From assembly GCA_040902655.1 (NCBI GenBank), contig JBBDWV010000002.1, forward strand, positions 15,008 to 52,482: a stretch of DNA of 37,475 nt, written 5' to 3'. The number at the start of each line of letters is the position of its first letter. Position 1 is the stretch's first letter. The translations under genes were made by a program, and so were the position numbers. This document shows, one piece after another, positions 1 to 37,475 of this stretch. The DNA comes from Mycobacteriales bacterium (GTDB lineage: Bacteria; Actinomycetota; Actinomycetes; Mycobacteriales; SCTD01). The notes beneath the pieces are model-generated. The model was not told the DNA's origin and did not search any database. It saw only the letters and a program-made list of their open reading frames with translations.

Positions 1-123
1 CCACGCGGATCATGGAGGGGGCCGGGGGTGTGCGGGGGGTTGTGGCAGTGGAGTGCCGGTGGTTCGTCCACAGCCTGGCCGCAGGTGCTGTCCGGAACCG
101 GCTGCTGCCGGTGAACTGCGCGG

Positions 124-1123
124 ATGCGCATGGACGAGGCCGCCCGACTGGGTGCTCAGCTCGGCAGCAGCTGCCAGGGCGTGGTGAGCGCGCGTGAGCT
201 GCGCGCGGCAGGTGTCGACCTGAGCGTCGTGCCGCGGCTGGTGGCGGCCGGGACGTGGAGCCGGCTGTGGCGCGGGATGTACCTCGCGCCCTCCCACCCG
301 GCCGGTCCGCTCGTACGGGCCCACGCGGCGGTGAAGCATGCCGATCAGCGGCAGCCGGGCGCGCGTGCTGCGCCCCGCACCGTGCTCACCGGGCTCATGG
401 CCGCGCAGCAGCTGGACATGCGCTGGGTGCCGGCGACGACCGGGTACAGGTCCTGGTGGGTCCGGCCGTTCAGCGACAGTCCAACCCGCAGGTCCTCGTA
501 CGACGAGCAGCAGACGTGTCGGCCATCCCGACCTGGAGCTGGGACGGCTACCCGTCGCCGATCCCGCACGACTGGTGGTCGACGGCGCCCGGGAGTGCCA
601 GTCACTGCGCGACGTACGCGGGCTCGTGCTGGGGGCCGTCGCCGACGGTCACGCCGGAATCCCGGATCTGCTGGCGCTGCTGGATGCAGGCGCCGTGGCC
701 CGCACCGCCTGGGCTCGTCGGGCAGTGCGGGACGCGCAGCGCGGGGCCGCCTCGCCACCTGAGGCAGAGCTGGTCGACGGGCTGATCGGCTGTGGGCATC
801 CCTTCTACGTGAATCCGGAGGTCCGCCTGCACGGCCGCTTCGCCGGCTACCTCGACGTCTATCTGGTCGGCACCGGTGTGGGCGCCGAGATGGACAGCAA
901 GGAGCGGCACGGGGAGCAGGAGCAGCTCGACGACACGCTGGGAAGGCACGAGAGCGCCACCAACGCTGGGCTGTCGTTGGTGCATGTCATACCGACCCGG
1001 TACCGCGCCGATCCGGCCGCCTTCCACGCCCGGCTGTTCGCAGCGGTGTCCGACCGGCGCCTCCGCGGGCTGGGCGAGCCGGCCGGGCTGGAGGTCGTGC
1101 CCCGCGGGCCGCTCCTGCGCTGA
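124..1123 (+). pseudogene. AbiEi-like / DUF559-like protein gene broken by two frameshifts
   Basis: The reading starts at the ATG at 124 (second in-frame Met at 130). The N-terminal ~100 residues look like the winged-helix AbiEi antitoxin N-terminal domain (VVSARELRAAGVDLSVVPRLVAAGTWSRLWRGMY). Similarity then moves to another frame at about 433-440 (VQVLVGPAVQRQSNPQVLVRR) and to a third at about 546-549 (LPVADPARLVVDGARE), which runs to the stop at 1121-1123. The last part carries an endonuclease-like block (YLDVYLVGTGVGAEMDSKERH) of the kind seen in actinobacterial AbiEi_4/DUF559 proteins. Both shifts are equivalent to the loss of one base in a G/C-rich run, so the ancestral product would be about 333 aa. 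A real pseudogene and two sequencing or assembly errors are both possible. The biological role of these proteins is unknown; calling them antitoxins would be an over-reading. Confidence 0.6.
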
Positions 1124-1148
1124 ACCACGAAACGCCCCCCGCCCCGGG

Positions 1149-1211
1149 TGATCCACGCGGACTTTGGGGTGGATTGGTCGACTGAATCCACCTCAGACTT
1201 CGCGTGGATCA
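1149..1211. repeat. 63-bp imperfect palindrome (copy 1)
   Basis: The left arm begins TGATCCACGCG and the right arm ends CGCGTGGATCA. The arms are about 27 nt, pair almost throughout, and are separated by about 9 nt. The element sits between the convergent ends of the broken gene (1123) and glmS (1241), where it could also act as a bidirectional terminator, though there is no T-run. Its ends and length resemble the palindrome at 34539-34602. Confidence 0.75.
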
Positions 1212-1240
1212 GCTGGGAGAAAGGGGGGATCAGCCGGGGG

Positions 1241-3067
1241 CTACTCCACCGTCACCGACTTGGCCAGGTTGCGGGGCTGGTCGACGTCCAGGCCCCGCAG
1301 CCGGGCGATCTCGGCGGACAGGACCTGCAGCGGCACGATGGTGAGCAGCGGCGTGAGCAGCGACTTGGTGTCCGGGACCCGGATGACGTGGGCGGCGTAC
1401 GGCGTCACGCTGTCGTCGCCGTCGGTGGCGAGCACGATCGTACGGGCGCCGCGGGCGCGCACCTCCTGCACGTTGTTGACCAGCTTGGCCTGCAGCGCGT
1501 GCCGGGGCGCGATCACGACGACCGGCGTGCCCTGCTCGACCAGCGCGATCGGCCCGTGCTTGATCTCGCCCGCCGGAAACCCCTCGGCGCTGACGTAGGC
1601 CAGCTCCTTGAGCTTGAGTGCGCCCTCGAGCGCCATCGGGTAGCCGACGTGCCGGCCGAGGAAGAGCACCCGCGGCTCGTGCGCGATCTCGCCGGCCAGC
1701 TCGCGGACGCCGTCCATCCTGGCGAGCACCTCGACAACGAGGTCCGGGATCTCCTGCAGGTCGCGCAGGTGCGCGCGCACCTCGTCAGGGTCGCGGGTGC
1801 CGCGGAGCTGGGCGAGGTAGAGCCCGACGACGTACATCGCGGTGATCTGCGTCATCACCGCCTTGGTCGAGGCGACCGCCACCTCCGGACCGCCGCGGGT
1901 GTAGAAGGCGGCGTCGCTCTCGCGCGAGATGGTCGAGCCGATGGTGTTGGTGACCGCGAGGACCCAGGCGCGCTGGGAGCGCGCGTGCCGCAGCGCCTCG
2001 AGCGTGTCCGCGGTCTCGCCGCTCTGGCTGATGGCGATGACGAGGGTGCTGCGCCCGACCACCGGGTCGCGGTAGCGGAACTCCGATGCCAGCTCGACGT
2101 GGACGGGCAGCCGGCACCAGCGCTCGATGGCGTACTTGCCGACCATCCCCGAGTGGTAGGACGACCCGCACGCGATGATCACGACCTGCTCGAGGCCTCG
2201 CACGTCCTCGTCGCTCATCGCGAGCTCGTCCAGGTGCAGCAGTCCCTCGGCGGTCAGCCGTCCGCCGAGGGTGTCGCGGATCGCGCCGGGCTGCTCGTCG
2301 ATCTCCTTGAGCATGAAGAACTCGTAGCCACCCTTCTCGGCGGCGTCGGTGTCCCAGTCGACGTGGTAGCTCTCGCCCTGGACGACCGTGCCGTCGAAGT
2401 CGGTCACCGTGACGCCGTCGCGACGCACCTGCACGACCTGGTCCTGCTCGACCGCACGCGCCTGCCGGGTGTGCGCGATGAAGGCCGTCACGTCGGAGCC
2501 GACGAAGTTCTCCCCCTCGCCCAGGCCGATGACCAGCGGCAGGTTGCGCCGGGCGGCGACGATCAGGTCGGGCTCGTCCCGGTGGCTGACGACCAGGACG
2601 AAAGACCCCTCGAGGTCCTTGCAGATGGAGCGCACGGTCGCCGCCAGGTCACCGTCGTACCGCTCTTCGACGAGGTGGGCGACGACCTCGGTGTCGGTGT
2701 CGGAGCGGCGCTCGTGGCCACGCTCCTCGAGACCCTGGACCAGGCGCTCGAAGTTCTCGATGGTGCCGTTGTGCACCACTGCGACGGCACCGGCGCAGTC
2801 GACCTGCGGGTGGGCGTTGGCGTCGGTGGGCGGGCCGTGGGTGGCCCAGCGGGTGTGACCGATGCCGAGGGTGCCGGGGAGGTCACGCTCGGCCAGCTCC
2901 TTCTCGAGGTTGGCGAGCTTGCCCGCCTTGCGCTCGACCTGTAGCGCGCCGCCGTCGAGGATGGCGACGCCGGCGCTGTCGTAGCCGCGGTACTCCAGCC
3001 GCCGCAGGCCGTCGAGCACGACCTCGAGCGCCGACCTGCCCCCGACGTAACCCACGATGCCGCACAT
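1241..3067 (-). CDS. glmS: Glutamine--fructose-6-phosphate aminotransferase (isomerizing)
   Basis: Makes glucosamine-6-phosphate from fructose-6-phosphate and glutamine, the first step toward UDP-GlcNAc for peptidoglycan; cytosolic. The 608-aa product has the family's usual length. It starts MCGIVGYVGG, so Cys2 becomes the N-terminal nucleophile after Met removal. The glutaminase domain (about 1-220) shows HTRWATHG, HNGTIEN and SDTDTEV. Two SIS sugar-isomerase domains follow (SQSGETADTLEA; ACGSSYHSG), and the end PRNLAKSVTVE is typical. An upstream in-frame start would place residues before the catalytic Cys, so 3067 is the start. No Shine-Dalgarno is visible; a TAGCCT box (3080-3075) ends 7 nt before the ATG, suggesting a leaderless mRNA. 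GlmM, the next pathway enzyme, is encoded at 7026-8354. Confidence 0.97.
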   Translation of the reverse strand: MCGIVGYVGGRSALEVVLDGLRRLEYRGYDSAGVAILDGGALQVERKAGKLANLEKELAERDLPGTLGIGHTRWATHGPPTDANAHPQVDCAGAVAVVHNGTIENFERLVQGLEERGHERRSDTDTEVVAHLVEERYDGDLAATVRSICKDLEGSFVLVVSHRDEPDLIVAARRNLPLVIGLGEGENFVGSDVTAFIAHTRQARAVEQDQVVQVRRDGVTVTDFDGTVVQGESYHVDWDTDAAEKGGYEFFMLKEIDEQPGAIRDTLGGRLTAEGLLHLDELAMSDEDVRGLEQVVIIACGSSYHSGMVGKYAIERWCRLPVHVELASEFRYRDPVVGRSTLVIAISQSGETADTLEALRHARSQRAWVLAVTNTIGSTISRESDAAFYTRGGPEVAVASTKAVMTQITAMYVVGLYLAQLRGTRDPDEVRAHLRDLQEIPDLVVEVLARMDGVRELAGEIAHEPRVLFLGRHVGYPMALEGALKLKELAYVSAEGFPAGEIKHGPIALVEQGTPVVVIAPRHALQAKLVNNVQEVRARGARTIVLATDGDDSVTPYAAHVIRVPDTKSLLTPLLTIVPLQVLSAEIARLRGLDVDQPRNLAKSVTVE

Positions 3068-3166
3068 GGCGCTGAGGCTAGCCGCCGCCCCGTGGTGTAC
3101 CGCGTGGTTGGCCGGGTGGTCGCGGGGCAGGAGCCGATTCAGTCCACATCGCCCCCGGGAGGTCCC

Positions 3167-3334
3167 GTGTCGCACCCGCTCCGAACCCTGTTCGCCGCGC
3201 TCGCCGTCTCCACCGCCCTGTTCGGCTGCAGCGCCTCCGGTGAGGTCGAGACGGACCGCCAGGACAACGAGCGCGACGGTGGTGGCGGTGGCGTCGAACT
3301 GCCGGACGTCGAGGGCAGCGTCGGCAGCGGCTGA
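3167..3334 (+). CDS. Small secreted lipoprotein, function unknown
   Basis: A 55-aa product beginning at GTG 3167, with a good ribosome-binding site (GGGAGG) six nt upstream. Residues 1-20 form a short basic then hydrophobic signal peptide ending in a lipobox (LFGC), so the mature protein would be anchored by a lipidated Cys. The mature part (about 36 aa) is acidic and Gly-rich (DRQDNERDGGGGGVELPDVEG), too short for a folded enzyme. It is divergent from glmS. I do not recognise a family. The GTG with its ribosome-binding site is preferred over an in-frame upstream ATG at 3092, which would bury the signal peptide. Confidence 0.6.
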   Translation: MSHPLRTLFAALAVSTALFGCSASGEVETDRQDNERDGGGGGVELPDVEGSVGSG

Positions 3335-3444
3335 GCGCGGGGCGGCTGTGCACCGCAGCGGCTGAGCGCGGTGACTGTCCGGGCCGGCCGACAGCGCCCG
3401 CGTCTGGCGGGCGATGCGTGCTGGCCCCTGGGCGACCCTCGTCG

Positions 3445-3792
3445 CTACAGCTCCAGGTGCAGGCGGAGCGCCTCGTCGAGTTCGGCCATGACCTGCGCCG
3501 GCACGTGTCCCACGACGGGTCCGACCCGTAGCACGGTGACGGCTCGGACCTGCTCGACCTGCGCCTTCGCGTCGACCCGCAGTCCGGTCCGGTCGGCCGG
3601 TAGCAGGGTCTGGAACGGGAAGACCCGCGCGACGTTGCTCGTCACCGGCACCACGGTGATGACGCCGCTCCCCGATCGGCTGGCTGACGCGTTGGCACTG
3701 TTGTTGCTCACAATGACGGCTGGGCGGCGCGTTTTCGCCTCGCTGCCGCGTACAGGCTCGAGGTCCGTCAGACGCACCTCACCGCGCAGCAT
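3445..3792 (-). CDS. MazF/PemK-family endoribonuclease toxin
   Basis: A 115-aa product counted from the ATG at 3792; a GTG directly in front at 3795 is the alternative. The N-terminal [19 protein letters not shown] and [10 protein letters not shown] segments match the MazF/PemK beta-barrel core, with the conserved RG(E/D)V, G(S/T)E and RP.(V/I)(V/I)S elements. These toxins cut single-stranded mRNA at short motifs and slow growth when the antitoxin is degraded. The reading frame overlaps the end of the upstream antitoxin gene by 14 nt, so the pair is probably co-transcribed and translationally coupled. The family call is firm; activity and cleavage site cannot be read from the sequence. Confidence 0.85.
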
Positions 3793-4009
3793 CACTCAAC
3801 CCGTCGGCAGCCGTGCACTCCCAGGCGGACTGCTCGCCGGAGGACTCCCACTCGCTCCACGCCGCGGCGTAGTCCTGCTCGAGGTCGGGGTGGCGAAGGA
3901 GTCTGATCGCGTGCTGCACCGCTGCTGAGCGGGATCTCAGGCCGGATGCCTGCACGTACTCATCGAGCACGGCAACGTCCTCGTCCCGCAGACTCACGCT
4001 GAGCTTCAT
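3779..4009 (-). CDS. Ribbon-helix-helix antitoxin (MazE/CopG-like)
   Basis: A 76-aa product. Residues 1-40 ([19 protein letters not shown], then [13 protein letters not shown]) fit the RHH DNA-binding fold: one beta strand for dimer contact with the DNA groove followed by two helices. The C-terminal part ([17 protein letters not shown]) is acidic and aromatic, as expected for the segment that wraps around a MazF-like toxin. It lies immediately before the toxin gene and overlaps it. A perfect palindrome TGCTACCTCGGTAGCA at 4017-4032, just upstream of the ATG, is the likely autoregulatory operator. The promoter spacing predicts a leaderless transcript. Confidence 0.88.
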
Positions 4010-4015
4010 GCCTTG

Positions 4016-4044
4016 ATGCTACCTCGGTAGCACTGCAGTGGCAA
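4016..4044 (-). promoter_or_regulatory. Toxin-antitoxin promoter with palindromic operator
   Basis: On the minus strand, -35 TTGCCA (4044-4039), a 17-nt spacer and -10 TAGCAT (4021-4016) precede the antitoxin ATG (4009). The -10 ends 6 nt before the ATG, so transcription should begin at about the A of the start codon. The perfect inverted repeat TGCTACC-TC-GGTAGCA (4017-4032) covers the -10 and part of the spacer, an ideal place for repression by the RHH antitoxin. Confidence 0.7.
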
Positions 4045-4045
4045 C

Positions 4046-4429
4046 GTGAATACGTGGGTGGCGCGGCGCCCGCACCGCCTGCCGGGAACGCATCCGGCCG
4101 AGCTCGATACGCCACCCTCGGCCAGCACCGGCGCGGACTTGTTCCTTGGTCTGCGCGAGCACGCGGGGGCCATCTCCCTTCTCAGCCAGGTGGACGGTCG
4201 CACCGAGCTGGCCCGCGAGGACGACCCGGAGGTCGTGCGCGACATGGTGGACCAGCTGCTCGCGGCGCCTTGGCGCTTCGAGTCGGATCCGAACGCCGAC
4301 CTGCGGATCTCCCTTCGGCTCGACGACGGCACGAGCGTGGACCGCGCGTACGTCAGCAGCAAGGGGCTGGTGCTGCGAGGCCTCCGGCTGCCGGACCGGC
4401 TGCGCGAGCAGCTGGCGGAGCTGCGCCGG

Positions 4430-4438
<9 letters not shown>
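4046..4438 (+). CDS. Hypothetical protein, divergent from the toxin-antitoxin pair
   Basis: A 130-aa reading frame from GTG 4046; there is no clear ribosome-binding site, so a later start is possible. The middle and C-terminus (ISLLSQVDGRTELAREDDPEVVRDMVDQLL, then RISLRLDDGTSVDRAYVSSKGLVLRGLRLPDRLREQL) look like a small folded alpha/beta protein, and the codon pattern is that of a real gene. I do not recognise the family. Its last 9 nt overlap the convergent end of pepN. The N-terminal ~25 residues are Arg/Pro-rich and less protein-like, which favours a start nearer residue 30. Confidence 0.5.
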
Positions 4439-6868
<2,430 letters not shown>

Positions 6869-6975
6869 CCAGGGGACCGTAGCCGCCCGGAGTTGATCTC
6901 CTGCGAACTGGATCGGCAGCGGACACGCCGGCGCGTCGGCTGCCGATCCAGTCGCCAGAAGATCGCCACGGGGAC

Positions 6976-7009
6976 GCGGGGCAGCGGGCGCGGGGCAGCG
7001 GGCGCGGGG
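6976..7009. repeat. 14-bp tandem repeat, 2.4 copies
   Basis: The unit GCGGGGCAGCGGGC is repeated at 6976-6989 and 6990-7003, followed by a partial third copy. It lies in the gap between glmM (stop 7026) and pepN (start 6868). Confidence 0.8.
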
Positions 7010-7025
7010 TGGGTGGCCGCTCCGC

Positions 7026-8354
7026 TCAGCCTGTGACGACCGCCGCGAGCCGCTGCGCCACCCCGTCCGCCTGTTCCGCACTCTCCGCCTCCACCATCAC
7101 GCGGACCAGCGGCTCGGTCCCGGACGGGCGCAACAGCACCCGGCCGGACGCGCCGAGCAGCCCCTCCTCGCGCGCGACCGCGTCCAGCACGTCCGGGTCC
7201 AGCGCCCGCGTCCGGCCGGCCCGCACGTTGACCAGCACCTGCGGCAGCCGCGTCATGACCGCTGCCAGCGAGGCCAGCGACTGCCCGGTCTCGGCCATCC
7301 GGCCGAGCACGCTGAGGCCGGTGAGCAGCCCGTCCCCGGTCGTGGCGTGGTCCAGCAGCACGGTGTGCCCGCTCTGCTCGCCGCCGAGGACGTGCCCGCC
7401 GGCCCGCATGGCCTCGAGGACATAGCGATCGCCGACCGCCGTCTGCACCACGGTGATCCCGCGGGAGTCCATCGCCCGTACGAAGCCCAGGTTGCTCATC
7501 ACCGTCGCCACGACGGTGTCGCCCGCCAACCGGCCGCGTTCGTGCAACGCCACGGCCAGCAGCGCGAGCAGCTGGTCGCCGTCCACGACCGTCCCGGCGG
7601 CATCGACGGCCAGGCAGCGGTCGGCGTCGCCGTCGTGCGCGAGCCCCAGGTCGGCGGCGTGCTCGACCACCGCCGCCTGCAGCAGCTCCAGGTGCGTCGC
7701 GCCGCAGCCGTCATTGATCCGCGCCCCGTCGCCGTCGGCGGCGATGGGCACGACCTCCGCGCCGGCCAACCGGTACACCTCGGGGGCGAGCACCGACGCC
7801 GCGCCCTGGGCGCAGTCCACGACGACCTTCAGGCCGGCCGGCCGCGCGGGCAGCGCCGCCAGCAACCCCTCGACATAGGACGCCACCGGGTCCGAGGCAG
7901 CCGAGATACCGCCGAGGCCGGTGCCGGTGGGACGCTCCCGGGCCGCACCCAGCCCCGCCTCGAGCGCCACCTCGACCTCGTCGGGCAGCTTCCAGCCGCC
8001 GGGCCCGAACAACTTCAGCCCGTTGTCCGGCATCGGGTTGTGGGAGGCACTGATGACCAGCCCGAGGTCGGCGCCGCCTCGGGCGCAGGCGTGCGCGACC
8101 ACCGGTGTCGGCACCACCCCGAGCAGCTGCACGTCCACACCCGCGCTGGCGAAGCCCGCCGCCGCGGCCGCCTCCAACATCGGGCCCGAGGGGCGGGTGT
8201 CGCGGCCGATCACCGCGAGCGGGCGGCCCGTCTTGTCCCGCCGGGCCAGTAGCTCGTGCGCCGCCGAGCGCGCCACCGCGAGCGCCAGCTCGGGGGTGAG
8301 GACGTCGCCGTTGGCGCGGGCGCGTACGCCGTCGGTGCCGAACAGCCGTGCCAT
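7026..8354 (-). CDS. glmM: Phosphoglucosamine mutase
   Basis: Converts glucosamine-6-phosphate to glucosamine-1-phosphate, the step after GlmS on the way to UDP-GlcNAc. The 442-aa product has the usual length. The start at ATG 8354 gives MARLFGTDGVRA, the conserved beginning, with a GAGAGGGA ribosome-binding site just upstream. The phosphoserine loop ISASHNPMPDNG (Ser about 104), the metal-binding DGDADRC loop, the sugar-binding GGEQSGH loop and the phosphate-binding RPSGTEPLVRVM loop are all present, so the enzyme should be active. It is downstream of rplM-rpsI but behind a strong hairpin, so it is probably transcribed separately or by read-through. Confidence 0.97.
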   Translation of the reverse strand: MARLFGTDGVRARANGDVLTPELALAVARSAAHELLARRDKTGRPLAVIGRDTRPSGPMLEAAAAAGFASAGVDVQLLGVVPTPVVAHACARGGADLGLVISASHNPMPDNGLKLFGPGGWKLPDEVEVALEAGLGAARERPTGTGLGGISAASDPVASYVEGLLAALPARPAGLKVVVDCAQGAASVLAPEVYRLAGAEVVPIAADGDGARINDGCGATHLELLQAAVVEHAADLGLAHDGDADRCLAVDAAGTVVDGDQLLALLAVALHERGRLAGDTVVATVMSNLGFVRAMDSRGITVVQTAVGDRYVLEAMRAGGHVLGGEQSGHTVLLDHATTGDGLLTGLSVLGRMAETGQSLASLAAVMTRLPQVLVNVRAGRTRALDPDVLDAVAREEGLLGASGRVLLRPSGTEPLVRVMVEAESAEQADGVAQRLAAVVTG

Positions 8355-8377
8355 CGCAGATCCCTCTCGACATGCCA

Positions 8378-8411
8378 CGAGGCGGCCACCCCGGTCCGGG
8401 TGACCGCCTCG
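8378..8411 (-). terminator. Hairpin terminator after rpsI
   Basis: CGAGGCGG-c-CACCC pairs with GGGTG-a-CCGCCTCG around a 6-nt loop, 13 pairs with one internal mismatch. It lies 39 nt after the rpsI stop and just before glmM. There is no T-tract, as is common in high-GC actinobacteria. Confidence 0.75.
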
Positions 8412-8449
8412 GGGACGGACGCTCTGGCGCTTGTCTCGCCGGAGGCGGA

Positions 8450-8848
8450 CTAGCGCTTGCTGTACTGGGGCGCCTTGCGGGCCTTCTTCAGGCCGTACTT
8501 CTTGCGCTCCTTGATCCGCGCGTCGCGGGTCAGGAAGCCCTGCGCCTTGAGGGCCGGCCGGTCCTCGGGCTCGATCTCGATGAGCGCGCGGGCGATACCG
8601 AGGCGCAGCGCGCCGGCCTGGCCGCTGATGCCGCCGCCGTGCAGGCGGGCGATCACGTCGTACTGCTCGGCCTTCTCGAGCGTGACGAACGGCTCGTTGA
8701 TGGCCTGCTGGTGCACCTTGTTCGGGAAGTACTCCCCCAGGGTGCGGCCGTTCAGCTTGTACTGGCCGGTGCCGGGGACGAGGCGCACGCGGACGACGGC
8801 CTCCTTGCGGCGGCCGACGGTCTGGATCAGCTCTGCGGGGGCGGTCAC
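8450..8848 (-). CDS. rpsI: 30S ribosomal protein S9
   Basis: A 132-aa S9 with the conserved [12 protein letters not shown] start, [19 protein letters not shown] in the middle and the C-terminal tail ending QYSKR, which reaches the P-site tRNA anticodon. It begins with GTG 8848 and overlaps the rplM stop by 4 nt (GTGA), the usual arrangement for the co-translated L13-S9 pair. Full length, nothing unusual. Confidence 0.98.
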
Positions 8849-9288
8849 TGCGAAACCTGCTTCAGCTCGTAGGGCACCGGCGACTGGGCCTGGTGCGGGT
8901 GGGTCGGCCCGGCGTAGATCTTCAGCTTGGACAGCATCTGCCGGCCCAGGGTGTTGTGCGGGAGCATCCCCTTGATCGCCTTCTCGACGATCCGCTCCGG
9001 GCGGGTCGCGAGCACGTCGGCGTAGGAGGTGCGCTTGAGCCCACCGGGGAAGCCGGAGTGGCGGTAGACCGTGGACTGGGCGGCCTTGTTGCCCGTCATG
9101 GCGACCTTGGCGGCGTTGACGACGACGACGAAGTCACCGGTGTCCAGGTGCGGCGCGTAGTACGGCTTGTGCTTGCCGCGCAGCAGCTGCGCCGCCTGGC
9201 TGGCGAGCCGGCCGAGCACGATGTCCTCGGCGTCGATGACGTGCCAGGCACGCGTGATGTCGCCGGGCTTCGGGGTGTACGTGCGCAC
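8845..9288 (-). CDS. rplM: 50S ribosomal protein L13
   Basis: A 147-aa L13 starting at GTG 9288 ([11 protein letters not shown]), the conserved beginning in actinobacteria; the open frame continues far upstream but has no similarity there. [37 protein letters not shown] and [12 protein letters not shown] are family signatures. L13 is an early-assembly protein that binds 23S rRNA. It is first in a two-gene operon with rpsI, with a promoter at 9365-9394 and a leader of about 70 nt. Confidence 0.98.
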
Positions 9289-9364
9289 AGGAACCGCTCT
9301 CTCAGGATGTCTTCGGGGCCGCGCCGGGCACACGTCAACTCGCCGCGCCGCGCAACAGCGGGCC

Positions 9365-9394
9365 ACGATACCTGAGGCTGCAGCGGACAGGCAA
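9365..9394 (-). promoter_or_regulatory. Probable rplM-rpsI promoter
   Basis: On the minus strand, -35 TTGCCT (9394-9389), an 18-nt spacer and -10 TATCGT (9370-9365) lie about 75 nt upstream of the rplM GTG. This is a good match to the housekeeping sigma consensus for an actinobacterium. Confidence 0.6.
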
Positions 9395-9477
9395 AGCCGG
9401 AGCAGGTCCTCGCGGGCTGCAGTTTCCGCCGCGCCGTGCGCCGATCCCGACACCCGTTCCCGCAGCCGGCGGAATAT

Positions 9478-9522
9478 TTGACAATTCAACGAGTTGTGCC
9501 GTAGTGATAGTTGCATACGCAA
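9478..9522 (+). promoter_or_regulatory. yceI promoter with MarR-like inverted repeats
   Basis: A consensus -35 TTGACA (9478-9483) is followed after 18 nt by TAGTGA (9502-9507). Two short palindromes sit in this stretch: CAAC-GA-GTTG within the spacer (9487-9496), and TTGC-ATAC-GCAA (9511-9522) just after the -10. This AT-rich patch stands out in its GC-rich surroundings. The TTGC(N4)GCAA symmetry is like MarR-family operators, but no regulator gene is adjacent. Confidence 0.55.
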
Positions 9523-9543
9523 GCACAACTTCGAGGAGATCCC

Positions 9544-10101
9544 ATGACTGCCCCCACCACCGCTCCCACCGCGCTGACCGGCGACTACGTCATCGACCCG
9601 ACGCACAGCAGCATCGGCTTCACCGCGCGGCACGCAATGGTCACCAAGGTCCGCGGCACTTTCGAGCAGTTCGACGGCAAGGCGCACCTCGACGCGCAGA
9701 ACCCGACTGCCTCCACGGCCGAGGTGACGATCCAGGTCGCCAGCATCAACACCCGCCAGGAGCAGCGCGACGGGCACCTGCGCACCAACGAGTTCTTCGA
9801 CGCGCCGACCTTCCCGGAGATCACCTTCCGGAGCACCGGCGTCGAGGTGCTGAGCGAGAGCACCTTCGCGCTCACCGGTGACCTGACGATCAAGGGCACC
9901 ACCAACCCGGTGAGCGTCGAGTTCGAGCACACCGGCGTGGCCACCGACTTGTACGGCAACGTGCGCGCCGGCTTCGAGGGCAAGACCGTCATCAACCGCA
10001 AGGACTGGGGCATCACCTGGAACGCCCCGCTCGAGACCGGCGGCGTCATGGTCAGCGACAAGATCACGCTGGAGTTCGACGTCTCCGCCATCCGCGCGTA
10101 G
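9544..10101 (+). CDS. YceI family lipid-binding-like protein
   Basis: A 185-aa product with the YceI lipocalin-like beta-barrel pattern: [33 protein letters not shown] at the start, [28 protein letters not shown] in the middle, and [11 protein letters not shown] plus [28 protein letters not shown] at the end. Members bind polyprenoid or amphiphilic lipids. This one has no signal peptide, so it is probably cytoplasmic. The start at ATG 9544 has GAGGAG upstream. It is the only plus-strand gene inside the truA-rplM stretch. Its physiological role is unknown; stress- or solvent-responsive expression is common in the family. Confidence 0.93.
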
Positions 10102-10117
10102 TCGACGAGCTGCCTCC

Positions 10118-10155
10118 GGCCGGTCCGGGCACCCTCGGGTGTCCGGCCCGGCCGC
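10118..10155. terminator. Bidirectional hairpin between yceI and truA
   Basis: CGGCCGG-t-CCGG-g-CACCC pairs with GGGTG-t-CCGG-c-CCGGCCG, about 18 positions with two mismatches. It is placed 17 nt after the yceI stop and 30 nt after the convergent truA stop, so it can serve both genes. Confidence 0.75.
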
Positions 10156-10184
10156 GTTCGCGCGCGGAGTCGTCCGGGCTCCGG

Positions 10185-11000
10185 CTACAGCGCATCGCCG
10201 GTCAGCCTCCGCAGCCCGCCGCGGGTGACCGCCTGCCGGGACAGCAGCTGGTCGTCCGGTGGGTAGGCGACCGCCTCGAGCGTCAGCCCGTGCGGGGCGG
10301 CGACGGCGACGACGGTGGCCCGCGCCCGCAGGGCCAGCAGTGACGCCGGCCACTGCGGCGCCCGCCTTCCCTCGCCGACGGCCAGCATCGCCCCGACGAC
10401 CGAGCGCACCATGGAGTGGCAGAAGGCGTCCGCGGTGATGGTCAGCACGAGCAGCCCGGCGTCCTCGCGCACCCACTCCAGCCCGAGCAGCGCGCGGACC
10501 GTCGATGCCCCCTCACGACGCTTGCAGAACGCCGCGAAGTCGTGCTCCCCCAGCATCGGCGCCGCCGCCTGCTGCAGCGCGACGAGGTCGAGCGGGCGCG
10601 GCCAGGCCAGCACGTCCCGGCGCAGCGGGTCGACCGCCTCCGGCCCGTCGGCCACCCGGTAGCGGTAGGTGCGGGCCAGCGCCGAGAAACGGGCGTCGAA
10701 GCCGGCCGGCGCCAGGCTCGTCCGGCGGACCCGCAGGTCCGGCGGCAGCAGGCCGTTGAGCCGGCGCAGCAGCAGCGGGTCGGCCGCGAGCGCCTCCGGC
10801 AGGTCGACGTGCGCCACCTGCCCGCGCGCGTGCACCCCCGCGTCGGTGCGCCCCGCGACGGTCAGCCGCGGCGGGTCGGCGCGGACGACGACGGCGAGCG
10901 CGTGCTCGAGCACCCCCTGCACCGTCCGGTGCACCGGCTGGTGGGCCCAGCCCTTGAAGTCCGTGCCGTCGTACGCGAGGTCGAGCCGGACCCGGAGCGT
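10185..11000 (-). CDS. truA: tRNA pseudouridine(38-40) synthase, start codon unclear
   Basis: TruA makes pseudouridine at positions 38-40 of tRNA anticodon stems. The catalytic Asp is in [19 protein letters not shown], and [17 protein letters not shown] and [16 protein letters not shown] are family motifs. The first canonical start, GTG 10934 ([13 protein letters not shown]), would drop the conserved N-terminal strand. Upstream in the same frame the DNA still encodes [20 protein letters not shown], which belongs to TruA. From 10935 to beyond 11060 there is no ATG, GTG or TTG in any minus frame. The best in-frame candidate is ACG at 11000 (giving [12 protein letters not shown], ~271 aa, normal length). 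So either the gene uses a rare start or an ATG was lost by mutation or sequencing error. It follows rplQ as in other actinobacteria. Confidence 0.85.
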
Positions 11001-11027
11001 GCCCGGCTCGGGGTGCCGGACGCGGGC

Positions 11028-11060
11028 GAGCCCGCCTCCCCCAGCGGGGGCGGCGGGCTC
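11028..11060 (-). terminator. Hairpin after rplQ
   Basis: GAGCCCGCC-t-CCCCC pairs with GGGGG-c-GGCGGGCTC around AGC: 14 of 15 positions match. It begins 17 nt after the rplQ stop and ends before the TruA-coding region, so it could terminate the infA-rplQ operon or modulate truA expression. No T-tract. Confidence 0.75.
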
Positions 11061-11077
11061 GTCGGGAGGTGCGGGTG

Positions 11078-11791
11078 CTACTTCGTGCCCTCGTCGTCGG
11101 CCGGCCCGGCCTCGGCAGCTGGCTCGCTGGCCGGGGTCTCGTCGGCGGGAGACTGCTCGGCAGCGGCGTCGTCCTCGGCGAGCGCCTGCTCGCTGGTGAC
11201 GGCCTCGTCCGGGAAGTCCGGGCTGTCCGTCGAGGCGGCGCTGTCGGCTGCGTCCGGGAGGGCGGCGACGGGAGCCTCGTCGGTCTCGGGCTGCGCCGCG
11301 ACGGCAGCCGCGGTCGGGCTCTCGGCTGCGAGCGCCTCGGCGGACTCCCGCGTGGCGCCGGTCGGCGCCTTCGTCGGAGCCGTCTGCGTGCCGCGGGCCC
11401 GCTCGGCCTCACCGACGGCCTGCTGTGCGACGGTCTGCGCCTCGACCAGCTCGATGATCGCCATCGGCGCGTTGTCGCCCTTGCGGTTGCCCAGCTTCAG
11501 GATGCGGGTGTAGCCACCGGGGCGGTCGGCGTAACGCGGGCCGATCTCGGCGAACAGGGTGTGCACGACGCTCTTGTCGCGCAGGCGCTTGAGCACCTGG
11601 CGACGGGCGTGCAGGTCGCCGCGCCGGCCGAAGGTGATCAGGTGCTCGGCGTAGGGGCGCAGCCGCTTGGCCTTGGCCTCGGTGGTGGTGATCCGGCCGT
11701 GCTCGAACAGCGCGGTTGCGAGGTTGGCGAGCATCAGCCGCTCGTGCGCCGGGCTGCCGCCCATGCGCGGGCCCTTGGCGGGAGTGGGCAT
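11078..11791 (-). CDS. rplQ: 50S ribosomal protein L17 with long acidic C-terminal tail
   Basis: A 237-aa protein. Residues 1-118 are a complete L17 ([68 protein letters not shown]), a 23S rRNA-binding protein near the exit tunnel. The remaining ~119 residues are low-complexity, Ala/Glu/Asp/Pro/Thr-rich and strongly acidic, probably disordered; most bacterial L17 proteins end near 120 aa. Acidic tails on L17 occur in other actinobacteria, but this one is long. It is the last ribosomal gene of the infA operon, 143 nt after rpoA, with a large palindrome in that gap. Confidence 0.97.
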
Positions 11792-11867
11792 GTCCTTCTC
11801 TTCTCAGGTGCGGGAGCGGGAGCTCCGTGGGGGCGCGTCGGCGGTCGCCGCGGCCCTGCCTGTTGCC

Positions 11868-11920
11868 CCTTGCGTCATGCTGAGCGGCCCGCCGCAGGCG
11901 GGGCCCAGCATGACGCAAGG
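11868..11920. repeat. 53-bp palindrome between rpoA and rplQ
   Basis: Arms CCTTGCGTCATGCTG and CAGCATGACGCAAGG match perfectly over 15 bp and continue inward with GGCCCGCC/GGCGGGGCC. It lies 14 nt after the rpoA stop, in the 143-nt gap before rplQ. It has no T-tract; it may be a terminator/processing hairpin or a repetitive palindromic element. Confidence 0.8.
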
Positions 11921-11934
11921 GTCGTACTACGTGC

Positions 11935-12987
11935 CTAGAGCTGCTCGGTTTCGGCGAAGCCGGGATCGCCGTTGTCGTCGATGTCGCTGGCGGCGCTGAC
12001 GGTCTCGTCGGCGCCCCAGGTGTTCACGACCTGGCTCGGGTCGAACCCGGGCGGGCTGTCCTTCAGGGCCAGGCCCATCGAGTGCAGCTTGACCTTGACC
12101 TCGTCGATCGACTTCGCGCCGAAGTTGCGGATGTCGAGCAGGTCGGCCTCGGAGCGGGAGACCAGCTCCCCGACCGAGTGGATGCCCTCGCGCTTGAGGC
12201 AGTTGTAGGAGCGGACGGTCAGGTCCATCTCCTCGATCGGCAGCGCGAGGTCGGCGGCCAGGGCGGCGTCGGTCGGCGACGGGCCGATGTCGATGCCCTC
12301 GGCCTGCTCGTTGAGCTCCTGCGCCAGGCCGAACAGACCGACCAGCGTCTTGCCTGCGCTGGCCACCGCGTCGCGGGGGCTCATCCCGGCCTTGGTCTCG
12401 ACGTCGAGGATCAACCTGTCGAAGTCGGTGCGCTGCTCGACGCGGGTGGCCTCGACCTTGTAGGTCACCTTCAGGACCGGCGAGTAGATGGAGTCCACCG
12501 GGATGCGGCCGATCTCCTGGCCGGCCTGCTTGTTCTGCACGGCCGAGACATAGCCGCGACCGCGCTCGACGGTCAGCTCGATCTCGAGCCGGCCCTTGCT
12601 GTTGAGGGTGGCCAGGTGCAGGTCGGGACTGTGCACCTCCACGCCCGCGGGGGGCGCGATGTCCGCGGCGGTGACCGGGCCGGGCCCCTGCTTGCGCAGG
12701 TACATCACGACCGGCTCGTCGCTCTCGGACGACACGACCAGCTCCTTGAGGTTCAGGATCAGGTCCGTCACGTCCTCCTTGACGCCCGGCACGGTGGTGA
12801 ACTCGTGCAGGACGCCGTCGATCCGGATGCTGGTGACCGCAGCGCCGGGGATGGAGGACAGCAGGGTGCGGCGGAGGGAGTTCCCGAGGGTGTAGCCGAA
12901 GCCGGGCTCGAGCGGCTCGAGGACGAAGCGCGAGCGGTTCTCGGAGACGGGCTCCTCGGTGAGGGTGGGGCGCTGTGCGATGAGCAC
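11935..12987 (-). CDS. rpoA: DNA-directed RNA polymerase subunit alpha
   Basis: A 350-aa alpha subunit from GTG 12987 ([12 protein letters not shown]), with AAGGGA upstream. The N-terminal assembly domain ([43 protein letters not shown]) and the C-terminal DNA/activator-binding domain ([46 protein letters not shown]) are joined by a normal linker. A ~30-aa acidic tail ([22 protein letters not shown]) follows the C-terminal domain, as in other actinobacteria. Order rpsD-rpoA-rplQ is standard; a 9-bp hairpin sits in its leader. Confidence 0.98.
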
Positions 12988-13009
12988 GTGGTGTCCCTTC
13001 AGGACGTTC

Positions 13010-13035
13010 CGCGAGGTCCGCCATATGACCTCGCG
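13010..13035 (-). promoter_or_regulatory. Hairpin in the rpoA leader
   Basis: CGCGAGGTC and GACCTCGCG form a perfect 9-bp stem with an 8-nt loop, ending 23 nt upstream of the rpoA GTG in the 163-nt rpsD-rpoA gap. It might be an intercistronic regulatory or processing hairpin. Confidence 0.5.
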
Positions 13036-13150
13036 AGGGGTGCAGCGGGTGGCGAGTCCGCTGCGGTGCCGGAACAAGGTGGTGCCAGAACTGTGGTGCG
13101 GACGTGCGGCGACGCCCGGAGCCCCTGAGAGGTGCTCCGGCCGCGGCCTG

Positions 13151-13777
13151 TTACTTGCTGTAGAGCTCGACGATCAGCTGCTCCTGGACCGGAGTGTCGA
13201 TCACCTGGCGGGCCGGGAGGTTGTGCACGAGGACCCGCATCTGCGAGGCGAGGACCTCCATCCACGCCGGCGTCGGGCGGTCACCGGCGGTCTCGCGGGC
13301 GATGACGTACGGCGTCAGCTCGCGGCTCTTCGGGCGGATCTCGACGATGTCGCTCGGGGAGACCCGGAACGACGGGATGTCGACCTTCTTGCCGTTGACC
13401 AGCACGTGGCCGTGCCGGACGGCCTGCCGGGCGTGGTCCCGGGAGGTCGCGAAGCCGGCCCGGTAGACGACGTTGTCCAGCCGGCTCTCGAGGATGATCA
13501 GCAGGTTCTCACCGGTCTTGCCGGTCTTCTTGTTCGCCTCCTCGTAGTAGCCGCGGAACTGCTTCTCGAGCACGCCGTAGATGCGCGCGCACTTCTGCTT
13601 CTCGCGCTTCTGCAGGAGGTACTCGGAGTCCTTGGTGCGGCCGCGGCCGTGCTCACCCGGCGGGTAGGGGCGGATCTCGATCGGGCACTTCGGCGACTCG
13701 CACTTGCTGCCCTTGAGGAAGAGCTTCATCTTCTCGCGACGGCAGCGGCGGCAGTCGGCGCCGGTGTAGCGGGCCAT
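13151..13777 (-). CDS. rpsD: 30S ribosomal protein S4 (zinc-binding, C+ form)
   Basis: A 208-aa S4, primary 16S rRNA binder and, in many bacteria, a translational regulator of its own operon. The N-terminus carries Cys9, Cys12, Cys26 and Cys31 (CRRC ... CESPKC), a complete zinc-knuckle set. The S4 RNA-binding domain follows ([42 protein letters not shown]). Full length. Some actinobacteria have a Cys-free S4, so the C+ form is a useful marker of lineage and zinc use. Confidence 0.98.
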
Positions 13778-13838
13778 GTCTAGGAGGTCCTTGTCTGATC
13801 GGGCCGAGCCGTACGGGCGGGGGCAGAGTTCATGGAGG

Positions 13839-14246
13839 TCAGACCCTCCGGCGCTTCGGGGGGCGGCAGCCGTTGTGCGGCACGGGGGTGACGTCCTGGA
13901 TCGCGCCCACCTCGAGGCCGGCGGCCTGCAGGGAGCGAATCGCGGTCTCGCGGCCGGAGCCGGGACCCCGCACGAAGACGTCGACCTTCTTCATGCCGTG
14001 CTCCTGCGCCTTGCGGGCGCAGTTCTCGGCCGCCATCTGAGCGGCGAACGGTGTCGACTTGCGCGAGCCCTTGAAGCCGACGTGACCGGCGGAGGCCCAG
14101 CTGATGACGTTGCCCTGCGGGTCGGTGATCGAGACGATGGTGTTGTTGAACGTCGACTTGATGTGGGCCTGCCCGTGCGCGATGTTCTTCTTCTCCTTGC
14201 GCCGGACCTTCTTGACGCCGGTGCCGGTACGGGTCTTGGGGGGCAT
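13839..14246 (-). CDS. rpsK: 30S ribosomal protein S11
   Basis: A 135-aa S11, part of the small-subunit platform near the E site. Start at ATG 14246 ([21 protein letters not shown]); the frame stays open upstream but without similarity. [30 protein letters not shown] and the C-terminal [18 protein letters not shown] are signatures. Lies between rpsM and rpsD in the usual order. Confidence 0.98.
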
Positions 14247-14301
14247 CAGTACTTCTCCAAGCTGAGGTGGTCGATGACGAGCTGCGCTGAGCGGGTCGCC
14301 A

Positions 14302-14679
14302 CTATTTCTTCGGCTTCTTCTTGCCGGCGACGGTCTTCTTCGGACCCTTGCGGGTCCGCGCGTTGGTGTGCGTGCGCTGGCCGTGGACCGGCAGGCCGCG
14401 GCGGTGCCGGATGCCCTGGTAGGAGCCGATCTCGATCTTGCGGCGGATGTCGCTCGCGATCTCGCGGCGGAGGTCACCCTCGACCTTGTAGTTCGTGTCG
14501 ATCCAGTCACGAAGCGTGACCAGGTCCTCGTCGGAGAGGTCCTTCACGCGGACGTCCGGGCTGACGCCGGTCTGCGCCAGAGTCTCCTGGGCCCGGGTGC
14601 GACCGATCCCGAAGATGTAGGTGAGCGCGATCTCGAGCCGCTTCTCGCGGGGGAGGTCGACGCCGGCAAGACGTGCCAT
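14302..14679 (-). CDS. rpsM: 30S ribosomal protein S13
   Basis: A 125-aa S13, which contacts the P-site tRNA and helps form intersubunit bridges. Start at ATG 14679 ([19 protein letters not shown]); an in-frame ATG 57 nt upstream gives residues not found in the family. [40 protein letters not shown] and the Lys-rich C-terminus are typical. Confidence 0.98.
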
Positions 14680-14827
14680 GCGGGCTGGTTCTCTCTTCCT
14701 GTACGCGGAGGTCTGAGGCGCATCCGTCCCTGCCATGCCTGATGCTCGATGAGCAGGGCACCGGCCTCCGACCGGTGGTTCCGCCTCGGCTGAGACGGGT
14801 GGAGCGCGAGGGTGCGCTGGCCTGCTG

Positions 14828-14944
14828 CTAGCCCTGCCGCTGCTTGTGCCGCGCGGTGGAGCTGCAGATGACCATGACGCGGCCGTTGCGACGGATGACC
14901 TTGCACTTGTCGCAGATCGGCTTGACGCTGGGCTTGACCTTCAC
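14828..14944 (-). CDS. rpmJ: 50S ribosomal protein L36 (zinc-ribbon form)
   Basis: A 38-aa L36 from GTG 14944: it begins [19 protein letters not shown] and ends ARHKQRQG. Cys11, Cys14, Cys27 and a C-terminal His form the zinc site. The segment between the third Cys and the His (SSTAR) is one residue longer than in the common 37-aa L36. Placed between infA and rpsM as usual. Confidence 0.96.
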
Positions 14945-14975
14945 TGTTCGCCTTCCTTGGGCATCTCAGCCTGAT

Positions 14976-15197
14976 CTACTTGTAGCGGTAGACGATGCGG
15001 CCGCGGGTCAGGTCGTAGGGCGAGAGCTCCACGACCACGCGGTCCTCGGGGAGGATGCGGATGTAGTGCTGCCGCATCTTGCCGCTGATGTGGGCCAGGA
15101 CCTTGTGGCCGTTCTCCAGCTCCACCCGGAACATCGCGTTGGGCAGCGGCTCGACCACACGGCCCTCGATCTCGATGGCCCCGTCCTTCTTCGGCAT
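14976..15197 (-). CDS. infA: Translation initiation factor IF-1
   Basis: A 73-aa OB-fold protein that occupies the A site of the 30S subunit during initiation. [42 protein letters not shown] and the end RGRIVYRYK are near-invariant in the family. First gene of the infA-rpmJ-rpsM-rpsK-rpsD-rpoA-rplQ operon, with its own promoter ~150 nt upstream. Confidence 0.98.
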
Positions 15198-15226
15198 GTC
15201 CTCTGTTTCGTCTAAGGCGGATCCGG

Positions 15227-15254
15227 CTGTGTTCGTGTCACTGTGTTCGTGTCA
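15227..15254. repeat. 14-bp tandem repeat in the infA leader
   Basis: CTGTGTTCGTGTCA occurs twice in tandem (15227-15240, 15241-15254), followed by a diverged third partial copy. It lies 30 nt upstream of infA inside the predicted 5' leader. Confidence 0.8.
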
Positions 15255-15349
15255 CTGTGTGCGTGCAGGATGGTGCTGGTGCAGGCGGGAAGCTGATTGC
15301 CTCCCTGCGCGCGGGCATGACGTGACCCCGGAGCGCAGTCCGAAGGAGC

Positions 15350-15378
15350 AGTCTACGTCCGTCTGCGGCCGATCACAA
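15350..15378 (-). promoter_or_regulatory. Promoter of the infA-rplQ operon
   Basis: On the minus strand, -35 TTGTGA (15378-15373), a 17-nt spacer and -10 TAGACT (15355-15350). It is located between map (stop 15391) and infA (start 15197), predicting a leader of about 145 nt. Confidence 0.7.
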
Positions 15379-15390
15379 ACGAGGTACCGG

Positions 15391-16206
15391 TCACGTCGGT
15401 GTGCCGAGGCGGCCGGCGCCGCCGTCCAGCGCCGTGAGCACCCACGGCCCCTGCGGGGTCACGGCCACCGTGTGCTCCCAGTGGGCGGCCTGCCGGCCGT
15501 CGGCGGTGACCACCGTCCAGCCGTCCTCGAGTTCGACGACGTCCGGCATCCCGAGGGTGGCCATCGGCTCGACCGCCAGCACGAGGCCGGGTTCGAGCGC
15601 CATGCCGTGGCCGGACCCTCTCGGCGCGAGGTTCGGCACGTTCGGCGGCTCGTGCATTGACGTCCCGATGCCGTGGCCGGTGTAGTCCTCGAGCAGGCCG
15701 TAGCCGTGCGGACGTACGACGCTCTCCACCGCGTGGCCGATGTCGGACAACCGCCCGCCCGGACGCACCGCCGCGAGCCCCGCCCAGAGCGCCTCCTCGG
15801 TCACCCGCGAGAGCGCCAGCAGCTCCGGGCTGCACTCCCCGACCGGCACCGTCACCGCCGCGTCGCCGTGCCAGCCGCCCAGGATGGCGCCGCAGTCGAT
15901 GCTGAGCAGCTCACCCTCGCGCAGCACCCGCTCGTCCGAGGGGATGCCGTGGACGACCTCGGCGCCTGCGGAGGCGCAGATCGAGCCGGGGAAGCCGTGG
16001 TAGCCGAGGAAGGACGGGACGGCGCCCTCGGCGCGGATCGACTGCTCGGCGAGGCGGTCCAGCTCGCCGGTGGTGACGCCGGGGCGCACGGCGGCGGCGA
16101 GCCGCTCGAGCGTGCGGGCGACGACCAGGCCGGCGGCGCGCATGAGCGCGACCTGCTCGCCGGTCTTGATGGTCACCCCGCGGGGACGCCGGGTGCCGCG
16201 GCCCAT
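15391..16206 (-). CDS. map: Methionine aminopeptidase, type I
   Basis: A 271-aa cytosolic enzyme that removes the initiator Met from nascent proteins. The pita-bread fold shows the metal ligands: Asp in LLSIDCG, Asp in GWHGDAAVTV, His in YTGHGIGTSMHEPP, Glu in AVEPMATLG and Glu in WEHTVAV. The substrate-side His is in AEVVHGIPSDE. The start ATG 16206 overlaps the adk stop by 1 nt (TGATG). It belongs to the secY-adk-map group and ends just before the infA promoter. The N-terminus is a short Arg-rich stretch, as in other actinobacterial Map proteins. Confidence 0.97.
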   Translation of the reverse strand: MGRGTRRPRGVTIKTGEQVALMRAAGLVVARTLERLAAAVRPGVTTGELDRLAEQSIRAEGAVPSFLGYHGFPGSICASAGAEVVHGIPSDERVLREGELLSIDCGAILGGWHGDAAVTVPVGECSPELLALSRVTEEALWAGLAAVRPGGRLSDIGHAVESVVRPHGYGLLEDYTGHGIGTSMHEPPNVPNLAPRGSGHGMALEPGLVLAVEPMATLGMPDVVELEDGWTVVTADGRQAAHWEHTVAVTPQGPWVLTALDGGAGRLGTPT

Positions 16207-16883
16207 CAGGCCGGGTGCGGGTGGGGTCCGTGCTCGAACGGCCGCAGCGCGTCGATGGCCCGCTGAGTGACGTCGTCCACCGGACCGGTGGCGTCGATGC
16301 CGACGAGCAGCCCGCGCCCGGCGTAGAAGGACACCAGCGGTGCGGTCGACTCGGCGTAGACCTCGAGCCGGTTCGCGATCGTCTCGGCCTGATCATCGTC
16401 GCGCTGGTAGAGCTCGCCGTTGTCCAGGTCGCAGACGCCCGGCTCCTGCGGCGGGTCGAAGTCGACGTGCCAGATGTGGTTGCAGGTCCGGCAGGTGCGC
16501 CGGCCGGACAGCCGCCGGATCACCTCGTCGTCGTCGACGACCAGCTCGAGCACGACGTCGAGCTTGGTCTGCGCCGTGTCGCGCAGGATGTCCTCCAGCG
16601 TCTCGGCCTGCGGCACGGTGCGCGGGAAGCCGTCGAGCAGGAAGCCGCGGGCGGCGTCCGGCTCGGTCAGCCGGTTGCGGACCATCTCGATGGTGACGTC
16701 GTCCGGCACCAGGTCACCGCGGTCCATGAAGGCCTTGGCCTGCACGCCCAGCGGGGTGCCCTGGCTGACGTTCGCCCGAAAGATGTCTCCCGTCGAGATC
16801 TTGGGCACAACGCAGTGCTCGGCGATGTATTGGGCCTGGGTCCCCTTGCCCGCTCCGGGGGGCCCGACCAGGACGAGGCGCAC
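16206..16883 (-). CDS. adk: Adenylate kinase, zinc-type LID
   Basis: A 225-aa enzyme that interconverts 2 ADP and ATP + AMP. The P-loop [10 protein letters not shown] (about 7-16), [10 protein letters not shown] and the LID domain are present. The LID has CRTC ... CDLD, i.e. three Cys and one Asp spaced like the structural zinc site known from Bacillus Adk. GTG start at 16883, overlapping the secY stop by 1 nt (TAGTG). The C-terminus is slightly long (ends in a Pro/His-rich tail). Confidence 0.97.
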
Positions 16884-18178
16884 TAGCGCAGGAAACCTTC
16901 GTAGTTGCGCAGCATGAGCTGGCTCTCGACCTGCTTCACCGTCTCCAGTCCGACGCCGACGATGATCAGGACAGCTGCCCCGCCGAACGGGATCTGGTCA
17001 CCGGCGCCGGTCAGCCCGAACAGCATGTACGGCAGGACGGCGACCAGGCCGAGGTAGACGGCGCCGAAGGAGGTGACCCGCGACAGGATGTAGTCGAGGT
17101 ACTCGGCGGTGGCCCGGCCGGGGCGGATGCCGGGGATGAAGCCGCCGTACTTCTTCATGTTGTCGCTGACCTCGACCGGGTTGAAGGTGATCGCCACGTA
17201 GAAGAACGTGAAGAAGACGATCAGGCCGAAGTAGATCAGCAGGTAGACCGGATTTCCCGGGTCGACCAGGTAGGTGTTGATGATGCGGGTGAAGGTCGCG
17301 TTGCCCGTCCAGACATTGCTGAGCAGCTGCGGCAGGTAGAGCAGCGAACTCGCAAAGATCACCGGGATGATGCCGGCCTGGTTGACCTTCAGCGGGATGT
17401 ACGTGGAGGTGCCGCCGTAGGCGCGTCGGCCGATCATGCGCTTGGCGTACTGCACCGGGATGCGGCGCTGGGCCTGCTCGACGTAGACGACCAGGGTGAT
17501 GACGATGAGCGCGAGCAGCGCGATGGCGATGACCGTGAACGGGCCGTTCTCACTCTGGTAGAGCCGGACGCCCTGCCCCGGGATCGAGCTGATGATCGAG
17601 GTGAAGATCAGCACCGACATGCCGTTGCCGACGCCTCGGTCGGTGATCAGCTCGCCGAGCCACATGATGACGGCGGTGCCGGCCGTCATGGTGAGGATCA
17701 GCAACAGGACGCGGACCAGCGAGTCGTCCGGGATCACCCGGATGCTGGGGTCCGGGAACAGCCGCCCCGAGCGGGCCAGCGCGATGATGCCGGTCGACTG
17801 AAGCACCGCCAGTGCGACCGTGAGGTAGCGGGTGTACTGCGTGATCTTGGCCTGGCCGGCCTGCCCCTCCTTCTTCAGCTCCTCCAGGCGGGGGATCACC
17901 ACCACGAGGAGCTGGAAGATGATCGATGCCGTGATGTACGGCATGATCCCGAGCGCGAAGATCGACAGCTGCAGGAGCGCCCCGCCACTGAACAGGTTGA
18001 CCAACCCGTACAGCGAATTGCCCTCCGCGCTCTCGAGGGCACGCTGGATCGCCACGTAGGAGACGCCCGGCCCCGGGATGAACGACCCGAGCCGGTAGAT
18101 CGCGATGATGGACAGCGTGAAGAGGATCTTCCGGCGCAGGTCGGGCGTCTTGAAGGCCCGACCGAAGGCGGTGAGCAC
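16883..18178 (-). CDS. secY: Protein translocase subunit SecY
   Basis: The 431-aa channel-forming subunit of the Sec translocon in the cytoplasmic membrane. Start at GTG 18178 with AGGAGG upstream. [39 protein letters not shown] is the conserved start of TM1; the plug region ([25 protein letters not shown]) and the cytoplasmic loops that bind the ribosome/SecA ([26 protein letters not shown]) are intact. About ten membrane segments. It begins the secY-adk-map group, 212 nt after rplO. Confidence 0.98.
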
Positions 18179-18390
18179 GGCTCCTCCTGGCGTCCGTCCG
18201 TGCGGGCACGGGCGGGTCGTGAGCTCCCGGAGCGCCGGGCGCTGCGGGGGCGGGGGTCGGTCAGGGGCGGGCGCGATCCGGATAGGGCAGGCGAGCTGCC
18301 CGCACGGCGACTGTAACAGCCGCCCCGAACCGGACTTCCGGGCCGCGCAGGCGCCGAGAGCGGGCGGCGAGGCCGCAGGCGGCGCTGCGG

Positions 18391-18930
18391 CTACAGCGTG
18401 GTGGCGGTCCCGCCGGCAGCGGTGATCTTCTCCCGCGCCGACGCGGAGAACGCGTGCGCCGTCACCTGCACGGCCACGGCCAGGTCCCCGTCGCCGAGCA
18501 CCTTGACCAGCCTGTCGTCGCGGACCAGACCCTTGTCGACGAGGTCGTCCACCGTGATGGTGCCGCCCTCGGGAAAGCGCTCGACGATCTTGTCGAGGTT
18601 GACCACCTGGTACTCGGTGCGGAAGCGGTTCTTGAAGCCCTTGAGCTTGGGCAGTCGCATGTGCAGCGGCATCTGCCCGCCCTCGAAGGCGGCCGGCACC
18701 TGGTAGCGCGCCTTGGTGCCCTTGGTCCCGCGACCGGCGGTCTTGCCCCGCTTGCCGGCCTCACCTCGGCCGACGCGGGTCTTCGCCTTCTTGGCGCCGG
18801 GGGCCGGCCGCAGGTGGTGGACCTTCAGCGGCGAGCCGCTCATGGGGGACAGCGGCGAGCCGCTCATGGGGGACAGCGGCGAGCCGGCGCTCTGCGGCCC
18901 GGCTGGAGTCTCGGTGCTGGTCTCGGTCAT
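18391..18930 (-). CDS. rplO: 50S ribosomal protein L15 with repeated N-terminus
   Basis: A 179-aa L15, a late-assembly 23S-binding protein. The core starts at [22 protein letters not shown] and continues with [38 protein letters not shown] and the C-terminal [12 protein letters not shown]. Before the core are ~35 extra residues with an octapeptide (SGSPLSPM) repeated in tandem, encoded by a 24-bp DNA repeat. Three in-frame ATGs (18930 and one at each repeat) could be starts. 18930 is chosen because a GGAGG lies upstream and the rpmD stop is only 3 nt away. Confidence 0.95.
18827..18886. repeat. 24-bp tandem repeat, 2.5 copies, inside rplO
   Basis: Identical 24-bp units at 18827-18850 and 18851-18874, followed by a 12-bp partial copy. 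The repeat is in frame and adds SGSPLSPM units and extra ATG codons to L15. Confidence 0.95.
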
Positions 18931-18933
18931 GGA

Positions 18934-19116
18934 CTACTCGACCTCCTCGACCGTCACCAGGTGGGTGACGGTCTGGACCATCCCGCGGATCTCGGGACGG
19001 TCCTCCTTGACGACGGTGTCGGAGATCCGCTTCAGGCCGAGCGAGCGCAAGGTGTCGCGCTGGTTCTGCTTGCCGCCGATCCCGGACTTGATCTGGGTGA
19101 CCTTCAGGCGCGCCAT
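18934..19116 (-). CDS. rpmD: 50S ribosomal protein L30
   Basis: A 60-aa L30 from ATG 19116 ([23 protein letters not shown]), overlapping the rpsE stop by 1 nt (TGATG). [11 protein letters not shown] and [16 protein letters not shown] are family motifs. The open frame continues upstream but without similarity. Normal length. Confidence 0.97.
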
Positions 19117-19736
19117 CAGGCACCGACCCCGGTGGTCGACAGACCCGCAGCGCGGGCCCGCAGCATCGCGGCGGGCGCGACCTGCTCGAGAGTCAGGCCG
19201 CGACGCGCGGCGATCTCCTCCGGACGCACCAGGCCCTGCAGCGCCGCCACCGTCGCATGCACGATGTTGATCGGGTTCGAGGACCCGAGCGACTTGGACA
19301 GGACGTCGTGGATGCCGGCGCACTCGAGCACGGCCCGCACCGGTCCGCCGGCGATGACGCCGGTACCGGGGCTGGCCGGCTTGAGCAGCACGACACCGGC
19401 CGCCGCCTCACCCTGGATCGGGTGGGGGATGGTCGCACCGATGCGCGGCACGCGGAAAAAGTGCTTCTTGGCCTCCTCCACGCCCTTGGCGATGGCGGCC
19501 GGCACCTCCTTGGCCTTGCCGTAGCCGACGCCGACCTGGCCGTCTCCGTCGCCGACGACGACCAGCGCGGTGAAGCTGAAGCGCCGGCCGCCCTTGACGA
19601 CCTTGGCGACACGGTTGATCGCGACGACGCGCTCGATGTGGTTGCTCTTCTCGGCACCGCCGCGGCCGCCCCGACCGCCGTCGCGGCTGTCACGACCGCC
19701 CGAGCCGCCGGCGCCCGAGCGCTGGGGTCCTGGCAT
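19116..19736 (-). CDS. rpsE: 30S ribosomal protein S5
   Basis: A 206-aa S5, which shapes the mRNA entry and decoding fidelity. The N-terminal ~35 residues are Gly/Arg-rich and variable. The S5 RNA-binding domain ([48 protein letters not shown]) and the C-terminal fold ([39 protein letters not shown]) follow. Overlaps rpmD by 1 nt. Confidence 0.98.
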
Positions 19737-19776
19737 CAGAGGTTCCTCATCTCAGTTGCGTACGTGTGGTGGGTCA

Positions 19777-20163
19777 TCAGAACTCCAGGCCGTTCTCGCG
19801 GGCGGCGTCGGCCAACGCTGCGATCCGGCCGTGGTAGGCGTTGCCACCGCGGTCGAAGACGACGGCACCGACACCCCTCTCCTTTGCGCGGGCCGCCACG
19901 AGTGCGCCGACCTGGCGGGCCAGGGCGCTCTTGTCGCTCTCGCCGCCGGCCTTGGCGGCCCGCAGGTCCGCCTCGAGGGTCGACGCGCTGACCAGCGTGT
20001 GCCCGGCGGTGTCGTCCACGACCTGGGCCGTGATGTGCCGCGAGGAGCGGGTGACGACCAGCCGCGGACGCGCCGGGGTGCCGGTGACGCGCTTGCGCAC
20101 GCGGAAATGGCGCCGGGCCTTGCCGATGCGCCGCAGCGCAGAGATACCTCGTGTGGTTGCCAT
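19777..20163 (-). CDS. rplR: 50S ribosomal protein L18
   Basis: A 128-aa L18, which helps load 5S rRNA onto the large subunit. [35 protein letters not shown] and the C-terminal [28 protein letters not shown] are characteristic. It follows rplF after a 3-nt gap. Confidence 0.98.
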
Positions 20164-20166
20164 CGT

Positions 20167-20706
20167 CTACTTACCCGTCTTCCCGACCTTGAGCTTGATC
20201 TGCTCGCCCTCGTAGCGGACACCCTTGCCCTTGTACGGGTCGGGCTTGCGAAGCTTGCGGATGTTCGCGGCCACCTCGCCGACCTTCTGCTTGTCGATGC
20301 CGCGCACGACGAACTTCGTCGGGCTCTGCACCTCGAAGCTGATGCCCTCCGGCGCCTCGACGGGCACCGGGTGGCTGTAGCCGAGGGCGAACTCGAGGTT
20401 GCTGCCCTTGGCGGCGACGCGGTAGCCGACGCCGCGGATCTCCATTGCCTTGGCGTAGCCGTCGGTGACGCCGGTGACCATGTTGGCGACCAGGCTACGG
20501 GTCAGGCCGTGCAGGCTGCGCGACTCGCGCTCGTCGTCCGGTCGGGCGACGAGCAGGGTGCCCTCCTCGGCGCGCTCGATCGTGATCGGCGCGGGGACGG
20601 TGTGCGACAGGGTGCCCTTGGGGCCCTTCACGGTCACCGACTGGCCGTCGAGGGTGACCTCGACGCCGCTGGGGACCGGGATGGGAAGGCGGCCGATACG
20701 GGACAT
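20167..20706 (-). CDS. rplF: 50S ribosomal protein L6
   Basis: A 179-aa L6 near the factor-binding site. [33 protein letters not shown] opens the first repeat domain; [23 protein letters not shown] and [24 protein letters not shown] complete the second. Usual length, placed between rpsH and rplR. Confidence 0.98.
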
Positions 20707-20730
20707 GTCTTGTCTCCTGACTTCCGCCGA

Positions 20731-21129
20731 CTAGTAGACGTAGGCGAGGACTTCTCCGCCTACGCCCTTCTTGTTGGCCTGCCGGTCGGTGAGCAGACCG
20801 GACGACGTCGAGATGATCGCGACACCGAGCCCGCCGAGGACCTTGGGCAGCTGGCCGGCCTTGGCGTACACCCGCAGGCCCGGCTTGGACACCCGGCGCA
20901 CACCGGCGATCGAGCGCTCGCGGTTGGGGCCGTACTTGAGGTCGATGGAAAGGATCTTGCCCTTCTCCCCGTCCTCGACGGCCCAGCCAGCGATGTAGCC
21001 CTCCTGCTGGAGGATCTCCGCGATGTGCGTCTTGATCTTGCTCGACGGCATGGACACGCGGTCGTGATACGCCGAGTTGGCGTTGCGGACGCGCGTCAGC
21101 ATGTCGGCGATCGGGTCGGTCATGGTCAT
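20731..21129 (-). CDS. rpsH: 30S ribosomal protein S8
   Basis: A 132-aa S8, a primary 16S central-domain binder and spc-operon regulator in E. coli. [38 protein letters not shown] and the C-terminal [31 protein letters not shown] are typical. ATG 21129 (MTMTDP) or ATG 21123 (MTDP) may be the start; the difference is two residues. Confidence 0.97.
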
Positions 21130-21244
21130 GAGGTGCTCATTCCGTTGGCCTGTTGGCCTCTCTCGTCATGGTTTCCGGGTGGACCTGTGACGTGGGACGG
21201 GGTCCCCGCGGCGTTTTGAGCGCAGCGAGAAACGTCGGGGGGTG

Positions 21245-21430
21245 TTACCAGGAGGACTTGGTGACGCCGGGGAGCTGGCCGGCGTGGGCCATCTCCCGGA
21301 CGCAGATGCGACACAGGCCGAACGTGCGGAAGACCGCACGCGGACGGCCGCAGCGGTTGCAGCGGGTGTAACCGCGCACCGCGAACTTGGGCTTCTTGGC
21401 AGCCTTCTGGACCAGGGCCTTCTTGGCCAT
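21245..21430 (-). CDS. rpsZ: 30S ribosomal protein S14, zinc-binding type Z
   Basis: A 61-aa short S14 with two CxxC motifs (CNRCGRP and CRICVRE), which bind one zinc ion. [24 protein letters not shown] is the standard start. The gap after it (21130-21244, before rpsH) carries a loose inverted repeat but no gene. Confidence 0.98.
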
Positions 21431-21432
21431 CT

Positions 21433-22002
21433 CTAACTCTCCTTGAACGGGAAGCCGAGCGCCCGCAGCAGCGCGCGGCCCTCGTCGTCGGTGGCGGCGG
21501 TGGTCACGACGGTGATGTCCATGCCACGGGTGCGGTCGACCTTGTCGATGTCGATCTCGTGGAACATCGACTGCTCGGTCAGCCCGAAGGTGTAGTTGCC
21601 GTTGCCGTCGAACTGCCTGGGTGACAGGCCGCGGAAGTCACGGATGCGCGGCAGCGCGATGGTGACCAGCCGGTCGAGGAACTCCCACATCCGGTCCCCG
21701 CGCAGGGTGACCTTCGCGCCGATCGGCATGCCCTCACGCAGCTTGAACTGCGCGATCGACTTGGTGGCGCGACGCAACTGCGGCTTCTGGCCGGTGATGG
21801 CCGTGAGGTCGCGGAGAGCACCGTCGATGAGCTTGGAGTCCTTGGCCGCGTCGCCGACGCCCATGTTGACGACGACCTTGACGACGCCGGGCACCTGCAT
21901 GGGGTTGGACAACGAGAACTGCTCGGTCAGTGCCGGCTTGATCTCGCTGCGGTAGCGCGCCTTCAGCCGCGGCATCTCCCGGGCGGTGGTGGTCTCGGTC
22001 AT
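21433..22002 (-). CDS. rplE: 50S ribosomal protein L5
   Basis: A 189-aa L5, which binds 5S rRNA and contacts the P-site t[77 protein letters not shown] and the C-terminal [27 protein letters not shown] are signatures. Start overlaps the rplX stop by 1 nt. Confidence 0.98.
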
Positions 22003-22343
22003 CAGATGTCTCCGTTGCAGCGCTTGCAGACGCGGACGCTGTGGGTCTTGCCGTACTCGTCGGCGTCACTACGGCGGTGGCCGACGCGGGCGGCCTTTCC
22101 ACAGTTGGCGCACACGACCTGCACGTTGGACACGTGCACCGGTGCCTCCGTCGTCACGATGCCGCCCTGCTGGGAGCCGCGCGCCGACTGGGTGATCTTG
22201 GTGTGCTTCTTGACCCGGTTGACCCCCTCGACCAGCACGCGCTGCGTGTCGGGGCTGGCGGAGATGACCCGCCCCTGGAGACCGCGGTCCTTCCCGCTGA
22301 GGACGAGGACGGTGTCGCCCTTCTTCACGAACAGTCCGGCCAT
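22002..22343 (-). CDS. rplX: 50S ribosomal protein L24 with a Cys4 zinc-like motif
   Basis: A 113-aa L24, an assembly-initiating 23S binder. The KOW motif is in [22 protein letters not shown]. The C-terminal part has CANCGK and CKRC, two Cys pairs that could bind zinc, as in many Gram-positive L24 proteins. Located between rplN and rplE. Confidence 0.97.
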
Positions 22344-22345
22344 GG

Positions 22346-22714
22346 CTACAGCACCTCCGGTGCGAGCGAAATGATCTTCATGAAGCGCTTGTCGCGCAGC
22401 TCACGCCCCACCGGGCCGAAGATCCGGGTGCCGCGCGGGTCCCCGCCGTCCTTGATCAGGACGGCGGCGTTCTCGTCGAAGCGGATGTAGGAGCCGTCGG
22501 GACGGCGCCGCTCCTTGACGGTCCGGACGATGACCGCCTTCACGACGTCGCCCTTCTTGACGCCCGCGCCGGGAAGGGCGTCCTTCACGGTGCCCACGAT
22601 GATGTCGCCGATGCCGGCGTAGCGCCGACCCGAGCCGCCGAGCACCCGGATGCAGAGGATCTCCTTGGCACCCGTGTTGTCGGCGACGCGCAGTCGCGAC
22701 TCCTGCTGGATCAC
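22346..22714 (-). CDS. rplN: 50S ribosomal protein L14
   Basis: A 122-aa L14, part of an intersubunit bridge. [40 protein letters not shown] is near-universal, and [25 protein letters not shown]-like residues close the protein (here [10 protein letters not shown]...). First gene of the spc part, after a 116-nt gap from rpsQ; I see only a weak possible promoter there. Confidence 0.98.
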
Positions 22715-22830
22715 TTGTTCTCCTTCGGATCCGGTTTCCCCTGCGGGACCTGGGTCCAGCTCTGTACCGCCCTGCGGCGGCGCTGACTTCTGTTCCGTAC
22801 GACCAGGCGACTAGCGCCGCAACCGCATGG

Positions 22831-23154
22831 TCACTTCGCCTTCTCGAGGACCTCGACGACGCGCCAGCGCTTGGTGGCCGACAGCGGACGGGTCTCCATC
22901 AGGAGAACGCGGTCGCCGACGCCGCAGGCGTTCTGCTCGTCGTGCGCCTTGAGCTTGCTGGTGCGGCGCAGGGTCTTCTTGTACAGCGGATGCTGCACGC
23001 GGTCCTCGACGGCGACGACGACGGTCTTGTCCATCTTGTCGCTGACCACCAGGCCCTCGCGGGTCTTGCGGAAGCCGCGGCTCCCCGCGGTGTCAACGTC
23101 GGCCGTGGTCTGGGTCATCCCGTTCCCCACTCGAGTGTCATTGGCTTCGGTCAT
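22831..23154 (-). CDS. rpsQ: 30S ribosomal protein S17
   Basis: A 107-aa S17, a primary 16S rRNA binder. The core begins at [29 protein letters not shown] and ends with [22 protein letters not shown] ~30-residue variable N-terminal extension (Asp/Thr-rich) precedes it, common in actinobacteria. ATG 23154 overlaps the rpmC stop by 4 nt (ATGA); ATG 23118 (MTQTTADV) is a possible alternative. Confidence 0.96.
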
Positions 23155-23384
23155 GCGGCACCGCCGTCAGAGGTCTCCCGGACGATGCCGAGCTCGCGCT
23201 CGCGCATGACCGTGTAGAGGCGCGCGATGTCGCGGCGCACGTGGTGCAGCCGGCGGTTGTTGTCCAGCTGGCCGGTCGCGACCTGGAAGCGCAGGTTGAA
23301 CAGCTCCTCCTTCGACTCGGCGAGCCGGCGGACCAGCTCCTCGTCGTTCAGGTCGCGGATCTCGGCCGCAGTGGTCTCGGCCAT
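23151..23384 (-). CDS. rpmC: 50S ribosomal protein L29
   Basis: A 77-aa helical hairpin protein at the tunnel exit, where SRP and trigger factor dock. [55 protein letters not shown] is the L29 signature. The start overlaps the rplP stop by 1 nt and the end overlaps rpsQ by 4 nt. Confidence 0.97.
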
Positions 23385-23800
23385 CAGTCACTCACCTCAC
23401 GCGTGATGAAGCGGCACTTCATCGGCAGCTTGTGCATGGCACGGCGCATGGCCTCTCGGGCCAGCGGCTCCGGCGGACCGGCGAGCTCGAACAGCACGCG
23501 ACCCGGCTTGATGTTGGCGACCCACCACTCGGGGGAGCCCTTGCCGGAGCCCATGCGGGTCTCTGCGGGCTTCTTGGTGAGCGGGCGGTCGGGGTAGACG
23601 TTGATCCAGACCTTTCCGCCACGGCGGATGTGGCGGGTCATCGCGATACGCGCGGACTCGATCTGGCGGTTGGTGAGGTAGGCCGACTCGAGGGCCTGGA
23701 TGCCGTACTCGCCGAACGCCAGCGACGTACCGCCCTTGGCCGCACCGCTGCGGTCCGGGTGGTGCTGCTTGCGGTGCTTGACCCTGCGGGGGATCAGCAT
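23384..23800 (-). CDS. rplP: 50S ribosomal protein L16
   Basis: A 138-aa L16, which organises the A-site tRNA path. Start at ATG 23800 ([24 protein letters not shown]); [48 protein letters not shown] is the conserved core. Two nt after the rpsC stop; the upstream open frame is not part of the gene. Confidence 0.98.
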
Positions 23801-23802
23801 GG

Positions 23803-24909
23803 TCAGGCCTCCTGGTCCGGGTCGGCCGTCTCCGCCGCGGGCGCGGGCTGAGTCGGGTTGTTGGCGGGAGCCGGCTCGCCCTGGGTGGCGACGTCGGGCG
23901 TCTCGCCGGCGGGGTTCGCGCCGGCGCTCTCGGGACGCCCGCCGGAGCGGACCTCCGAAGGCTCCTCGCGCTCGGCGCCGGTGCGGCTCGGGTCGGACGT
24001 GCCCCCCGGGGCCGCCTGCACAGCCGTCTCGGTCGCCGGGACCGCGGGCGTCTGGGCCACGTCGGCGGAACGCTCGACCGGGGCGTCGGCCAGGGCCGGC
24101 TCGGCGGTCGGCAACACGACGTCTCCGTCGGTCTGCGGCGCGCCCGGGGTCTCGGCCTGCCGGCCGGCATCGGTGCCGCCGGCGGTGGTCCCGGTGGAGC
24201 CGGAGCGCGGCCCGCGGCGGGCCGGCCGGTCGCGGCGCAGCTGGCGCTGCTCGGCCTCCTGCTGCTCCCGCTCGACCCGGCTCTGCACGACATCGCCCTT
24301 GTAGATCCAGACCTTCACGCCGATGCGGCCGAAGGTGGTCTTGGCCTCGTAGATGCCGTAGTCGATGTTCGCGCGCAGCGTGTGCAGCGGGACGCGGCCC
24401 TCGCGGTAGAACTCCGAGCGGCTCATCTCGGCACCGCCGAGCCGGCCGGCGCACTGCACCCGGATGCCCTTGACGCCGGGGTTCTTCATCGCCGATTGCA
24501 TCGACTTGCGCATCGCACGGCGGAAGCTGACGCGGCTCGAGAGCTGCTCGGCGACGCCCTGTGCGACCAGCTGCGCGTCGGACTCAGGGTTCTTGACCTC
24601 GAGGATGTTGAGCTGGACCTGCTTGCCGGTCAGTTTCTCGAGGTCGCCGCGGATACGGTCGGCCTCGGCGCCACGACGGCCGATGACGATGCCGGGGCGC
24701 GCCGTGTGGATGTCCACCCGGACACGGTCACGGGTGCGCTCGATCTCCACCTTGGAGATGCCGGCGCGCTCCATGCCCTTGCCCATCAGGCGGCGGATCG
24801 CGACGTCCTCCTTGACGTAGTCCGCGTAGTTCTTGTCGGCGTACCAGCGGGAGACCCAATCGGTCGTGATCCCGAGCCGGAACCCGTGGGGGTTGACCTT
24901 CTGACCCAC
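23803..24909 (-). CDS. rpsC: 30S ribosomal protein S3 with long C-terminal extension
   Basis: A 368-aa S3, lining the mRNA entry channel. Residues 1-215 are complete: [18 protein letters not shown], a KH domain with GRRG (about 77-80), and the C-terminal S3 domain ([35 protein letters not shown]). The last ~150 residues are an added tail, first Arg/Glu/Gln-rich, then low-complexity Ala/Pro/Thr/Glu. Many bacterial S3 proteins are 210-280 aa; this one is well beyond. Start at GTG 24909, 1-nt overlap with the rplV stop. Confidence 0.97.
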
Positions 24910-25320
24910 TAGCGGGCACCTGCCTTCTTGGTCGTGGTGGCCAGGTGGCTCTTGCCGTCGCTGGGACGGATCGAGACGACCACCGTGATGTGGCTCGTGC
25001 GCTTGCGGATGCGGTAGGCGCGGCCCTGGGCGCGGGGGCGGAACCGCTTCAGGGTCGGCCCCTCGTCGACGTAGGCCTGGCTGATGTAGAGCGAGGACCG
25101 GTCCAGCTGCGCGTTGTTCTCGGCGTTGGCGGCAGCGCTCGCGATGACCTTGGCGACCGGCTCGCTGGCAGCCTGCGGCTGGAAGCGCAGCTGGTCGAGC
25201 GCTTCCTGCACGTCCATGCCGCGCACCAGGTCGATGACGCGACGGCACTTGGTCGGGGTCATGCGCAGGTAGCGCACCTGGGCCAGTGCCGAGTCGGCAG
25301 CCAGGTGACGGGTCTTGTTC

Positions 25321-25328
<8 letters not shown>
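24909..25328 (-). CDS. rplV: 50S ribosomal protein L22
   Basis: A 139-aa L22, whose loop narrows the exit tunnel. [31 protein letters not shown] and [29 protein letters not shown] (tunnel loop) are intact, with no deletion of the type that gives macrolide resistance. The start overlaps the end of rpsS by 8 nt. Confidence 0.97.
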
Positions 25329-25602
<274 letters not shown>

Positions 25603-25614
25603 CGCTGCTTACCC

Positions 25615-26448
25615 CTAGCGCTTCTTGTTGGTCTTGCGGCGGCGGACGATCATCGCGTCACTGGGTTTGCGGCGACGGGTGCGGCCCTCGGGCTTGCCGG
25701 CCGGGTTCACCGGGTGGCGCCCACCGGAGGTCTTGCCCTCACCACCACCGTGCGGGTGGTCGACCGGGTTCATGGCGACACCGCGGACGGACGGGCGCTT
25801 GCCCTTCCAGCGCATCCGGCCGGCCTTGCCCCAGTTGATGTTGGACTGCTCGGCGTTGCCCACCTCGCCGACCGTGGCGCGGCAGCGCAGGTCGACGTTG
25901 CGGATCTCCCCGGACGGCATACGCAGCTGGGCGAACGGCCCGTCCTTGGCGACGAGCTGGACACTCGTACCGGCGGAACGGGCGATCTTCGCGCCGCCGC
26001 CGGGCCGCATCTCGATGTTGTGCACGGTGGTACCGGTCGGGATGTTGCGCAGCGGCAACGCGTTGCCGGCCTTGATGTCGGCGTTCGGGCCGGCCTCCAC
26101 GACGTCACCCTGCTTCAGGCCCTTCGGCGCCACGATGTAGCGCTTCTCGCCGTCGGCGTAGTGCAGCAGCGCGATGCGGGCGGTGCGGTTCGGGTCGTAC
26201 TCGATGTGCGCAACCTTGGCCGGCACGCCGTCCTTGTCGTGCCGGCGGAAGTCGATCACGCGGTACGCGCGCTTGTGACCGCCACCCTGGTGCCGGGTGG
26301 TGACCCGACCGTAGGAGTTGCGACCGCCCTTGTTGTGCAGTGGACGGGTCAGCGACTTCTCGGGGGTGTCGCGGGTGACCTCGACGAAGTCGGCGACGGA
26401 CGAGCCGCGGCGGCCCGGCGTCGTCGGCTTGTACTTACGGATGCCCAT
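25615..26448 (-). CDS. rplB: 50S ribosomal protein L2
   Basis: A 277-aa L2, needed for the peptidyl-transferase centre and subunit joining. [27 protein letters not shown], the SH3-like core and the C-terminal [33 protein letters not shown] with the functionally important His are present. Normal length. Confidence 0.98.
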
Positions 26449-26482
26449 GTCTGTCTCTCCTCCTACGGTGCTCCGACCTCCG

Positions 26483-26782
26483 CTAGGAGACCGGGCCCCC
26501 GAAGATCTCGATGCGGCCCTCGCGCAGCGTCACGATCGCCCGCTTGCTGTTCGCGCGCTGGCCGAAGCCCAGCCGCGTGCGCTTGCGCTTGCCCTGCCGG
26601 TTCAGCGTGTTCACGTCGCTCACCTTGACCCCGAAGACCTTCTCGACCGCAATCTTGATCTGGGTCTTGTTGGCGTCCGGGCGGACGAGAAAGGTGTACT
26701 TGTTCTCGTCGAGCAGGCCGTAGCTCTTCTCGGAGATGACCGGCGAGAGCAGGATGTCGCGGGGATCGGTCAGGTCGCTCAT
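26483..26782 (-). CDS. rplW: 50S ribosomal protein L23
   Basis: A 99-aa L23 at the exit-tunnel rim, the docking site of SRP and trigger factor. [63 protein letters not shown] is the family core. ATG overlaps the rplD stop by 4 nt (ATGA). Confidence 0.97.
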
Positions 26783-27576
26783 GCCGAGCCCTCCGAAGTG
26801 TGGTCAGTTTCAGCAGCCTGGACGACCGACGGCACGTCACTGTCGATCTGGTGGGGAGCGAGATCCTCGCCCGGCGTCGCGCCGCCGGCCTCGCCCGACG
26901 TGGCGCGGGCCTTGGCCCGGCGGCCCTTCGGGGTCGGCGCGAGGAAGGCCTGCAGCGCGGACTCGGTGAAGACGATGTCGTCGCTGATCAGCACGTCGTA
27001 GGTGTTGAGCTGGCCGGGGCTGAGCATGTGCACGGTCTGCGCGTTGCGCAGCGACTTCCAGCTCACCTCGTCGGAACGCTCGGCCACCACGAGTACATGG
27101 CTGCGGGTGCTGATCGCGCTGAGCAGCGAGACGGCCGTCTTGGTGGACGGGACGTCGCCGCTCGCCAGGGCGCTGACCACGTGGATGCGGCCGTGCCGGG
27201 CCCGGTCGGACAGCGCGCCGCGCAGGGCGGCCGCCTTCATCTTCTTCGGGGTCCGCTGGCTGTAGTCGCGCGGCTGCGGGCCATGCACCGTGCCACCGCC
27301 GACGAACTGCGGCGCGCGGGTCGAGCCCTGGCGGGCGCGGCCGGTGCCCTTCTGGCGGTAGGGCTTGCGGCCACCGCCACGGACCTCGCCGCGGGTCTTG
27401 GTGCTGTGCGTGCCCTGCCGCGCCGCGGCCAGCTGCGCCACGACGACCTGGTGGATCGTCGGGATGCTGACCTGGGCGCCGAAGACCTCGGCGGGCAGCT
27501 CGACGGTGCGACCGGAGGGTCCGTCGGGGGTCCGGACGTCGACGGTGATCGGGGTCTGCTCGGTCATGGCCGTCAT
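26779..27576 (-). CDS. rplD: 50S ribosomal protein L4 with acidic C-terminal tail
   Basis: A 265-aa L4, whose loop reaches into the exit tunnel. The loop [41 protein letters not shown] is intact, as are [12 protein letters not shown] and the C-terminal [16 protein letters not shown]. After residue ~215 comes a ~50-aa tail rich in Ala, Gly, Glu and Asp that typical L4 proteins lack. ATG 27576 overlaps the rplC stop by 4 nt. Confidence 0.97.
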
Positions 27577-28268
27577 CGCGCCACACCACCCTTCCCGAGG
27601 CCGCCCTTGGCGGCGGTGCGGACGAGGACCATGCCGCCGCGCGGGCCGGGAACGGCACCCCGGATCAGCAGCAGGCCGCGCTCGGCGTCCACGGCGTGGA
27701 CGGTGAGGTTCTGCGTCGTGGTGCGGACGTGGCCCATCCGGCCGGCCATCCGGGTGCCCTTGAAGACCCGCGCGGGGGTGGCGCAGGCGCCGATGGAACC
27801 GGGCGAGCGGTGCTTGCGCTGCACGCCGTGACCGGCGCCCAGGCCCTTGAAGTTGTGCCGCTTCATCACACCGGCGTAGCCCTTGCCCTTGCTGGTGCCG
27901 ACGACGTCGACCCGCAGCACGGCGCCCTCGGCCGGAGTGAAGATCTCGGCGGAAATCTCCTGGCCGACGGTGTACGAGGAGGCGTCGTCGGTGCGGATCT
28001 CGACGAGGAAGCGACGCGGCGGCACGCCCGCCTTGGCGAAGTGCCCGGCTTCGGGCTTGTTCACCTTGCGCGGGTCGATGGCGCCATAGGCGATCTGGAC
28101 GGCGCTGTAGCCGTCCTTGTCGGGGGTGCGGATCTGGGTGACCACGCATGGCCCGGCCTTGACGACCGTCACCGGGATGATCCGGTTGTTGGCGTCGAAG
28201 ACCTGGGTCATCCCCAGCTTCTCCCCCAGGACCCCCTGGGTTCCTCGTGGCGATGTGTCTGTCGGCAT
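27573..28268 (-). CDS. rplC: 50S ribosomal protein L3
   Basis: A 231-aa L3 near the peptidyl-transferase centre. Start at ATG 28268 ([24 protein letters not shown]); the further upstream frame overlaps rpsJ and is not used. [61 protein letters not shown] is the conserved core including the central extension. Confidence 0.98.
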
Positions 28269-28278
28269 GTCTGCGTCC

Positions 28279-28587
28279 CTACAGCTTGATCTCGATGTCG
28301 ACGCCCGCCGGCAGGTCGAGCCGCATGAGCGAGTCGACCGTCTTCGGTGTGGGGTCGAGGATGTCGATGAGGCGCTTGTGCGTGCGCATCTCGAAGTGCT
28401 CGCGCGAGTCCTTGTACTTGTGCGGCGAGCGGATGACGCAGTAGACGTTCTTCTCGGTCGGCAGCGGCACCGGCCCGGCCACCTGGGCACCCGTGCGCGT
28501 CACCGTTTCGACGATCTTGCGCGCCGAGCTGTCGATGACCTCATGGTCGTAGGCCTTGAGCCTGATGCGGATCTTCTGTCCCGCCAT
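28279..28587 (-). CDS. rpsJ: 30S ribosomal protein S10 (NusE)
   Basis: A 102-aa S10, which also acts with NusB/NusG in antitermination and transcription-translation coupling. [76 protein letters not shown] is near-invariant. First gene of the S10 cluster; an in-frame upstream ATG gives no similarity. Its leader carries the shared 21-nt element at 28668-28688. Confidence 0.98.
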
Positions 28588-28667
28588 GGATGGCTGTCCC
28601 GTCTCTGACCGGTGAACCGGCCAACGTCGAATGGTGCCGCTGAAGACTGTGACTGAGGCTCGCCCGC

Positions 28668-28688
28668 CCCACGCGGTCGGGTGTGTCA
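28668..28688 (-). promoter_or_regulatory. Shared ribosomal-leader element, rpsJ copy
   Basis: On the minus strand it contains TGACACACCCGACCGCGTGG, 81 nt upstream of the rpsJ ATG. The 21 nt are identical to 33173-33193 upstream of rpsL. A 6-bp hairpin (TGTGCC-GAA-GGCACA, 28694-28708) lies just beside it. Confidence 0.75.
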
Positions 28689-28749
28689 TCCCCTGTGCCG
28701 AAGGCACAAGTTCGTACAAGCCCTGTGGGGATCGGACGATTCCCGGAGG

Positions 28750-28782
28750 CCGGGGCGGTCAGATCGAGAGCGACCGCCCCGG
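28750..28782 (-). terminator. Terminator of the str operon after tuf
   Basis: Perfect 11-bp stem CCGGGGCGGTC / GACCGCCCCGG with an 11-nt loop, 12 nt after the tuf stop. Confidence 0.85.
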
Positions 28783-28794
28783 TCCGGGGAGGTA

Positions 28795-29988
28795 CTACTT
28801 GGTGATCTTGACGACCCGGCCGGCGCCGACGGTCCGGCCGCCCTCGCGGATGGCGAAGCGCAGACCCTCCTCCATGGCGATCGGCTGGATGAGGGTCACC
28901 TTCATCTCGGTGTTGTCACCGGGCATGACCATCTCGGTGCCCTCGGGAAGGTCGACAACGCCCGTGACGTCGGTGGTGCGGAAGTAGAACTGCGGGCGGT
29001 AGTTGTTGAAGAACGGCGTGTGCCGGCCACCCTCGTCCTTGCTCAGGATGTAGACCTGGGCCTCGAACTCGGTGTGCGGCGTGATCGACTTCGGCTTGCA
29101 GACGACCTGACCCCGCTCGACCTCCTCGCGCTTGATGCCGCGGATCAGCAGACCGACGTTGTCGCCGGCCATGCCGGAGTCGAGCAGCTTGCGGAACATC
29201 TCCACGCCGGTGACCGTGGTGCTCTGGACGTTCTCCTTGATGCCGACGATCTCCACCGTCTCGTTGACGTTGACGATGCCGCGCTCGATGCGACCGGTGA
29301 CGACGGTGCCGCGACCGGTGATCGTGAAGACGTCCTCGATGGGCATGAGGAACGGCTTCTCGGTGTCGCGGGTCGGCTCCGGAATGGAGGAGTCGACGGC
29401 GGACATCAGCTCGAGCAGCTTGTCGCCCCACTCCTTGTCGCCCTCGAGTGCCTTGAGTGCGGAGACCCGCACGACCGGCAGGTCGTCGCCCGGGAACTCG
29501 TACTCGCTGAGCAGCTCGCGGACCTCGAGCTCGACGAGCTCGAGGATCTCCTCGTCGTCGACCATGTCGGCCTTGTTGAGCGCCACGACGATGTACGGGA
29601 CACCGACCTGACGGGCCAGGAGCACGTGCTCCTTGGTCTGCGGCATCGGGCCGTCGGTAGCAGCGACCACCAGGATCGCGCCGTCCATCTGCGCGGCACC
29701 GGTGATCATGTTCTTGATGTAGTCGGCGTGCCCGGGGCAGTCGACGTGCGCGTAGTGCCGGTTCTCCGTCTGGTACTCGACGTGCGCGATGGAGATCGTG
29801 ATGCCACGAGCCTTCTCCTCCGGCGCCTTGTCGATCTGGTCGAAGGCGGAGGCCTCGTTCAGGTTCGGGTACGCGTCGTGCAGCACCTTGGTGATGGCAG
29901 CGGTCAGCGTCGTCTTGCCGTGATCGATGTGGCCGATCGTGCCGATGTTGACGTGCGGCTTGGTGCGCTCGAACTTCTGCTTGGCCAT
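28795..29988 (-). CDS. tuf: Elongation factor Tu
   Basis: The 397-aa GTPase that delivers aminoacyl-tRNA. G1 GHIDHGKTT, switch [10 protein letters not shown]3 DCPGHADY, G4 NKAD and domains 2 and 3 (ending [16 protein letters not shown]) are complete. The G4 motif is NKAD rather than NKCD, as in other actinobacteria. It lies 75 nt after fusA and ends the str operon. Confidence 0.99.
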
Positions 29989-30063
29989 GAGGCCTGTCCT
30001 CCTGTGACGGGTGCGGGGCGGGTCGGGGCGGGTCGAAACAGGTACTGCTGCCGGGTGGCGGGA

Positions 30064-32190
<2,127 letters not shown>

Positions 32191-32267
32191 TGCAGTGTCT
32201 CTTTCCCGGGGTCTGGGGACGTGCCTGTCTCGGTGCCGGGATCACCGGCGGGGTGCTGGACGGGGAG

Positions 32268-32738
32268 CTACCAGCGGTAGTGCGCGAAGGCCTTGTTCGA
32301 CTCGGCCATCTTGTGGGTGTCCTCGCGGCGCTTGACGCTCGCGCCGAGGCCGTTGCTGGCGTCGAGCAGCTCGTTCATGAGGCGCTCGGTCATCGTCTTC
32401 TCGCGGCGGGCGCGGGAGTACTGGATGAGCCAGCGCAGCGCGAGCGTGGTGGAGCGGCCCGCGCGGACCTCGATCGGCACCTGGTAGGTGGCGCCACCGA
32501 CGCGGCGGCTGCGGACCTCGAGGGTCGGCTTGACGTTGTCGAGCGCACGCTTGAGCGTGATGACCGGGTCGGTGTCGGTCTTGGCGCGGCAGCCCTCCAG
32601 GGCGCCGTAGACGATGCGCTCGGCGACCGAACGCTTGCCGCCCACCAGAACCTTGTTGATGAGGCTGGTGACCAGCGGCGAGCCGTAGACCGGGTCGGTG
32701 ACGACCGGGTGCTTCGGGGCGGGACCCTTGCGAGGCAC
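32268..32738 (-). CDS. rpsG: 30S ribosomal protein S7
   Basis: A 156-aa S7, head-nucleating 16S binder at the E site. GTG start at 32738 ([37 protein letters not shown]), overlapping the rpsL stop by 1 nt (TAGTG). [28 protein letters not shown] and [15 protein letters not shown] close the protein. Confidence 0.98.
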
Positions 32739-33112
32739 TAGCTCTTCTCCTTCTTCGCGCCGTATCGGCTGCGCGCCTGCTTGCGGTTGCGGACCCCCTG
32801 GGTGTCGAGCGAACCACGGATGATCTTGTAGCGGACGCCGGGCAGGTCCTTCACGCGACCGCCGCGGACGAGCACGATGGAGTGCTCCTGCAGGTTGTGG
32901 CCCACGCCGGGGATGTAGGCCGTCACCTCGATGCCGCTGGTCAAGCGCACGCGGGCGACCTTGCGGAGCGCGGAGTTCGGCTTCTTCGGCGTGGTGGTGT
33001 AGACGCGCGTGCAGACGCCACGACGCTGCGGGCTCCCCTTGAGGGCCGGCGTGTTGGTCTTCTCGACCTTGTCCTGCCGGCCCTTGCGGACCAGCTGCTG
33101 GATCGTGGGCAA
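32738..33112 (-). CDS. rpsL: 30S ribosomal protein S12
   Basis: A 124-aa S12 at the decoding centre. [55 protein letters not shown] is standard. Lys43 (TPKKPNS) and Lys88 (GRVKDLPG) are the wild-type residues, so no streptomycin-resistance substitution is present. First gene of the str operon, with promoter at 33334-33362 and a ~215-nt leader that contains the shared 21-nt element. Confidence 0.99.
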
Positions 33113-33172
33113 AGCGTCTCCTGCTCGTCCTTCTGGGAGTGGGACCGTGCCGTTCTGTGTCGGGGCCGCCCA

Positions 33173-33193
33173 CCCACGCGGTCGGGTGTGTCA
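33173..33193 (-). promoter_or_regulatory. Shared ribosomal-leader element, rpsL copy
   Basis: Identical over 21 nt to 28668-28688 (minus strand TGACACACCCGACCGCGTGG plus one G), 61 nt upstream of rpsL and about 135 nt downstream of the likely transcription start, so it would be in the mRNA leader. Confidence 0.75.
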
Positions 33194-33333
33194 CCCGGTC
33201 GCTCCCTGCCCGCGTGCACGTCGTACGGGGAGGTGGTGCGGAGTCCTGCTGGTTTCTGCTCGTCCTCGCGCGGCCCGGAAGTGTCGGCCGGAGGGCGCGC
33301 GGGCGGCCTGGGTCGCCCCAGGCACAAGAGGGA

Positions 33334-33362
33334 ACAGTACCTGCCGCCCGTACGAGGGTCAA
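33334..33362 (-). promoter_or_regulatory. str operon (rpsL) promoter
   Basis: On the minus strand, -35 TTGACC (33362-33357), a 17-nt spacer and -10 TACTGT (33339-33334). Near-consensus for the housekeeping sigma factor; leader about 215 nt. Confidence 0.75.
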
Positions 33363-33436
33363 AAGCGGGGCGCCGGGCAGCCCCGCTGTCGCGCCGACAC
33401 GCCGACCGGAGCGCAGAGATGTGACGCAGGCCACCC

Positions 33437-33465
33437 TTGCGGTCAGCTGTTACTCGCGGTAACAC
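33437..33465 (+). promoter_or_regulatory. Promoter with TetR-like operator
   Basis: -35 TTGCGG (33437-33442), 17-nt spacer, -10 TAACAC (33460-33465). The perfect inverted repeat TGTTAC-TCGCG-GTAACA (33448-33464) fills the spacer and overlaps the -10. The TTAC(N5)GTAA form resembles TetR-family operators. No TetR gene is in the window. Confidence 0.6.
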
Positions 33466-33503
33466 TAGCTCCGACGCACTCCTGCGCCGCCTTCGGAGGC
33501 CCG

Positions 33504-34514
33504 ATGTCCACGCTCAGCACCGACTCCCACCGTCCGGCTTTCGACCGGCTCACCGCCCCCGCCGCGGCGACGCCGGCTGGTGGCCGCTTCCCGTGGCTGA
33601 TCACCCTCACGCACACCTGGATCCTGGTCGGGCTGTTCCTCGACGGCTGGTTCCACAGCCACGGCCCGGAACTCGAGAACTTCTTCACCCCCTGGCACGG
33701 CGTCCTGTACAGCGGCGTGGCGGCCACCGTCGCGGTGCACCTGCAGCACCAGCGACGGCACGGGATCCCTCCCGGCTACGCGCCGAGTCTGGCCGCCGGG
33801 GTCGTCGTGCTGCTCGCCGGCGTCGTCGACGGCGTCTGGCACACCGTCTTCGGCGTCGAGGCCGACCTCGACGCGCTGCTGTCCCCTCCGCACCTCCTTC
33901 TCATCACTGCCGGCACACTGGTCTTCGCGGGCCCCCTGCGGGCGGCCCTGCGAGCACCCGCAGGCGCCCCCGGCGGGCTGCCGACCGCCTTCGCCGCGGC
34001 GTACGTCCTGGCCGGTCTCGGCTTCTTCACGCAGTACGCGAACCCGTTCACCGAGCTGTACCCGGTCGTGTCGCAGGCCGCCGGCGCCATGGAGGTCCGG
34101 GAGCTCCGCGAGGTGGCCGGCGTGGCGGGCGCAGTGCTGTGGGCGGTTTTGGTCGCCGCCGCGGTGGCCCTGCTGAGGGCGCGCACGACCCTGGTCCGCG
34201 GCGCGCTCGCGGTCGTCGTGGGCGTGCCGTCGCTGTTCATGGTCACCCAGGACGGCCAGTACCTGTTCGTTCCGGCCATCCTGCTCGCCGCGGCGGTGAC
34301 GGAGCTCGGCGGCCGGCGGCTGTCGCCGGCGCTCGCCGCGCTGCTGGCGACCACGGCACTCACCGCCGGCTGGGTCCTGACCCTGCTGGCCACCCGCGAC
34401 CTGGCCTGGAGCCGGGAACTGCTGACGGGCAGCATCGGCTCGGCCGCTGCGGCGGGCTACCTGACCGGCTGGCTGGTGAGCAACGGAGGCACCCGGGCGG
34501 ACGCGGCCGGCTGA
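33504..34514 (+). CDS. Multipass membrane protein with conserved-looking His/Asp/Trp motifs, unknown function
   Basis: A 336-aa integral membrane protein from ATG 33504 with GGAGG upstream; the open frame extends to 33009 but upstream residues are shadows of the rpsL leader. After a ~30-aa soluble N-terminus there are roughly nine hydrophobic segments. The first four carry polar residues that look like a metal or heme/quinone site: HTWILVGLFLDGWFHSH (about 37-53), TPWHG (about 62-66), VDGVWHTVFGVE (about 108-119) and SPPH (127-130). I do not recognise the family with confidence; a distant relation to copper/heme membrane proteins is only a guess. It stands alone between rpsL and the rpoC side, under its own repressor-type promoter. 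Confidence 0.85.
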   Translation: MSTLSTDSHRPAFDRLTAPAAATPAGGRFPWLITLTHTWILVGLFLDGWFHSHGPELENFFTPWHGVLYSGVAATVAVHLQHQRRHGIPPGYAPSLAAGVVVLLAGVVDGVWHTVFGVEADLDALLSPPHLLLITAGTLVFAGPLRAALRAPAGAPGGLPTAFAAAYVLAGLGFFTQYANPFTELYPVVSQAAGAMEVRELREVAGVAGAVLWAVLVAAAVALLRARTTLVRGALAVVVGVPSLFMVTQDGQYLFVPAILLAAAVTELGGRRLSPALAALLATTALTAGWVLTLLATRDLAWSRELLTGSIGSAAAAGYLTGWLVSNGGTRADAAG

Positions 34515-34538
34515 CGGCGCTGCACCGCCCGCCTCCGC

Positions 34539-34602
34539 TGATCAACGCCGGACGTGGGCACTTCTGCGCCGGGCAAGAAGCGGGGAAGCCCGGCGTTGAT
34601 CA
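34539..34602. repeat. 64-bp palindrome (copy 2)
   Basis: Outer arms TGATCAACGCCGG and CCGGCGTTGATCA match perfectly over 13 bp; an inner CTTCT/AGAAG pair continues the symmetry. It lies in the 145-nt gap between convergent genes. Ends, length and arm sequence (TGATCnACGCnGGAC) resemble the element at 1149-1211. Confidence 0.8.
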
Positions 34603-34659
34603 TAGCGGCGGCGTGAGAGAGCGCAGCCGGGTCGTCCCCACCGGCCTGCGGCGCGCGGG

Positions 34660-35094
34660 CTACAGGCCGAGCAGGCCGATCGGTAGCAGGAACAGACCGA
34701 ACAGCAGCAGCAGGAACAGGCTGACCAGCACCAGGTGGACCACCGCCAGCACGACCGCCCAGGTGCACAGGTCGAGCCCCGTCTTCGTGCCGCCGCTGGC
34801 CAGGATGTCGCGGCGGGCCAGGCGCGCGAGCACGAGGGCGGCGATGGCTCCCAGGAACGGGATCGTCGGCGTGTAGGCCGCGATCGCCAGACCGAGCGCG
34901 ATCATCGCCTTGACCTCGGTCTGCGGCGCACCCTGCCAGCCGCCGGAGGGCGACACCTGTCCCGGCTGCGGCGGTGGGCCCCAGCCCGGCGGCGACCCCT
35001 GGCCGTACGTCGGCTGGCCGTAGGAACCGTGGCCGTACGCCGGCTGGCCTGCGGGTGGCGCCGGCCGGTCGAACGGGTTCTCGGGCGCGCTCAT
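34660..35094 (-). CDS. DUF4190-like membrane protein
   Basis: A 144-aa protein. Residues 1-60 are Pro/Gly/Tyr/Gln-rich with loose repeats (YGHGSYGQPTYGQGS), probably cytoplasmic and disordered. Two hydrophobic segments follow (about 64-90 and 108-140), with LARLARRDILASGGTKTGL between them, the layout of DUF4190 proteins. Function unknown; such proteins are frequent in actinobacteria. A TACCCT box (35106-35101) ends 6 nt before the ATG, suggesting leaderless transcription. It lies directly downstream of rpoC, behind that gene's terminator hairpin. Confidence 0.8.
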   Translation of the reverse strand: MSAPENPFDRPAPPAGQPAYGHGSYGQPTYGQGSPPGWGPPPQPGQVSPSGGWQGAPQTEVKAMIALGLAIAAYTPTIPFLGAIAALVLARLARRDILASGGTKTGLDLCTWAVVLAVVHLVLVSLFLLLLFGLFLLPIGLLGL

Positions 35095-35132
35095 GACATC
35101 AGGGTAGGCCGCTGCGCCCCGGCCGGGAACCG

Positions 35133-35166
35133 CGACGGCCGCCCCCCATGCGGGGAGCGGCCGTCG
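35133..35166 (-). terminator. rpoBC terminator
   Basis: CGACGGCCGC-c-CCCC pairs with GGGG-a-GCGGCCGTCG around ATGC: 14 pairs with one mismatch, starting 12 nt after the rpoC stop. Confidence 0.85.
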
Positions 35167-35178
35167 TACCGGCCGGGA

Positions 35179-37475
<2,297 letters not shown>

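Follow-up and report, generated by a model that had tools for sequence, protein, structure and literature searches.

Dispersed palindromes bracket a predicted AbiEi- and Vsr-like nuclease gene in Actinomycetes, suggestive of a REPtron-like system

The closest described counterparts of the elements reported here are the REP/RAYT systems (REPtrons), in which the repeats are 20 to 40 bp long and tagged with GTAG or CGTC (PMC3733652), and in which the RAYT gene is flanked by REP copies with gene and repeat co-diverging (PMC2817692; PMC8266576). The spread of short palindromes through bacterial genomes is described as poorly understood even for REPs (PMC8266576). Rickettsia palindromic elements (RPEs) are ~150 bp long and occur at high frequency within genes, and passages describing them mention no cognate nuclease (PMC10969869). 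The system analysed here shares with REPtrons the presence of dispersed extragenic palindromes (62 copies, 61 of them outside called genes), a gene placed between two copies, and co-divergence of gene and repeat. It differs from them in that no PF01797 gene was found in the genome (designated G000), in that the associated gene product has a predicted fold of the Vsr/EDxHD rather than the HuH type, and in that the elements are ~57 to 77 bp long, those of G000 measuring 63 or 64 bp with TGATC ends and no GTAG/CGTC tag. Because enzyme and end tags differ, it is not a REP/RAYT system by membership, though REPtron-like in layout. As in Rickettsia, a palindromic element lies in frame inside a protein gene (here dnaE2), but the in-gene share is only 1 of 62. 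A search limited to a library of open-access literature found no report linking such a gene to such palindromes.

The window, that is the whole stretch of DNA analysed, covers 37,475 bp (G000:C2:15008-52482) of a genome of 3.56 Mb in 62 contigs. Its relevant features are as follows.

1..12, no strand: probable right end of the left bracketing palindrome, judged from its end motif
124..1123, plus strand: broken cognate nuclease gene, with AbiEi-like N-terminus and nuclease C-terminus
1149..1211, no strand: family-B palindromic element of 63 bp (copy 1 of the window), bracketing the broken nuclease gene on its right
1241..3175, minus strand: glmS-type gene, right neighbour of copy 1, with SIS and glutamine amidotransferase domains
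33009..34514, plus strand: gene to the left of copy 2; Pfam search at E 0.01 negative
34539..34602, no strand: family-A palindromic element of 64 bp (copy 2 of the window), in a convergent gap
34660..35094, minus strand: small gene to the right of copy 2; Pfam search at E 0.01 negative

Copy 1 reads TGATCCACGCG...CGCGTGGATCA, with inverted arms of 33 nt that match at 82 % and, in a repeat search, extend slightly past 1149-1211; copy 2 reads TGATCAACGCC...GGCGTTGATCA. Exact TGATCNACGC occurs at only four places in the window, the ends of these two copies. The initial annotation had described a 63-bp palindrome at the first site and a related one at the second, both of which were confirmed by direct reading (63 and 64 bp). 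The internal pattern that it took them to share holds in part: end motif, size and layout are common to both, but the interiors belong to two different families and the agreement lies mainly in the outer ~10 bp. Both copies do occupy convergent gaps, as had been stated, but the gene to the left of copy 1 is broken: its segments 124-432, 438-548 and 554-1117 each match the intact relative L292 in a frame of their own. An Rfam search of the window returned no matches.

The remainder of the probable left palindrome bracketing the broken gene would lie beyond a 100-N gap directly before the window, with its left end at ~G000:C2:14895. The 100 N, seen at L171:1896-2020 (G000:C2, before window position 1), split this apparent palindrome, and hairpins of such a type may therefore break assemblies. 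In G089, too, an element (L250:1189-1251) adjoins glmS and a relative of the nuclease gene, though there it lies at the 5' ends of the two genes and not, as in the window, at the 3' ends. At the site of copy 2, seven relatives have coding-like sequence and no inverted repeat above the set threshold; read by eye, this sequence is what we take to be a glycosylase-type gene. Over window positions 34480-34660, G000 has the palindrome alone between the flanking genes, the relatives' presumed glycosylase-type gene being absent (by eye), and in G103 that gene also appears decayed (by eye).

The initial annotation further proposed a dispersed REP-like or miniature family, and the genome agrees with this. 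The pattern TGATCNACGCN{28,56}GCGTNGATCA occurs at 47 places in G000 as against 0 for the reversed control, so that the outcome in which only two loci carry it did not occur. A single-end search with reading of 15 unpaired ends added 15 imperfect copies (one of which, L159, has lost its right end), giving the total of 62, patchy among congeners as described below. These form two related families, 38 copies of family A with TGATCAACGCCG ends and 24 of family B with TGATCCACGCG ends. Element length is almost fixed, the 47 strict copies comprising 31 A of 64 bp, two A of 63 bp and 14 B of 63 bp, and the copies are far from identical, with mean pairwise identities of 0.71 (32 distinct 64-bp A copies) and 0.75 (24 B copies). 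End positions are invariant, in part because the search pattern imposes this, and the interior fits the family consensus. Elsewhere, the strict pattern was found in nine of 397 genomes of the order and as 62 stretches in a collection of 84,980 named genomes, mainly 'Frankiales' and other actinobacterial metagenome genomes with three Blastococcus records; we take scattered single places in unrelated taxa to be chance.

Six near-identical A copies (L020, L026, L027, L029, L035 and L037), which at first resembled a bigger mobile unit, lie within a larger dispersed repeat of ~150 to 700 bp. Beside several copies the end motifs recur in tandem with some flank, and 9 of 20 end-motif matches outside elements fall within 150 bp of one, where ~1 is expected (two of the nine overlap an element edge). 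Tandem repeats of this kind at L168:965-1102, L030:2970-3150, L016:2933-3100, L029:8598-8760, L160 and L166 have units of ~13 to 35 bp, occur on one side or both and invariably point inwards, as repair at the element ends might produce.

Pairing between the arms was compared with shuffles in alignment A1 (31 of 38 A copies; five near-identical ones, L159 and L164 excluded) and alignment A2 (24 of 24 B copies). Paired cells made up 79.4 versus 77.5 % in family A and 86.1 versus 84.1 % in family B, and the covariation score was equalled by 9 of 500 and 0 of 500 shuffles, respectively. These values suit a duplex site composed of two inverted halves no less well than a folded RNA, and some selection or repair between the arms is possible. 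By our own codon-based gene calls, the 62 copies occupy 25 convergent, 27 same-direction and seven divergent gaps, two contig edges and one gene, at a median of 51 bp from the nearest upstream stop codon (55 values, including the in-gene copy). Convergent gaps are over-used, since they hold 25 of 62 copies but make up only 5 of the window's 47 gaps (38 same-direction, 4 divergent). This gene-end placement, the strong predicted RNA hairpins (median MFE -32.9 kcal/mol) and the weak excess of arm covariation over shuffles would suit bidirectional terminators or mRNA-protecting hairpins, converged or copied and unrelated to the nuclease gene. We consider such an origin improbable. A T-tract (5 or more T in 8 nt) lies beside 0 of 124 element sides, which is in line with the initial view that these are not ordinary terminators, though they may have some terminator function; length is nearly fixed, the end sequence common and the interior on a family consensus; and matched copies surround one gene family in many actinobacterial families, the bracketing statistic given below opposing terminators as the whole story. 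No Rho-independent terminator was found at window positions 900-1400. The idea that elements sit in the loops of older terminators was likewise rejected, as flank pairing did not exceed that of shuffled partners (z 0.4, 46 distinct flank pairs).

One family-B element (L169:958-1020) lies in frame within a DNA polymerase III alpha-type gene that we take to be dnaE2. Among nine genomes of the genus, the corresponding loop carries a family-B element in G000, G124, G023 and G075 and lacks it in G103, G155, G143 and G068, with only a later part of the gene found in G089. The insert translates as DPR...VDH, with VDH in 4 of 4 carriers. In other genera (compared without G173 and G053) the element was absent from the 11 genomes for which the loop was read, and two more were not found by motif. 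The best sign of insertion or loss is this presence and absence among congeners. A comparison of occupied sites between congeners, covering 60 loci of relatives, identified eight sites besides dnaE2 where an element lies between one and the same pair of genes in G000 and in a relative. These shared gaps count against a reading in terms of spread, because conserved site function would give the same result. One gap defined by both flanking genes holds family A in G000 (L044:3001-3064) and family B in G124 (L242:1501-1563), making shared flanking genes alone an ambiguous sign of age. At the shared sites L248, L250 and L252 of G089, compared with L030, L053 and L028 of G000, the outer arms read CGTG...CACG versus CGCG...CGCG; such species-wise differences suggest concerted change or repeated arrival.

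A REP-associated tyrosine transposase, for which the initial annotation proposed a search, was not found: PF01797 has 0 matches in G000 (5 of 14 control genomes match), and a different gene sits between the palindromes. An intact copy of this gene lies on contig C11 of G000 between two family-A copies, with the same arrangement in G124, and family B adjoins the window's broken gene; family A would thus belong to the C11 gene and family B to the broken one. A search of 24 genomes of the family with the C11-type protein recovered the gene in 14. Element models and direct comparison of left and right flanks revealed matched palindrome pairs around the gene, the sequence of which differs in most genomes:

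TGATCAACGCC: bracketing palindrome in G000, G124, G149 and G161
TGATCCACGGAACC: bracketing palindrome in G137
ACAACGGAACC: bracketing palindrome in G167
GGATTGGGTGG: bracketing palindrome in G009
GATGAGGGGTACC: bracketing palindrome in G173

Bracketing was scored on 500-bp flanks at E<=1e-4 over 30 bp or more. Within the family, 17 of 21 fetched loci were entered (L303, L306, L307 and L308, broken or second pieces, were excluded) and L292 was dropped as its contig ends. Bracketing was found in 13 of the 16 testable loci, the exceptions being L302, L304 and L305, and a model scan placed one palindrome beside each of L302, L304 and L292. Among control windows, bracketing was found in 12 of 721: 2 of 195 obtained by sliding along G000, and 10 of 526 from other loci, a number of them element loci themselves. 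For pooled gene loci versus controls the difference is strong (Fisher p 2e-38), and the association between gene and palindrome is itself near certain. Other genes, too, can by chance come to lie between two elements, as L028:3139-4791 does, with a B copy on one side and an A copy on the other.

Divergence of the gene is correlated with that of the palindrome. Protein identity is correlated with similarity of the palindromes' outer 22 nt (Mantel r 0.58, p 4e-4, 14 loci), and palindrome types group on the protein tree: the TGATCAACGCC genes fall together, and the broken gene of the window is placed with the G089 gene of TGATCCACGTG type. Since the broken gene falls with the latter and apart from the TGATCAACGCC genes, G000 has two genes for its two families. 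At least 10 matches to the two element models (both strands) were obtained in 8 of 14 gene-bearing genomes of the family versus 1 of 10 without the gene (G096), counts that lean towards the G000 type because both models were built from G000 copies. G075 and G096 have many copies but yielded no gene cognate to family A or B (their assemblies are 87 % and 84 % complete), which counts against the gene as the source of dispersal; the single nuclease gene found in G075 is bracketed by a different palindrome.

Beyond the family, a profile of 14 proteins, applied at E<=1e-20 to 394 genomes of the class, found matches in 135. Among the 29 best-scoring loci from other families, 20 of 28 testable ones are bracketed, often in inverted orientation (L333, L334, L335, L342, L350, L353, L354 and L359 are not; L352 fell outside the rule). 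A stricter palindrome score flagged only 5 of 29 of these repeat pairs because it takes into account just the terminal 14 nt of each aligned segment; several further pairs are visibly hairpin-like and the remainder are matched repeats only. In a prospective test, the palindrome of the G009 gene gave 34 matches in its own genome, including 19 places of 57 bp or more (the two brackets among them); each of 16 other genomes yielded no match or a single one of no more than 32 bp. The 200-kb samples were drawn close to the gene but excluded it, and in them the bracketing repeat occurs at six places in G028, four in G637, one in G440 and none in G423, and 11 palindromes had no matches in foreign-genome samples. 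Overall, four of five genomes tested hold further copies elsewhere (1 to 17). In G028, a member of another family, the repeat that brackets the gene at L331 is a AAGGAAGGGCCCCTTCTTAACG-type palindrome, its six further places lying in samples L362 and L364-L366. The unbracketed loci (3 of 16 and 8 of 28) and, among the four sampled genomes, the one without a further copy and the one with a single copy count against a gene that spreads its own palindromes.

Like MITEs, the elements are short, dispersed and have terminal inverted repeats; by eye, no clear target-site duplication was evident in the flanks of 47 copies and of the dnaE2 copies, the copies being old, and the PF01797 search found no parent transposase. 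They might nevertheless be miniature elements of an undetected IS transposase with the nuclease gene as cargo or chance neighbour, for which their MITE-like size and terminal repeats speak, and the transposase search covered PF01797 only. We find this very improbable, as the palindromes around the nuclease gene differ across many genera and no gene family notably recurs beside the elements (at most three members per family among 116 flanking proteins).

At its N-terminus the protein matches PF13338 (AbiEi) in 6 of 10 sequences at E<=1, four of them above the cut-off, and with E<=0.1 as the limit all 5 of 5 proteins match PADLOC AbiEi models. The C-terminus matches PF18741 only weakly, in 2 of 10 (E 0.06 and 0.27, below its cut-off); Pfam does not bear out 'DUF559' as a label for the gene, the structural match being to the Vsr-like group. 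Sequence searches yielded a single unconvincing PDB relative (E 0.59), 0 of 5 proteins with a PHROGs match and no meaningful NCBIfam match in 10 proteins. A structure predicted from four sequences (mean pLDDT 73.8) matches the NGO0050 endonuclease-like protein (3hrl, Z 10.4), the I-Bth0305I catalytic domain (3r3p, Z 10.2) and Vsr (1vsr, Z 7.5, in the range the tool calls middling), and the top Foldseek match is an AbiEi antitoxin at E 2.8e-3, with none below 0.001. The gene product is thus predicted to consist of a winged-helix N-terminus resembling AbiEi, fused to a nuclease domain of Vsr/EDxHD fold at the C-terminus. In alignment A4, E204, D235, S249 and H253 are invariant and E246 nearly so; E204, D235, E246 and H253 would suit a candidate active site of the Vsr/EDxHD type. 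The predicted catalytic-domain fold is that of Vsr and of EDxHD homing endonucleases such as I-Bth0305I, and the long target would fit dimer binding, but the protein has an AbiEi-like DNA-binding part and its gene lies between genome-recurrent palindromes instead of in an intron or at a single homing site. With the AbiEi antitoxins of type IV toxin-antitoxin systems it shares the N-terminal domain, but a nuclease domain is joined on, and at the one locus considered (C11 of G000) the neighbours are ParB and D-Ala-D-Ala ligase (Ddl) rather than an AbiEii toxin. The target of AbiEi consists of two 23-bp inverted repeats with a 3-bp spacer (PMC7319586), and that of the EDxHD enzyme I-Bth0305I, which dimerises on it, spans nearly 60 bp (PMC3943268), so that a dimer on the ~60-bp palindrome would be a natural picture.

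The AbiEi-like N-terminus also underlies the main rival explanation, namely a domesticated host factor (a repressor, roadblock terminator or repeat-cleaving guard) with the palindromes as its binding sites at gene ends and the brackets as autoregulatory sites. AbiEi relatives bind inverted repeats in their own promoters (PMC7319586), and both the position of the elements shortly past stop codons and the eight gaps occupied in G000 and a relative would be expected of such a factor. We regard it as unlikely, if still worth serious consideration, as copies on both sides of the gene, species-specific families, presence and absence among congeners and the in-frame dnaE2 copy fit spread better.

Our preferred reading, to which we assign a probability of roughly two in three, is a REPtron-like selfish system built on an unrelated nuclease, in which the gene spreads its own palindromes. 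The palindromes would be the non-autonomous dispersed part and one gene between two palindrome copies the autonomous form. Most likely, two protein molecules would bind the two inverted halves of the ~60-bp palindrome; the nuclease would cut at or beside it, and repair or strand transfer would copy the palindrome to new places. Copies past gene ends would survive because they do least harm there, and each gene lineage would read its own palindrome, leading gene and palindrome to diverge together. Family B may no longer be moving, since its gene in the window is broken. A fuller version, to which we give slightly better than even odds, is that of a mobile element across the class Actinomycetes, a palindrome-bracketed, AbiEi-headed nuclease of Vsr/EDxHD fold that evolved independently of the HuH transposases and cuts its palindrome as a dimer in the manner of a homing endonuclease.

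Under this selfish-system reading, a second, unrelated enzyme family would stand in the place of RAYT, and a common, unexplained actinobacterial gene group (135 of 394 class genomes) would gain a candidate substrate, each gene's own palindrome. Forms of dnaE2 with and without the insert are available among congeners, and species-specific repeats of this kind matter for assembly, typing and terminator prediction.
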